A program made the position numbers and the translations under genes. The notes beneath the pieces are model-generated. The model saw only the letters and a list, made by a program, of their open reading frames with translations, ran no database searches and was not told where the DNA came from. A stretch of 64,000 nt of DNA from positions 35,577 through 99,576 of the forward strand of contig JAJFKV010000025.1 of NCBI GenBank assembly GCA_021773055.1, read 5' to 3'. The DNA is from Woeseiaceae bacterium. Lineage in GTDB: Bacteria; Pseudomonadota; Gammaproteobacteria; Steroidobacterales; Woeseiaceae. The stretch's first letter is position 1, and every line of letters starts with the position of its first letter. Shown one piece after another: positions 1 through 64,000 of the stretch.

Positions 1-119
1 ATAAGACGTGTTGCCTAATGGCTCTCGGTTTCTACCTATCGAGTGATACGTGGATTTACTGATTCTTAGCGCTGCCGACAGCTATAAAATACCAAGGTAA
101 TATTGCTGAGGATGTCAGG

Positions 120-470
120 ATGTCAGGTGGGCCGTACGACGAGCTACGCGTGGAGCTGCAAGCAAAGAAACAGGAGCTGTTAGCACGCCTGGAGAGGATT
201 TCAGCGAATCTGCAGCGTGGCTTTAACGCCGACTCGAAAGAAATGGCAAAAGAGCTTGAGGATTCGGAAGTGGTGGACGCGCTGGGCAATGAGGCGCGTG
301 TCGAACTCACCCGGATCTCTTCAACGCTTACGCGTCTCGATTCCGGCCGATATGGTACTTGCTCCGAGTGCGGAGAGCCCATTGGGGCGGATCGACTAAA
401 AGTTTATCCCTATGCGGACGAGTGTATTGAATGCGCGACATTTGATGAACGTCGCAATAGTCGTATGTAG
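120..470 (+). CDS. TraR/DksA-family C4 zinc-finger protein
   Basis: 116 aa; CSECGEPIGADRLKVYPYADECIECA is a DksA/TraR-type CxxC-x17-CxxC finger. Confidence 0.9.
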   Translation: MSGGPYDELRVELQAKKQELLARLERISANLQRGFNADSKEMAKELEDSEVVDALGNEARVELTRISSTLTRLDSGRYGTCSECGEPIGADRLKVYPYADECIECATFDERRNSRM

Positions 471-490
471 GAGCACGCCCTGCGCGCGAC
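467..490 (+). repeat. REP-like element GTAGGAGC-acgc-CCTGCGCGCGAC at the 3' end of the DksA-like gene
   Basis: GTAGGAGC and CCTGCGCGCGAC recur at 35171-35228 (reverse strand); the TAG of GTAGGAGC is the gene's stop codon. Confidence 0.55.
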
Positions 491-496
491 GCCCAA

Positions 497-1111
497 CTAC
501 GCTGTCATATGCATTTTGACAAGGTCAGCGAGTGACCTGGCCTGCATTTTTTCCATAACTCTTGCGCGGTGAATTTCGACCGTACGCTGGCTGACGCCGA
601 GTTCGTACGCTATCACTTTGTTGGGTTTCCCGGTCACCACCAGGTCAAACACCTCGCGCTCGCGATTTGTCAGGCGCTCCAGACGTAACGCTACTTCTGC
701 GTGCTGTTGCTGTGCTTCGCGGCGTTCTTCGTCAGTTGCCAGCGCTTCTCGTATTCTGTCGAGGAGCTCCTGATCGCGGAACGGTTTCTGAATGAAGTCG
801 ACCGCACCTTTTTGCATGGCTTCAACCGCCATTGGTACGTCGCCGTGGCCCGTGATGAAAATGATGGGCAAGGTATTTTCGCGCTTGATAAGCTCTGCTT
901 GCAATTCGAGGCCGCCTAGCCCTGGCATGCGGATATCAAGGACGAGGCACCCGGGGCGCTGGTCGGTGACTTTTTCCAGAAATTCGTCCGCCGAACCGTA
1001 AATTTCATGTTCAAGATTGACCGATTCCATCAGCGCCTGCATGGCAAAGCGGATGGCGGCGTCGTCGTCGACAATGAATACAGTCGGTTTTTGTTTCATT
1101 TGTGGCGTCAT
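497..1111 (-). CDS. FixJ/NarL-type response regulator (REC + LuxR-type HTH)
   Basis: TVFIVDDDAAIRF, LVLDIRMPGLGG, QKPF and LTNREREVFDLVVTGKPNKVIAYELGVSQRTVEIHRARVMEKM motifs; start set at the internal ATG (MTPQMKQ). Confidence 0.92.
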   Translation of the reverse strand: MTPQMKQKPTVFIVDDDAAIRFAMQALMESVNLEHEIYGSADEFLEKVTDQRPGCLVLDIRMPGLGGLELQAELIKRENTLPIIFITGHGDVPMAVEAMQKGAVDFIQKPFRDQELLDRIREALATDEERREAQQQHAEVALRLERLTNREREVFDLVVTGKPNKVIAYELGVSQRTVEIHRARVMEKMQARSLADLVKMHMTA

Positions 1112-1270
1112 TGGCGATAGATTGGACCAGAAAGAATGACAATATGCGAATATTTTTGATCCGTCAGGGTAACGACCATGGCTCCACTGGTTCATCTTGC
1201 AATCATCTGGGCCCGCGGCCTCCCTGCCGAGAGCGGGATGTTTATCCGCAGATTTGCCGAAATCGATTAC

Positions 1271-2371
1271 CTAATCGAGACGTTTCGTAAACCGCATTGC
1301 GGCAATGCTCATTGCGACCGCGGTAAAAGCAACCAGGTAGATGAAATCGGGCATCAGTTCGCCGATTGGCGCCTCTCGTAACATGATACCCCGTGTCAGG
1401 CGAATGAAGTGCGTCGTCGGCAGCACCTCTCCAATGTATTGCGCGACGATTGGCATGCCGTCAAATGGAAACATGAACCCAGACAACAATATTGATGGCA
1501 TCAATATGAAGACCGTCACCTGCATAGCTTGAAACTGGGTGTGCGTCATCGTTGAAATCAGCAATCCCAGGGAAAGGTTTGCGGCGATGAATGCCGAGCC
1601 GGCAATATACAGGTCGCTTACGCTGCCGCGAATCGGAACATCGAACAGCAGTCGTCCCACACCAAGTATTAGTGCCAACTGAAGTAGTCCGATCAGGACA
1701 TAGGGCGCAACCTTGCCGATCATGAGTTCGGCGGAAGTAACAGGTGTGTTTATCAAGAGCTCGAGGTTGCCGCGCTCACGTTCACGAACGATAGCTACAG
1801 CAGTGAAGAGCATCATGGTCATCATCAAAATAATACCCATGAGTCCTGGCACTATGTTAACGGGCGTGCGCCGTTCGGGATTGAAATAGGGCCGCACCTC
1901 GATCTGTGCATGCTTCTGTTCGCGCGTGGGTGCCGAGTCAAATCGAATGGGCATGGCGCGCAATTGGTTGGCGACGCTCAATATCGTCGGGTCGCTGCCG
2001 TCGACGAAAATGTGCACAGCGGCCCGATTTTGATCCGCTACGCGACGGTCAAAGTCATTTGGGATAAATATACCGAGCGAAATTTCTCCTCGGCGCAGCA
2101 GGACTTCCAGCTCCGACGGCGTAGCCACTGTCGCAATGATATCGGTCACTTGCGATGCGCGTAATTCAGAAACAAACTGCCGTGACAGATGCGTGCCGGC
2201 CTGATTTGCGACCGCTGTTTTCAGATTTCGCACATCGGTATTGATGGCGTAGCCGAACAGCAGGATTTGCATGATCGGCAAGCCGAATACCATGCCGAAC
2301 GTGAGCTTGTCCCGGCTGAGTTGTACGACTTCCTTCTTGACGATGGCGCCGAGGCGCGAGAGCGACTTCAT
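1271..2371 (-). CDS. ABC-2 type transporter permease
   Basis: 366 aa; N-terminal TM, large extracytoplasmic loop, and VRERERGNLELLINTPVTSAELMIGK typical of YbhS/YbhR-like permeases. Confidence 0.92.
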   Translation of the reverse strand: MKSLSRLGAIVKKEVVQLSRDKLTFGMVFGLPIMQILLFGYAINTDVRNLKTAVANQAGTHLSRQFVSELRASQVTDIIATVATPSELEVLLRRGEISLGIFIPNDFDRRVADQNRAAVHIFVDGSDPTILSVANQLRAMPIRFDSAPTREQKHAQIEVRPYFNPERRTPVNIVPGLMGIILMMTMMLFTAVAIVRERERGNLELLINTPVTSAELMIGKVAPYVLIGLLQLALILGVGRLLFDVPIRGSVSDLYIAGSAFIAANLSLGLLISTMTHTQFQAMQVTVFILMPSILLSGFMFPFDGMPIVAQYIGEVLPTTHFIRLTRGIMLREAPIGELMPDFIYLVAFTAVAMSIAAMRFTKRLD

Positions 2372-3315
2372 CGTCCGTCTTCCTCGATTTTCATCGTGAC
2401 CGCGACGAAGACGTCTTCAAGTGTTGGCGCGGCCAATTGGGCGTTGCCGGAGACGCTTCTGCGTGCGAGCGCCCTCTCGACGATCTCAATCGGGTTGCTG
2501 TGACGTTCAGGAATAAGGACGCGAAGCCTCACTCCGAGCTGTGTAACGCTCGCAATTTCCGGCTGCTCATCAATCGCGGCCTGGGCCGCGTAGGGATTGT
2601 CCGCGGTGACTTCGACAATGTGCATGCCGGTTGCCAACTGCAGCTCTTGCGGTGTTCCATCGGCAACCTTGACGCCATGGTCGAGAATAGCAAGGCGATG
2701 GCAGCGCTCAGCTTCGTCCATGTAATGCGTTGACACCAGTATGGTCGTGCCTCTTTCTGCGAGGCGGAAGAGGTTGGCCCAGAAATCCCGGCGACTCTGC
2801 GGGTCGACCGCGCTGGTCGGCTCATCGAGCAATAATAGATCGGGGCGGTGTAACACGGCACAGGCGAGGGCGAGGCGTTGTTTTTGTCCGCCACTCATGG
2901 TGCCGGCGAGTTGCCCGCGTTGTGGAATGAGGTCGTATTTCTCAAGTAGCTCCTCAATGCGCTTTTTTCTGTCATGTGCAGGGACAGAATATATTTCGGC
3001 AATAAATTTCAGGTTTTCGCCAACCGTCATGTCTCCAAAAAGGGAGAACTTCTGCGTCATGTAGCCGATCTTTGGTTTTAGCAGGTCGGCTTTGCCGGGA
3101 ATTGTCGTGCCCAGTACGTCAGCAGTACCTTCAGTCGGTGTCAACAAGCCGCAGAGCATGCGAATAGTCGTCGATTTGCCGGAACCATTGGGCCCCAGGA
3201 AACCATAAATCTGGCCGCGCGGAACCTTGAGGTCGAGGTCGCTGACTGCGCGCAGATCACCAAATTGCTTGGTTAGTCCCCGGGCTTCGATCGCGTATTC
3301 GGAAGACATCATCAA
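2368..3315 (-). CDS. ABC transporter ATP-binding protein
   Basis: Walker A GPNGSGKSTTIRM, signature MSGGQKQRLALA, Walker B LLLLDEPTSAVD. Confidence 0.95.
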   Translation of the reverse strand: MMMSSEYAIEARGLTKQFGDLRAVSDLDLKVPRGQIYGFLGPNGSGKSTTIRMLCGLLTPTEGTADVLGTTIPGKADLLKPKIGYMTQKFSLFGDMTVGENLKFIAEIYSVPAHDRKKRIEELLEKYDLIPQRGQLAGTMSGGQKQRLALACAVLHRPDLLLLDEPTSAVDPQSRRDFWANLFRLAERGTTILVSTHYMDEAERCHRLAILDHGVKVADGTPQELQLATGMHIVEVTADNPYAAQAAIDEQPEIASVTQLGVRLRVLIPERHSNPIEIVERALARRSVSGNAQLAAPTLEDVFVAVTMKIEEDGR

Positions 3316-4265
3316 TTCAGCTCAAACTCGACTTCCACGGGTACGCCGTCGGGCAGGCGCTCGCGCGCTTCTGTAACGTCAATTTTGGCAACGAAACTAA
3401 GGCGACCCCGGTCACGTTCCGTCAGAGCAAAGTAGGGCGTGAACGTCGATTCGCTCGCAACCCAGCGAACTCGCCCGGCAATGGGTGTATCCAGGCCATC
3501 GACGAAAATTTGCGCTTTTACGCCAGCGCTTATTTGCACGCGAAGCTGTTCAGGAACATAGACGCGTGCATAAGCTTGTTCGCCGCCAAGCATCACCAGC
3601 ACGGGCTGCCCGACCCCCGGGCGTTCTCCCAGTTCGAACAGGCGACTGTCGATAACTCCATCGACAGGCGCTTTGACGGCGTACTTGTTTACGTCGATTT
3701 GTACGCCGTCGCGGCGCGCGGCAGCCTGTTCGACCGCCTGCTCGGCTTGTGCAAGTTCTTCTATCGTTGTTCCGGCGAGTAATTCTTCAAGTTGGGCGAG
3801 GCGAAGTTTCAATGCTGCCTGCGCGGCATCATAGGCCGCGTTGGCTTTGTCCAGGGTGTCTGGCGAGGTTAGTCCGCGCTGATAAATGTCCTGAACGCGC
3901 TGCTGCTCGGTTTGACGAAACTCGAAGTCCTGAGTTGCACCTTCCAGAGTCGCACGGGCAGCCGTGATTCGTTCGCCGCGCGGGCCTCGCAACAGCTCAT
4001 CGAAGCGGGCTTTTGACTGCAGAAATTGAGCCTTTGCCTCTGCCAGTGTCGCCCGTGCCTTTTCATCGTCCTGTCGCAGCAAGACCTGCCCAGCGGTGAC
4101 TAATTCACCTTCTGCTACCAGTATCTCGAGAATAGTTTCATTGAACTCAGCGGTGAGTTCGATGCGCTCGGATGCCATTTCACCGACGACGCGCTGATCG
4201 CCATCGGAAGGTCCACAGGCCGTTAATGCGCTTGCTGCGATAAGGGCTATGAGTAGTTGTTTCAT
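3312..4265 (-). CDS. HlyD-family periplasmic adaptor, probable lipoprotein
   Basis: MKQLLIALIAASALTACGPS signal/lipobox, coiled-coil region, biotinyl-lipoyl-like VKAPVDGVIDSRLFELGERPGVGQPVLVM; start trimmed to MKQLL. Confidence 0.88.
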   Translation of the reverse strand: MKQLLIALIAASALTACGPSDGDQRVVGEMASERIELTAEFNETILEILVAEGELVTAGQVLLRQDDEKARATLAEAKAQFLQSKARFDELLRGPRGERITAARATLEGATQDFEFRQTEQQRVQDIYQRGLTSPDTLDKANAAYDAAQAALKLRLAQLEELLAGTTIEELAQAEQAVEQAAARRDGVQIDVNKYAVKAPVDGVIDSRLFELGERPGVGQPVLVMLGGEQAYARVYVPEQLRVQISAGVKAQIFVDGLDTPIAGRVRWVASESTFTPYFALTERDRGRLSFVAKIDVTEARERLPDGVPVEVEFELN

Positions 4266-4278
4266 TCTATTGCTCCAC

Positions 4279-4887
4279 TCACGCTTTGATTTTCGTGAGC
4301 AACATGTCGATTTGAGTTTCAATGAGTTTGTCGGTGTCGAGCGGCCTGGACTTAAAAATAATTCCCCAGATGACGGAGAGCATCACGGGTGCCAGGAATA
4401 ATTGCGGTAGTTCGGAAACCGCGCTTTGCCGGAACTCACCGCGCTCGACACCGCGTTCGACAAAGGTGCTAATTGCGGCAAGCCCTTTCGCGACGACGTT
4501 GTCGTAGTAGTAGTCGACGAGGTCCGGATGCCGCGAGCCTTCAGCGATGAGCAGGCGAATAACAATCGCTACCGGTGATCCCGGTACCTGCTTCATAAAT
4601 GACAGGAGTGGACCGCGGATGAAGTCTTCGGATGACAGTTCGGTCGATTGGATGGTTTCGATCAGCTGATCGATGCGCCGAATGACAACGCTCTTTACGA
4701 CTGCCTTGAAGAGCTCTTCCTTGGTCTTGAAGTAAAGATACAAAAGCCCTTTGCTGACACCGGCCCGCTTCGCGACCTCTTCGACACGCGTTGCTGCGTA
4801 GCCCTTCTCCGTAAAGGCCTCGAGCGCGGCTTCAGTAATCTCTTGTGGACGATCTTCCTTGCGTCGCTGATAGCGTGGTTTTGGCAT
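4279..4887 (-). CDS. TetR/AcrR-family transcriptional regulator
   Basis: N-terminal HTH: ITEAALEAFTEKGYAATRVEEVAKRAGVSKGLLYLYFKTKEELF. Confidence 0.93.
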   Translation of the reverse strand: MPKPRYQRRKEDRPQEITEAALEAFTEKGYAATRVEEVAKRAGVSKGLLYLYFKTKEELFKAVVKSVVIRRIDQLIETIQSTELSSEDFIRGPLLSFMKQVPGSPVAIVIRLLIAEGSRHPDLVDYYYDNVVAKGLAAISTFVERGVERGEFRQSAVSELPQLFLAPVMLSVIWGIIFKSRPLDTDKLIETQIDMLLTKIKA

Positions 4888-4895
4888 TTCGAGGC

Positions 4896-4943
4896 ACTTA
4901 CTGACTCATAGGTCAGTAAGTATAGTTAATGACCGAAGAGTCA
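4896..4943. promoter_or_regulatory. Putative TetR operators (two TGAC-N6-GTCA palindromes)
   Basis: Perfect 10-bp inverted repeat ACTTACTGAC-tcatag-GTCAGTAAGT (4896-4921) plus a second TGAC-cgaaga-GTCA (4930-4943), directly upstream of the tetR start. Confidence 0.75.
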
Positions 4944-4990
4944 GCAAGGTTTTTGTACGGAAATTGTGAACCCGGTTGTGCGCAGCTCGA

Positions 4991-5794
4991 TCACTGCCGC
5001 CAAAGGCGTAGATCCTGAGGTGAATCCTCGAAATTGCTGCGAAAAGGATTGATATCGATGCCACCACGACGCTGGTAGCGAGCGTAAATACTCAGCTTCT
5101 CCACCTTGCAGCGCGCCAGGAGATCGACAAACATGCGTTCTACGCAAGCCTCGTGAAACCCGTCGTGCTCGCGGAATGACACGATGTATTGCAGCAGCGA
5201 AGCGTGATCAATTTTCGGTCCCTGATAGTGAATGGCAACGCTTCCGATATCGGGCTGTCCCGTCACGGGACAGAGGCTGCGCAGTAAGTGGCTGTGTAAT
5301 GCTTCTTTAACGATCTTGTCGGGGTTCGCGCTCAGGAGATTAGAGTCCACGTCCCAGCTGCTGCAGCTTACTGCTAGTGAGTCCAGACAGATTCCTGGCA
5401 GCACGGATACGGCATTGGTGGCTGTTTCGGCGACGGGCTGGACTTGCACACTGACTTGCTGACCGGCGCTCTTGCCAATATCGGTCGCGATTAATTCGGC
5501 GACCGCTGCCGGGCTCTCAAAATGGCTCATGGCGAACGAGCTCAGGTATAGCTTCAGAGATTTGGACTCGATCAGATTTGGTGAAGTCGCCGGAACCGAA
5601 ATTTGTGCGGTCGCGACAACGGGCAAGTCCCCGGGGCCGAGCCAGGTCAAATCCCAGGCGTTCCAGATATCAACGCCACCAAACGGCAGCTCACGATCGC
5701 GGTCGTCGCCGCGCAGAATGGCAAACAGCACATCTGGTTGGTATTTGTTCGGATAGTCGGATTTTTGGCCTAGCGGTAGCGTGGGGTCTGTCAC
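4991..5794 (-). CDS. queF: NADPH-dependent 7-cyano-7-deazaguanine reductase
   Basis: 268-codon long-form QueF: ESKSLKLYLSSF, SVLPGICLDSLAVSCSSWDVD, LHSHLLRSLCPVTGQPDIGSVAIHYQGP, FHEACVERMFVDLL. Confidence 0.93.
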   Translation of the reverse strand: MTDPTLPLGQKSDYPNKYQPDVLFAILRGDDRDRELPFGGVDIWNAWDLTWLGPGDLPVVATAQISVPATSPNLIESKSLKLYLSSFAMSHFESPAAVAELIATDIGKSAGQQVSVQVQPVAETATNAVSVLPGICLDSLAVSCSSWDVDSNLLSANPDKIVKEALHSHLLRSLCPVTGQPDIGSVAIHYQGPKIDHASLLQYIVSFREHDGFHEACVERMFVDLLARCKVEKLSIYARYQRRGGIDINPFRSNFEDSPQDLRLWRQ

Positions 5795-5931
5795 AAAGAG
5801 GTCCTGAAGCGAAATTCGCGGCTATTTTGCCGCATTAAGCGCTGGAAATGCTGAATTCTTGTGTAAAATACACAGCCTTTTTCGTGCCCCGTTGTCCATC
5901 CCATTGCTCATCTCGAGCGGAGTCCCAATAC

Positions 5932-6756
5932 ATGTGTCCTGCAAATGATGTTTCCGGAGCCAGTCGTGGCTACATAATCCCCATTGGCGGCGCTGAAGAA
6001 AAATTGAATAGCCCGGATATCCTGAATCGTTTTATCGAGATTTGCGGTGGACTGGAAGCTCGAATCGGTATCATTCCGACAGCGTCAGAGCTGGAAGACA
6101 CCGGTCGTAATTACGAAAAGCTGTTCCGTAAGATCGGTGTAAAGCACGCCAAAGTACTGCCGTTTATTACTCGTGAAGATTGCCAGACCGGTGAAGATGT
6201 CGATTACATCGAGAAGTGCGATGGCGTTTTCATGACCGGCGGCAATCAGTTACGGCTTTCCACGACCTTGGGCGGCACCAGGGTTGCGCAGTTGATCCGC
6301 CGCCGCAATGCGGAAGGCATGCATGTGGCGGGAACGTCGGCGGGGGCCGCTTTTATGCCAGAGCATATGATTGCCGGTGGCTCTGAAGGCAGTACGCCAA
6401 GCCCGGACATGGTAACAATGGCTCCCGGCCTGGGGTTGACCAACGCTTTTATCATCGACCAGCATTTTCGTGAGCGTGATCGTTTGGGCCGGTTGTTGAC
6501 GGCGCTGGCCTACAATCCCTTCGCCATTGGTGTCGGGCTGGACGAGGATACAGCGGCGTTTATTCGAGCCGGTGATTCTCTTGAGGTCGTTGGCAGCGGC
6601 GGGATTACCGTGATTGATCCCACCCACCTCAGTTATTCTTCCATGGATAAAGCGGGTCGTGGTGACCCGGTCAGTTTGATCGACGTAACGCTGCATATCC
6701 TGGTCGCCGGCGGCCGCTTTGATATTGCGACACGCGAAGCGCATGCTTCCCTGTGA
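5932..6756 (+). CDS. cphB: Cyanophycinase (peptidase S51 family)
   Basis: GYIIPIGGAEEKLNSPDIL, VFMTGGNQLRLSTTLGGT and catalytic GTSAGAAFMP; start trimmed to MCPAND. Confidence 0.94.
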   Translation: MCPANDVSGASRGYIIPIGGAEEKLNSPDILNRFIEICGGLEARIGIIPTASELEDTGRNYEKLFRKIGVKHAKVLPFITREDCQTGEDVDYIEKCDGVFMTGGNQLRLSTTLGGTRVAQLIRRRNAEGMHVAGTSAGAAFMPEHMIAGGSEGSTPSPDMVTMAPGLGLTNAFIIDQHFRERDRLGRLLTALAYNPFAIGVGLDEDTAAFIRAGDSLEVVGSGGITVIDPTHLSYSSMDKAGRGDPVSLIDVTLHILVAGGRFDIATREAHASL

Positions 6757-6788
6757 CAACTAAAAGAACATAACAACAGGTTTCAACA

Positions 6789-9575
6789 ATGAAAATCGTA
6801 AGTACCAATGTCTTTGTCGGGCCGAGCACATTCGCTCGTTTTCCGGTTATTCGTCACGTACTGGATCTTGGCGTACTCGAAGAGTGGCCGACAGGTCGTC
6901 TCGGCGAGGACTTCATCGGCCCGCTGCTTGAGGTTTTGCCCGGATTGCATGAGCACGGTTGTTCGTACAGCGAGCCGGGCGGATTCGTGCGCCGTTTGCG
7001 TGAGGATGAAGGTACCTGGTTGGGCCATGTCATGGAGCACGTAGCGATAGAACTGCAAAATGTTGCGGGTTCAAATGTCACCTTTGGTCGCACGCGTTCG
7101 ATCGATGGCCAGCCGGGTCATTACAACATGGTGTTCCAGTACAAGGATGCCGCCGTTGGTCGTGAAGCGTCGGATCTCGCGCTAAAACTCATACATAGTT
7201 TGCTACCCGCGGAGATCGCAGGCGACGATGCGCCCGGCGACGATTGGGAATTCGCTGATGTACGCGACCGATTTATTCGTTACGCGCAGCGCCGGGAGTT
7301 TGGGCCGAGCACGGCATCACTCGTGAATGCGGCTGAAGACCGCGATATCCCGTGGCTACGCCTGAATCGCTACAGTCTTGTTCAGTTCGGCCATGGCCGC
7401 TACCAGCAGCGTATTCAGGCTACTACGACCGGACGCACCAGCAATATCGCCGTCGAACTTGCCAGCGACAAAGAAGAAACCAATAGCATTCTCAGGGATC
7501 TGGGACTGCCTGTTCCGAAGCAGATTATGGCGCGTTCAAAGCGCGACGCGGTACGTGCGGCGAAGCGCATCGGTTTCCCCGTCGTTACGAAGCCACTGGA
7601 TGGCAATCACGGTCGTGGTGTTGCTATCAATCTGCGTACCGATGAAGAAGTTGAAACAGGCTTCGAAAAAGCGAACGAGCACGGCCGGACGATAATCGTT
7701 GAGAGCTACATCGACGGATACGATCACCGTATTCTTATAGTTGATGGCGAACTGGTTGCCGCTGCAAAGCGCGTTCCGGGTCACGTCGTTGGTGATGGCA
7801 AGCACACCATCGAGCAGCTCGTTGATACCGTTAATGAAGACCCGAGACGTGGCGTTGGACATGAAAAAGTTCTGACGCGACTCGAGTTTGACCATCAGGC
7901 GGAGCGTCTGCTGGAAAAGCTGGGCTATGACCGGAAAACAGTGCCGCCGGAAGATGAGGTGGTGTTCCTGCGTTCGACAGCAAACCTTTCCACTGGCGGT
8001 ACGGCAATTGATGTCACTGACATCATGCACCCGGACAATCGGGAAATGGCGATCCGTGCAATCAAGGCGATCGGTCTCGATATCGGCGGAGTCGATTTTC
8101 TGACCCGCGACATTACGGAGTCGTATCGCGATGCGGGTGGTGGTATCTGCGAGGTTAATGCGGGCCCGGGATTTCGTATGCACGTGGCACCCAGTGAAGG
8201 TACTCCCCGCGATGTTGCCGGCCCGGTGATCGACATGCTGTTTCCGCCCGAGTCACCGAGCCGCATTCCGATCGCAGCGGTTACAGGGACAAACGGAAAA
8301 ACGACAACGTCACGCATGCTGGCGCACATCCTGAAAATGTCGGGCCGTACGGTCGGGCTGACATCGACCGACGGCGTTTATATTGATGGCAATCTGAGTG
8401 TGCCGGGTGACATGACGGGACCTGTATCGGCGCATATGATACTGCGCGATCCGTCTGTAGATGCTGCTGTTATGGAAACGGCGCGCGGCGGAATGTTGCG
8501 CAGTGGGCTGGGGTTCCAGTCCTGCAACGTAGCAGCCTGCTTGAATGTGACAGCCGATCATCTCGGTTTGCGTGGCATCGATACACTGGAGCAGTTGGCG
8601 GAGGTTAAGCGTGTGCCTGTCGAGATCGCAACCGATGCGGCGGTCCTCAATGCGGACGATACGCTCTGTTTGCAGATGGCTGACTACACCGACGCTGAAA
8701 AACTCAGCTATGTGACGATGAACCCGGCCCACCCTCTCGTAAAGCAGCACATACAGGCGGGCGGTCAGGCGTTCGTCCTTGAGCAGGGCATGAACGGGCA
8801 CATGATTTCGATCTATGATAACGAAACGCATACGCCGCTGGTTTGGACGCACCTGATTCCGGCGACTATTGAAGGTCGTGCGCTACACAACGTGCAAAAT
8901 GCCATGTTCGCGGCCGCGCTGGCCTACAACATGGACATTGGACTCGAAGACATTCGCCATGGCCTGCGTACGTTTGATTCATCGTTCTTCCAGGCACCTG
9001 GCCGAACCAATATTTATGACGAGCATCCGTTCCGCGTTATTCTCGATTACGCTCACAATCCCGCCGCTGTTAATGCCATGTGTGGTTTGGTTGATCGCTT
9101 CGATGTAGAGGGGCGCAAGATCGTGGTCCTGTCTGCACCCGGTGATCGCCGTGACGAAGACATTCGCGAGATCGCCGAGATTGCCGCGGGCCATTTCGAC
9201 CACTTCATCTGCCGTTGTGACGATAGTCGTCGTGGTCGCGGTGAGGACGAAGTTGCCGTAATGCTAAAAAATAAGTTGCTCGAAGAGGGGATTTCAGCCG
9301 ATCAGATTGAAGTCATACCGGATGAGCAGGAAGCGACCCGCCACGCACTCGAAATGGCCGAATCCGGAGATCTGATTTTGGTTCTGGGCGATAACACCAA
9401 GCGCACCTGGAAACAAATCATCTATTTTAATTCCGGTGCGCTCACTGAAGACGCGGGTAAGAAGACAGTGGCGGCGATGGATCTGCCCGATATTGGTGGC
9501 TTCCAGATAGACAGCGACCTCGAGATTATCAGCGACGAACGCGGCGTGCGTATTGCACGCGACGAAGGCGACTAG
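6789..9575 (+). CDS. cphA: Cyanophycin synthetase
   Basis: 928 aa; N-domain (GTWLGHVMEHVAIELQNVAG), ATP-grasp (KPLDGNHGRGVAINL), Mur ligase domain (AVTGTNGKTTTSRML, LDYAHNPAAV). Confidence 0.96.
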   Translation: MKIVSTNVFVGPSTFARFPVIRHVLDLGVLEEWPTGRLGEDFIGPLLEVLPGLHEHGCSYSEPGGFVRRLREDEGTWLGHVMEHVAIELQNVAGSNVTFGRTRSIDGQPGHYNMVFQYKDAAVGREASDLALKLIHSLLPAEIAGDDAPGDDWEFADVRDRFIRYAQRREFGPSTASLVNAAEDRDIPWLRLNRYSLVQFGHGRYQQRIQATTTGRTSNIAVELASDKEETNSILRDLGLPVPKQIMARSKRDAVRAAKRIGFPVVTKPLDGNHGRGVAINLRTDEEVETGFEKANEHGRTIIVESYIDGYDHRILIVDGELVAAAKRVPGHVVGDGKHTIEQLVDTVNEDPRRGVGHEKVLTRLEFDHQAERLLEKLGYDRKTVPPEDEVVFLRSTANLSTGGTAIDVTDIMHPDNREMAIRAIKAIGLDIGGVDFLTRDITESYRDAGGGICEVNAGPGFRMHVAPSEGTPRDVAGPVIDMLFPPESPSRIPIAAVTGTNGKTTTSRMLAHILKMSGRTVGLTSTDGVYIDGNLSVPGDMTGPVSAHMILRDPSVDAAVMETARGGMLRSGLGFQSCNVAACLNVTADHLGLRGIDTLEQLAEVKRVPVEIATDAAVLNADDTLCLQMADYTDAEKLSYVTMNPAHPLVKQHIQAGGQAFVLEQGMNGHMISIYDNETHTPLVWTHLIPATIEGRALHNVQNAMFAAALAYNMDIGLEDIRHGLRTFDSSFFQAPGRTNIYDEHPFRVILDYAHNPAAVNAMCGLVDRFDVEGRKIVVLSAPGDRRDEDIREIAEIAAGHFDHFICRCDDSRRGRGEDEVAVMLKNKLLEEGISADQIEVIPDEQEATRHALEMAESGDLILVLGDNTKRTWKQIIYFNSGALTEDAGKKTVAAMDLPDIGGFQIDSDLEIISDERGVRIARDEGD

Positions 9576-9584
9576 TCCGGCACC

Positions 9585-11264
9585 GTGGAGTTTCTTGACG
9601 CTCGCAGACTGACAGGGCCCAGCCTGATTTTCGATGGGCCGGGGGCGATATTGGATGTTGCCTGTTCCGCCGAAGAAGCAGATCGGTTGATCCCGATCTG
9701 GCAGGCGAACGTTGAGCGCATACTCGCTGAGCTGGGCTGGAGCGAGGCGGTATTCTCATCAAGAAAACTGCTGGGCGGAGTGAGCCTGGCGTTTTCGGCG
9801 CCCATCGATGCTTTATACGCAGCATCCGAAATCAACGAGTGGGCATGGGCCGCTAGTGCACACGAACTAGGCGAAGGTGTTGAGTATTCTGAGTTTCAGG
9901 AAACAGTGGATACGATTCGAAATTCAATCGCGGAAGAGGCTAATCCGCCTTTGATGAAGTTGATAGAAGACGCCGCAAGCCATGGCAAAACGCTGCTATG
10001 GGATGACGACGAGGTTTCAGTCGGCCTTGGCAGCGGTTCCAATACCTGGGCGGTACGCGAGATCCCTGATGAGTTGCAGTGGGACCAGCATCACGATGTG
10101 CCGATTGGCCTCGTAACGGGCACCAACGGCAAAACAACGACTGTTCGTCTGGCGACGCACATCGCGCGCGCGGCCGGAAAGAACGTTGGCCTGAGTTCGA
10201 CAGATTGGATCGCCGTTAATGAACGCGTCATCGACCGGGGTGACTGGTCAGGACCGGGCGGCGCACGAGCGGTATTGCGAGAGCAGGAAGTGGATGTCGC
10301 GATCCTGGAATCGGCTCGCGGTGGTCTGCTTCGTCGCGGACTTGGCGTCGACCGGGCGGATGCAGCTCTGATCACCAATATTGCCGAGGATCACCTTGGC
10401 GACTTCGGTTCCCAAAATCTCGCAGAGCTGCTGGATATCAAGTGGATTATTAGTCGCGCGGTACTGGAAACGGGCCGGCTTATCCTGAATGCGGACGACG
10501 CTTTGCTGCGGGTGAAAGCAGAGGAATTCGACGGCGCCATCGTCTGGTTTAGTCTCGATCCCGATAACGAACTCATTGCCGCAGCCAGTCGGGACGGTGA
10601 CCTTTGCTTTCTTTACGATGGCGACGAGTTACTCAAGATCGAAGCGGGGGAGCGTGAGCTCATCTGCCACAGCAATGAAATCCCAATTTCGATGGGCGGT
10701 GCTGCTCGCCACAACGTTGCGAATTCACTGGCCGCCGCAGCGTTGACCCACTGTCTCGGTTTTTCAATTGATGCTATTCGCGACGGCTTGAAGACCATGG
10801 AGCAAGATGAGAATCCGGGTCGCTGTAATATTCATGAAGTTGACGGCAAGAAAGTATTGATTGATTTCGCACACAATCCTGCCGCGATGCGCGCGCTGTT
10901 CGATATGGCAGTCGCTATTCCGGCGAAACGTCGCGTCCTTTGCTTCGGCCAGGCGGGTGATCGTCCCGACACTCTTATTCGCGAGATGACGCGAGACGCC
11001 TGGGCGATCGGGCTTGACCAGGTCATGATTTCGGAACTGGCCGATTACCACCGTGGCCGCGAGCATGGCGATGTCTTCGAGTTGATCAAGAGTGAACTGC
11101 TAGCCGCCGGTGCTGACGCATCTCAAGTAGGCCATTGGGAAGAAGAGATGGAGTCATTTTCGGCGGCACTGGCATGGGCGCAGCCCGGAGACCTGGTGAT
11201 CATGCTGGCGCTTGGCGGAGCAGCGCCGATACTGGCTCAGCTCAGGGCGTTGGGCGCAATATAA
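9585..11264 (+). CDS. Mur-ligase-domain protein, cyanophycin-synthetase-like, without an evident ATP-grasp domain
   Basis: GTG start 10 nt after cphA; GLVTGTNGKTTTVRLATHIA, ESARGGLLRRGLGVD, NIAEDHLGDFG, LIDFAHNPAAMRA. Confidence 0.88.
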   Translation: MEFLDARRLTGPSLIFDGPGAILDVACSAEEADRLIPIWQANVERILAELGWSEAVFSSRKLLGGVSLAFSAPIDALYAASEINEWAWAASAHELGEGVEYSEFQETVDTIRNSIAEEANPPLMKLIEDAASHGKTLLWDDDEVSVGLGSGSNTWAVREIPDELQWDQHHDVPIGLVTGTNGKTTTVRLATHIARAAGKNVGLSSTDWIAVNERVIDRGDWSGPGGARAVLREQEVDVAILESARGGLLRRGLGVDRADAALITNIAEDHLGDFGSQNLAELLDIKWIISRAVLETGRLILNADDALLRVKAEEFDGAIVWFSLDPDNELIAAASRDGDLCFLYDGDELLKIEAGERELICHSNEIPISMGGAARHNVANSLAAAALTHCLGFSIDAIRDGLKTMEQDENPGRCNIHEVDGKKVLIDFAHNPAAMRALFDMAVAIPAKRRVLCFGQAGDRPDTLIREMTRDAWAIGLDQVMISELADYHRGREHGDVFELIKSELLAAGADASQVGHWEEEMESFSAALAWAQPGDLVIMLALGGAAPILAQLRALGAI

Positions 11265-12189
11265 AAGCAGCAATCTTCTCCGCGATAGGAATAGTATTCT
11301 GCGGAGAAATAATGTCGCCTGCGATTATGTGTGCGCTCGGTGAACCGACCTCGAGTACCGGAACGATCTCCTTATGCGAAGACCGAATTGTCGCGAAGGC
11401 GGTCTGCAGCGCAGGTACCGATATGACCTTGTCATCGGGTGAGTAAAACACCTGGATGCGCGGTGCTGTTGCGGCTTCTATCCTGTTTCTTGCGCGGTCA
11501 ACGACGCGCATAACCTGCACCAGCGTGGCTGTCGGATAGCTTGTCGTCCAGTACCTTTCCTGCAGTGCGTTATAGGGCTCCCATGAACGCGTTGCGCCGG
11601 AAATCAGCCTTAAGAATAGTGGCCCGCCGGGGCGTGTGATCCACATGGCCTTCGGATTAGCCGGTTCAAAATTCGGTGACAGCAGGATCAGAGCGTCGAC
11701 AGACTGCATATTGGGGTCACCGAGCATTGACAGGGCCAAAGCGGCGCCATTCGACACCGCAATCACGACAGTTTTTCGACCGATTAGTCGACCCACAGCC
11801 AATGCGTCGGCGACATCGTCGAGCCACTCTTCTGCGATGACGTTCGCCAGCGCATCTTTCTTCAGGCCATGTCCTCTGAATCGAGTTTCAAACAGATTAG
11901 CACCGAGATTAGTAGCTACTAACTCGGCCAGTGGCGCGCTTTCCTGACGCGATGCGGAAAATCCATGCAGCGCCACAACAGACCATTCGGTTTGTTGCTC
12001 GCCGTCATGCCAGGAAAGAAGCTTCCCCGTGCCCGGGATCAGCTGCGCTGCTTGTTCGGATATCAATGCGTGCAAGTCCGGGTTTTGTCTTATCAGCGGA
12101 ATGTGATCGAGACGTGATGGTGTGGTTGCTGCCAGGATTCCACCAACAGCAACTCCCAGTACGAGTATTCCCCCGGCCCAGAGTTTCAC
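11242..12189 (-). CDS. Alpha/beta hydrolase (carboxylesterase-like) with N-terminal membrane anchor
   Basis: VVALHGFSASRQE, VVIAVSNGAALALSML (nucleophile elbow variant), FYSPDDKVI, late His in SPSAHII. Confidence 0.8.
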   Translation of the reverse strand: MKLWAGGILVLGVAVGGILAATTPSRLDHIPLIRQNPDLHALISEQAAQLIPGTGKLLSWHDGEQQTEWSVVALHGFSASRQESAPLAELVATNLGANLFETRFRGHGLKKDALANVIAEEWLDDVADALAVGRLIGRKTVVIAVSNGAALALSMLGDPNMQSVDALILLSPNFEPANPKAMWITRPGGPLFLRLISGATRSWEPYNALQERYWTTSYPTATLVQVMRVVDRARNRIEAATAPRIQVFYSPDDKVISVPALQTAFATIRSSHKEIVPVLEVGSPSAHIIAGDIISPQNTIPIAEKIAAFILRPTP

Positions 12190-12638
12190 TCGAGGCTCAG
12201 AATCGTATTCCAGTGCTTCGTCTCCACTGGCATGATAGACAGCCGATTTCCCTTGCGCGTCAAAATCATGTCTTCAAGACTCTTTTCTGCTTTGATTTCG
12301 GCCAGGGTAATGTTGCGTGAGAGTTTTCTGACGAATTCTACGTCGACGAGAATCCAGCGTGGGTCTTCTTTCGTGCTCTTGGGGTCGAAATACCGCGATG
12401 TCTCATCAAACTGTATTGGGTCCGGATACGGCTCACTCGCAACCCGGGTGATTCCGACAATACCCGGCTCCTTACAATTCGAGTGATAAAAGAAAATCTC
12501 GTCACCGATTTCCATGTCGTCCCGCATCATGTTGCGGGCCTGATAGTTGCGAATACTGTCCCACATTTCGCGACCGTCAGCTTTCATGTGATCGATACTG
12601 TAAACGTCGGGTTCCGACTTCATTAACCATTTGGCCAT
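12186..12638 (-). CDS. EVE-domain protein
   Basis: MAKWLMKSEPDVYSIDHM...W.SIRNYQARNMMRDDMEIGDEIFFYHSNCKEPGIVGI. Confidence 0.93.
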   Translation of the reverse strand: MAKWLMKSEPDVYSIDHMKADGREMWDSIRNYQARNMMRDDMEIGDEIFFYHSNCKEPGIVGITRVASEPYPDPIQFDETSRYFDPKSTKEDPRWILVDVEFVRKLSRNITLAEIKAEKSLEDMILTRKGNRLSIMPVETKHWNTILSLE

Positions 12639-12762
12639 GGCGTGATTTTTTCCTGTCCGGGGTTCTGGGCGCGCAGTTTAACATGCCCGGAAATTGACAA
12701 ATCGGGGCGACCCCTGTGTTAGCATTGCGGCTCCGAAATCGATGCCCAGAGGGAAGTATCGA

Positions 12763-13437
12763 ATGGCCAATATGCTGGCAAACATCTTCGGCTCGTCGCC
12801 GGTAAGACCGCTGGAAAAACACATCGGCATTGCCTACCGGTGTGCCAAGCAATTGCATCCTTTTTTCGCGGCAGCAAATAAAGGCAACTGGGATAAGGCA
12901 CTGTTGGCGCGCGACTCCATAGAGAAACTCGAGCATGAAGCGGACGATCTCAAAAAGAAGATTCGACTGCAATTGCCGAAGAGTCTGTTCATGCCGGTTC
13001 CTCGCGAGGACTTGCTTGAGTTGCTTTTGGTGCAGGACAAAATAGCCAACCGCACCAAGGATGTTTCCGGTCTGGTCGTAGGCCGCAGGCTGGAAATTCC
13101 GAGTCAGATCGCGGCGCAGTTTCTGGAGTTCGTCGATCGCAATGTCGATGCTGCCAAGCAAGCCCGCAAGAGTGTTCGCGAACTCAATGAACTGTTTACT
13201 GCCGGATTTCGTGGCGCCGAAGTCCAACTAGTCGAAGGTCTTATCGAAGAACTCGACCAGATCGAAACCGATACTGACGAAAAACAGGCTACGGTTCGAG
13301 CCGCCCTTTTTGAAATTGAAAAAACGCTGGATCCGATTGACGCCATGTTCATGTATCAGGTGATCGAACTAACCGGCGAAATTGCGGATATGGCAGAGCG
13401 TGTCGGCCGTCGACTCGAACTGTTGCTCTCACACTAA
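12763..13437 (+). CDS. DUF47/TIGR00153-type PhoU-like protein
   Basis: 225 aa all-helical, PLEKHIGIAYRCAKQLHPFF..., directly upstream of a PiT transporter; start trimmed to MANMLANIF. Confidence 0.85.
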   Translation: MANMLANIFGSSPVRPLEKHIGIAYRCAKQLHPFFAAANKGNWDKALLARDSIEKLEHEADDLKKKIRLQLPKSLFMPVPREDLLELLLVQDKIANRTKDVSGLVVGRRLEIPSQIAAQFLEFVDRNVDAAKQARKSVRELNELFTAGFRGAEVQLVEGLIEELDQIETDTDEKQATVRAALFEIEKTLDPIDAMFMYQVIELTGEIADMAERVGRRLELLLSH

Positions 13438-13448
13438 TAATAATTAAT

Positions 13449-13470
13449 CGGGGACCGTCCGCGATCCCCG
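13449..13470 (+). other. Intergenic hairpin CGGGGA-N10-TCCCCG
   Basis: 6-bp perfect stem in the 43-nt gap between the PhoU-like and pit genes, just 5' of the pit RBS. Confidence 0.45.
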
Positions 13471-13480
13471 GGAGCAAGTA

Positions 13481-14731
13481 ATGGAAGCTCAATACATCTA
13501 TATCGGCCTCGCCGCGGCGTTCGGACTGTTTATGGCCTGGGGCATCGGTGCCAACGATGTTGCCAATGCGATGGCGACGTCGGTTGGTTCGAAAGCATTG
13601 ACGATCAAGCAGGCGATTTTGGTCGCTGCAATATTTGAGTTTACTGGCGCCGTTTTGGCTGGTGGTGAAGTTACCTCGACCATCCGTAAAGGCATCGTCG
13701 ATACAGACTTGCTGGTGGGCTCGGAAGAGTTACTGGTTTATGGCATGTTGGCGGCGCTGCTGGCCGCCGGCACCTGGTTGCTGATCGCGTCTCGCAATGG
13801 CTGGCCGGTATCGACGACTCACTCTATTGTTGGCGCGATCGTCGGATTTGCCGCCGCGGGTATCGGCATGGACGCCGTGCAGTGGGGTAAGGTCGGCACG
13901 ATCGTAATGAGCTGGGTAGTGTCGCCGGTAACCGCTGGCTTCATCGCCTATCTGATTTACATGAGTGTGCAACGTCTCATACTTCATCAGGAGGACCCGC
14001 TGTCCAAGGCGAAGCGCTACGTTCCTGTTTACATCTTTTTTGCCGCGTTCACGATCACCTTGGTGACGATACTCAAAGGGCTCAAACACGTCGGCCTCCA
14101 TATGAGTATTCGGGATAGCTACTTCCTGGCAATCTTCATCGCTGCAGGTATCGCGGTGGTCGGTGCGTTTTTCATCTCCCGAATTGAGGCTGACCCGAAG
14201 TCTGAGAAAAAAGACCACTTCTACACAGTGGAAAGAGTGTTCGCGGTGTTGATGGTTATTACGGCCTGCGGCATGGCGTTTGCTCATGGATCGAACGATG
14301 TTGCTAACGCGATCGGGCCGTTGGCCGCGGTAATTGCTACCGCAACCACGGGCACAATCGCGGCTAAGTCGGTATTGCCGTGGTGGGTACTGGTTATTGG
14401 CGGTGGTGGTATTGTCGTTGGTCTGGCGACCTACGGGCGTCATGTCATCGCGACTGTCGGCAAGAAGATTACACAACTAACACCAAGTCGTGGTTTTGCG
14501 GCAGAGCTTGCTGCCGCCACGACGATCGTTATTGCGTCGGGTACGGGTATGCCGATCTCGACGACGCACACGCTGGTGGGTGCGGTACTTGGAGTAGGAA
14601 TGGCCCGCGGAATTGATGCTATTGATCTAAGAGTCGTAGCACGAATCCTGGTCTCCTGGGTTGTCACTATCCCGGCAGGCGCATTCCTGGCAATTGTGTT
14701 CTTCTTTATTTTCAAGGCTGTATTGCCCTAG
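13481..14731 (+). CDS. Inorganic phosphate transporter, PiT family
   Basis: Duplicated GANDVANAMATSVGSKALT / GSNDVANAIGPLAAV and STTHSIVGAIVG / STTHTLVGAVLG signatures. Confidence 0.95.
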   Translation: MEAQYIYIGLAAAFGLFMAWGIGANDVANAMATSVGSKALTIKQAILVAAIFEFTGAVLAGGEVTSTIRKGIVDTDLLVGSEELLVYGMLAALLAAGTWLLIASRNGWPVSTTHSIVGAIVGFAAAGIGMDAVQWGKVGTIVMSWVVSPVTAGFIAYLIYMSVQRLILHQEDPLSKAKRYVPVYIFFAAFTITLVTILKGLKHVGLHMSIRDSYFLAIFIAAGIAVVGAFFISRIEADPKSEKKDHFYTVERVFAVLMVITACGMAFAHGSNDVANAIGPLAAVIATATTGTIAAKSVLPWWVLVIGGGGIVVGLATYGRHVIATVGKKITQLTPSRGFAAELAAATTIVIASGTGMPISTTHTLVGAVLGVGMARGIDAIDLRVVARILVSWVVTIPAGAFLAIVFFFIFKAVLP

Positions 14732-14738
14732 GGTAGAG

Positions 14739-16487
14739 ATGCTGATGCAACGAATTCTGCCGGTTCTCATACTACTTTTCGGGTTTTCATACAGCACTTA
14801 TGCACAGCTCGATAGCAGTGCCGTAATTCGTTACGACGATCTGCAACACCCGCTGCTCGGCAAGTCGGGTATGGTCGCGGCGCAGAACGCGCTATCCGCC
14901 GAGGTGGGCGCAGAGATACTGGCCGCAGGCGGCAGCGCCGTCGATGCTGCCGTCGCGACGGGATTTTCACTGGTGGTCACCTTGCCGCGTGCGGGCAACC
15001 TTGGTGGTGGCGGATTCATGTTGGTCCATGACGCAGCGAGCGATGAAAACATCGCAATCGACTACCGGGAAATGGCGCCGCAAGCCGCGACCCGGGACAT
15101 GTACCTCGACGAGAACGGCGACGTTGACACCAATCGCTCCCGATTCAGTCATCTTGCGGCCGGGGTGCCAGGGACTGTTAGCGGCTTTTACACGGCGCAC
15201 CAGAAGTTCGGCCGACTGCCGTGGAAAAAGTTGCTGCAGCCAGCCATCAAACAGGCTCGGGAAGGTATCGTGGTCAGTTACGATCTCGCAGTATTTCTGA
15301 GTAGTCGTAAGGGCCGCTTATGCCGCAATGAAGCAGCTTGTGGCTACTACTATAAGAGTAACGGCAGCGCCTACGAAGCTGGCGAATTGTTTGTGCAGAC
15401 CGATCTCGCCAATACCCTTGAACTCATAGCCGAACAGGGGCCAGATGCCTTTTATAAAGGCAAGATTGCGCGATTGATTGCGGCGGAAATGCAGCGCGGC
15501 GGTGGTCTCGTTGACCTTGCTTCGCTGGCGGCGTACAAACCAGCGATTCGTACGCCATTGACGGGTACTTACCGTGGCTTTGAAGTTGTGACTATGCCGC
15601 CAACCAGTTCAGGTGGTGTGCACGTGCTGCAAATGCTGAACATATTGGAGCATTTCCCCGTTGCTGACATGGGGGCCGGCAGTGCCGAAAGTGTTCACCT
15701 TTTAGCGGAAGTGGCACGTCTTGCTTACGCCGATCGATCGAAACACCTTGGCGACCCGGATCACTACGAAGTTCCCACTGACTGGTTGACGAGCAAAGAC
15801 TACGGCGCGCAACTTGCTGCGTCGATCGATATGCATAAGGCGCGCAACTCGAATGATGTTGCACCCGGTGTCGAGCCGATGTACGAGAGCGATGACACAA
15901 CACATTTCTCGGTTATGGATAGCGATGGCAATGTCGTTGCCAATACCTACACAATGAATTTTTCCTTTGGTTCCGGAATTGCCGTTCCCGGCGCGGGGTT
16001 CTTGCTTAACAACGAGATGGATGATTTCTCTGCAAAACCCGGCGTAATGAATGCATTCGGCATGCTCGGTGGTGATGCCAATGAGGTTGCGGCCGGCAAG
16101 CGACCTTTGAGCTCTATGACGCCGACGATGGTATTCGCTGATGGCGAACCGTGGTTTGCGACCGGAAGCCCGGGCGGAAGTCGGATCATTACGGTTGTGT
16201 TGCAAATGATCGTCAATGTAATCGATCACGGCATGAATCTCGCCGAAGCGGCAAACGCGCCGCGCATGCATCACCAGTGGTTCCCCGATGTATTGACTCT
16301 GGAGCCCGGTTTCAGTCCGGATACTATCAGGCTACTGCAGCAGCGCGGACACGACGTGCAAAACTCCAGATCCTCAAGCGGTAGTACGCAGAGTGTCGGC
16401 TTCTCCAATGGGCTTTACCAAGGCGCGTCGGACACGCGTCGACCCGGTGCGGGAAGTGCAACGCCGGATGCAGCAACAACTCAATGA
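14739..16487 (+). CDS. ggt: Gamma-glutamyltransferase
   Basis: Signal peptide; catalytic DDTTHFSVMDSDGNVVANTYTMNFSFGSG; start trimmed to MLMQRILP. Confidence 0.94.
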   Translation: MLMQRILPVLILLFGFSYSTYAQLDSSAVIRYDDLQHPLLGKSGMVAAQNALSAEVGAEILAAGGSAVDAAVATGFSLVVTLPRAGNLGGGGFMLVHDAASDENIAIDYREMAPQAATRDMYLDENGDVDTNRSRFSHLAAGVPGTVSGFYTAHQKFGRLPWKKLLQPAIKQAREGIVVSYDLAVFLSSRKGRLCRNEAACGYYYKSNGSAYEAGELFVQTDLANTLELIAEQGPDAFYKGKIARLIAAEMQRGGGLVDLASLAAYKPAIRTPLTGTYRGFEVVTMPPTSSGGVHVLQMLNILEHFPVADMGAGSAESVHLLAEVARLAYADRSKHLGDPDHYEVPTDWLTSKDYGAQLAASIDMHKARNSNDVAPGVEPMYESDDTTHFSVMDSDGNVVANTYTMNFSFGSGIAVPGAGFLLNNEMDDFSAKPGVMNAFGMLGGDANEVAAGKRPLSSMTPTMVFADGEPWFATGSPGGSRIITVVLQMIVNVIDHGMNLAEAANAPRMHHQWFPDVLTLEPGFSPDTIRLLQQRGHDVQNSRSSSGSTQSVGFSNGLYQGASDTRRPGAGSATPDAATTQ

Positions 16488-17770
16488 CGGCAGATTCGCC
16501 GCACTTGTCCCGGTCAGCACGGCGTTATGCGATGGTCATTCTTGCCATCGTCTACATGTTCAATTTTGTCGACCGGACCATACTCTCCATTTTGCTACCG
16601 TCAATCCGGGATGAGTTCGGCAGCAGCGATGCGTTCCTGGGTTTTCTAGCAGGAACAGCGTTCGCAGTTTTCTACGCAATCCTCGGCGTCCCGATTGCCA
16701 GGTATGCAGATCAATGCAATCGTCGCAATCTGATTGCTGCTGCTGTGGCAATTTGGAGCCTAATGACGGCCGTATCAGGAATCGCAGCTACTATCGTTCA
16801 TCTAACTCTCGCTCGTATTGGTGTTGGTATTGGTGAAGCTGGGTGTAGTCCGCCAGCTCACTCGATGATTGCAGATTACTACCCGCCGGAAAGTCGTTCG
16901 ACGGCGATGGGTTTTTATACAATCGGTATTTCGGCGGGCATCATGCTGGCGTACCTCGGTGGCGGTTGGGTTGTCCAAAACATAGGTTGGCGTGCGGCAT
17001 TTTTTGTCGTCGGCCTGCCAGGATTGATTCTCGCGGTACTGGTTCGTTTCACATTAGTAGAGCCGCAACGTGGCTTCTCGGAGGGGCGCAAAGCCGGCGC
17101 TCACCAGTCCAGCCTGATGCAAGTCATTCGATTCCTTTTGGACCGTCCATCGTTCTGGCATATGGCCGTTGCGGCCGGTTTGTCGTCGTTCGTCGGTTAC
17201 GCCGTCGTCATCTTTCTTCCGAGTTTCATCGATCGTAGCTTCGGCATTGCTTTTGCCGAAATCGGTCTTTGGCTCGGACTGATCCTGGGTATTGCTGGCG
17301 GTAGCGGATTCTTCCTCGGCGGGTACGTTGCCGACCACCTGGGCCGAAGCGGCCACAAACGGGCGCTGCAGTTCATAGCAATAACGGTACTTGTTTCCAC
17401 ATTGCTATTGGCGCTGATGTTCCTTGCTCACTCATGGACGACCGTCTTGCTGTTGTTCATTGTCCCGGCAATCACCATGAACGTGTACCTCGCGCCGGTA
17501 CTGGCGCAAACCCAGAGTCTCGTGTCACTGAACATGCGCGCGACGGCATCGGCGCTGGTTCTTCTGATAATCAACATTATTGGCCTTGCGCTCGGATCGT
17601 GGATCACAGGTATTCTCAGCGACTCGCTGGAGCCACAATTTGGCGAAGAGTCAATGCGCTACAGTTTGTTGATTGTGACTGTCATTATTTTGCCCTGGGC
17701 TGCCTGGCACTATTTTCGTGCCGGACATTGGATCGACAACGATCTGGCTCGCGCCACCGAGCACGACTGA
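16484..17770 (+). CDS. MFS transporter
   Basis: 12-TM pattern; GIGEAGCSPPAHSMIADYYPPESRSTAMGFYTIGISAG typical of the spinster-like/MFS group. Confidence 0.9.
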   Translation: MTADSPHLSRSARRYAMVILAIVYMFNFVDRTILSILLPSIRDEFGSSDAFLGFLAGTAFAVFYAILGVPIARYADQCNRRNLIAAAVAIWSLMTAVSGIAATIVHLTLARIGVGIGEAGCSPPAHSMIADYYPPESRSTAMGFYTIGISAGIMLAYLGGGWVVQNIGWRAAFFVVGLPGLILAVLVRFTLVEPQRGFSEGRKAGAHQSSLMQVIRFLLDRPSFWHMAVAAGLSSFVGYAVVIFLPSFIDRSFGIAFAEIGLWLGLILGIAGGSGFFLGGYVADHLGRSGHKRALQFIAITVLVSTLLLALMFLAHSWTTVLLLFIVPAITMNVYLAPVLAQTQSLVSLNMRATASALVLLIINIIGLALGSWITGILSDSLEPQFGEESMRYSLLIVTVIILPWAAWHYFRAGHWIDNDLARATEHD

Positions 17771-17776
17771 ACAGTT

Positions 17777-19162
17777 CTAGACCGAACGCAAATACCAGTC
17801 AAAGTCGAGCTGGCTAACCACATTGTGGAATTTTTCTGCCTCTGCCCGGCGATTCATTGCGTAATACTTGCAATAATCTTTGCCTAGGTATTCCGGCAGC
17901 ACTTTGCTCCGTGAAAACTTGTCAATTGCTGCCTCCCAGCGATTGGGAATTTTCAGTTTTGGCACAATGTGCGCCCCTTGCTCGACCATCACGCCGGGAT
18001 CAATCTTGTTCTTCAAGCCGTGATGCACTCCGGCTGCAACGCCAGCCATAACAAGATACGGATTCGCATCGGCTCCCGATGTGCGATGTTCAAAGCGCAG
18101 GTTGTTCGCATCAGACTCGGGAATCCGCACCGAAACGACGCGGTGATTAACACCCCAGTTGGGCTCAACCGGCGCAAACATGTCAGGCCTCAGGCGGCGG
18201 TAGGAGTTGGCATTTGGCGCGCCGATCAATGTTGCCTCCGGCATTAGCTTCAGCAACCCGCCGACCGCATGTCGCAGGCGTGCCGAAAACGGTGGCGTTG
18301 CCAAATTGTCTTTTCCCGCTGAAAAATAGTTTTTGCCATTCTTGTCGACGATGCTCATGTGAATGTGGAGCCCACATCCCGCATCCTCTTCAAACGGCTT
18401 GGCCATAAAACAGGCGATGAGTCCGTGTTTTCGCGCTGCGGCTTTGATGATACGTTTGAGGAGTACGGCATGATCGCAAGCCAGCACCGCATCGTCGACA
18501 TGGTGCAGATTGATCTCAAACTGGCCCGGCGAGTATTCGGAAATCGCAGCTTCGGCGGGCACATTCTGGGCCTCGCACCAGTCGTAAACGTCATCCAGAA
18601 AACCCTCGACCTCGAACAAGTCATCGGGATGATAGACCTGCGTTCCAGGCTGAATGCGTTCACTTCCCGGAATTAGCGGTGCGCCGATTTGTACATTCTT
18701 CGACTTGCCATCGAGTAGGTAGAACTCGAGTTCGGTCGCGACGACCGGAGTGAGGCCCATTTTCTTAAGAGGGCGCAAGGTGTTCTCGAGAACCGCGCGA
18801 GGGTCGGCGAAGAAATTTGAGCCATCTTCTGTCAGTACCCGAAACAGTGCCTGCCCCAGCGGTTTCCGAGCCCACGGTACCGGTGCGATCGAACCCGGAA
18901 TCAATTTGGCCGGGAGGTCGGGATCACCGTCGTCCTCGCCGTAGGGGATTCCGGAAACGGTTTCTCCCAGTGTCGTCAGCAGCGTCGCTCCGGCACAAAA
19001 GATGAAGCCACCATTACAGCTTTTCTCGAATTCATTCGGCCGGACTCGCTTGCCCTTAAGGATTCCGTTGAGATCCGGAATGAGCAGCTCCAGTGATTCA
19101 AATTTGCCGTGCTTTTTCTGTACTGCCTTGATCTCAGTGACAAGGGGATGCTGCTTCGCCAT
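17777..19162 (-). CDS. Glutamine synthetase family protein (gamma-glutamylpolyamine synthetase-like)
   Basis: EYSPGQFEINLHH, FEEDAGCGLHIHMSI, NSYRRLRPDMFAPVEPNWGVNHR, FEHRTSGADANPYL. Confidence 0.9.
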   Translation of the reverse strand: MAKQHPLVTEIKAVQKKHGKFESLELLIPDLNGILKGKRVRPNEFEKSCNGGFIFCAGATLLTTLGETVSGIPYGEDDGDPDLPAKLIPGSIAPVPWARKPLGQALFRVLTEDGSNFFADPRAVLENTLRPLKKMGLTPVVATELEFYLLDGKSKNVQIGAPLIPGSERIQPGTQVYHPDDLFEVEGFLDDVYDWCEAQNVPAEAAISEYSPGQFEINLHHVDDAVLACDHAVLLKRIIKAAARKHGLIACFMAKPFEEDAGCGLHIHMSIVDKNGKNYFSAGKDNLATPPFSARLRHAVGGLLKLMPEATLIGAPNANSYRRLRPDMFAPVEPNWGVNHRVVSVRIPESDANNLRFEHRTSGADANPYLVMAGVAAGVHHGLKNKIDPGVMVEQGAHIVPKLKIPNRWEAAIDKFSRSKVLPEYLGKDYCKYYAMNRRAEAEKFHNVVSQLDFDWYLRSV

Positions 19163-19237
19163 TTTTCGTACTCATTCTTTCGAAGTACCAAGAGAATCGA
19201 CGATTCTAGCGGTTGCCGCAACAGGTTGGAATGATTT

Positions 19238-19264
19238 ATATTATGAACTCTAAATTCATAATAT
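19238..19264. promoter_or_regulatory. Putative IclR operator: perfect 10-bp inverted repeat
   Basis: ATATTATGAA-ctctaaa-TTCATAATAT in the divergent GS/IclR intergenic region, 9 nt before the iclR ATG. Confidence 0.75.
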
Positions 19265-19273
19265 GGAATCATA

Positions 19274-20029
19274 ATGCGTGACCACGCAGCACCGCAGGGA
19301 GCTCAGGCCGCGCTCCGGGCCATACGGCTACTGAAACTCTTTACAGTTGAATCGCCAGAACTTCAGCTTGCACAGATCAGTGCAGGTTCCGGGTTGAACA
19401 AGACAACGACGCATCGCCTGTTGCAGGCGCTGCTGAGTGAAGAGCTGCTGGACCGCAATCCCAGCGGCGGTGCTTATCGTTTGGGCCCGGGCATGATGGC
19501 ACTCGGCGTCCTGGCGCTGTCGAGCAATGACCTTCGCTTGCGCGCACGGCCGCTCTTGAAACGGCTTGCGGAGGACACTGGCGAAACGGCGACTCTGGAA
19601 GTACCTATTGATGACACCATGCTGATTCTGGACGAAGTCAGCGGCAAGCACTTCGTGGGTGCGTCTGGCAACGTCGGTACACGCTGGCCCATCCATGCCA
19701 CGTCAACCGGGAAGGCATTCATTGCGTTCGAGAAGCACGGTTCCGATCGGTTGGCCGAACGGCTGCAACCATTGACAGCGAGAACCATCACCCAACGGGA
19801 TGAACTCGAGCGGCAATTGAGTAATATTCGTCGGCGCGGTTTCGCCGAAACGGTGGATGAGCTGGAGGAGGGCTTTTCCGGCGTCGGCGCGATTGTCCGG
19901 GGCGGCACGGGCGAAGTGCTGGGAGCCTTGTCAATCTGTGGGCCCAGTCAGCGCATGTCAGAGAGTCGCCGCGCACAGCTCGGCGCGACACTATGCACAG
20001 TCGCGACGCACCTGCAGCCGCGATACTGA
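19274..20029 (+). CDS. IclR-family transcriptional regulator
   Basis: LLKLFTVESPELQLAQISAGSGLNKTTTHRLLQAL HTH; C-terminal GAIVRGGTGEVLGALSICGPSQRM effector domain. Confidence 0.93.
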   Translation: MRDHAAPQGAQAALRAIRLLKLFTVESPELQLAQISAGSGLNKTTTHRLLQALLSEELLDRNPSGGAYRLGPGMMALGVLALSSNDLRLRARPLLKRLAEDTGETATLEVPIDDTMLILDEVSGKHFVGASGNVGTRWPIHATSTGKAFIAFEKHGSDRLAERLQPLTARTITQRDELERQLSNIRRRGFAETVDELEEGFSGVGAIVRGGTGEVLGALSICGPSQRMSESRRAQLGATLCTVATHLQPRY

Positions 20030-20044
20030 TTGCTCCGTGATAAG

Positions 20045-21970
20045 ATGCGATTCGATAATCAGCGCAGGAATAACAACATCAATACTCGCAAGCTGGTCCC
20101 AGGGAAGTTACCTGTCATCGCGTCCGCTGCAGCTGTTCTCGCGGCGGTCTTTTCATTTTCAGCTCACGCCATCGAAGTCGAAACCCCGGCAGTTGCATTA
20201 AGCGGCGTTTCGATGACCTATACGGTCAGCGATGCGACTCCGGGTGACTTCGTTAGTATTGCAGTTGGTGGCAAATCCTTCAGTGCCATTGCGGACGACA
20301 ACGGACAGGCTGAATTCACCGATGTGGCAATTGCTGCGGCAGGTGAAACCACCGTCACGGCAACTGCTGGCGGAGCATCAGCAAAGGTCTCCGTGCGTGT
20401 AATACCGGGTTGGGTTTCGATTCTGCCGGCAGTAATGGCAATCGCGATTGCCCTGACTTTGCGCAACGTAATTCCAGCCCTGTTGCTCGGCTTGTGGCTG
20501 GGTGCAACCGCCTTGCAATCATTTAGTGCGAAGGGCGCAGGACTTGGCCTGCTGGATACTTTTCAGGTCTTTGTCAGAGGCGCGCTGGCGGATTCAGATC
20601 GTGCATCCATTGTCCTGTTCACGATGATGATTGGCGGCATGGTGGGAATCATTACTCGCAATGGTGGCATGGCCAGTATCGTTCTTGCCATTGTGAGTCG
20701 GGCGAAGACCGCGATCGGTGGACAAGTGGCTGTCTGGCTGATGGGCATGATGATCTTTTTCGATGACTACAGTAATACGCTGGTGGTCGGGAATACCGCC
20801 AGGTCATTGACGGACCATCTGAAGATATCACGTGAAAAACTCGCCTACATCGTCGATTCGACCGCAGCTCCCGTCGCGTGTATCGCCCTCATTACTACAT
20901 GGATTGGCTATCAGATTGGCCTCATTGATCAGGCGCTGGGGACAATCCCCGAGCTCGCCGATTTTCAGGCGTACTCCGTGTTTATCCAGTCAATTCCATA
21001 CAGTTTTTATCCGATTCTGGCGATAGCATTTGTGCTGATCGTTGCATCTTCCGGTCTTGATTTTGGTCCGATGTATAAAGCAGAAGTCAGGGCCAGGGGT
21101 GGCAAGGTAAAACCGGAAATGGCAGAGGCATTACCCGCGCTCGAAGGTGAAGAATTGTCACCGAAAGACAATATTCCCCTGCGCGCATTTAATGCGTTTA
21201 TTCCCATCATCGTATTAATCGTTGCGTTGGGAGCGAGTCTTGTCGCGCTGGGCGAAGGTGACACGTTGACGCGAATTCTGGAGACCACTGAGCCGTACAA
21301 GGCGATGATGTATTCATCATTTATGGGCGTTCTTGCCGCTGCAACACTGACCATTGGCCAGGGAATACTGTCGGTTCACGAAACGATCGATGCCTGGTAT
21401 GGGGGCCTCCGAGCCACTTTGTTCGGCATGATCATTCTGGTACTGGCGTGGTCACTGTCGGACGTTACCGCTGCGTTGCATACGGCATCGTATCTCGTAA
21501 CCTTGCTCGCTGATTCACTGCCCGTAGCGCTGATACCGGCGATCGCATTCATTCTTGCGGCAATCACAGCTTTTACGACGGGTACAAGCTGGGGCACCAT
21601 GGCGATACTGATGCCATTAATCATTCCGCTCTCCTGGGCTGTCATGACCGTGCATGGGGTAGCGGATCCGAGCGGTATGCACATTATGTATTCGGCGATC
21701 GCATGCGTTCTTGCCGGCGCAGTGTGGGGTGATCATTGCTCGCCGATTTCAGACACGACCGTGTTGTCTTCCATTGCCAGTGGTTGCAATCACATCGAGC
21801 ACGTTCGCACGCAGCTTCCATATGCGCTGTTGGTAGGAGCGGCGAGTCTTCTGATTGGAACCATACCCGGGGGGTATGGAGTGCCGCCCTGGATATCATT
21901 GTTAGTCGGCGTCTCGGTTCTGTACGCAATTCTAAAAACATTCGGACGGCGCGCCGAGGCGCAGACGTGA
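20045..21970 (+). CDS. NhaC-family Na+/H+ antiporter with N-terminal extracytoplasmic beta-type domain
   Basis: C-terminal NhaC-like (MMIFFDDYSNTLVVGNTARSLTD, TGTSWGTMAILMPL, WGDHCSPISDTTVLSS); N-terminal signal-like segment then about 80 aa beta-rich Ig-like domain. Confidence 0.88.
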   Translation: MRFDNQRRNNNINTRKLVPGKLPVIASAAAVLAAVFSFSAHAIEVETPAVALSGVSMTYTVSDATPGDFVSIAVGGKSFSAIADDNGQAEFTDVAIAAAGETTVTATAGGASAKVSVRVIPGWVSILPAVMAIAIALTLRNVIPALLLGLWLGATALQSFSAKGAGLGLLDTFQVFVRGALADSDRASIVLFTMMIGGMVGIITRNGGMASIVLAIVSRAKTAIGGQVAVWLMGMMIFFDDYSNTLVVGNTARSLTDHLKISREKLAYIVDSTAAPVACIALITTWIGYQIGLIDQALGTIPELADFQAYSVFIQSIPYSFYPILAIAFVLIVASSGLDFGPMYKAEVRARGGKVKPEMAEALPALEGEELSPKDNIPLRAFNAFIPIIVLIVALGASLVALGEGDTLTRILETTEPYKAMMYSSFMGVLAAATLTIGQGILSVHETIDAWYGGLRATLFGMIILVLAWSLSDVTAALHTASYLVTLLADSLPVALIPAIAFILAAITAFTTGTSWGTMAILMPLIIPLSWAVMTVHGVADPSGMHIMYSAIACVLAGAVWGDHCSPISDTTVLSSIASGCNHIEHVRTQLPYALLVGAASLLIGTIPGGYGVPPWISLLVGVSVLYAILKTFGRRAEAQT

Positions 21971-21978
21971 TTAGGTGA

Positions 21979-22752
21979 ATGCAAGTGCCCGCCAGACCCA
22001 CCATTGCTGTCCCATCTGACCGGCGTATTCTGGACCCTCACCCGTCACACACTACTGGCGAAAAATACCTGCGTGCGATCATTGACGGCGCAAACGGATT
22101 GCCCATTATCGTGCCGTCCATGGCGGAGGACATCAGTGTCGATGAAATCCTTGATCGCATTGATGGCATTGCTCTGACCGGCAGCTACTCCAATATCGAG
22201 CCACATTATTACGGCGCGGAACCGGCAGGGGATAGTGGTTTCCACGATCCACACCGCGATGCGATGACGCTACCGCTTGCATTGCGAGCGCTTGCAAGGG
22301 GCGTTCCGTTACTCGCCGTTTGTCGGGGGCACCAGGAGTTAAACGTTGCTCTGGGCGGCACATTGCATCAAAACCTGGACGACGTTCAGGGCTATCACAG
22401 TCATCTTGAGAACAAATCGGATCCGCTGGACGTGCAGTACGGGCCGTCGCATTCGGTGTCAATGATGGAAGGTGGGTTGTTACGTCAGTTGGCAGGCGTG
22501 GACTCGATCCTGGTGAATTCATTGCATGCGCAGGGAATTGCGAAGCTCGCGGATGGCGTAACCGTCGAGGCCGTTGCCGATGACGGCTTGATCGAAGCAT
22601 TCACCGTCGATACAGCGCCCGGTTTCAATCTGTCCGTGCAGTGGCATCCTGAATGGCGAGTAACTGAAAATGAATTTTCGATGAAAATATTCAAGGCATT
22701 TGGTGACGCGTGCAGATCACGCTCAGCAGAACGACAGGTGCATTGTGAGTAA
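21979..22752 (+). CDS. Gamma-glutamyl-gamma-aminobutyrate hydrolase family (class I GATase-like)
   Basis: PLLAVCRGHQELNVALGGTLHQ catalytic Cys motif, VQWHPEW; PuuD-like. Confidence 0.92.
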   Translation: MQVPARPTIAVPSDRRILDPHPSHTTGEKYLRAIIDGANGLPIIVPSMAEDISVDEILDRIDGIALTGSYSNIEPHYYGAEPAGDSGFHDPHRDAMTLPLALRALARGVPLLAVCRGHQELNVALGGTLHQNLDDVQGYHSHLENKSDPLDVQYGPSHSVSMMEGGLLRQLAGVDSILVNSLHAQGIAKLADGVTVEAVADDGLIEAFTVDTAPGFNLSVQWHPEWRVTENEFSMKIFKAFGDACRSRSAERQVHCE

Positions 22753-24076
22753 AGACGATGTCTTTCAGGCTTGGTTACAGGAACGCAAAATCGAAGATGT
22801 TGAAGCGTTCGTTCCGGACATGGCCGGTTCCGCACGTGGCAAGGTGATCCCGGCCGACAAGTTCGGGACTAGTCAGGTCAAAATGCCAGAGTCAATCTTC
22901 TCGCAAACCATTTCGGGCGACTACATCGACGATGTGAACAACGTCGAGGATCGTGACATGTTGCTGGTACCCGACCCAACAACACTTCGCCCGGTACCGT
23001 GGTTGTCTGACCCTGCTGCCTCGGTATTTTTTGACTGCTACCACCGTGATGGCACTCAGGTCGCGAAATCTCCGCGCTCCGTGTTACGAAACGTTCTCGC
23101 GAAATTCGAGGCACGCGGCTGGATACCCGTAGTTGCACCGGAAGTCGAATTTTACCTGTTGAGTCCGCACTCGGACCCACAAGCGGACCCGAAGCCACCG
23201 GAGGGCCGCCTTGGGCGGACCGAGAATGTTCGGCAGCCCTTCAGCATTGACACGATGAACGACTTTGAGCCGTTTATTTTCGACGTCTATAAATATTGCG
23301 AAGCTCAGGGGATTCGGGTTGACACGCTGTCCCAGGAGATGGGTCCTGCGCAGCTGGAGATCAACTTCAAACATGGCAACGCACTTGATCTTGCCGACCA
23401 GGTGTTCCTCTTCAAGCGCACACTTCGTGAGGCCGCCATTCTTCATGAAATTCATGCGACATTTCTCGCCAAACCGTATTCCGGGGAGGCCGGCAGTTCA
23501 TTGCACATTCACCAGAGTGTTCTCGACAAGAAGGGCGACAACATATTTTCGCAAGACGACGGACAGGCGAGCGATCTGTTCCACGGCTATCTTGGCGGAC
23601 TGCAGCGCTACATGCCCGATGTCATGCTGACTTTCGCGCCCTACGTCAATTCCTACCGACGCTTCATCAACCCGCAGTGTTCTCCCGTTAATCTGGCGTG
23701 GGCGATAGATAACCGCACTGTTGGCCTGCGGGTCCCGGACTCACCACCAGAAGCTCGGCGGGTTGAAAACCGGTTGGCCGGGTCTGACGTGAATCCCTAC
23801 CTGGCGATCGCGGCTACTTTGGCGTGCGGTTATCTCGGTATGGTGGAGGGGCTGAAGCCAAGCGCAGAAACGGAAGGTAGTGCCTATGGCGGCGAAATCG
23901 ACTTGCACCGACATATTTACCCGGCGATCGATGCTATGCGAGATAGTGCAGCAATGCGAAGTATGCTCGGCGATGAATTCGTGACGCTGTATACGGACCT
24001 AAAAGACGCCGAATATCGTGAATTTCAAGAAGTCATCACGCCGTACGAACGTGAAATCCTAATGTTCAATGTTTAA
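22745..24076 (+). CDS. Glutamine synthetase family protein, PuuA-like
   Basis: GTG start; EMGPAQLEINFKHG, YSGEAGSSLHIHQSVLD, NSYRRFINPQCSPVNLAWAIDNRTVGLRVP, ENRLAGSDVNPYLAIAA. Confidence 0.92.
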   Translation: MSKDDVFQAWLQERKIEDVEAFVPDMAGSARGKVIPADKFGTSQVKMPESIFSQTISGDYIDDVNNVEDRDMLLVPDPTTLRPVPWLSDPAASVFFDCYHRDGTQVAKSPRSVLRNVLAKFEARGWIPVVAPEVEFYLLSPHSDPQADPKPPEGRLGRTENVRQPFSIDTMNDFEPFIFDVYKYCEAQGIRVDTLSQEMGPAQLEINFKHGNALDLADQVFLFKRTLREAAILHEIHATFLAKPYSGEAGSSLHIHQSVLDKKGDNIFSQDDGQASDLFHGYLGGLQRYMPDVMLTFAPYVNSYRRFINPQCSPVNLAWAIDNRTVGLRVPDSPPEARRVENRLAGSDVNPYLAIAATLACGYLGMVEGLKPSAETEGSAYGGEIDLHRHIYPAIDAMRDSAAMRSMLGDEFVTLYTDLKDAEYREFQEVITPYEREILMFNV

Positions 24077-24086
24077 TGAGGTTGTT

Positions 24087-25460
24087 ATGGCCGCAATAGA
24101 GAAACGCTCACGGGAAGACTGGCAGGAACTCGACAAGAACCACCACCTGCACCCGTTTACCAATCACAAAGAGCTGCACGAGCAACGCTCGCGGATCATC
24201 ACGCGTGCGGATGGCGTCTATATTTTCGATGCAGACGGCAACAGGATTCTGGATGGTATGTCGGGTCTGTGGTGTGTGAATGCGGGCTACGGGAGGCAGG
24301 AGTTGATCACGGCCGCATCTGCACAGATGCAGGAATTGCCGTACTACAATAATTTCTTCCAGTGTGCGCACCCTCCTGTCATCGAACTTTCTTCATTGTT
24401 GAAAGAAGTTAGCCAGCCGCAGTTCAACAGAGTGTTCTTTGCCGGTTCCGGTTCCGAGTCAAACGACACCATCGTACGCATGGTACGAACCTACTGGGAT
24501 CTGATGGGGCAACCGGAACGGCATACGATAATCAGTCGCGATAATGCGTATCACGGCTCAACCGTGGCGGCGGCCAGCCTGGGCGGTATGAAGGCCATGC
24601 ACAAACAGAGCGGGCTGCCGATTCCCGGGATTGTGCATGTCGATCAGCCCTACTGGTTTGGCAGTGACCAGGCCTTGTCACCAGATGAATTCGGCATTGT
24701 AGCGGCTCGCTCCATCGAGGCGAAAATCAAGGAACTCGGAGCAGACAAGATCGCCGCGTTTATCGGAGAACCGATTCAGGGTGCCGGTGGCGTTATTGTG
24801 CCGCCGGATACGTACTGGCCGGAAGTCCAACGAATCTGTGATGAATACGGCATCCTCTTGATTGCCGACGAAGTGATAACAGGGTTTGGCCGACTGGGTG
24901 AATGGTTCGGCTCAGACTACTTTTCAATAACTCCTGATTTCATGCCGTTCGCCAAGGGCGTTACATCGGGCTATCTGCCACTGGGTGGCGTGATGGTCAG
25001 CGACCGGGTTGCCGACGTTCTTATCGACAAGGCAGGTGAGTTCTTCCATGGTTACACCTACTCCGGGCACCCGGCGTCCTGTGCCGTTGCCATCGCAAAT
25101 CTGAAGCTGATTCAGCGCGACAATCTTGTCGGACGTATCAAGGACGATATCGGCCCCTACCTACAAGGGAAATGGGCCGCCCTGGCTGATCATCCATTGG
25201 TCGGGGATACTCGCATGGTCGGTCTCATGGGCGCGTTCGAAATCGTCAAGAGCAAGAGTCCGTTGCAGCGCTTTGACCAGGAGCAGGGCGCAGGTGGGAA
25301 GTGCCGAGACCATCTCATTGCAAATGGCGTTTGCATGCGTGCCGTTGGCGATACGATTATTTGTGCACCACCGTTCATCCTCTCGCACGGCGAGGCAGAT
25401 GAATTGATTGAAACGACCTGGAAGGCGCTCGATCTGACGCAAGCTGCGTTGGCGGAGTAG
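24087..25460 (+). CDS. Class III PLP aminotransferase (putrescine/beta-alanine:pyruvate type)
   Basis: GMSGLWCVNAGYGR, GSGSESNDTIVRMVRTYW, LLIADEVITGFGRLGEWFGSDYF, PFAKGVTSGYLPLGG (PLP Lys). Confidence 0.93.
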   Translation: MAAIEKRSREDWQELDKNHHLHPFTNHKELHEQRSRIITRADGVYIFDADGNRILDGMSGLWCVNAGYGRQELITAASAQMQELPYYNNFFQCAHPPVIELSSLLKEVSQPQFNRVFFAGSGSESNDTIVRMVRTYWDLMGQPERHTIISRDNAYHGSTVAAASLGGMKAMHKQSGLPIPGIVHVDQPYWFGSDQALSPDEFGIVAARSIEAKIKELGADKIAAFIGEPIQGAGGVIVPPDTYWPEVQRICDEYGILLIADEVITGFGRLGEWFGSDYFSITPDFMPFAKGVTSGYLPLGGVMVSDRVADVLIDKAGEFFHGYTYSGHPASCAVAIANLKLIQRDNLVGRIKDDIGPYLQGKWAALADHPLVGDTRMVGLMGAFEIVKSKSPLQRFDQEQGAGGKCRDHLIANGVCMRAVGDTIICAPPFILSHGEADELIETTWKALDLTQAALAE

Positions 25461-25465
25461 TCGCG

Positions 25466-26416
25466 ATGGATAAACACGATAACGATCATGCAATAACTCG
25501 CGAGGACCTTCGCGGTACGACACCCGAGCCCACCTACGGCGGTGTAACCTCGTTCATGCGCCGCAAGTATACGAAGGACATGAGCGGTGTCGATGTAGCC
25601 GTTCTGGGAGTGCCGTTCGATACAGCAACCACCAATCGACCAGGTACTCGGCTGGGGCCACGAGCGATCCGCAATGCGTCAACCATCATGGCGTGGGAGC
25701 GGCCCTACGGCATGGATTTTGATCCATTCGAAAAGCTCGCTGTAGTTGATGCCGGCGATGCTCATTTCGACTTCGGCCGGCCGGAACAGGTGCCGGATGC
25801 GATCGAAGCGGCCGCGTACGGAATTATATCGAAGGGCCCGGGCCTGCTGACGCTGGGCGGTGATCACTTCATCTCCTATCCGTTGCTTAAAGCGCATGTC
25901 AGCAAACACGGCGGCCCAATTTCAATTTTGCATTTTGATGCTCACAGCGATACCTGGGCCGATGAGAACGACCGCATCGATCATGGCACCATGTTTTGGT
26001 GGGCAACGAAACAAGGCCTGATTGATCCTGCGACATCGGTGCAGATCGGAATACGAACGTCGAATCCAGATACTTTGGGCTTCAATATTATCGACGCAAC
26101 GAAGGTGCACTCGCAGTCAATCGAGGCCACCGTCGCAGCAGCCCGAAAATGGCTTGGCGACACGCCGGTTTATGTGACTTTCGACATCGATTGCCTGGAC
26201 CCAAGCTACGCCCCGGGAACCGGAACACCGGTTTGTGGCGGTCTGACCAGTCATCAGGCGATGTCTGTTTTACGCGGGCTGCAGGGTATCAACGTGATCG
26301 GCATGGACGTCGTTGAGGTTGCGCCAGCCTATGACGTCGGGGAAATCACCGCGTTGGCGGCGAGCCATATCGCTATGGAGTTGCTGTACCTGTACGCTAA
26401 TCGCCCGGTATCTTAA
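25466..26416 (+). CDS. speB: Agmatinase/ureohydrolase family
   Basis: GGDHFISYPLL, LHFDAHSDTW, VYVTFDIDCLDPSYAPGTGTP. Confidence 0.88.
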   Translation: MDKHDNDHAITREDLRGTTPEPTYGGVTSFMRRKYTKDMSGVDVAVLGVPFDTATTNRPGTRLGPRAIRNASTIMAWERPYGMDFDPFEKLAVVDAGDAHFDFGRPEQVPDAIEAAAYGIISKGPGLLTLGGDHFISYPLLKAHVSKHGGPISILHFDAHSDTWADENDRIDHGTMFWWATKQGLIDPATSVQIGIRTSNPDTLGFNIIDATKVHSQSIEATVAAARKWLGDTPVYVTFDIDCLDPSYAPGTGTPVCGGLTSHQAMSVLRGLQGINVIGMDVVEVAPAYDVGEITALAASHIAMELLYLYANRPVS

Positions 26417-27114
26417 GTGACGGTAGCCGTTTTTGGCTGCCAGTCCGCCGGCATATCGCCCGGCAGGAAAATCGCGATGATCAGTTCCGAAATCGCCTCC
26501 AGCGTCGCGGGATCCTCAATATCAATTCCGCTTGAGGCCTTGAGCTCATTGCCAAGCGCCAGCAGGCCGCCCGAGGAGAGGCGAATCATGCTGAACAGCA
26601 GGGCAGGATCGCCAGCCGGCGTGACACCTAATTCCTGTAATTTTCCGATCATGCGGAAAGTCACTTCGAACAACGGTTTCAGGTGTTCTTCGATGAGCCA
26701 GTCGAGCCTCGGGTTTGGATAACTCGCCTCTTGCACCATCACTTTGTGCAAAGCGGGCTGGCTTTTCGCATAGGTTACGTAGGCACGAATCAGCGCAGAC
26801 ATGCGCATCTTCGGGCACATGTCCCGGTATTCTTCCAATGACTTTGCCAGAGACAGCGTAAATGCGCTGAATATGTAGTCGGCGGCCGCGCGCCAGAGTT
26901 GGTCTTTGTTCTTGAAGTGGTAGGTGATCAGTGGATGGTGTACACCGGCCCGTTCTGCTATGTCACGTGTCGATGTACCTTTGAATCCGTTCTCTGAGAA
27001 CGCTTCGACCGCAGCATCGAGAAGTTTTCGCTGCGTAACAATGCTGCGCTGTTGTTGTTTACGCACCGGTGGGTCCGATTGCAGAGCGGATTCTTGTAAC
27101 ATTATTTTTCCCAA
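26413..27114 (-). CDS. TetR-family transcriptional regulator
   Basis: LLDAAVEAFSENGFKGTSTRDIAERAGVHHPLITYHFKNKDQLW. Confidence 0.93.
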   Translation of the reverse strand: MGKIMLQESALQSDPPVRKQQQRSIVTQRKLLDAAVEAFSENGFKGTSTRDIAERAGVHHPLITYHFKNKDQLWRAAADYIFSAFTLSLAKSLEEYRDMCPKMRMSALIRAYVTYAKSQPALHKVMVQEASYPNPRLDWLIEEHLKPLFEVTFRMIGKLQELGVTPAGDPALLFSMIRLSSGGLLALGNELKASSGIDIEDPATLEAISELIIAIFLPGDMPADWQPKTATVT

Positions 27115-27203
27115 ACTGGATCAATTCCGCCAACAATAACGGGATTTATCCACCTGGTCCAGTATGGGAATATTTTACCGTATAGACAAGATAACCACTC
27201 GAA

Positions 27204-30131
27204 TCATTCGAGCGCGAACATCATTCGGACGCCGACAACTTTCTCGATGAGCACACCATTCTCGATCACGCCTTCGAATTCCCATTTCTCCACGGCCTTT
27301 CTGGCGGCGTTGACGAAGGTGTCGCCAGGTTCGGAGTTCCGGATTTCAATATCCTTAACCGTACCATCGGTCTTTACCGTGAACACGACATCTACCCAGC
27401 CGGACAGGCCACGGCGTTCTGCACCGCGCGGGTACTTGGGTGACACATATCTGGTGCGATTCAATGAGCTGACAGCGGCTGGTTGTTGAGCTTTAGCAAC
27501 AGTTTGCTCAGGCTGAGCTGGCTTGCCGGCTTCGCCGGCTGCTGTGCTGGCCTCGGTATTTGCATCCGTAAGCGGCGCTGCGGAGTCCGCTGCCGGCTGT
27601 TGCAGAGCGGCGAGTCTTTCGGCTTCTGCCACTCGTTCTGCTGCGGCAAGTCTTTCGGCTTCTGCTACTCGTTCTGCATCGGCAATTCGTTCAGCTTCTG
27701 CGACTCGGTCTGCCTCGGCAAGTCTTTCAATCTCGGCCAGCCTATCTGCCTCCGCCTTTCGTTCGGCCGCCGCGAGTCTTTCTGCCTCTGCCCGGCGATC
27801 GGCTTCCGCACGACGCTGCTGTTCAGCAATCGCTGCGCGAGTGTTTGCCAGCGCCGTTACCGTTGACGCGACCTCGACATTGGCCGGATCGAGCGCATGC
27901 GCCTCCGCCAGAATATCTTCAGCTGTGTTCAGATCACCGTTATCCATGGCCGTGCGCGCTTGAAATGCAAGCTTGCCGGCGATAGCGCTGAGCCCCTGAC
28001 GTGCGGCTGTGTTCCCGGCATCGTTCGACAAAACGAGCTGGTAATAATAACGAGCGTTGTCATTCGCAGGGCTCATCAACTCACCGGCATCGAGTCTGGC
28101 AGCTGCCTTGGCGAGTACACTGTCGACTTGTTGCGCGCTGCGTCCGGCGCTGAGTTCAGCATCGACAACGTTGATCTCCGTATTGTCCGCGACATTCAGA
28201 TTGCGAGCGGCACTCAACGCGACCGCCGCATCTTCGAAGCGGTTCTCGCGAATCGCAACACGAGCACCGTCAAGGTGACCCCGTAATTGCATCTGTGCCA
28301 GTTGCGCATTCAGGAACGGCAGTCGTGAATTTTCCGGATCAACTGCGGCAACGCGCCGCAGTGCAGCTTCGGTATCATCCAGCTGCGATTCCAGCAGTGC
28401 CGTTTCTGCCATTCCCAGCGCCTGTCCGACGACGGCGTCTAACTCGGCAGCGACAATAGAATTCTCCGGATCAGCAGCTAATGCCGAGGCGAACATCTCG
28501 ATCGCATTGCTGCCCACGGGGTTAAAAATCTGTCCAGCATCACGAGCAAGCCTGGCTTCATCCAGCAATGCCGATACATCCACAGTAGCGGCCAGCGGTG
28601 CTGCTTCCTCGAATACGGCATCGGCCTCGGTAATGGAGGGCGTGCTCTTTATCTCTACCGGCCGAACGGTCGCGTCGTCCGACCCGCTCATGAGCCAGAA
28701 CGAGGCGCTCGCGACGATGGCGACGGCCACAACGCCGATACCCATGATCTTTGGGGCACGGAACAATGAACCGCCGGATCCCGAGGTATCTGCGGGTAAT
28801 CCGTCTACAGCCAGGTCGAGATTGGATGTGTCTTTGACCGGCGGCGCGCCCGGAGCGGATTCTGTTTTCTTGTCGGACCTGAATTTATTGCCGACCGAAC
28901 CAATCAGTCCGGTAACGGTTTCTACAAAGCTTGAATCGTCCTGACCGAACGCATCTGCGAGGCCGTCTTCAACCGGAGAACTGCCATTCACTGCAGTTGC
29001 TGAGCCTAAAGGCGGGTCCGCCGGCGCTACGGATTCGACTGGTTTGGGTTTGGGTACGGGCGCGGGGGCTGCTACCGGTTTGGGCGCAGGCTTCGGTGTT
29101 ACTTTGGCAACTGGTTTTGGCGCGGGCTTTGCTGCCGGCTTGGGCGCTGGTTTGGCCGCCGCAGGCTTCGGGCTCGCCGGAATACCTTTGGACTTGAATG
29201 CAACATCCGGCGCTTCAAGATGGTGCTTGACTGAGGACTCGACCGCAAGTCGCGCTCGGCCTGGCGATACAGGTTTCAGGAGGAAGCGATAGACTTTGCC
29301 ACGGTTGATGAGGTCCATCAGCATTTCGCCGTCATCGCGACGACCTGCAACGATAGAGACCAGCCTCGCTGAGCCTTTGCGGAGATGCTGCGTTAGTTGT
29401 TCGATTTTTTCGCCGACCATGGCGGCATCAACAACTGCAACGCCGATTTTGTGTTTTCGAATTATTTCGTTCGCCTGGCCCAGGGTGTTCGCGTAATAAA
29501 CTTTGTGCATGCCGCGTGAAGAGTCCTTGATGGTCTCCAGGAACTCCTGGTCCTTGGTTAACACGAGAACGTCAACGGCACCCGAGCCAACACTTGCTGC
29601 TTCCGAAACTTTCTTCGGGTCCAGCACCGGCAAACGGCCAGTGCCATCACTAATTATTGTAGAGCCGTTTTCCGAAGTCTCCATGACAATATGCTCGGCC
29701 GACATATCCACACTTGCGGTCGTATCGTTAGCTGATTCCGCGAGTGCCATCAAACGCATCTGACGGGTCGCGTTTTCAACAAGCTTCAGCAGCCCATCTC
29801 CGGTGACGCTGCCGCTTACCACCTGGAATACTTCTTCTTCGCCGACGAGCGCTTCCACGTCGGTGGTTGAATTACCGGCAAGCAATATACCGATTGTGTC
29901 CGGCGAACGTTTCTTCGCCTCACGAAGTGCATCGAGCCCGCTCATACCCGGAAGGTCGTGAGCGGTAATAATTACGTTAATCGGCGTTTCGACTAGAGTG
30001 TTGAGAGCTTCGCTTCCGCTGGTCGCGCAATGCACCGTATAGCGGTCATTGAACCCCGAACTGAGATTGTCCAGAGTGCTTTGCTCACTATGCAGTAACA
30101 ATACCTGTGTTTTATATTCGTCCAACGGCAC
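27204..30131 (-). CDS. Multidomain protein: pseudo-receiver, receiver-like, Pro/Ala linker, TM, repeat region, TonB C-terminal domain
   Basis: 975 aa; N-terminal REC-like folds, PKPAPKPAAKPAPKPV linker, TM VVAVAIVASASFWLM, AEADRxAEAER repeats, C-terminal YPRGAERRGLSGWVDVVFTVKTDGTVKDIEI. Confidence 0.85.
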   Translation of the reverse strand: MPLDEYKTQVLLLHSEQSTLDNLSSGFNDRYTVHCATSGSEALNTLVETPINVIITAHDLPGMSGLDALREAKKRSPDTIGILLAGNSTTDVEALVGEEEVFQVVSGSVTGDGLLKLVENATRQMRLMALAESANDTTASVDMSAEHIVMETSENGSTIISDGTGRLPVLDPKKVSEAASVGSGAVDVLVLTKDQEFLETIKDSSRGMHKVYYANTLGQANEIIRKHKIGVAVVDAAMVGEKIEQLTQHLRKGSARLVSIVAGRRDDGEMLMDLINRGKVYRFLLKPVSPGRARLAVESSVKHHLEAPDVAFKSKGIPASPKPAAAKPAPKPAAKPAPKPVAKVTPKPAPKPVAAPAPVPKPKPVESVAPADPPLGSATAVNGSSPVEDGLADAFGQDDSSFVETVTGLIGSVGNKFRSDKKTESAPGAPPVKDTSNLDLAVDGLPADTSGSGGSLFRAPKIMGIGVVAVAIVASASFWLMSGSDDATVRPVEIKSTPSITEADAVFEEAAPLAATVDVSALLDEARLARDAGQIFNPVGSNAIEMFASALAADPENSIVAAELDAVVGQALGMAETALLESQLDDTEAALRRVAAVDPENSRLPFLNAQLAQMQLRGHLDGARVAIRENRFEDAAVALSAARNLNVADNTEINVVDAELSAGRSAQQVDSVLAKAAARLDAGELMSPANDNARYYYQLVLSNDAGNTAARQGLSAIAGKLAFQARTAMDNGDLNTAEDILAEAHALDPANVEVASTVTALANTRAAIAEQQRRAEADRRAEAERLAAAERKAEADRLAEIERLAEADRVAEAERIADAERVAEAERLAAAERVAEAERLAALQQPAADSAAPLTDANTEASTAAGEAGKPAQPEQTVAKAQQPAAVSSLNRTRYVSPKYPRGAERRGLSGWVDVVFTVKTDGTVKDIEIRNSEPGDTFVNAARKAVEKWEFEGVIENGVLIEKVVGVRMMFALE
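27600..27820 (-). repeat. Tandem 18-bp coding repeats encoding the R(L/V/I)A(E/D)A(E/D) hexapeptide
   Basis: Repeated DNA block such as 'gcaagtctttcggcttctgctactcgttctgc' inside the TonB-fusion gene. Confidence 0.8.
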
Positions 30132-30369
30132 TTCGCTTCCTCCAAAGTCTTATGTCGAATCGCTCGCGCGGTCCTTGCGTCAAAGTAGTATAGCCTTGGG
30201 TTTCAGCGAGAACGTCGTCCGGTCGCGACAGAATGCCGGAACTGTGACGCGGCGCACAGTGAAAGTGCAGGGCGCGTCACGTTTGCCGTTACTGCGTCAG
30301 TGGGAAACGCGACTTACCGCAGCAGCACTGGCTTTGCGGTATTCTGACGGTCGCCAAGTGAACTTTTGA

Positions 30370-32292
30370 TCAGTCGCTGGCGCCTCGATTCTCGATCTCT
30401 GTTTTTAAAGCATTTATGGCGTCGTCAAGCGACATAACCTGTTGGCTCTTGGAGCCAATCCGGCGTACTGCGACCGATCGATTGTCGAGTTCTCGCTGAC
30501 CGACCGCAAACTGTACCGGCACTTTAGCGACGCTGTGTTCACGAACTTTGTAAGAGATCTTCTCGTTGCGAAGGTCGGTCTCAGCTCGCAATCCTGCAGC
30601 ACTAAGCAGTGTTTCAATCTCTGTAGCGTATTCGTCCGCATCAGATGTAATCGTTAATATCTTGACCTGTACCGGCGCGAGCCACAGTGGCAGGTTGCCG
30701 GCGTGGTGCTCGATCAAAATACCCATGAAGCGTTCGAGCGACCCGAAGATGGCGCGATGCAGCATTACGGGCAAATGCTTTTCGCCATCCTCGCCGATGT
30801 AAGCAGCGCCGAGTCGTCCCGGCATGTTGAGGTCAACCTGCAGGGTGCCACATTGCCAGTCACGACCTATCGCATCACGCAGCACGAACTCGAGTTTGGG
30901 TCCGTAAAAGGCGCCTTCGCCGGGATTGTGGGTGTACTCGAGCCCAGCAACATCGAGCGCTTTCACGAGGGCTGCCTCAGCCTGATCCCAGACGGCATCT
31001 TCACCGACCCGGACTTCCGGTCGATCGGCGAACTTGATGCGAACGTCGGCAAAGCCAAACGTTTTGTAGATACCGAGTATCAGGTCGCAAACGGCGATCG
31101 ACTCTGCGGTGATCTGCTCGGGCGTGCAAAAAATATGTGCGTCGTCTTGTGTAAAGGCGCGCACTCGCATCATGCCGTGCAGTGCACCGGACGGTTCGTA
31201 GCGGTGGCACTTGCCAAATTCAGCCAGTCGAACCGGCAGGTCCCGGTAACTGGTAATACCCTGTTTGAATACTTGTACATGGCCGGGGCAGTTCATCGGT
31301 TTAACGGCGTAAACGCGTCCGTCGACAGTCTCTGACGTAAACATGTTGTCGCCAAAAGCCGCGTTGTGGCCGGACTTCTCCCACAACGCTTTCGCCATAA
31401 TTTCAGGGGTATTGATCTCCTGGTAACCGGCTTCGTTTTGTTCTTGCCGCATGTAGCCGATCAGCGACTGGAACACAGACCAGCCATTCGGATGCCAGAA
31501 AACGGCTCCCGGCGCTTCTTCCTGGAAATGGAACAGATCCATGACCCGACCTAAACGGCGGTGATCGCGTTTTTCGGCTTCCTCGAGCATACGCAGGTGC
31601 TGGCGTAACTGCTTGTCGTTTGACCAGGCGGTGCCGTAGATACGCTGCAACATTTCGTTGTCGGAGTCACCGCGCCAGTACGCACCAGATACATGCGTTA
31701 ACTTGAATGATTTGCCGAGTTTGCCGGTTGTCGGAAGATGTGGGCCACGGCAGAGGTCGATGAAATCTCCCTGACGGTATAGCGTCAAATCCTCTGTGGA
31801 TGGAATGCTCTCAATAATCTCGGCTTTGTAATTTTCACCCATGCCGCGGAAAAATTCGGCTGCTTTGTCGCGTTCCCAAACCTCACGTTCGATGGGTTCG
31901 TTGCGGTCCACGATATCCTTCATTCGAGCCTCGATGGTCTCAAGGTCTGCGTCGGTGAATGCTTCCTCGCGCGCGAAGTCGTAGTAAAAACCATTCTCGA
32001 TCGCCGGACCGATGGTTACCTGAGTATCCGGCCATAGCTCTTTCACCGCCTCAGCGAGGACGTGGGCAGCGTCGTGGCGCAAGAGCTCCAGTCCATCATC
32101 GGAATCGCGTGTCAGAATTTCGAGTGCCGCATCGTTTTCGATCGGGCGGCTGAGGTCCCACAGTGCGCCGTCCACTCGAACGGCGACGGCTGCTTTGGCA
32201 AGGCCGGCACCAATACTGGCTGCGACATCGGCGCCACTGACCGCGGCATCAAATTGACGCTCGGAACCATCGGGTAAAGTGATTTTCGGCAT
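30370..32292 (-). CDS. thrS: Threonyl-tRNA synthetase
   Basis: 640 aa; TGS domain, [66 protein letters not shown]. Confidence 0.98.
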
Positions 32293-32410
32293 ATTCTAGC
32301 TACTGCTTGGTTTAAGGACGGGACGGCGCGATATTGTACGCGAAATGCCCCGCGGATAAACAACTTGAAGTACAATAGCGCCCCTTCAAAAATCATCCAG
32401 TTAATTCTCC

Positions 32411-34093
32411 ATGAGCGAAACCGAAACGCGGGATTTTATCCGCCAGATCATTCACGACGACCTTGAGTCCGGCAAGCATCAGCAGATCGTCACCCGATTT
32501 CCGCCCGAGCCAAACGGTTACCTCCATATCGGGCATGTCATGTCGATCTGCCTGAACTTCGGCGTTGCTGTTGAGACAGGCGGCCGCACGTACTTGCGCT
32601 TCGATGACACCAATCCCGGCAAGGAGAGCGAGGAATTCGTCGCTGCTATTGAGCGCGACGTCCGCTGGCTGGGGTTCGACTGGGCCGATCGGCTGACTCA
32701 CGCATCGGACTACTTCGAGCGCCTTTACGAAGCCGCTGTTGCGCTGGTTGAGATGGGATCCGCGTATGTGGACAGCCTGAGCGCCGAGGAAATTCGTGAA
32801 TATCGCGGGACACTCACCGAACCAGGCAAGAACAGTCCGCATCGGGACCGCAGCGTTGAAGAAAATCTCAAGTTGCTGGCCGCAATGCGCAATGGAGAGT
32901 TCGCCGACGGTGAGCACCTGCTGCGCGCCAGGATCGACATGAGTTCACCTAATATGAATTTGCGCGACCCCGCGTTGTATCGTATTCGGCATGTAACACA
33001 CCAGCACACGGGCGACAGTTGGTGTATCTACCCGATGTATGATTTCGCCCATACCCTGTCCGATGCCTTTGAAGAAATTACGCACTCGCTGTGTACGCTC
33101 GAGTTCGAAGACCATCGTCCACTGTACGACTGGTTTCTCGATCGTCTGCAGCCGGCACATCGCCCGCGCCAGATCGAATTTTCCCGCTTGAACCTTGCTT
33201 ACGCAATCACGAGCAAACGCAAACTCAATGCGCTGGTTGAGGAGGGCATCGTTGAGGGTTGGAATGATCCACGCATGCCAACAATCGCCGGTATGCGGCG
33301 GCGTGGTTATCCGTCGGCAGCGCTAAGAGAGTTTGTGGAACGTGGCGGCGTTACGAAGAAAGACAAGCTGATTGAAATGGGTGTTCTTGAAAACTGTGTT
33401 CGCGAAAATCTCGCTGATGACTCAGAACGCCGCATGGGCGTGCTGCGGCCGTTGAAGGTAGTGCTGACTAACTACCCCGAGGGCAAGATCGAGATGATGG
33501 AGGCAATGAATCATCCTGGCCGTCCCGAACTCGGAACCCGGGAGATGCCGTTCTCGCGTGAGCTGTGGATTGAGCAGGACGACTTCATGGAGGATGCGCC
33601 GCGCAAGTTCTTCCGCCTGAAACCGGGTGGTGAGGTGCGTTTGCGCTTTGGCTATATCATTCGTTGTGACGAAGTTACTAAGAACGAAGCGGGCGAAGTC
33701 GTTGAGCTTCGCTGTAGTTACGATCCGGACACACGTAGTGGTACCGGGACCAGCGATCGTAAGGTGAAGGGGACGATTCACTGGGTCTCTTGTGCTCATG
33801 CTATGGATGCCAGTGTGCGGCTATATGACCGATTGTTTACCGAGCCTAATCCGAACTCAGCTGATGATTTCCACGCTGTCCTGAATAGTGGTTCGCTGCA
33901 AACGGTCGATGCGAAGCTGGAGCCGGCACTTGCGAAACTCGATAGTGGCGTTGCAGTGCAGTTCGAACGGCTGGGTTACTTTTGCACTGACAGCGAAGAG
34001 CATGCTGACGACGCACCGGTGTTCAATCGGATTGTTACCTTGCGCGATTCTTGGGCGAAGCTTGAAAAGCAGGCGATGCAGCAGCAAGGGTAG
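32411..34093 (+). CDS. glnS: Glutaminyl-tRNA synthetase
   Basis: [32 protein letters not shown], class I catalytic core and C-terminal anticodon-binding barrels. Confidence 0.98.
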
Positions 34094-34176
34094 GTGTGGT
34101 TGCATCATGTCGGTCTGGCACGTTTGGTCGGTGATGGAACCCAAGAGCGATTAGTTTAGGTATCGAAAGGTTTGCT

Positions 34177-35073
34177 ATGAAATTCATATTTGCTGTCTTT
34201 GTCCTCACGCTTTCAATTGATGCTAGTGCTGCAGTATCGAAGTGGATACCGTTTAACAGCGATGGTGGCCACATATCGATACCTGTCACTGTAAACGGCG
34301 TGGTTACGCGCGCGATTCTGGATTCCGGTTCTGTGGGACACGGCATCTCAGAGCGATTCCTTGCGAATCATGAGGGAGAGTACAAGCACGGTCGACAGGT
34401 CATCGTTTCGGGCATCGCGGGCGAACGTGAGGTCCGTTTAATCAATGGACTCGAGATTGGTATGTTCGGGACAGAATTCGAGATCGACCAAATGATTCCG
34501 GTACGCCTTGGGACTAACGACGTAGTTATCGGCCTGGGATTCTTCAATAACTTCATATTACAGATCGACTATCCGAATAATCAGCTGCGTATTCTCACGC
34601 ATGATTCCCTTAAGCTAAAAAAGATTGCAAACGTCCGTATGAAAAAAGCGGCGGGCTCGCCGCAGCCCATCGTTAAGGTCAACATGAACGGGGAGGCGAA
34701 CCTCTGGCTAACACTGGATACCGGCAATAACACCGGCATTTTGATCCCGCGCCGCTCGGCAACACGATTTGATTGGCTTGAGAATTACGGAACGACTGAA
34801 TCGCGACTTGCAGGTGTCATCAAATCAACGGATGTCGAGCGATTCAATCTGCCGGAGCTGACGATCGGGCCTATCGTTCTCGAAAACGTAATAGTGATCG
34901 TGCCCGGCGAGGGCGAGATGACGAATGTTGGAAAGGGCGTGAGGGCGAAACTTGGGACGCGACTCAAGGAAACCAGTTCGGACGGAATTCTTGGTTACGA
35001 CGTGCTGAAACATTTCATTGTGACGATCGACTACAAGCATTCGTTTCTACATTTGGGCGTGCCACCTGAGTAG
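34177..35073 (+). CDS. Secreted retropepsin-like aspartic protease (two D(S/T)G lobes)
   Basis: Signal peptide; AILDSGSVG and LTLDTGNNTG; each lobe ends with a G..FxxxIDYxxxxLxh pattern. Confidence 0.8.
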   Translation: MKFIFAVFVLTLSIDASAAVSKWIPFNSDGGHISIPVTVNGVVTRAILDSGSVGHGISERFLANHEGEYKHGRQVIVSGIAGEREVRLINGLEIGMFGTEFEIDQMIPVRLGTNDVVIGLGFFNNFILQIDYPNNQLRILTHDSLKLKKIANVRMKKAAGSPQPIVKVNMNGEANLWLTLDTGNNTGILIPRRSATRFDWLENYGTTESRLAGVIKSTDVERFNLPELTIGPIVLENVIVIVPGEGEMTNVGKGVRAKLGTRLKETSSDGILGYDVLKHFIVTIDYKHSFLHLGVPPE

Positions 35074-35170
35074 AACAATGAGGCCGGGTCTAGATGAGTC
35101 ACCGACCTGAGGCCTCTGGAAGGGCCACAATTTGAGGGTCCGCCGTGTCATCAACTTGAAGTGTGCGCTT

Positions 35171-35228
35171 GTCGCGCGCAGGACACGCTCGAACGGGGCG
35201 GGGCCTTGCTCCTACGGTGCGCTCCTAC
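35171..35228 (-). repeat. REP-like element (two GTAGGAGC heads plus CCTGCGCGCGAC tail)
   Basis: Reverse complement reads gtaggagcgcacc-gtaggagcaaggcc...cctgcgcgcgac; shares words with 467-490 and 55950-56086. Confidence 0.6.
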
Positions 35229-35235
35229 TTTTCGG

Positions 35236-36039
35236 CTAGGTTGAATAGCCATCTGTGATGACTAGCGGTGCACCTCGCTCGGAGCCCAAACCTTCTGCTG
35301 CACTGCCCTCAGACTTGGCAATTTCGATAACGCCGAATGAATTAACGAGCGCCAGCAAATCACCGGGTTTCGCTCTTCCGTAAGTCGTCAGTGTCGGGAT
35401 TTGATGGCCAGCTATATTTGCGACCGGCTCGCGATAGCCTGCAATCAGCGACGCGTCGATATTGCTGATCAAATTGCCAAACGCATCGATGGTGATGATT
35501 GCCCCGCTTACTTTAGCAGCACCAACTTCGGGATCATCCAGCCAGCCCGGTGTCCACTCGGTAACGGATTTGCCTATCGCAGTGAGCGAAAGTTTGCCGG
35601 CGGCCAGCTCGGCGGCTACCGGAGCAAAAATGTCGCGGCCATGAAATGTCGCGCTGGGTTCCGCGAGGCTCAGTGCTGCCAGTCGTTCGATATCGAGTTG
35701 CCAAACCCTCGGCTTATCCGCATGGTCGAGCAATGGCGCAAGCAGACCATTATCGGGTGCGATGAAAACGTGGCTATCGTGTTCGGCGACCAAAATTTCG
35801 CGCTCAGTTCCGACACCCGGATCGACGATCGCCATATGAATCGTGCCCCGCGGGAAGTACGGGTAGGCACGACTGATCCAGAAGCCTGCTTCAGGTGGCC
35901 ACTGCGGCGGAATATCATGGGCGAGATCGATAACGTGCGCGTTGGGATTGCGACTCAAAATCACGCCACGCATAACGGCAGCAAATGGACCCTTGTGACC
36001 GAAATCGGTCGTCATCGTAATGACACCTGACCATTGCAT
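35236..36039 (-). CDS. SAM hydroxide adenosyltransferase (DUF62 / chlorinase-fluorinase superfamily)
   Basis: ITMTTDFGHKGPFAAVMRGVI, VIDLAHDIPPQ, MAIVDPGVGTEREILV, FIAPDNGLLAPLL, FHGRDIFAPVAAELA; start trimmed to MQWSGV. Confidence 0.92.
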   Translation of the reverse strand: MQWSGVITMTTDFGHKGPFAAVMRGVILSRNPNAHVIDLAHDIPPQWPPEAGFWISRAYPYFPRGTIHMAIVDPGVGTEREILVAEHDSHVFIAPDNGLLAPLLDHADKPRVWQLDIERLAALSLAEPSATFHGRDIFAPVAAELAAGKLSLTAIGKSVTEWTPGWLDDPEVGAAKVSGAIITIDAFGNLISNIDASLIAGYREPVANIAGHQIPTLTTYGRAKPGDLLALVNSFGVIEIAKSEGSAAEGLGSERGAPLVITDGYST

Positions 36040-36044
36040 AGTGC

Positions 36045-36788
36045 TTAAACCTCTGCCGGATGGCGTTGCCCATAGGCGCGTTTGGCCCAATAGATAAAGA
36101 CCGTGTCGATCATTGCGATCCCGATCTTGAATACATATTTGGCGGCGCCCAGCGCGATCGCCGTCTTGAGGTCGACAATACCCCACCAGGCGACCAGAGA
36201 GTAGATGACCGTATCGATTGCCTGCGAACTCAAAGTCGACCCGTTGTTGCGTAACCAAAGCCAGCGCTCGCCGGTCATTTTCTTGATCTTGTGAAATGCC
36301 CAGACGTCGAAACTTTGACTGACGTAATAGGCAAGCAATGAACCAAAAACGAATCGTGGCGTGAAATTGACGATCGTCGCAAATGCCTCGTGAATGCTGG
36401 CCGAGTACGCGGCTGTTGCCGGCCGGTCGCTGGGCAAATAGAGCAGGGCAAGGCTTAGCATGATCAGAACGATGACACTCACCGCAAAGCCCATACGTAC
36501 CGCCTTATTCGCTTCGGCCCTGCCGTAATTCTCGCTGAGAACATCTGTCGCAAAAAAAATGCTTGAGTAAAAAATGACCCCAAGACTGGTTTGCATGCCG
36601 AAAATGACAGTGAGTTTGGGGCCCTGCAGATTGGCGAGGATAATGGCGGTTGCGATCGCGACCTGAAGTCCGGCTTTGCCGAACAGTCTGTACAGAATCA
36701 CCGTGCCGGCCAGGTCGACCACCAGTGTTGTCAGCCAGAGCAACTCCTGGTTGCCTGCAAAAAAACTGGCGATACTGCCCGGGGTCAT
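36045..36788 (-). CDS. VUT-family queuosine precursor transporter (YhhQ-like)
   Basis: IILANLQGPKLTVIFG, FFATDVLSENYGRAEA, SQAIDTVIYSLVAWWG. Confidence 0.9.
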   Translation of the reverse strand: MTPGSIASFFAGNQELLWLTTLVVDLAGTVILYRLFGKAGLQVAIATAIILANLQGPKLTVIFGMQTSLGVIFYSSIFFATDVLSENYGRAEANKAVRMGFAVSVIVLIMLSLALLYLPSDRPATAAYSASIHEAFATIVNFTPRFVFGSLLAYYVSQSFDVWAFHKIKKMTGERWLWLRNNGSTLSSQAIDTVIYSLVAWWGIVDLKTAIALGAAKYVFKIGIAMIDTVFIYWAKRAYGQRHPAEV

Positions 36789-37921
36789 GAATTACTTGTG
36801 GCGGCCAATTGGTCAAGATGCCAATCGGCGTTTCCGAACATTATGTTAATGGCCGTTAATCGTTTGAAGTAGTGAGCGACATCGAGATCCCACGTAACGC
36901 CCATACCACCGTGTATCTGCACGGCTTCTTCGCCCACTCGCGTACCGGCGTTACCGATCTGATACTTCAATGAGTGCATAGCTCGGGCGGACTCATCGTT
37001 GTCATCGGCTATTGTCATTGCGGCCCACATCATTAAGGAACGACTCTGCTCACAGGCCGTATACATTTCTACCATACGATGTTGCAGGGCCTGAAAGCTG
37101 CTGATCGGCACGCCAAATTGCACTCTGCTCTTGGCGTACTCGATCGTTTTCTCGGTCAGTGCCGTCATAATTCCAACACCTTCGGCACATACTGCCAGCG
37201 TCGCGTCCGATATGGCACCTGCCAACGCAGCGTAGCCTTCGCCAATTTCGCCGATCACATTATCTGCAGAGACGCTGACGTCCTGTAGCGTTACTTCCGC
37301 AGCGCGATGTCCGTCCACTGTTTCGTAACCGCGTATTGATACGCCGTCTGTATCCGCCGCCACTCCGAACAGCGTAATACCGTCCTGATCGTTGCGATCA
37401 CCGGAGGTACGCACCGGGATTATCAGGAGTTCCGCCGTGTCGCCATTGAGTACATAGCCCTTCGCTCCGTTGATTATCCAGGAGTCACCAGCTTGCATAG
37501 CACTGGCGCTGATGCTGCTGACCTGGAAACGAGCCTGGCGCTCAACAAATGCGAGAGTCGCCTGCAATTCACCAGAGATCATTGGCTGCAACCAGTCGGC
37601 TTTCTGTGCATCACTGGCAGCACGTTTCAAAATGCCTCCGGCGAGCACGACATTTGCAAGGTAAGGCTCTACGACCAGGCCACGGCCAAAACGCTCCATC
37701 ACGACCATCATTTCAACCGGGCCACCATCAAATCCACCGTCGTTCTCGCTAAATGGCACGGCAGTCCAACCGAGTTCCGCGAAAGTTCGCCACACGTCCT
37801 TGCTGTAACCGGTCTCGCTACCGGCGTATTTCTGGCGCGTGTCGAAGTCGTAATCGTTGACGACAAACTTTTCGATGCTGTCAGCCAGCATCGCTTGTAT
37901 TTCGTTGAGTTCAAAATCCAT
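36785..37921 (-). CDS. Acyl-CoA dehydrogenase
   Basis: GGAVEM-type N domain, YAKSRVQFGVPISSFQALQHRM, VQIHGGMGVTWDLDVAHYFKRL. Confidence 0.93.
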   Translation of the reverse strand: MDFELNEIQAMLADSIEKFVVNDYDFDTRQKYAGSETGYSKDVWRTFAELGWTAVPFSENDGGFDGGPVEMMVVMERFGRGLVVEPYLANVVLAGGILKRAASDAQKADWLQPMISGELQATLAFVERQARFQVSSISASAMQAGDSWIINGAKGYVLNGDTAELLIIPVRTSGDRNDQDGITLFGVAADTDGVSIRGYETVDGHRAAEVTLQDVSVSADNVIGEIGEGYAALAGAISDATLAVCAEGVGIMTALTEKTIEYAKSRVQFGVPISSFQALQHRMVEMYTACEQSRSLMMWAAMTIADDNDESARAMHSLKYQIGNAGTRVGEEAVQIHGGMGVTWDLDVAHYFKRLTAINIMFGNADWHLDQLAATSNS

Positions 37922-37933
37922 TTCGTACAGTCC

Positions 37934-39136
37934 CTAGAGTCCGAGCACGTGCTTGGCGATGATGTTCTTTTGAATTTCATTCGAACCAGCGAAAATCGTG
38001 TGTTTGCGATTATTAAAGTAGGTGAGGGCATTGATCGTTTCGGTGCCTTCTCCAACATGGTCCTCGGCCGGAAAGTCCGGATCGAACTGCTCGCGTACAT
38101 ACGGTAGCGCGTAGTAGCCGGATGCTTCGAGATACAGTGAATCAATTCGTTGAATCAGATCTGTTCCCGCAATTTTTAGTATTGAGGACTCCGGTCCCGG
38201 CGCTTTGCCGGAAGAAATTGAAGCAAGCGTTCGCAGCTCAGTGTATTCCAATGCCTTGAGCTCGGTCTCCGCAGCGGCGACCTTGCGCATGAAAATCCTG
38301 TCATCTGCCAGACGCGCGCCACCGTCGATGGATTCGCCTGCGAGGACCCTGAGCCGACGCAGTTTGTATTTGGAACGAGCAACGTTAGCAGCACCGGTCC
38401 GTTCGTGCTGCAGCAACACCTTGCCGTAGGTCCAGCCTTTGCCTTCCTCGCCGACCAGGTTTTCGACAGGGACCCTGACGTTATCGAAAAAGATTTCGTT
38501 AACCTCGTGCTCACCGTCCAGCAATACGATGGGTTTCACGGTCACGCCAGGCTGTTTCATGTCGATCAGGACGAAACTGATGCCTTCCTGGCGTCTCGCG
38601 ACGTCGGTGTTGGTTCGTACCAGGCAAAAGATCCAGTCGGCATATTGCCCGAGGGTGTTCCAGGTCTTGCTGCCATTGACCACGTAGTGGTCGCCGTTCA
38701 GGTCAGCGCGAGTTTTCAGCGATGCCAAATCCGATCCGGCACCGGGTTCTGAGTAGCCCTGACACCACCAGGTATTGAACTCGAGAATGTCTGGCAGGAA
38801 GCGTTGCTTTTGCTCCTCGCTGCCGTAGGTATATATAACCGGCCCAACCATACCAACACCAAAAGTGAGGAAGACCGGCGCATTTACTCGCGCTTGCTCG
38901 TCGGCAAATATGTATTTTTGCGTAGGCGTCCAACCGGTGCCGCCATATTCCGTCGGCCAGTTCGCCGCTGCCCAGCCTTTCTGATAGATGTTCTTGTGCC
39001 AGCGGACAATGTCTTCACGCGTCAGCGGAATGCCATTATTCTGCTTGTCCAGGATGTCGGCCGGGAACTCGGTCTCGAAGTAGTCTCGGACTTCCTTGCG
39101 AAATTCGAGGTCCTCGGCGGAGAAATTGACATTCAT
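37934..39136 (-). CDS. Acyl-CoA dehydrogenase
   Basis: WPTEYGGTGWTPTQKYIF, GYSEPGAGSDLASLKTRA, NALTYFNNRKHTIFAGSNEIQKNIIAKHVLGL. Confidence 0.94.
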   Translation of the reverse strand: MNVNFSAEDLEFRKEVRDYFETEFPADILDKQNNGIPLTREDIVRWHKNIYQKGWAAANWPTEYGGTGWTPTQKYIFADEQARVNAPVFLTFGVGMVGPVIYTYGSEEQKQRFLPDILEFNTWWCQGYSEPGAGSDLASLKTRADLNGDHYVVNGSKTWNTLGQYADWIFCLVRTNTDVARRQEGISFVLIDMKQPGVTVKPIVLLDGEHEVNEIFFDNVRVPVENLVGEEGKGWTYGKVLLQHERTGAANVARSKYKLRRLRVLAGESIDGGARLADDRIFMRKVAAAETELKALEYTELRTLASISSGKAPGPESSILKIAGTDLIQRIDSLYLEASGYYALPYVREQFDPDFPAEDHVGEGTETINALTYFNNRKHTIFAGSNEIQKNIIAKHVLGL

Positions 39137-39221
39137 TAATGATGCCTGATTATTAATGGGAGGGAGAGCTTATCAAACGAGGTGAATCGAGTCTGTTCCT
39201 ATAGGCTAATAGCGGTTCTTA

Positions 39222-40298
39222 ATGCACAATACCCGGATGAAGTCGCGCTCGAACCCAAATGAAATGCCTGCGAGGCATACCGTTCCTCTTGCTGATGCCC
39301 TGGCCAGACCGTTGCAGGATCTGCGTATCTCGTTACTCGATCAGTGCAATTTTCGCTGCCCGTATTGCATGCCCGAAGCGAAGTTTCATTCAGAATATGA
39401 GTTTCTGAAGCGTCAGCAACGCCTCACATACGATGAAATCATCAAGGTCGCTGCGGCGGCCAGCTCTTTGGGCGTCAGCAAGATTAGATTGACGGGCGGT
39501 GAACCGCTGCTCGATAAGAATATCTGCGAGTTAATCGAACGCATCGTTACGCTACCGGGTGTTGAAGACCTGGCTATGACGACCAATGGCATGTTGCTGA
39601 AATCCTTTGCGGATCGGCTTGTTGCGGCGGGTTTGCACCGGGTAACAGTCAGCCTCGACAGCATCGATAAGGACATTTTTCGCAATATGAGCGGGGGCAG
39701 AGGCGATCTTGACCAGGTTCTCGAAGGCCTAAAGGCGGCCGGAGACGCCGGTCTGGGGCCGATCAAAATTAATGTCGTCGTACAGAAGGGTGTCAACGAC
39801 CATACGATCCTTGAGTTGCTTGAGCATTTCCGCGGTACGGGAACAATTGTCAGACTGATCGAGTTCATGGATGTCGGAAATCGCAATGGCTGGCAGATGA
39901 ATCAGGTTGTGCCGTCGCGCGAGTTGCTCGAGCAGATTCAAAAGCGCTGGCCGCTGCGTGCGGTCGGCAAGAATTATCCCGGCGAAGTCGCACGTCGTTA
40001 CGAATATGTGGATGGCGCTGGCGAGATCGGGTTTATCTCGTCGGTGACAGAACCGTTTTGTGGCGACTGCAGTCGCGCCCGATTGTCGGCCGACGGTATG
40101 TTGTATACCTGCTTGTTCGCCAACCAGGGTACTGATCTGCGGGAGTCACTCAGAAAAGGCGCTGACGATGATGAAATGCAGGGAATACTGTCCAGCATCT
40201 GGCTGCAGCGTGCGGATCGTTACAGTGAGTTGCGGCACCCGGATCTCGCGGAGCATCATGTTCTCAAGAAAGTCGAAATGTACAGGATAGGTGGATGA
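39222..40298 (+). CDS. moaA: GTP 3',8-cyclase MoaA (radical SAM)
   Basis: RISLLDQCNFRCPYCMPE; second cluster FCGDCSRARLSADGMLYTCLF. Confidence 0.96.
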   Translation: MHNTRMKSRSNPNEMPARHTVPLADALARPLQDLRISLLDQCNFRCPYCMPEAKFHSEYEFLKRQQRLTYDEIIKVAAAASSLGVSKIRLTGGEPLLDKNICELIERIVTLPGVEDLAMTTNGMLLKSFADRLVAAGLHRVTVSLDSIDKDIFRNMSGGRGDLDQVLEGLKAAGDAGLGPIKINVVVQKGVNDHTILELLEHFRGTGTIVRLIEFMDVGNRNGWQMNQVVPSRELLEQIQKRWPLRAVGKNYPGEVARRYEYVDGAGEIGFISSVTEPFCGDCSRARLSADGMLYTCLFANQGTDLRESLRKGADDDEMQGILSSIWLQRADRYSELRHPDLAEHHVLKKVEMYRIGG

Positions 40299-40773
40299 CG
40301 TGAGCAAACTCAGTCATGTGGATAGTGAGAATCGGCCAACCATGGTCGACGTTAGTGACAAGTCCGTGAGCCAGCGGACGGCGCACGCGCAATCTGTCGT
40401 CAGGTTGCCGCAGGAGGTCTTGTCGCAGGTTAGCGGTGACGAGATTGCGACGAAGAAAGGGCCGGTTTTCGCAACCGCGATTATTGCCGGTGTGATGGCT
40501 GCCAAAAAAACGCATGAGTTGATTCCGTTTTGCCACGCGCTGGGCCTCGAGAGCTGCAAAGTCGCGATCGGCATTGCGGGAGATTCCGCGGTCATCGACT
40601 GCGTTTGCAAAGTTACTCATAAGACAGGGGTCGAAATGGAGGCTCTGACAGGCGCAAGCGTCGCTGCGCTGACGGTCTATGACATGCTGAAGGCGTTGTC
40701 GCACGATATTGTGATATCCGAAACAAGACTCATAGCGAAATCGGGCGGTAAACGGGATTTTGATCGTGGCTGA
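40291..40773 (+). CDS. moaC: Cyclic pyranopterin monophosphate synthase MoaC
   Basis: MVDVSDKSVSQRTAHA, IPFCHALGLESCKV, GVEMEALTGASVAALTVYDMLKA. Confidence 0.95.
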   Translation: MDDVSKLSHVDSENRPTMVDVSDKSVSQRTAHAQSVVRLPQEVLSQVSGDEIATKKGPVFATAIIAGVMAAKKTHELIPFCHALGLESCKVAIGIAGDSAVIDCVCKVTHKTGVEMEALTGASVAALTVYDMLKALSHDIVISETRLIAKSGGKRDFDRG

Positions 40774-41353
40774 CAGGCCCGTCTTTGGACTGGTGCTTGC
40801 CGGGGGCAAGAGCCGCCGCATGGGACACGATAAGGCCTCGCTCGAGCGAGATGGTCAGTCGCAGCTCGCTTATATGGTTGGCTTGTTGGAGGGCTGTGTC
40901 GACAAGGTATTTGTTTCGACGAGTTGCGAGCAACAGGACGACGAACTACGCAAGCAGTTCGAGCAGATTGTGGATCAGTACGACAACCTCGGTCCTGTCG
41001 CCGGAATTCTGTCGGCTCTCAAGGAGCATCCCGACGTCGACTGGCTGGTTGTCGCCTGTGACCTACCGAATATTGACGAGCAGACGATCAGGCATCTTCT
41101 GCAGCAGCGATCCGGGGAGCAGCCGTTCACTGCGTATATCAGTAGTCATGACGATCTTCCTGAGCCGCTGTGCGCTTTGTACCATTCCGGCTGTACCGGG
41201 ATTATTGAACAGTTTGTTGATGACGGTGTGAACTGCCCGCGAAAGATCCTGATTCGCTCGGAAACGCGTCTTCTGCAGCAGCCTGATCCGCGCTCTCTGG
41301 ATAACGTAAATACTCCGGACGATTTGCAAGACAGCATATTGCAGGCTACTTAA
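40760..41353 (+). CDS. mobA: Molybdenum cofactor guanylyltransferase
   Basis: FGLVLAGGKSRRMGHDKASLERDGQSQL; DWLVVACDLPNID. Confidence 0.94.
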   Translation: MIVADRPVFGLVLAGGKSRRMGHDKASLERDGQSQLAYMVGLLEGCVDKVFVSTSCEQQDDELRKQFEQIVDQYDNLGPVAGILSALKEHPDVDWLVVACDLPNIDEQTIRHLLQQRSGEQPFTAYISSHDDLPEPLCALYHSGCTGIIEQFVDDGVNCPRKILIRSETRLLQQPDPRSLDNVNTPDDLQDSILQAT

Positions 41354-41595
41354 TGAAGACCATTACTATTCGATATTTCGCGATGTTTCGTGAGCACGCT
41401 GGACTGGGCGAGGAGACGTTGCAGCTCGATGCGAACACCGCACTTGACGTCTTCGAGGAAACCCAGGACCGCCACGGCTCAACCGAGCCAAGCGGCCACT
41501 GCAAGGTTGCCATCAATGATGAGATGGCGGAGTGGGGCAGCGCTGTGAATGATGGCGATACCGTATTGTTGTTTCCACCGGTTGCCGGTGGCTGA
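41353..41595 (+). CDS. moaD: Molybdopterin synthase small subunit MoaD
   Basis: 80 aa ubiquitin-like, VNDGDTVLLFPPVAGG C-terminal Gly-Gly. Confidence 0.93.
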   Translation: MKTITIRYFAMFREHAGLGEETLQLDANTALDVFEETQDRHGSTEPSGHCKVAINDEMAEWGSAVNDGDTVLLFPPVAGG

Positions 41596-41596
41596 C

Positions 41597-42022
41597 ATGT
41601 TTGCCGTTGCCGAAGAAAACATTCCTGTGGACAAACTGCGTGAGCAGCTGATGGATCCAGCGGCGGGCGGTCTTTGCGTATTCGAAGGATGGGTTCGCAA
41701 TGAAAATGAAGGTCGCACGGTTGAGAGACTGGAGTACGAAGTTTACGAACCCTTAGCTGTTAGCGAGGGTGAAAAAGTCATAGCGGAAGCGCAGCAGCTG
41801 TTTCCGCACTTGCAGGCGGTCTGTGTACATCGTTCCGGCCTTCTTGATCTCGGCGACTGCGCTGTATGGGTCGGCGTGGCAGCGCCACATCGCGATGAAG
41901 CATTTCAGGCCTGTCGCTATATCATCGACCAGATCAAAGTCAGATTGCCCATCTGGAAAAAAGAACACTATGTTGATGGCGACTCCGGTTGGGTGAACTG
42001 CGAACGTTGTGCTAACGTCTAG
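41597..42022 (+). CDS. moaE: Molybdopterin synthase catalytic subunit MoaE
   Basis: GGLCVFEGWVRNENEGRTVERLEYEVYEPLA, HRSGLLDLGDCAVWVGVAAPHRDEAF, PIWKKEHYVDGDSGWV. Confidence 0.95.
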   Translation: MFAVAEENIPVDKLREQLMDPAAGGLCVFEGWVRNENEGRTVERLEYEVYEPLAVSEGEKVIAEAQQLFPHLQAVCVHRSGLLDLGDCAVWVGVAAPHRDEAFQACRYIIDQIKVRLPIWKKEHYVDGDSGWVNCERCANV

Positions 42023-42059
42023 AGCTCTTTAACGAACAAGAAAAACAAGGGAGTGGGCA

Positions 42060-42524
42060 TTGCGCATCGTTACATCTGTTACTGATGCAAAAGCGCTCAT
42101 TGGCGAAGAGGTTGGCCTTTCCGATTGGATTGTTATTGATCAGCACCGCATTGATCAGTTTGCGGAGGCGACCGCAGACCACCAGTGGATTCACGTTGAC
42201 ACCGAACGTGCGGCGAAGGAAATGCCAGAGGGCAAGACAATCGCTCACGGCTATTTGACGTTAGCGCTGATTCCCGCGTTTACCGACCATTTCGTTAAAG
42301 TCGAAAACCTCGCACGTGCGATCAATTTTGGTCTGAACAAGGTGCGCTTTTATGCGCCTGTGCCTGTGGGTTCGAGATTGCGTGGTCGGGCGGTTGTTCT
42401 AAAGGCACAGCAACGTGCCGGGGCGCTGCTGCTGACCTCCGAAGTACGGCTCGAAGTCGAAGGTCAGCAGAAGCCGGCATGCATTGCCGAGACCCTTGGT
42501 ATGTATTTTTTCAACGAAGATTAA
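42060..42524 (+). CDS. MaoC-like hot-dog dehydratase
   Basis: TTG start; QFAEATADHQWIHVDTERA, TIAHGYLTLALIP. Confidence 0.92.
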   Translation: MRIVTSVTDAKALIGEEVGLSDWIVIDQHRIDQFAEATADHQWIHVDTERAAKEMPEGKTIAHGYLTLALIPAFTDHFVKVENLARAINFGLNKVRFYAPVPVGSRLRGRAVVLKAQQRAGALLLTSEVRLEVEGQQKPACIAETLGMYFFNED

Positions 42525-44014
42525 CGTGCGTGCAACCAGCCCGGTAGAAATGAGTAGGGATCGCGATTCTCCGATTCAGTCCATGACACGCCGTTAGCTT
42601 TCAACAACTCTGCCATCGAGCCGTCTTTCGCCGCGTCGAAGAGCTCGGTAGCCCCACCGATATGTTTGCCACCAATATAGATTTGCGGAATCGTCTTGAG
42701 TCCGGTCTGCTCCTGAATGGCCGCGCGAATCTTGCCACCCTGGTTGGCTTCCTGGTATGCCACAGAGTCCAGATCAACGGATTGATACGGAATGCCGTAG
42801 TGGGCGAACATCTTGCGCACGGACCACGAAAATTCGCACCATTCAAGCGCGAACATGACGACAGGCTGTTCTTTATCGCTGGTAACGGTATCCAGAAATT
42901 TGCGGGCGTCTTTTTCGACTTGCGGTGGAACCTCAGCTTTCGCTTCGTCCTCTGCAGGTGCTGCTGGTGGTGGAGAGTCGAAGCGATAGTTTGGTGTTGA
43001 TCGCGCTATTTCCTGCTCAGCGTCGGTCATGTCGACGGAAATGCCGTCGAATAGCGGCGTACTAAGGTAACGCTCACCAGTATCCGGGAGCATGCACAGT
43101 ATATTGGAGCCGGGCTCGGCCTTGTTGGCAACGGCTATCGCCCCGGCCAGCGTGGCACCGGCGGAAATGCCGACGAATATTCCTTCTTCCTGCGCCAGTC
43201 TCTTGGACAGACTCAACGCATCGTTGCCATCGATTGGAACGATGCCGTCGATCAGCTTCGCATCGACGACGTCTTCAGCGAGCTGCGGAATAAAGTCCGG
43301 AGTCCAGCCTTGCATCAGGTGTGGACGAAACAGTGGGTGGCTGTCGCGTGGCGTACCATCCTCAAACCGTTCCTGGGGAATACCGCTGCCGAGAATCGGG
43401 GAATTGTCCGGCTCACAGACGATGATTTTGGTATCCGGGCTTTTTTCCTTCAGGACGCGGGAGACGCCCTTGAGCGTACCGCCGGTGCCGAAGCCACTGA
43501 CCCAGTAATCGAGTTTTCGGTCAGCGAAGTCCGCGAGAATTTCCGGCGCGGTAGTCTTTGAATGCGCATCCGCATTGGCCTCATTCTCGAATTGCCGGAC
43601 GAGGAACCAGTCGTGCTTATGTGCCAGTTCAGTGGCCTTGGCGAGCATCCCCGAGCCTTTGAGCGAGGCCGGAGTGAGGACCACCTTGGCACCCAGAAAG
43701 CGCATCATGCGACGGCGTTCGAGGCTAAAGCTTTCAGCCATCGTGACCACCAGCGGATAGCCTTTCTGCGCACAGACCATCGCGAGGCCGATACCGGTAT
43801 TGCCACTGGTTGCCTCGATGACCGTCTGACCAGGTTTCAATGTGCCGTCTTTTTCAGCCTGTTCGATGACGTTGAGCGCCAGCCGGTCTTTGACTGAGCC
43901 CATCGGGTTGAACGATTCGATTTTTACGTAGATGTTGATGTCTTTGGGCCCGATCTTGTTGAGCTTGACGATCGGTGTATTGCCGATGGTTTCAAGAATA
44001 TTGGAATAGAGCAT
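42521..44014 (-). CDS. cysK: Cysteine synthase A fused to a C-terminal glutaredoxin domain
   Basis: CysK core NTPIVKLNKI, MGSVKDRLALN, EATSGNTGIGLAMV, VSGFGTGGTLKGVSRVLKE; C-terminal VVMFALEWCEFSWSVRKMFAHYGIPYQSVDLDS...TIPQIYIGGKHIGGATEL. Confidence 0.92.
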   Translation of the reverse strand: MLYSNILETIGNTPIVKLNKIGPKDINIYVKIESFNPMGSVKDRLALNVIEQAEKDGTLKPGQTVIEATSGNTGIGLAMVCAQKGYPLVVTMAESFSLERRRMMRFLGAKVVLTPASLKGSGMLAKATELAHKHDWFLVRQFENEANADAHSKTTAPEILADFADRKLDYWVSGFGTGGTLKGVSRVLKEKSPDTKIIVCEPDNSPILGSGIPQERFEDGTPRDSHPLFRPHLMQGWTPDFIPQLAEDVVDAKLIDGIVPIDGNDALSLSKRLAQEEGIFVGISAGATLAGAIAVANKAEPGSNILCMLPDTGERYLSTPLFDGISVDMTDAEQEIARSTPNYRFDSPPPAAPAEDEAKAEVPPQVEKDARKFLDTVTSDKEQPVVMFALEWCEFSWSVRKMFAHYGIPYQSVDLDSVAYQEANQGGKIRAAIQEQTGLKTIPQIYIGGKHIGGATELFDAAKDGSMAELLKANGVSWTESENRDPYSFLPGWLHAR

Positions 44015-44118
44015 TGCGGTTCACCTGATTTGTTTTCGATGCGGCAATGTAAGGCACCTGGGGCAAAGATACCTGACCAGTAAGGTTTCGTTTCCTGACT
44101 TTATCCTGACCGCGGCAA

Positions 44119-45102
44119 TTAGTCGTCAGAGAACTCGGCTGTGGTCTGCCGTTTGCGGTTGACCACGAGTCGGGTGACGTCGGGTCTTGAGTAGTGGCCG
44201 GCGACGTCCAGGCTGTGTCGCTCTTCGAGAACTCGTTGGTGATCAAGCTCAACGATATACAGCGATTCCTCTCCTGACTGCGGTTCCAGCAGCCATTCGC
44301 CGTCGGGTGCTGCGACACAGGAGCCACCGTTGGCCATCATTTCGTCTGCGGCGCGAACGAGAAGGTCTGCATGCGGCAGATCGCTGCCAATATCCGATTT
44401 GCGCATCAGCCCGCCGACCGAAATGACATAGGAACGGCTTTCGCGGGCAATAAAGCGTGTTATTTCTTCAGTATTGCCGACATTGCCCGGCCAGATGGCA
44501 ACGTGCAGGTCTTCTCCCTGGGCGTACAGCGAAGCGCGCGCGAGCGGCAGCCAGTTTTCCCAGCAGTTGAGTCCGCCAGCCGTAAACGGGCCGAGCTTGT
44601 GCGTGCGCAAGCCGTTGCCATCGCCAATCGCCCAGACCAGGCGTTCTTCGTGGGTCGGCATCAGCTTGCGGTGTACGGAGCCTATTGTGCCTTCGGCGTC
44701 GATATATATCATCGAACAATAAAGACTGTGTCCGCCGCGATCGGGCGCGCGTTCCATGATGCCGACATAGACGGAAATAGCGTGCTCACGCGCCGCCTCG
44801 CAAATGCGATCGAGGTCGCCATTCTCAATGACGATTCCCTGGCTGACGTAATGCGCGAATAGTGATTTCTGCAAGTCAGATTCGAAGCGGGCACCGTCAG
44901 TACGTTCGACCCAGAATGGGTAGCCGGGCAACAGTGCCTCGCCGAACACGACCAACGAGCATCCACTATCGGCGGACTTTTCAATCCAGAAAGCGATCTT
45001 GTCGATCGTTGCATTCCGATCAAGCCAGACAGGTGCTATTTGAGCGAGACCCACAGATATTCGAGTATCAGACATCAGTTTTTGCTGGTCCCGGTTCTTC
45101 AT
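44119..45102 (-). CDS. Nitrilase/carbon-nitrogen hydrolase
   Basis: VFGEALLPGYPFW, HRKLMPTHEERLVWAIGDG, GGLNCWENWLPLARASLYAQGE (Glu-Lys-Cys triad). Confidence 0.93.
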   Translation of the reverse strand: MKNRDQQKLMSDTRISVGLAQIAPVWLDRNATIDKIAFWIEKSADSGCSLVVFGEALLPGYPFWVERTDGARFESDLQKSLFAHYVSQGIVIENGDLDRICEAAREHAISVYVGIMERAPDRGGHSLYCSMIYIDAEGTIGSVHRKLMPTHEERLVWAIGDGNGLRTHKLGPFTAGGLNCWENWLPLARASLYAQGEDLHVAIWPGNVGNTEEITRFIARESRSYVISVGGLMRKSDIGSDLPHADLLVRAADEMMANGGSCVAAPDGEWLLEPQSGEESLYIVELDHQRVLEERHSLDVAGHYSRPDVTRLVVNRKRQTTAEFSDD

Positions 45103-45223
45103 TGATTATTGATCAAGCGTAGCACGGATTTCCGAGTTAGAATCAGCACTCAAGCGCATGAAAACCTGATGTTTTGCCAATGCCTGGTCGAAATCAAGAA
45201 TCACAAATATTGAAGGAAATTGA

Positions 45224-45973
45224 ATGGCTGACCCCTTGCGACTTTATGGCCTGAATGCACTGGTGCTGAATGCTGGTAGTGGCATTGGCGAAGCGAGCGC
45301 GCGCACCTTGATCAAGCATGGCGCGACCGTGTTGGCGGTCGATACCAATAACAGTGGGGTTGAAAGACACTTTGCCGCCGTAAAGGGTATTACTGGTATT
45401 GCAGCTAACCTGGTTGACGCCGACCAGATGCCGGTACTGGTTCAGGAAGCGGTCGATCAGATGGGCGGAATTGATATTCTTGTCAACGAATTTCCGCTTT
45501 CGTTCACAGCGCCGATGAGTGCGGCAGCGGACAAGCTCGATCGCCTGTTGCAGTCTCGTGCCGCACTGACCTTGTCTGTTTGTCGTGCAGCTCTGCCACA
45601 TCTCAAGAAAAGTCCGGCCGGTCGAATCATTAACATGGGTTTTTTGCGTAGCAGTTTTGCGGCCGATGCTAACGATGCTTTCAACAAGGCCCAGCAGGAC
45701 CTTGCAAATCTTACGAGAGCGCTCGCCGTGGAAATCGGTGAGTTTGGTATCACGGCGAACTACGTTCAGCCAGGTGGTGTGATGACACCGGATAGTCGTG
45801 ACGTTTTTCGCAAAGACAAAGCATTGCGCGATCATTGCATCAAAGGGTCTGCAGCGAGGCGACTCGGTGAACCCGTGGACATCGCGAAGGTGGTGTTGTT
45901 TCTCGCCAGTGATGATGCAGTCTTCGTCAGCGGTACTGGTATCGCGGTCGACGGCGGACGCACAGGCAGCTGA
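45224..45973 (+). CDS. SDR-family protein with altered catalytic residues
   Basis: Rossmann LNALVLNAGSGIGEASARTL; C-terminal FLASDDAVFVSGTGIAVDGGRTGS; NDAFNKAQQD in place of YxxxK. Confidence 0.85.
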   Translation: MADPLRLYGLNALVLNAGSGIGEASARTLIKHGATVLAVDTNNSGVERHFAAVKGITGIAANLVDADQMPVLVQEAVDQMGGIDILVNEFPLSFTAPMSAAADKLDRLLQSRAALTLSVCRAALPHLKKSPAGRIINMGFLRSSFAADANDAFNKAQQDLANLTRALAVEIGEFGITANYVQPGGVMTPDSRDVFRKDKALRDHCIKGSAARRLGEPVDIAKVVLFLASDDAVFVSGTGIAVDGGRTGS

Positions 45974-45978
45974 CGTTT

Positions 45979-46878
45979 ATGCACCCTGTGCTCGAAGATC
46001 TGATTGGGCTCCTGCGGCTGGAACGCATCGAAGAGAATATTTTTCGTGGCGATAGCCGCGATATTGGTAGTCCACAAGTATTTGGCGGACAGGTTATCGG
46101 ACAGGCCTTGTCCGCTGCCCAGAATACCGTCGAAGGTCGTGTTGCACATTCCTTACACAGCTATTTTCTTCGCCGTGGCGACGTAAATTCTCCGATCATT
46201 TACGAGGTTGATCGGGCTCGCGATGGCGGCAGCTTTTCTAATCGCCGTGTGGTCGCAATTCAGCACGGCCGCCCAATACTTAATCTTGCGGCGTCGTTCC
46301 AGGTTCCGGAGGAAGGGCTTGCACACCAGGCGGAAATGCCGAATGTGCCTGGTCCGGACGGTCTGAAAGATCTCACCGATGTTGCGAAAGAAATGTTGGA
46401 GTGCATCCCGTCCGTATTGCGGCGATTCATGACGGAGAAGAGGCCGTTTGAATTCCGGCATGTTGAGCCACTGGATTTCGAGGTACCGAAAATATTGCCG
46501 CCACGAAAACACGTCTGGATCAAGGCGGTCGATGCGCTGCCGGATAATCCGGTATTGCACCAGAATTTGCTGACCTATGTATCTGATTACGAGCTGCTTG
46601 GAACAGCAACGTTTCCGCACGGTTTGTCGTTTACACGCGGTAGCGTAATCATGGCGAGCCTCGACCATGCGCTTTGGTTTCACGGTGACGTCAAGATGGA
46701 CGAGTGGTTGTTATATGCGATAGACAGTCCAAATGCATCTGGTGCTCGCGGCCTGGCGCGTGGTCAGATATTCACACAGGATGGACGGCTGGTTGCTTCA
46801 ACGACTCAGGAGGGGCTGATGCGGGTTGTCGATCCCGATGGGTGGCCACCACGCTCGAAACCGGGCAGCCAGAAGTAG
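45979..46878 (+). CDS. tesB: Acyl-CoA thioesterase II (TesB family)
   Basis: VFGGQVIGQALSAAQNTV, HSLHSYFLRRGDVNSPIIYEVDRARDGGSFSNRRVVAIQHG, ASLDHALWFH. Confidence 0.94.
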   Translation: MHPVLEDLIGLLRLERIEENIFRGDSRDIGSPQVFGGQVIGQALSAAQNTVEGRVAHSLHSYFLRRGDVNSPIIYEVDRARDGGSFSNRRVVAIQHGRPILNLAASFQVPEEGLAHQAEMPNVPGPDGLKDLTDVAKEMLECIPSVLRRFMTEKRPFEFRHVEPLDFEVPKILPPRKHVWIKAVDALPDNPVLHQNLLTYVSDYELLGTATFPHGLSFTRGSVIMASLDHALWFHGDVKMDEWLLYAIDSPNASGARGLARGQIFTQDGRLVASTTQEGLMRVVDPDGWPPRSKPGSQK

Positions 46879-46898
46879 GGTGATTTTCCCTAGCTGGA

Positions 46899-47648
46899 TT
46901 ATCCCTGCTTGGATTTTCCCTGGGCTGCCACGGCAGCCGCTGCTTTTGCAATCGCATCGGCATCGCCGAGAAACTCTCTCGATAGCGGCTTCAGGTCCGT
47001 ATCGAGATCATAAGCCAGTGGAATGCCTGTCGGAATATTGAAGCCGGTGATTTCATCGTCTGAAACATTGTCCAGCATCTTGACTAGGGCCCGCAGGCTG
47101 TTGCCGTGAGCCGCGATCAATACGTTCTTTCCTGCGCGCAGCTCGGGGGCAATGACTTCGTTCCAGCACGGCAGCACCCGATCCAGCGTAGTCGCAAGTG
47201 ATTCGGTGGCGGGCAGGCCTTCTATTCCAGCATAGCGGGCGTCATGGGCGGGATGACGCTCATCGTCGGCATCCAGTTCGGGTGGCGGAATATCGTAGCT
47301 ACGGCGCCAGATGTGCACCTGGTCGTCACCGTATTTGGCCGCGGTTTCCGATTTATTGAGTCCTTGTAAGCCGCCGTAGTGTCTTTCGTTGAGCCGCCAA
47401 TCGCGAATAACCGGAATCCACATGAGATCCATCTGGTCCTGTATGTGCCACAAGGTGCGAATGGCACGCTTAAGTACCGACGTATAAGCCGTATCGAAGT
47501 GGTAGCCAAGTTCGTTCAGCAATTGGCCTGCGGCGATCGCCTCCTGAATGCCTTTTTCCGTAAGGTCGACGTCAGTCCAGCCCGTGAACAGGTTTTTTAG
47601 ATTCCAGTCACTTTGCCCGTGACGACACAAAACAAGCTTGCCAGCCAT
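46899..47648 (-). CDS. gpmA: 2,3-bisphosphoglycerate-dependent phosphoglycerate mutase
   Basis: [63 protein letters not shown]. Confidence 0.96.
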
Positions 47649-47686
47649 TGTTGCTCCAGTATTGATGATCTCGATAGTGTCGCAGA

Positions 47687-50600
47687 TTAATCTGCAATCA
47701 GGTTTCGTAATTGCTGTGCCGCGACAGTAAGCGTGGCAAAATCAACTTCGTCGCGTAATTGCATTTCTTCCATCATTTGCTTGAAGCGTTCGACTTCTAC
47801 CGCTTTTTTCTTCAGCCATGCCGTGGTGATCTTGCCGGGTTCCTGTTTACTTCGAGGAGCCAGTAACTTGAACGCGAGCTGTCGTCGCAAGCTATAAAAT
47901 TCGTCGCGCAGACTACTGCGCGCCATCGCCTGCCAACGACCGTCAACCTCCAGGTCCTCAGCCTGATTGTGCAGCCAGTACAACGTCAATTCATCATTGA
48001 GTGCCGAGTACAGGCGTCCCGCGTCAAGAACGTCGCGTTTACGTTCAGCCGCCAGGTCAGCCATGTCGAGCGCCGGCCGTGTGAGCAACAGCAGGGACAT
48101 GCGATTGGCGAGTTTCTCGGGTACACCCATGCCGATGTAGCGCTGCTCCGCTCGTTCGTGACGGGCTCTCGCTGCCCGGGAAACGTATACGGCAGAACGG
48201 GAGTAAATGCGCGCCATGTTATCTTTTAGTCGATCGACTGCTTTTACGATGTCGAGTTCATCGCCGTATTGCTCGATCAACCAGTAACAGACATGACGCA
48301 AGGTGCGGCTGACTTCGAACATCATCGATACTTGTGCACGTGCCGGGATCTGGTAATCAAGCGATTCGATTTTTCGGAGTAGTGGACCGGCTCGGCAAAT
48401 TATTCGCGCTACTTCGTAGGCCCTGGCGACAGTAATGATGTTTGCCTCGGTGTCGACTTGCACGCGCTTTGCGAATGCGGGACCCATACGATTAACAAGG
48501 TCGTTAGCCACCAGTGTCGCCAAAATCTGCCGACTCAATCGATGTCCTGGCAGCAAGTCAGAATAGCGCTGCCTGAGCACCTTCGGGAAATATCGTTGTG
48601 GATCGATAGCCAGAAAATCTACAAGCGATTCTTCGGAGTCGATCAGTCCGTTGTACAGGTCAATTTTCGCGTAGCTTAGAACGACGGCCAGTTCGGGTCG
48701 GGTGAAACCCAGCTTGCGACTGCGGCGTTCGTCAATCTGTGCCTGATCCGGCAGGAATTCAATCTCGCGATTCAATAGGCCGGTTCGCTCGAGATCGGAT
48801 ATCAGGCGTGCCGTCTCGTCAATACGATCCGCCGACAGTGTTTCGCTAATGCTGATCGACTGTGTCTGCAGGTAATTATTCCGCAGTACAAGTTCGGAAA
48901 CACTCTCAGTCATGGATTCAAGCAATACGTTGCGCTTCGCGCGTGTCATATTTTTTTGCTTGGTCGCATCACTGAGTAGAATCTTGATATTGACTTCACG
49001 GTCGGAGCAATCAACACCAGCAGAGTTGTCGATGAAGTCCGTGTTAATACGACCGCCACAAAGGCTGTATTCAACGCGGGCCAGTTGAGATAAGCCCAGA
49101 TTGCCGCCCTCGCCAATCACCTTGCAACGTAATTCGTTGGCATTCACGCGTACAGCATCATTGCTGCGGTCGCCTGCATCTGCGTGACCTTCGTGGCTGG
49201 CTTTCGCATAAGTACCAATGCCACCATTCCATAGCAGGTCGACCGGCATTTTTAGAATTTCACTGATCAGCTGGTCGGGCTTCAAGGAGGTCGCGTCGAT
49301 ATCCAGCAGTTTGCGAACTTCGTTGCTGAGCCGGATAGTCTTTGCCTGGCGGGAATAGACACCGCCGCCCTTGGAAATCAGGGTGTCGTCGAAGTCTTCC
49401 CAGCCGGTGCCCGGCAATTTGAAAAGTCGTTGACGCTCGCGATAGCTGCGTGCCATATCCGGATCCGGATCCAGGAATATATTGCGATGATTGAAAGCTG
49501 CAACCAGTTTTATCTTGCGCGACAGCAGCATGCCATTGCCGAAAACGTCGCCCGACATATCGCCGATTCCTGCGACTGTAAAAGGGTTTTTCTGCGTATT
49601 CAGGCCGAGCTCGCGGAAATGACGTTTGACCGCTTCCCAGGCACCCTTGGCAGTAATGCCCATCTTTTTGTGGTCATAGCCGGCGGAGCCACCTGACGCG
49701 AAAGCATCATCGAGCCAGAAGCCATACTCCGCAGAAATTCCATTTGCGATATCGGAAAATGTTGCGGTGCCTTTGTCCGCCGCGACGACCAGATAGGGAT
49801 CATCGCCGTCTCGCCTTACGATGCCATCAGGCGTGACGACTTTGCCGTCGACGACGTTGTCGGTGAGGTCGAGCAAGGCGCTAATGAATGTCTTGTAACA
49901 ATGGATACCGTTTTGTGTGATCGCATCACGATCACCACTTGGTGCCCGTTTCGGGAAAAAGCCACCTTTGGCTCCGGTCGGAACGATGACCGTATTCTTA
50001 ACCACCTGCGCCTTCATCAGGCCAAGAATTTCGGTACGAAAATCTTCACGCCGGTCGGACCAGCGCAATCCGCCACGCGCGATATCGCCGCCACGAAGAT
50101 GCACTCCTTCCACCTCGGGCGAGTAGACAAATATTTCAAACTTGGGTTTCGGTAGCGGGATCTCCGGCAACTGCGCGGGGTCCAGCTTGATGGATAGTGA
50201 TGGTTTCGCGTTGCCATCATCGGTCAGGAAGTAATTGGTGCGCAGGGTCGCGTTAATGCCACCGGCAAATGCAGTGAGGATTCTATCCTCATCAACATTC
50301 TTCGCCTTTGACACGCCGCGAGCGACCGCCTTTCTTACCCGTTTTAGCTCACGGCTACGGCGAGCCTTGCCAATAGCGGGATCGAACTGCAGCTCAAATT
50401 GCTCGACCAGCAACGGCACAAGACCTGCGTGTGCGACCAGTACATCTTCAAGATAGGCCTGACTGAACGGCACTCCGAGTTGCTGAATATGTTTTGCATA
50501 GCAACGCAATAGCGCGGTTTGTCGCCAATCCAGTCCACTGGCGAGGACCAACCTGTTGAGGCCGTCATTCTCCGCATCGCCGCTTGCAACCGCGAGAAAA

Positions 50601-52480
50601 CATTCCTCGAAGCGCGCATCAACAGACTCGAAATCTACAGATCTGCCGCCCTCATGCACCAGGTGAAAGTCCTGCATCCAGAACGACTGTCCGGATGCGA
50701 GCTCCGCCTTGTAGGGTCGCTCTGAGTAAACGTCCACTCCCATGTTTTCGATGACCGGCAACGCGTCTGACAGAGATATCGGTGCGTCCGTACTGTAGAC
50801 CATGAAATTTAAATGGCCGGGCTCCGAATTCGGCGGAACATACAGATCGACAGAGCGTGCAATATTGTCGGCGAGCATCGTGTCGATGCGCTGGACGTCG
50901 GAACAGGCTTCCGAAGGTAGTGTGTCAGCCTGATAGCCGGGAGGAAAGATCTTGCCGTAGGCGTTGAAAAGTCGCTGACCTTCTTCATAGTCAAACTCTT
51001 CCAACATTCTTCGTCGCAGTCGGTCGGACCAGGTAACAACAAGTTCAGCTATGCGTTTTTCAATGTCATGGATGCTGATATGCGGCCGTCCGCCTTCTAC
51101 GATACGTACGATGATGTGTACGCGGGCAAGGGCGGATTCAGATATTTGTACGGCCGAATCAACGCTAATGCCATCGAATGATTCCTTCAGCAGTGCCTCC
51201 ACACGCCTTCTGATCGCCGTGGTGTATTTCTCGCGCGGGATAAAAACGAGACACGAGAAGAATCGCCGAAACATATCGCGCCGCAGAAAGAACTTAACGC
51301 GCTGTCGATCCTGAAGATTCAAAATGCCGAACGTTGTGCGTGCCAGATCCTGAACGGAACTTTGAAAGAGTTCCTCACGCGGATAGGTTTCGATTATGTG
51401 GGAAAGCGCCTTGCCACGGTGTCCGTATTGGTCTACGTGTGCTCTTTCGAAGATCTTCGTAATTTTATGACGCAGCAACGGTATATTTTTCGGGCTCTCG
51501 TTGTAGGCGACGGACGTGAGCAGCCCAATAAATCGTCGCTCACCAACTACATTGCCTTTTTTGTTGTAGATTTTGACGCCGACATAATCGAGGAACGCCG
51601 ATCGATGCACGGTAGAGCGCGAATTTGCTTTGGTCAGAATAAGCCAATCACGGGATCTCGTCAGCCGTCGCATCTCGGTGGTTAGTTCGGTAACTTTGGA
51701 GCCGCGGTCATCTTGGCTTAGTACGCCAAGGCCGCTGCCTTCAACCGAGCGAAGGAAGATGCGCTTGCCCTTGTTCGATAACTTGTATTCCCGGTACCCG
51801 AGGAAGGTGAAATGGTCGTCGACCATCCATTCGAGCAGTGCCTGGCTTTCCGTGCGCAGCAGCGGATCGACACCCTTTGGGCCATTCTCAAGTAAATCGC
51901 ACGTTTCGCACATGCGTTCGCGCATCTTCTTCCAGTCGCGAACCGAAACCCGGATATCACGCAGGACTTTGCTGATCTCCTGCTGCAGTATTCTTAGTTG
52001 TTTCTGATCTGATTCACGCGAGATCGCCAAACGAATGAACGATTCTGGTGTTGCGCCTTTAGCGCCAGCTTTCGCGATTGCCGTTAATTTACCTTTGCCA
52101 TTTCGCTGCGCCCAAATAATCGGGTGTACGGTGATCTGGACGGTCAAATTATGGTGATTGACTGCGGCAGCAACAGAGTCGACGAGAAACGGCATGTCGT
52201 CATTCACCATTTCAATGAATGTAAATCCCGACGTATAGCCGTGTTCTTTCTTGTTTGGGTTAAATATTCGGAGTAGTGCTTGTCCTTTACGACGTGTGGC
52301 GCCGAAATCCAGGTGATCGACGGCCGCGCGGGCCATGATCTCAACGGAGCGGCCTTGCAGGTCTTCAACCGGTACATTCTTAACGTACTGTATAAGGAAT
52401 CGCTTTGTTTGAGACGGCTTGCTGAGGGTTTTCGATCTGACTCGAGCGGAGGTAATTCCATCGACGATCGTTTTTTTCAT
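47687..52480 (-). CDS. gdhB: NAD-specific glutamate dehydrogenase, large type
   Basis: About 1600 aa; [89 protein letters not shown]. Confidence 0.96.
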
Positions 52481-52628
52481 GTCGCCGACGCGACGGCCTT
52501 CTTTTGATGCCACGCTACTACTCCGGCCGGTCACGCCGACCAAAAATTTAGGGACTCGAAATGGCGCACGGCATTATAACGTAATTGCATTCGAAACCAT
52601 CCCCCTGCAGAGAATGGTTAATAAAAAA

Positions 52629-53078
52629 CTAGGGAGGCCCGATCAGACGGGCGCGGGCCAGTAATCGCTCCATGGTGTTGTTGAGATCGTCGATCTCTTC
52701 ATCACTGAGTCCTTCCAGTAAGTCACGTTCGAATTGCAGCGCAAGTTCCGCAATTTCGTCGTGTAATATCTTGCCGTCTTCCGACAAATTCAAGATCGAC
52801 CGGCGCTTGTCAGCATCTGCAAATTCACGATCGATACGGCCGTTCTTGATGAGCTTGGTGACTGCGCGGCTGACCGCAACCTTGTCCATCAGAGTGCGTT
52901 CGGCCACCTCAACCGCGGAAAGGCCTGGAAAGCGACCAAGTACAGCAATAACGCGCCATTCTGGTATCGAAACACTGAATCGCCGGTCATAAGCCCTGGC
53001 TACGGTCGTACTGACGGTGTTGGAAAGCACCGCTAGCCGGTAAGGTAGAAAATTCTCTAATTTGAGTTCGTTGTCCAT
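52629..53078 (-). CDS. MarR-family transcriptional regulator
   Basis: ISIPEWRVIAVLGRFPGLSAVEVAERTLMDKVAVSRAVTKLIKNGRIDREFADADKRRSILNLSEDG-type wHTH. Confidence 0.92.
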   Translation of the reverse strand: MDNELKLENFLPYRLAVLSNTVSTTVARAYDRRFSVSIPEWRVIAVLGRFPGLSAVEVAERTLMDKVAVSRAVTKLIKNGRIDREFADADKRRSILNLSEDGKILHDEIAELALQFERDLLEGLSDEEIDDLNNTMERLLARARLIGPP

Positions 53079-53090
53079 AGCAAGAACTTA

Positions 53091-54185
53091 TCACGCAAGA
53101 TGCGGCAGGGCGAGATACTCCGAAGATTGCATTTCGATTAACCGGCTCACAGTGCGGTCAAATTCGAAGGACAATCGAGTACCTGTGTACAGCGTTTCCG
53201 CTGGCTTCGACGCTGAAATAATAAGTTTGACGCGGCGGTCGTAAAACTCGTCTACGAGTGCGATAAATCGGCGCGTCTGGTCTTCACGCATGGGGTCAAG
53301 TTCAGGCACACCCGAGACGATAATGCTTGGGTACCAACGCGCGAGTTCGATGTAGTCAGACTGACTGCGAGGCCCGTCGCAAATTGCATCGAAATCGAAC
53401 CATGCAATGCCCTTGGCACACTTGTGTGCTGTGATGGGACGGCCATTGATTTCGAGATCATGCCGCTCCCGAATCTGGCTGGTGGCGGACTCGTCAAAAA
53501 AGAAGTTCAGTCCCCGCGCGGCATGATCATCATCGGGGGTCAAAAATGTGCCGGCTTTTTGCAATAATCGCAGTCGGTAGTCTGTGCCGCTATCCATGTG
53601 AATGACATCGGTGTTCTCGTTCAGCATCGCGATCGAGGGCAAGAACTGCTGTCGCTGCAAACCGTCCTTGTAGAGGTCATCAGGTTTGGCATTCGAGGTG
53701 GTGACCAGCGCGACGCCACGGCGAAACAGGCCGTCGAGCAATCTGCCTAGAATCATGGCATCCGCGATGTCGCTCACGAAGAACTCGTCGAAACATAAAA
53801 CCCGGGTTTCGGTCGCGATACTTTGTGCCACCCCGTCAAGCGGGTCCTCAACGTCGCCGAGCTGGCGAAGCCGAGCGTGAATGTCGTGCATCATTCGATG
53901 AAAATGGATGCGTCTCTTCTTCTCTATTTTCAGGCTGTCAAAAAACAGGTCCATGAGAAAGGTTTTGCCGCAACCGACGCCACCCCATAGGTACAGTCCC
54001 TTGATCCTGTCGGAGTCTGACAGGGATTTGCTCGAGAAGAAATCCATCAATCCCCGGCGCGCAGGTTCACGTTCCTGAATGCGCCGCTGCAGTTCTTCGA
54101 GCCGACCTATAACGTCGACTTGGGCGGGATCACGGACATGGCCTTCCCGGGCAAGGCTGTCCTCATATGCCTGACGAATTTCCAA
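53091..54185 (-). CDS. zapE: AFG1/ZapE-family cell division ATPase
   Basis: GLYLWGGVGCGKTFLMDLFFDSL, RIHFHRMMHDIHARL, LCFDEFFVSDIADAMILGRL. Confidence 0.95.
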   Translation of the reverse strand: MEIRQAYEDSLAREGHVRDPAQVDVIGRLEELQRRIQEREPARRGLMDFFSSKSLSDSDRIKGLYLWGGVGCGKTFLMDLFFDSLKIEKKRRIHFHRMMHDIHARLRQLGDVEDPLDGVAQSIATETRVLCFDEFFVSDIADAMILGRLLDGLFRRGVALVTTSNAKPDDLYKDGLQRQQFLPSIAMLNENTDVIHMDSGTDYRLRLLQKAGTFLTPDDDHAARGLNFFFDESATSQIRERHDLEINGRPITAHKCAKGIAWFDFDAICDGPRSQSDYIELARWYPSIIVSGVPELDPMREDQTRRFIALVDEFYDRRVKLIISASKPAETLYTGTRLSFEFDRTVSRLIEMQSSEYLALPHLA

Positions 54186-54303
54186 TCTACCCTTTTACCT
54201 GTATTTTCGGCGCTGTTGCGGCCCGGCAAGATTACAACGCTGGAAATGAAGTCGCCACAAAGACTGCTAGTATTAACCTGAATCAGCCTGGGGATAAAGT
54301 CCG

Positions 54304-55953
54304 ATGTCGGAAGCAACTGAACGCGAATCCATGGAATTCGATGTCGTCATCGTCGGCGGCGGGCCAGCCGGACTGGCTGCCGCATGTCGGCTTATGCAGC
54401 TTGACCAGGAGCTGAACATCGTTGTCGTGGAGAAGGGCTCCGAGATCGGCGCGCATATTTTGTCGGGCAATGTTTTCGAACCGACCGGACTTGATGAATT
54501 ATTTCCCGACTGGCAGGACAAGGGCGCGCCCGTCAAGACTGCGGTAACGGGTGACAGGGTCCATTATTTGACCGGCGAATCGGGTGCCATGCCGGTCCCG
54601 GGCTTGTTTCTGCCCCGCCCGATGCACAATCACGGCAATTACATTATTAGTCTCGGCCAGCTGTGCCAGTGGATGGGTGAACAGGCCGAAGCGATGGGCG
54701 TTAACGTATTTCCAGGATTCGCTGCGTCGGAGGTTCTTTATGATCCCGATGGGCGAGTGATCGGCGTTGCGACCAGCGACATGGGAATCAGCAAGGACGG
54801 CGAGCAAAAGCCATCCTATCAGGCGGGCTACGAACTGCTCGGAAAGTACACCATCTTCGCCGAAGGCGTGCGCGGAAACCTGAGCGAACGAGTCATGGAT
54901 AAGTTCGACTTGCGCGCCGACGCAGATCCGCAACACTATGGCATTGGCTTTAAGGAAGTGTGGGAGATCGCCCCGGAGTTACACGAAGAAGGCCTTGTTG
55001 TGCATACAGCCGGCTGGCCGCTCGACTCACATACGGAAGGCGGTGGCTTTCTGTACCACGCCGCAGATAATAAAGTATTCGCCGGATTCATTATTGCGCT
55101 CAATTACAAGAACCCGCATCTGGCACCGTTCGATGAATTTCAGCGCTGGAAGCTGCATCCAAAAATCAGGCGTTACCTCGAGGGTGGCAAGCGAATAGCA
55201 TACGGCGCGCGCGCAGTGAATAAGGGCGGTATCCAGTCGTTGCCCAAACTGGCATTCCCGGGCGGCATGCTGGTTGGCTGTGGCGCGGGCTTTCTGAATG
55301 GTGTGAAAATCAAAGGTGCGCATACAGCGATCAAGACCGGCATGCTGGCCGCCGAGAGTGTGCAAAGGGCGTTAGCGGCGGGCGATAACGCTGCAGCTGA
55401 GCTTTCCGATTTCGACACCAACGTTAGAGCATCCTGGGCGTACAAGGAGATGCACACCGGCCGAAACTTCGGGCCCGGCCTGCACAAGCTTGGTAGCTTC
55501 TGGGGCGCAGCTTTTGCCTTCATCGACCAGAACATTTTCTTCGGCAAACTGCCCTTCACCTGGCGGAACCCTGACCCGGATCATGAGTCACTACTGAAAG
55601 CATCGGATGCGAAGCCTATCGACTACCCGAAACCGGATGGCAAACTCACTTTTGATCGACTGTCATCTGTTTTTCTGTCGAGCACGAACCACGAAGAGGA
55701 TCAGCCTTCTCACCTGCAGCTCAAAGATGAATCGATCCCGATTTCCTACAATCTGCCCGAGTTTGATGAACCCGCGCAAAGATACTGTCCGGCAGGCGTC
55801 TACGAAATCGTGGAAGAGGGCGGTGAGAAAAAACTCGAAATCAGCGCCGCAAACTGCGTGCATTGCAAGACCTGCGATATAAAAGACCCAAAACAGAACA
55901 TAGTCTGGACAGTCCCGGAAGGTGGTGGCGGCCCGAACTATTCAAATATGTAG
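54304..55953 (+). CDS. Electron transfer flavoprotein-ubiquinone oxidoreductase
   Basis: FAD motif VVIVGGGPAGLAAACRL; GCGAGFLNGVKIKGAHTAIKTGMLAAE; Fe-S CPAGVYEI...CVHCKTCDIKDPKQNIVWTVPEGGGGPNY. Confidence 0.97.
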   Translation: MSEATERESMEFDVVIVGGGPAGLAAACRLMQLDQELNIVVVEKGSEIGAHILSGNVFEPTGLDELFPDWQDKGAPVKTAVTGDRVHYLTGESGAMPVPGLFLPRPMHNHGNYIISLGQLCQWMGEQAEAMGVNVFPGFAASEVLYDPDGRVIGVATSDMGISKDGEQKPSYQAGYELLGKYTIFAEGVRGNLSERVMDKFDLRADADPQHYGIGFKEVWEIAPELHEEGLVVHTAGWPLDSHTEGGGFLYHAADNKVFAGFIIALNYKNPHLAPFDEFQRWKLHPKIRRYLEGGKRIAYGARAVNKGGIQSLPKLAFPGGMLVGCGAGFLNGVKIKGAHTAIKTGMLAAESVQRALAAGDNAAAELSDFDTNVRASWAYKEMHTGRNFGPGLHKLGSFWGAAFAFIDQNIFFGKLPFTWRNPDPDHESLLKASDAKPIDYPKPDGKLTFDRLSSVFLSSTNHEEDQPSHLQLKDESIPISYNLPEFDEPAQRYCPAGVYEIVEEGGEKKLEISAANCVHCKTCDIKDPKQNIVWTVPEGGGGPNYSNM

Positions 55954-56086
55954 GAGCGCGACCTCGTTACGAACATCGCACGCGTCGGCCGAGATACTAT
56001 TTACTGGAATGGCTCGCTTCGCTGCGCTTTATTTCCTGAAAATAGTATCTCGGCCGCCGCCTACAGACATTGTGCGGCGCTCCTAC
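55950..56086. repeat. Large imperfect palindrome between convergent genes (REP-pair/REPIN-like)
   Basis: Outer arms GTAGGAGCGC (55950-55959)/GCGCTCCTAC (56077-56086); inner 17-bp perfect arms CGGCCGAGATACTATTT (55986-56002)/AAATAGTATCTCGGCCG (56040-56056). Confidence 0.85.
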
Positions 56087-56850
56087 TTGGGTTGCATCCT
56101 GATAGCGCCATCGATACGGATCGTTTCGCCGTTTACCACCGGGTTGCCGTAGATGAACGCCGCGGTGTCTGCGTATTCTTCGGGGCGGCCCAGTCTTGGT
56201 GGGAAAGGAATCTGTTTGCCCAGCGAGTCCTGAACATCTTCTGGCATACCTGCCAGCATCGGGGTCATGAAGATGCCCGGTGCGATGGTGTTTACGCGGA
56301 TGCCGAACTGGGCAAATTCACGTGCCAGCGGCAGCATCATGCCGACGACACCGCCTTTTGATGCGGAGTAGGCTGCCTGGCCGATCTGGCCTTCGAACGC
56401 GGCTACTGATGCCGTGCTGATTACGACACCGCGTTCGCCCTCTGCATTTGGCTCATTTTGTTGCATGAACGCGGCCGCTTCTTTTGTCACGTTGTAGCTG
56501 CCGATCAGGTTGATCTGAATAACGCGATTGAAGTTCTCTGTCGGCCATGGACCATCGCGACCTAATGTCCGGCCAGCCGTCGCTATGCCGGCGCAATTCA
56601 CTGCAAGAGTGATGCCGCCCATGAACTCATTGGCTGCCTGGATCGCGGCTTTTACTGACGCCTCGTCCGATACGTCGGTACGAATAAACAGTGATTTGTC
56701 ACCCAGTTTGGCAACGCTGACTTCGCCCTGTTCTTCGTTGACATCCAAAAGGACGACCTGACCACCTGCGGCAATGACCCGTTCCGCCGTTGCGAATCCG
56801 AGCCCGGATACGCCACCTGTAACTACCGCTTTTGCATTTGCAAGATCCAT
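56083..56850 (-). CDS. SDR-family 3-hydroxyacyl-CoA dehydrogenase (HSD17B10-like)
   Basis: [75 protein letters not shown]. Confidence 0.93.
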
Positions 56851-56858
56851 GAGATTTC

Positions 56859-58040
56859 CTAGTTAATTTCAATTCCGATTGCGGTAGCTTCACCACCACC
56901 AATACAAAGAGATGCCACACCGCGTTTCAGGTTTCGATTCCGCAGTGCGTGCAGCAGAGTGACGATAATTCTCGCGCCAGTCGCTCCGATCGGATGTCCA
57001 AGTGCACAGGCGCCGCCGTTGACGTTAACCTTGGCGTGATCGAGACCAACATCGTTTATAGCCGCCATCGTGACGCACGCAAACGCTTCATTGATCTCGT
57101 ACAGATCGACATTGTCGGGATTCCAGCCAAGCTTTTCGTGCAATGCCTTGATCGCAAATACGGGAGCGGTTGTGAACCACTCGGGTTCGTGAGCGAAGCC
57201 CGAGTGACCAACAATGCTTGCCAGCGGTTCAAGTCCGAGTTTTTCAGCTTCGTCAGCACTCATGAGAATCAGGGCTGCGGCACCATCTGAAATAGACGAC
57301 GAACTGGCAGCCGTGACTGTTCCGTCTTTGGCAAAGGCCGGCCGCAGAGTCGGGATCTTCTCTGGTTTGGCAGCTGTCGGACCCTCGTCTTCGCTGACTG
57401 TGACGTCACCTTTTCGGCCGCTAATCGTCACGGGCGTAATTTCCGCGGCAAATGCACCGCTGGCCACCGCTGCTCGCGCGCGATTGACCGATTCTATAGC
57501 GAACGCGTCCTGGTCCTCGCGGCTAAAGCCGTACTTCTGTGACGTGATTTCCGCGAAATGCCCCATCATGTTGCCGTCGGAAGGGTTTTGCAGTCCATCG
57601 AAAAACATGTGGTCCAAAACTTGTTGATGACCCATACGATAACCGGCGCGGGCCTTGGGCATCATGTAGGGCGCATTGCTCATGGACTCCATGCCACCCG
57701 CAACCACAATCCCGGCACTGCCGGCTTTAATCAGGTCATTGCCCAGCATTGTGGCTTTCATACCCGAACCACATACTTTGTTTAGCGTTGTGCAGACGGC
57801 GGAGAGCGGGATACCCGCCTGTATGGCCGCCTGGCGCGCTGGCGCCTGGCCGACACCGGCGGGCAAGACGCAGCCCATCAAGACCTCGTTTATCGCCTCG
57901 GCATCCACTTTCGATTCGTCAATACAGGCGCGAATCGCCGCAGCTGCAAGGTCCGGGCTTGGGGCGCCGGATAGCGTTCCTTGAAATGCGCCCAGCGGGG
58001 TTCGCTTGGCGGCAACAATGACAACAGCGTCAGAACTCAT
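56859..58040 (-). CDS. Acetyl-CoA C-acetyltransferase (thiolase)
   Basis: VCGSGMKATMLGNDLI, YEINEAFACVTMAAI, NVNGGACALGHPIGATGARI, ASLCIGGGEATAIGIE. Confidence 0.96.
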   Translation of the reverse strand: MSSDAVVIVAAKRTPLGAFQGTLSGAPSPDLAAAAIRACIDESKVDAEAINEVLMGCVLPAGVGQAPARQAAIQAGIPLSAVCTTLNKVCGSGMKATMLGNDLIKAGSAGIVVAGGMESMSNAPYMMPKARAGYRMGHQQVLDHMFFDGLQNPSDGNMMGHFAEITSQKYGFSREDQDAFAIESVNRARAAVASGAFAAEITPVTISGRKGDVTVSEDEGPTAAKPEKIPTLRPAFAKDGTVTAASSSSISDGAAALILMSADEAEKLGLEPLASIVGHSGFAHEPEWFTTAPVFAIKALHEKLGWNPDNVDLYEINEAFACVTMAAINDVGLDHAKVNVNGGACALGHPIGATGARIIVTLLHALRNRNLKRGVASLCIGGGEATAIGIEIN

Positions 58041-58133
58041 TTCGGGTGTCTCCAGTGTGCTAAATAGAACCAGGGTGCGCTACTTTCGGGCAAATTCGAG
58101 CTGAGCACAATATAAGGAATCTGGTAGTTCTGC

Positions 58134-58871
58134 TTACGACTCGAAATCCAGCAAATCGGGTTCGTCAAGAACTGAAAGAATACTCTGCCTGCACGCCTCG
58201 GCTAGCTTTCGTGTTGATGCGAAATCGTCATCACCTGGCGCAATGGCCGGAAGAATATCTATCGTCAGATCTGCCATTCGAGGTAGAAACTGTCGCGAGG
58301 GCATCATTTGACGGGTGCCTGAGATCGCGATAGGTACAACCGGCATAACCCCTTTGATCGCTGCGACGAAAGCGCCTGGACGAAACCGCCCGACGCCAGG
58401 TTCGAGTAGAAAAGTACCCTCGGGAAAAAATCCCAGCGACTCGCCTCCCTGTGCAGCTTTGACGAGCTGCCGCGCATCTCTTGTGCTGCCCGTAATTTCC
58501 TTGCGTTCGACGAATTTCGAGCCCGACCGGCGCAACAAAAAATGCACAACCGGAATGTCGCGCATTTCGCCCTTAATAACGAAACCGAAGCGCGCCGGCA
58601 AAAAGCCTTTCAGGAGCGGTCCGTCCAGGTAGCTGGCGTGATTTGCGACAACAACGCAGCTATCGGTCGGCAAATTGTCGATACCGCGAATTGTGACTTT
58701 GACACCCGCCGCAACGAAGACCATCCTGGCCGCCAGAGTGACTAGTTTTTGTCGCCGGTGCAGCCCCGGGACAAGCAATGCGCCGAGCAGCGTAATGAGG
58801 CACGCCGCCACAAAGCAGAACCAGCCCCAGAGTCCCCACAGGAAATTAATGATGTGTGTGACCCAGTTCAC
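58134..58871 (-). CDS. 1-acyl-sn-glycerol-3-phosphate acyltransferase (PlsC-like)
   Basis: VVANHASYLDGPLL (HX4D-like), GFFPEGTFLLEPGVGRFRPGAF, VPIAISGTRQMMPS. Confidence 0.92.
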   Translation of the reverse strand: MNWVTHIINFLWGLWGWFCFVAACLITLLGALLVPGLHRRQKLVTLAARMVFVAAGVKVTIRGIDNLPTDSCVVVANHASYLDGPLLKGFLPARFGFVIKGEMRDIPVVHFLLRRSGSKFVERKEITGSTRDARQLVKAAQGGESLGFFPEGTFLLEPGVGRFRPGAFVAAIKGVMPVVPIAISGTRQMMPSRQFLPRMADLTIDILPAIAPGDDDFASTRKLAEACRQSILSVLDEPDLLDFES

Positions 58872-59069
58872 TTTATGTTAATGCCTTATGGTTTCTGTGA
58901 CGGCGGTCACGCCTCGCCCCCGGCTTCATCCTCATACTCATAAACCTTGATAAATCCGTCGCTTGGCGGTGCATCGGCAACATTGCCGGGGATCGGAACG
59001 GCGTATGCTACCAGTCCGACAGTCCGGTTGGCAGATGTATCGTGGCAAAGGATTGCGCGACTAACGAAG

Positions 59070-60014
59070 ATGGACATTATGGGTAGTAGCAACAAACAGA
59101 GCACACCAGAGTCTTTGACAGTCACCCGTTCGGCAGAATTGGTAGATCAGTTCCTTGATGCGATCTGGATGGAGCGCGGGTTGTCCAAAAACACGCTGGG
59201 CGCGTACCGCGCTGACTTGATGACCTTGGGTCGCGCACTCGCCGTGAATGGCAAGTTGATCAACCAGGCGGAGAAATCCGATTTGCTGGAGTTCATCGCC
59301 AGTCGTGTCGAAAGTGGCGCCAAGCCACGTTCCACGGCCCGTCAGTTGTCGAGTTTCCGCCGCTTCTTCCGCTACATCTTGCGCGAAGGAATGCGTGGCA
59401 GCGATCCAACGGCCGATATCGAAATGCCGCGTATCGGACGCTCGTTACCGAAATCTCTGTCTGAGGATGAAGTCGACGCATTGTTGAGTGCGCCGAACAC
59501 CGATGAGCCGCTCGGCCATCGTGATAGAGCGATGCTTGAGCTGCTGTATGCCACAGGACTCAGGGTCTCTGAACTCATCAATCTCAAGCAATCGCAAATT
59601 AACTTTAATCAAGGCGTTTTGCGTATCGTTGGCAAAGGCGATCGAGAACGTTTGATTCCGCTCGGTGAAGAGTCGCAACGCTGGCTGAAGGATTTTATCA
59701 ACGGCCCGCGTATGGAAATTCTCCTCGAGCGCCAGACCGATTATCTGTTCCCGACCCGCCGGGGCGATCGAATGACCCGCCAGGCCTTCTGGCACATTAT
59801 CAAGCGCTACGCCGACAAAGCCAGTATTCGTCAGAAAATGTCGCCACACAGCTTACGCCATGCATTTGCGACGCATCTCCTGAATCGTGGCGCGGATCTT
59901 CGAGTTGTACAGATGCTGCTGGGCCATAGTGACTTGTCCACGACCCAGATATACACGCACGTGGCCAGAGAGCGCCTCAAAGACCTGCATGGCGAGCACC
60001 ATCCGCGAGGCTAA
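59070..60014 (+). CDS. xerD: Tyrosine recombinase XerD
   Basis: LYATGLRVSELINLKQSQINF, HSLRHAFATHLLNRGADLRVVQMLLGHSDLSTTQIYTHVARERL; followed by dsbC as in many gammaproteobacteria. Confidence 0.95.
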   Translation: MDIMGSSNKQSTPESLTVTRSAELVDQFLDAIWMERGLSKNTLGAYRADLMTLGRALAVNGKLINQAEKSDLLEFIASRVESGAKPRSTARQLSSFRRFFRYILREGMRGSDPTADIEMPRIGRSLPKSLSEDEVDALLSAPNTDEPLGHRDRAMLELLYATGLRVSELINLKQSQINFNQGVLRIVGKGDRERLIPLGEESQRWLKDFINGPRMEILLERQTDYLFPTRRGDRMTRQAFWHIIKRYADKASIRQKMSPHSLRHAFATHLLNRGADLRVVQMLLGHSDLSTTQIYTHVARERLKDLHGEHHPRG

Positions 60015-60124
60015 TTCGTTTCGGCGCTGCCGCGACCTCTGTTAAACTTCGCACTGCCCACGGAACCGCCGGTGTTTGCGCTGGTCCCATACGTCAGGGT
60101 CTTTGTCTTTCAGGAATTGCCTAC

Positions 60125-60901
60125 ATGAGTCGTACCACACTTAGTTCTTACTCACTTTCACTATTCGGTTTATTGACAATCGGGTTGCTGGGCAGTGCGT
60201 CTGTCATTGCTGACGAAGCAAGCGCAGATGCGAAGCTCGAAGCCGCTCGCGCGAGAATAAATGCGATGTTCCAGGAAATCGGACCCGAGAACGTAACATT
60301 GAGCCCGGTTGATGGCTGGTACACCGTGCACAAGGGTGCAATTGTCGCGTACGTATCGGGCGATGGTCGCTACCTGCTGCAGGGCGATATGATCGACCTC
60401 GACACTCAGGTGAACCTGAGCGAGAAGAAACGGACGGACTCTCGTCGGGAGACGATGTCCAGGTTGAGCGACGACGAGGCCATCATGTTTTCGCCGGTTG
60501 AAACCAAACATCGAATAACGATTTTTACGGATGTCGATTGCACCTACTGTCGCAAGTTGCACAGCCAGATGGACGAGTATTTGGCGCAAGGCATAGAGAT
60601 TCGCTACCTGTTGTATCCACGCGGTGGACCAGCGTCTCGCTCCTGGAATACGTCAGAGGAAGTCTGGTGTGCACGAGATCGAAATAGTGCATTGACAGCG
60701 GCGAAGCTGGACCGGGATTTCGAAACAAACAAATGCGACGCATCGGCGATCACCAGGCACTACATGCTGGGTCAGGATGTTGGTCTTACGGGTACACCCG
60801 CGATCGTATTTGAGGACGGAACTTTGTTAAGTGGCTACCTGCCGCCGGCAGCTTTAGCCAGCCGCCTGCAACTTACTGAGCAGGCCGCAGCGAACAACTG
60901 A
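60125..60901 (+). CDS. dsbC: Thiol:disulfide interchange protein DsbC-type
   Basis: Signal peptide; ITIFTDVDCTYCRKLHSQMDEYLAQGIEIRYLLYPRGG; VGLTGTPAIVFEDGTLLSGYLPP. Confidence 0.94.
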   Translation: MSRTTLSSYSLSLFGLLTIGLLGSASVIADEASADAKLEAARARINAMFQEIGPENVTLSPVDGWYTVHKGAIVAYVSGDGRYLLQGDMIDLDTQVNLSEKKRTDSRRETMSRLSDDEAIMFSPVETKHRITIFTDVDCTYCRKLHSQMDEYLAQGIEIRYLLYPRGGPASRSWNTSEEVWCARDRNSALTAAKLDRDFETNKCDASAITRHYMLGQDVGLTGTPAIVFEDGTLLSGYLPPAALASRLQLTEQAAANN

Positions 60902-60918
60902 TTCAAAATCCACTTGAG

Positions 60919-61452
60919 TCAGGACTTTGCGCGCCTGAGTTCGTGGAAGTGAACGCCGTTGTTCTCGCCGCGATCCTCAAAGAATTTCTTTAGCGCAAAT
61001 TTGCCGCTGTCGAACGCGAGCTCATCCCAGGGAATTTCATCCTCGCTGAATAACTGCGTGTCCAGACTTTCTTCACCGACACCAAAATTACCGACCAGCT
61101 TGCCGCAGAAGAAAATATGTACCTGGCCGGCATCGACAACGTCGACACTCGCAAACTGGTGACTGATATCCACAGTCGCGCAAGCCTCTTCAAGCGTTTC
61201 CCTGGCAGCACCACCAGCAAGAGTTTCGCCGAGTTCCATGAAACCTGCGGGTATAGTCCAGTAACCGTAACGTGGTTCGATTGAGCGTTTACAAAGCAGC
61301 ACTTTGCCTTCACTCTCGACGATGCAGCCGACGACATTTAATGGGTTTTGGTAATGAACCGTACCGCAATCGTCACAGATCGCTCGTTCACGATTATCAT
61401 CATCGGGGGTCCTGCGGCTATTCTTGCCGCCGCAAATTGAGCAGTACTTCAT
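60919..61452 (-). CDS. NUDIX hydrolase with N-terminal zinc ribbon
   Basis: MKYCSICGGKNSRRTPDDDNRERAICDDCGTVHYQNP; Nudix box GFMELGETLAGGAARETLEEACA; upstream ORF extension rejected. Confidence 0.92.
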   Translation of the reverse strand: MKYCSICGGKNSRRTPDDDNRERAICDDCGTVHYQNPLNVVGCIVESEGKVLLCKRSIEPRYGYWTIPAGFMELGETLAGGAARETLEEACATVDISHQFASVDVVDAGQVHIFFCGKLVGNFGVGEESLDTQLFSEDEIPWDELAFDSGKFALKKFFEDRGENNGVHFHELRRAKS

Positions 61453-61473
61453 AGTGCCAGCAAGTTCCAAAGA

Positions 61474-61526
61474 TGGTGCCGGGAGCGGGAATCGAAACCG
61501 CACTTCCGAAGAAACCGGATTTTGAA
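61474..61526 (-). pseudogene. 3' fragment of tRNA-Leu(CAA), probable att-site remnant
   Basis: Minus strand: TTCAAAATCCGGTTTCTTCGGAAGTGCGGTTTCGATTCCCGCTCCCGGCACCA, i.e. CAA anticodon loop, class II variable arm hairpin, T arm with TTCGATT, acceptor 3' strand plus encoded CCA; no 5' half. Confidence 0.75.
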
Positions 61527-61654
61527 GTCGATTCCGGGCCGCCGCAACGATACTAGAGCGACCTGGAATCCACAAGATCATGGCTATTGGGTGAGTCTAT
61601 TATCGTCGGGATCGGTTTAGTTCATCGGAATACTGCCCGGAGCGCCTCGTGGAA

Positions 61655-61684
61655 TGACAGCTTTACCGCGGAAAGCGGACGCTG
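61655..61684 (+). repeat. Semi-palindromic repeat unit (family TGACCGCTNT...AAGCRGACGKTC)
   Basis: tgacagctttaccgcggaaagcggacgctg. Confidence 0.5.
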
Positions 61685-61700
61685 CTCTTTTCAACCCGAC

Positions 61701-62276
61701 CTACGCCGAGTGCTGCAATCCTGACCACTCATCGCGAGTAATCCGATAGTTGGGGCCGTCTTCCCCGTAGCACCGTGTCAGTCCGCGATCGGCGAATCCT
61801 ATTTTTTTCAAAACGTTTCGAGATGCGACGTTGCCACCTTCAAACGTTGCAACGACTTCGGTCAAACGTGACTCTTCAAACGCCATTCGAAGGAGTCGTC
61901 GACCAGCCTCTGTCGCGTAACCCTTACCCCATGCGGATCGTTTCAGAAAATATCCGATCTCAACATCACCGTCCGGTATTTGGCCCGGTGTCACAAGACT
62001 GAAGTCAGTGTCGTCTTCTTCGACTGGCATGGGCAACAGAGCAATACTGCCAAATTTTTCGCCACTGCTTCGATTTGAGATACACCAGATACCGATGCAG
62101 CCATTGCCGCCCCTTTTTGTCCAATTCGACATTTCCCTGCGAATCTCATCCTCTTCCACGACGCCGCCTGCAAACTTCAGTACGTCGGGGTCGGTGAACA
62201 TCTCTATCGCAAGATCAACATCTGCCGCGTCGAACGGGGTCAACGTCAGGCGCTTGCTGTGAAGTACGAGGTTCAT
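61701..62276 (-). CDS. GNAT-family N-acetyltransferase (RimJ/RimL-like)
   Basis: LHSKRLTLTPFDAADVDLAIEMF..., GYFLKRSAWGKGYATEAGRRLLRMAFEE, GGNVASRNVLKKIGF. Confidence 0.92.
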   Translation of the reverse strand: MNLVLHSKRLTLTPFDAADVDLAIEMFTDPDVLKFAGGVVEEDEIRREMSNWTKRGGNGCIGIWCISNRSSGEKFGSIALLPMPVEEDDTDFSLVTPGQIPDGDVEIGYFLKRSAWGKGYATEAGRRLLRMAFEESRLTEVVATFEGGNVASRNVLKKIGFADRGLTRCYGEDGPNYRITRDEWSGLQHSA

Positions 62277-62318
62277 CAGTAAATAGTGAGTAATAAGCCT
62301 ATTGAAGTCTAGTCCGTA

Positions 62319-62716
62319 TGACCGCTTTGCGTGAAAGAGGACGTTCGGGGTGGGGATAAAAAATTTCCTCCATTTGACTGCTGTAGAGCGGCTGCTTTAC
62401 CCCCGAATGCAGCCCCTGGGCTGTTAGACTGCTGAGAGACTGCTACTGACCCAAAGCAGACGGTCGCCGAAATCACTTAGCAACGATTATTAGTACAGAT
62501 CGAATGACCGCTATCGCCTACAAGCAGACGGTCAGAATCGCCGCAAACTGCCTCGGTGACAGACGGTACCCAGCCAATAGCGGCCGTCCGGCAGCGGTAA
62601 GTACTGACCCATTTTGCTCGCTCGTTTTGAAGGTCTGCTTTACCTGAAACTTGCCGTTCAAATGACTATTTTGTTGCGATGGCGAAGGACGGCTGTCGGC
62701 CACAAGCAGACGTTCG
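62319..62716. repeat. Cluster of semi-palindromic repeat units
   Basis: Units at 62319-62346, 62438-62465, 62505-62533, 62558-62588 (inverted, degenerate), 62632-62660, 62688-62716. Confidence 0.65.
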
Positions 62717-62766
62717 TCGCGCCTTTAGATGATTCTTTTCGAGCATACAACGTCGACTTTTTTCAA

Positions 62767-63585
62767 CTACAGTAATTTGGCTTTTACCGCTTCCAATGTG
62801 CAAGAGCTTCGCTCATTGGACCTCGCTAAAGAAGTACCAGATTCGAACCACGCTCGGAATGTTTGCGTGGAGTTCGGTGCGACCAATACAGTCTTTATGT
62901 GCTTTTCCTCCATTGCAACTTCGCTTTCTTGCACTTCTGACGTGAGAGAAAAGCGAATCAATGTGATGGTGACGTTCGGGTTATTGTTCGTGATTGAAAA
63001 ATCCGAAAACAGCTTCTCAGTAGGCGGTGTTTCGGTGCTTGGGACAATTGAACATTTGTTATTCACGCGACCCGTCACCGGAGGTACGCCTTTGGCCGGC
63101 TCGGTACACGCTAGTTCGACCTTATCTAACTGTTCCGAGCTGACGTCGCTTTCTGTGTGTTGTTTCATGCTCTCAGCGATGGCTTCACGCGGTGAACAGA
63201 ACGTAGGTACTTGCCATCTTCTCTGAGTGTCGAAATTGCGATCTTTGATACCTGACGGATACGCACGATATATTCGGGCGCATCGATTGCGCTTATTCCA
63301 ATTGTGCCTGTAGTACTCGCTCCAAGTGACGACGCCGTCGCCTTCGCAATCCATCCTGTCGAACCAAATTAAGAAAGGATCATTTACCAGAGTACCACCT
63401 GCATGCTCCCACTCCGAGCGAGTGAGTTTGTCATCTCCGTTAATATCACGACCAACAAAGCTATCGCTTCTACCTCGAAACCCGTCGCCACTCCAATTAT
63501 GATCCTCGCAGGCGACCTGGGTACTGGTAACTATGACTAACGTCGCGATCATTAACGCGCACTGTGCGTAATTCCGATACTTCAT
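62767..63585 (-). CDS. Secreted EF-hand domain protein
   Basis: Signal-like MKYRNYAQCALMIATLVIVTSTQVAC; EF loops DINGDDKLTRSE and DCEGDGVVTWSE; C-terminal region of unknown family. Confidence 0.7.
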   Translation of the reverse strand: MKYRNYAQCALMIATLVIVTSTQVACEDHNWSGDGFRGRSDSFVGRDINGDDKLTRSEWEHAGGTLVNDPFLIWFDRMDCEGDGVVTWSEYYRHNWNKRNRCARIYRAYPSGIKDRNFDTQRRWQVPTFCSPREAIAESMKQHTESDVSSEQLDKVELACTEPAKGVPPVTGRVNNKCSIVPSTETPPTEKLFSDFSITNNNPNVTITLIRFSLTSEVQESEVAMEEKHIKTVLVAPNSTQTFRAWFESGTSLARSNERSSCTLEAVKAKLL

Positions 63586-63820
63586 CAATTCCGATCCATA
63601 CAAAGTCTTGATGAGATACTGCTCGGAGAAAGTGGCGATGCCGTGCGGTTCGCATGTCCGCATTGGGTCAACTGCAGGAATCATAACCCAAGAAGTACGA
63701 CTGGCTGCTAATGCGAACCTTAGCCGCCTGTCGTTCGTTCGACGCGCGACTGTCGCAGTGCGGCCACTTGCAGTGATTCGCCAAAGACATTTGTTACCGA
63801 AACTTCGAATAGCCGCGATT

Positions 63821-63849
63821 TCTGCTTTCGCCTATGAGCGGACAGTCGA
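63821..63849 (+). repeat. Semi-palindromic repeat unit (same family)
   Basis: tctgctttcgcctatgagcggacagtcga. Confidence 0.5.
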
Positions 63850-64000
63850 CAAATGGAAATTGTTGCTAGTGAATCAGATCGAGGATCAACCGAATAACCC
63901 ACCACCACAAGATTCCAAACTGTATGAGAAAAAATGCGAACCGTACCTCCACAGCACGTACCGACGTCGAGATAAGATGGGTCGTGGACTGAGCAACTCT

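Follow-up and report, generated by a model that had tools for sequence, protein, structure and literature searches.

The window, that is, the whole 64,000-nucleotide stretch of Woeseiaceae DNA analysed here, encodes on its reverse strand a 975-aa protein (27204..30131, (-)) that runs from two receiver domains (REC1 and REC2) through a linker, a transmembrane (TM) helix, a TPR-like domain and a long helix to a TonB C-terminal domain (TonB_C). The open reading frame (ORF) starts with GTG and is preceded by a GGAGG SD site at about 30139-30143, 7-8 nt upstream. Pfam searches matched Response_reg (7e-13, best stretch aa 16-106) and TonB_C (6e-14, aa 897-961); these matches, together with the SD site and the conservation of the protein, rule out a chance ORF or an annotation artefact. 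An assembly fusion of adjoining genes was likewise ruled out, since some 60 genomes, one of them a complete 4,059,891-bp contig, encode the protein as a single ORF. Scans for promoters and terminators at the gene returned matches at chance level only.

The cytoplasmic part of the protein encompasses about 460 aa and contains both receivers. REC1 (29748..30110, (-); aa ~8-128, extending to ~134 in the AlphaFold model) was delimited from the Pfam match, a census of 63 orthologs and AlphaFold and Foldseek results, and REC2 (29214..29579, (-); aa 185-306) from the same census (63/63) and a complete beta/alpha receiver fold in the model. They are followed by a Pro/Ala/Lys-rich cytoplasmic linker (28938..29195, (-); aa 313-398), identified from composition and alignment, of which the first 60 residues (aa 313-372) include 19 P, 15 A and 12 K; both its length and its sequence vary among orthologs in the alignment. 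Hydropathy over 41 homologs and a motif scan over 103 placed a single TM helix at 28686..28748 (-) (aa 462-482), preceded by Lys and followed by Asp, with an N-in/C-out topology by the positive-inside rule. The helix contains no His and no SHLS motif.

On the periplasmic side, a TPR-like helical domain (27891..28577, (-); aa 519-747) was modelled by AlphaFold with pLDDT above 90 and returned TPR matches in Foldseek. The long Ala/Glu/Arg-rich helix that follows (27609..27878, (-); aa 752-841, model residues 297-386), recognised from the AlphaFold model and its composition, comprises ~90 residues; unbroken, and with a rise of 1.5 A per residue, it would be about 135 A long. The TonB C-terminal domain (27216..27458, (-); aa 892-972; model pLDDT 85) superimposes on that of Pseudomonas aeruginosa TonB (6i97, 6i97_D) with 34% identity and 1.0 A rmsd in Foldseek, and the C-terminus also matches NCBIfam TIGR01352 (8e-12). 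The pTM values of the two AlphaFold models of the protein are 0.43 and 0.50, and the relative placement of the domains is hence uncertain. Among orthologs, the mean majority-residue frequency is at least 0.80 in REC1, REC2 and TonB_C.

This layout agrees with the initial annotation, which had read two N-terminal CheY-like domains, a (PKPA)n-type linker, one TM helix near 28.7 kb, a periplasmic helical or repeat region and a TonB-type C-terminal domain, and had described the whole as a non-textbook TonB connected to a cytoplasmic signalling-type module across one TM. Domain, topology and structure evidence support that description, and the layout rules out an ordinary TonB.

Active sites of the two receiver domains

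A non-receiver fold had been put forward as the outcome that would contradict the annotation of the N-terminal domains. AlphaFold modelled both as beta/alpha receivers, complete in REC2 (aa 187-306 in the model) and without a confident alpha4 in REC1, and the best PDB matches of the pair in Foldseek were the tandem receivers of PleD (E 3.5e-11), followed by single receivers at 2-3 A. By sequence match REC2 is weaker than REC1; Response_reg was matched by all 43 orthologous N-termini scanned.

The active-site census covered 63 fused proteins and 12 REC1 sequences from relatives in which the receivers are encoded by a separate gene (the split form, see below), using a canonical split REC1 as the ruler. 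In REC1 of the 975-aa protein, H14 and S15 occupy the positions of the acid pair (DD), A57 that of the phospho-acceptor Asp, A85 that of the Thr and G107 that of the Lys, leaving none of the five response-regulator residues (acid pair, acceptor Asp, Thr/Ser, Lys). The acceptor Ala is present in 60/63 fused orthologs, and His, Ser, Ala and Gly at the other four positions in 62/63 each. The first receiver had been called degenerate, with HSEQ for the DDE pocket and Ala at the phospho-acceptor position, and both features are correct and nearly fixed among orthologs. The split-form REC1 retains D1 in 12/12 sequences, D2 in 10/12, the acceptor Asp in 12/12, the Thr in 10/12 and the Lys in 12/12.

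REC2 keeps only the Asp and the Lys of these residues. Where a canonical receiver has D-D-E, REC2 reads T-K-D, T192 and K193 standing at the acid pair, and the fused orthologs present Thr/Ser, then Lys/Gln/Arg, then an invariant Asp (63/63). D194, the acceptor D235 and K286 (window 29274-29552) are invariant in all 63; the Asp (VAVVDAAM) and Lys (LLKPV) picked out initially are correct. The switch Thr/Ser is replaced in 63/63, with Gly in the aligned column and Ala one column before. REC2 of the split form, and of relatives with a single receiver, is likewise short of acids. These residues rule out an ordinary response regulator.

Invariant columns make up 40% of REC1 and 55% of REC2 among fused orthologs, which ranks both domains with the best-conserved regions of the protein. 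Their conservation despite the loss of catalytic residues argues for selection on their surface, as in a docking or dimerisation domain. Given that REC2 lacks the acid pair and the switch Thr/Ser in all fused orthologs, the protein probably does not operate as a phospho-switch and, judging from its residues, its phosphorylation appears unlikely. The absence of both metal-binding acids and of the switch residue in 63/63, which the initial annotation had missed, also weakens the initial suggestion that the second receiver might be phosphorylated.

Distribution, gene neighbourhood and rearranged relatives

The Woeseiaceae are abundant in marine sediment, and most of the sequences compared here come from metagenome-assembled genomes. 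The fused protein was detected in 33 of 36 same-genus genomes (E below 1e-130), the exceptions being two reduced 1.5-Mb genomes and one other, and in sampled genomes of 7/8 other Woeseiaceae genera, including the complete 4,059,891-bp contig (L183); the remaining genus has reduced genomes. Named matches (71 loci) came from metagenome-assembled genomes whose labels read Woeseiaceae, Chromatiales or simply Gammaproteobacteria/Proteobacteria. The survey across genomes proposed in the initial annotation hence outlines a protein conserved throughout the lineage.

The fused gene lies between thrS (30370..32292, (-)), the conserved upstream neighbour, identified by Pfam and syntenic in nearly all same-genus loci, and a gene for a TetR-family regulator downstream (26413..27114, (-); Pfam TetR_N, synteny). 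No operon partner of the fused gene was found among its neighbours and, as neither thrS nor the tetR gene hints at a function, no operon that includes the fused gene is apparent. The region at window 20030-27114 comprises genes for a Na+/H+ antiporter-family transporter, glutamine-amidotransferase-like and glutamine-synthetase-like proteins, a class III aminotransferase, an arginase-family protein and the TetR regulator, and resembles an operon for the catabolism of polyamines or guanidino compounds, with synteny kept within the genus. Elsewhere in the window, 47687-52543 encodes a large NAD-dependent glutamate dehydrogenase of 1618 aa.

Comparative searches identified several rearranged relatives. 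In the split form, three same-strand genes follow each other in a conserved order, with gaps of mostly tens of bases or less: the first encodes a membrane histidine kinase (HisKA/HATPase_c), the second a soluble REC-REC protein and the third a TM-TPR-TonB_C protein. Split operons occur within the genus of the fused gene, in further Woeseiaceae genera and in several additional families of the order, and some same-genus genomes, such as G012, G010, G005 and G026, carry both forms. In two genomes of one family (f6), a secreted-looking TonB_C protein is encoded directly downstream of the split-operon TonB gene (L212:8733-9872 and L221:2179-3288), a possible extra member of the operon. In many families of the order, a single-REC form combines a REC2-like domain, TM, TPR and TonB_C in one protein. 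A further arrangement joins a Ser/Thr kinase to a TM and a TPR-like/TonB_C tail, with five examples (L215:4951-7767, L216:5326-7887, L217:7525-9948, L218:5602-8142 and L222:7421-9931), four of which were scanned and matched Pfam Pkinase with E 5e-36 to 5e-41; these proteins may be receptor-kinase-like. One fused copy (L204), of a rare type, has a semi-canonical REC1. The histidine kinase of the split operon was not found at 1e-60 in the window genome, which is 89% complete, and is also missing from most same-genus genomes that carry the fused gene.

A profile of the TM-TPR-TonB module matched 152/196 genomes of the order at 1e-18, with genomes matched over TonB_C alone counted in. Beyond the order, the module returned no match in roughly 270 genomes of the class at 1e-35, and in a phylum survey (399 genomes, 1e-30) it was matched only in the window's own genome, the other match being to TonB_C alone. 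In 369 genomes of the class, a search at 1e-22 found the REC-REC protein nowhere beyond the order; the only matches there were to single receivers. The confinement of both elements to the order in these surveys indicates a lineage-specific, modular family. The initial annotation had described the protein as standing alone; this holds for the lack of ExbB/ExbD nearby, but the protein is no lone curiosity, belonging to a conserved family with split and kinase-fused relatives.

Two trees, both obtained with quick searches, address the relationships among these forms. In the receiver tree, fused and split REC1 group together (SH-aLRT 96), and the envelope-module tree, where the rows L208 and L213 labelled 'fused' are single-REC forms, pairs fused proteins with the single-REC form and split proteins with kinase-fused ones, at modest support (91). 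Since the module tree sets the fused form nearer to single-REC than to split proteins, no claim is made about the ancestral arrangement, and the split operon as the source of the fused form is one scenario among others.

Candidate function at the cell envelope

The SHLS motif of TonB-type TM helices contacts ExbB/TolQ (PMC12215075), and the D-box that follows the TM of TonB binds ExbD (PMC10907165). The SHLS (SxxxH) motif was found in the TM of 0/103 homologs and a D-box-like pattern after the TM in 3/103; the 38-residue post-TM stretch has 0 invariant columns and ranks with the least conserved regions of the protein. ExbB and ExbD had been noted as absent from the window, and in fact no ExbD or MotA/ExbB match was present on its entire contig; 9 ExbD and 8 MotA/ExbB matches were located on other contigs of the genome. 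The lack of SHLS, of a conserved D-box and of nearby ExbBD suggests that the fused protein is probably not a Ton energy transducer. The TM histidine of TonB is usually held to be essential. Yet no TM His is present in a 201-aa TonB of the same genome (L161, contig C7), whose operon also holds two ExbD and two ExbB-family genes, so the missing SHLS alone makes energisation less probable and no more, and the argument from the missing His against energisation was softened accordingly. It is possible that the fused protein works partly like a TonB energy transducer. Also in this genome, L162:6684-7901 encodes a membrane peptidase-like protein of M56/BlaR1 type that ends in a TonB_C domain.

These data bear on a reading in which the protein would be a dedicated TonB that uses one of the genomic ExbB/ExbD sets to serve one specific TonB-dependent transporter, while the receiver pair controls how active it is or where it is placed. 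The TonB_C fold match is excellent, several ExbB/ExbD sets could act in trans and, with the Ton-operon TonB as precedent, the missing His is not decisive. Regulated transduction of this kind nonetheless appears unlikely in view of the motif scans, the distance to any ExbB/ExbD gene and the bulky TPR domain between TM and TonB_C, which is unlike textbook TonBs. It is doubtful, too, that information flows inwards, with the TPR/TonB part sensing the state of the outer membrane or wall and the receiver pair reporting it to a cytoplasmic effector. Fusion of the tail to Ser/Thr kinase domains, typical of membrane receptor kinases, would agree with such a sensor, but in the split operon a putative periplasmic sensor part belongs to the histidine kinase itself and the REC-REC protein is soluble, so that an inside-out direction fits better.

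A switch operated by an unlinked histidine kinase through phosphorylation of REC2 seems highly improbable. Invariance of D194, D235 and K286 speaks for it, and D235 and K286 also constitute a point against a phosphorylation-independent function, as they could sustain residual or unusual chemistry; against such a switch, the acid pair is changed to T/S and K/Q/R and the switch Thr to Ala/Gly in all fused orthologs, and REC2 is equally acid-poor in split and single forms, REC1 being the plausible acceptor when present.

We favour, with about even confidence, a fixed, phosphorylation-independent adaptor leading from the cytoplasm to the outer-membrane side. The REC1-REC2 pair, having lost its phospho-switch, would offer a conserved cytoplasmic partner a platform for docking or dimerisation. 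One TM would then lead to the TPR-like periplasmic domain, potentially another docking site, and the long helix would carry the TonB-type domain to the outer membrane or peptidoglycan, where it may contact a TonB-dependent transporter or the cell wall. In keeping with such an adaptor, the sequences place one envelope tail on different predicted cytoplasmic signalling heads (receivers, Ser/Thr kinase). We infer from this architecture that the fused protein couples a signal to the envelope.

The split and kinase-fused relatives provide the real clue to the function of the fused protein, which may descend from, or be sister to, a two-component relay. In the split form, the membrane histidine kinase, with its putative periplasmic part, would phosphorylate REC1, and the phosphorylated REC1-REC2 would change its pairing and bind or release the cytoplasmic end of the TM-TPR-TonB protein, a flow suggested by gene adjacency. 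In the fused form the receivers are covalently attached and devoid of catalytic residues, and no such kinase was found in the genome, for which reason a constitutive adaptor, tethering a cytoplasmic partner to the envelope, is the best reading. More tentatively, and at somewhat less than even confidence, we propose a two-component branch in the Woeseiaceae and related families that would run from histidine kinase to tandem receiver to an envelope-spanning TonB-like output, with the window protein as its fused, kinase-free, constitutive form. To our knowledge, two-component outputs are nearly always DNA binding, enzymes or cytoplasmic protein binding; if such a branch exists, cytoplasmic phosphorylation would act mechanically or by docking at the outer membrane, and not on DNA or enzymes. 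The histidine kinase operon, the fused kinase-free form and the Ser/Thr kinase form offer three natural variants for testing direct cytoplasm-to-outer-membrane signalling, and the fused version is kept in most Woeseiaceae sampled, including the complete single-contig genome.

Comparison with known systems

PleD of Caulobacter (REC-REC-GGDEF), the top structural match, shares with the fused protein the tandem receivers and a degenerate second receiver. The second receiver of PleD is a non-phosphorylated dimerisation adaptor, which speaks for the adaptor reading of the fused protein, and the pairing of its receivers changes on phosphorylation. A canonical REC1 combined with a degenerate adaptor REC2, as in PleD, is found in most split relatives, whose REC1 keeps the canonical sites, but not in the window protein, whose first receiver is dead too; furthermore, the output of PleD is a diguanylate cyclase and that of the present family a TM-TPR-TonB module. 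With TolA, the protein has in common a TM, a long Ala/Glu/Arg-rich helix in the periplasm after it and a C-terminal domain of TonB-like type, and it shows a weak match to NCBIfam tolA (1.8e-5). It differs from TolA in lacking SHLS, in a C-terminal domain that matches TonB, in its additional receivers and TPR domain and in the absence of tolQR/tolB/pal neighbours. The TonB of the ExbB/ExbD-TonB systems of Escherichia coli and P. aeruginosa shares the C-terminal fold, the single TM and a trans-periplasmic linker; two receivers, a TPR domain and the lack of SHLS, of a conserved D-box and of linked ExbBD set the fused protein apart.

No TonB with receivers, no histidine kinase operon feeding a TonB-like protein and no Ser/Thr kinase version was found in the open literature, subscription journals lying outside its scope, and these three features are, within that literature, new. 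The alternative considered in the initial annotation, an architecture already described as a family, likewise met with no description there. A study of cyanobacterial SjdR described TonB proteins as generally devoid of a cytoplasmic domain and demonstrated a role of a TonB-like protein in the structure of the wall (PMC8262864). The nearest precedent found is GltG of Myxococcus, which consists of FHA plus TonB_C (PMC3169522), so that TonB-like proteins with a signalling domain in the cytoplasm are already a known kind. GltG/PglI and GltJ/AgmX of the Myxococcus xanthus gliding machinery (PMC3169522, PMC8262864) share with the fused protein a cytoplasmic signalling-type domain (FHA in GltG), a single TM, a periplasmic part and a TonB-type C-terminus, and use the TonB-like end for a purpose other than nutrient uptake. 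They part ways in that GltG carries an FHA head, is encoded together with gliding-complex proteins of TPR and barrel type and interacts with the AglR motor, whereas the fused protein carries receivers and is encoded between thrS and tetR.
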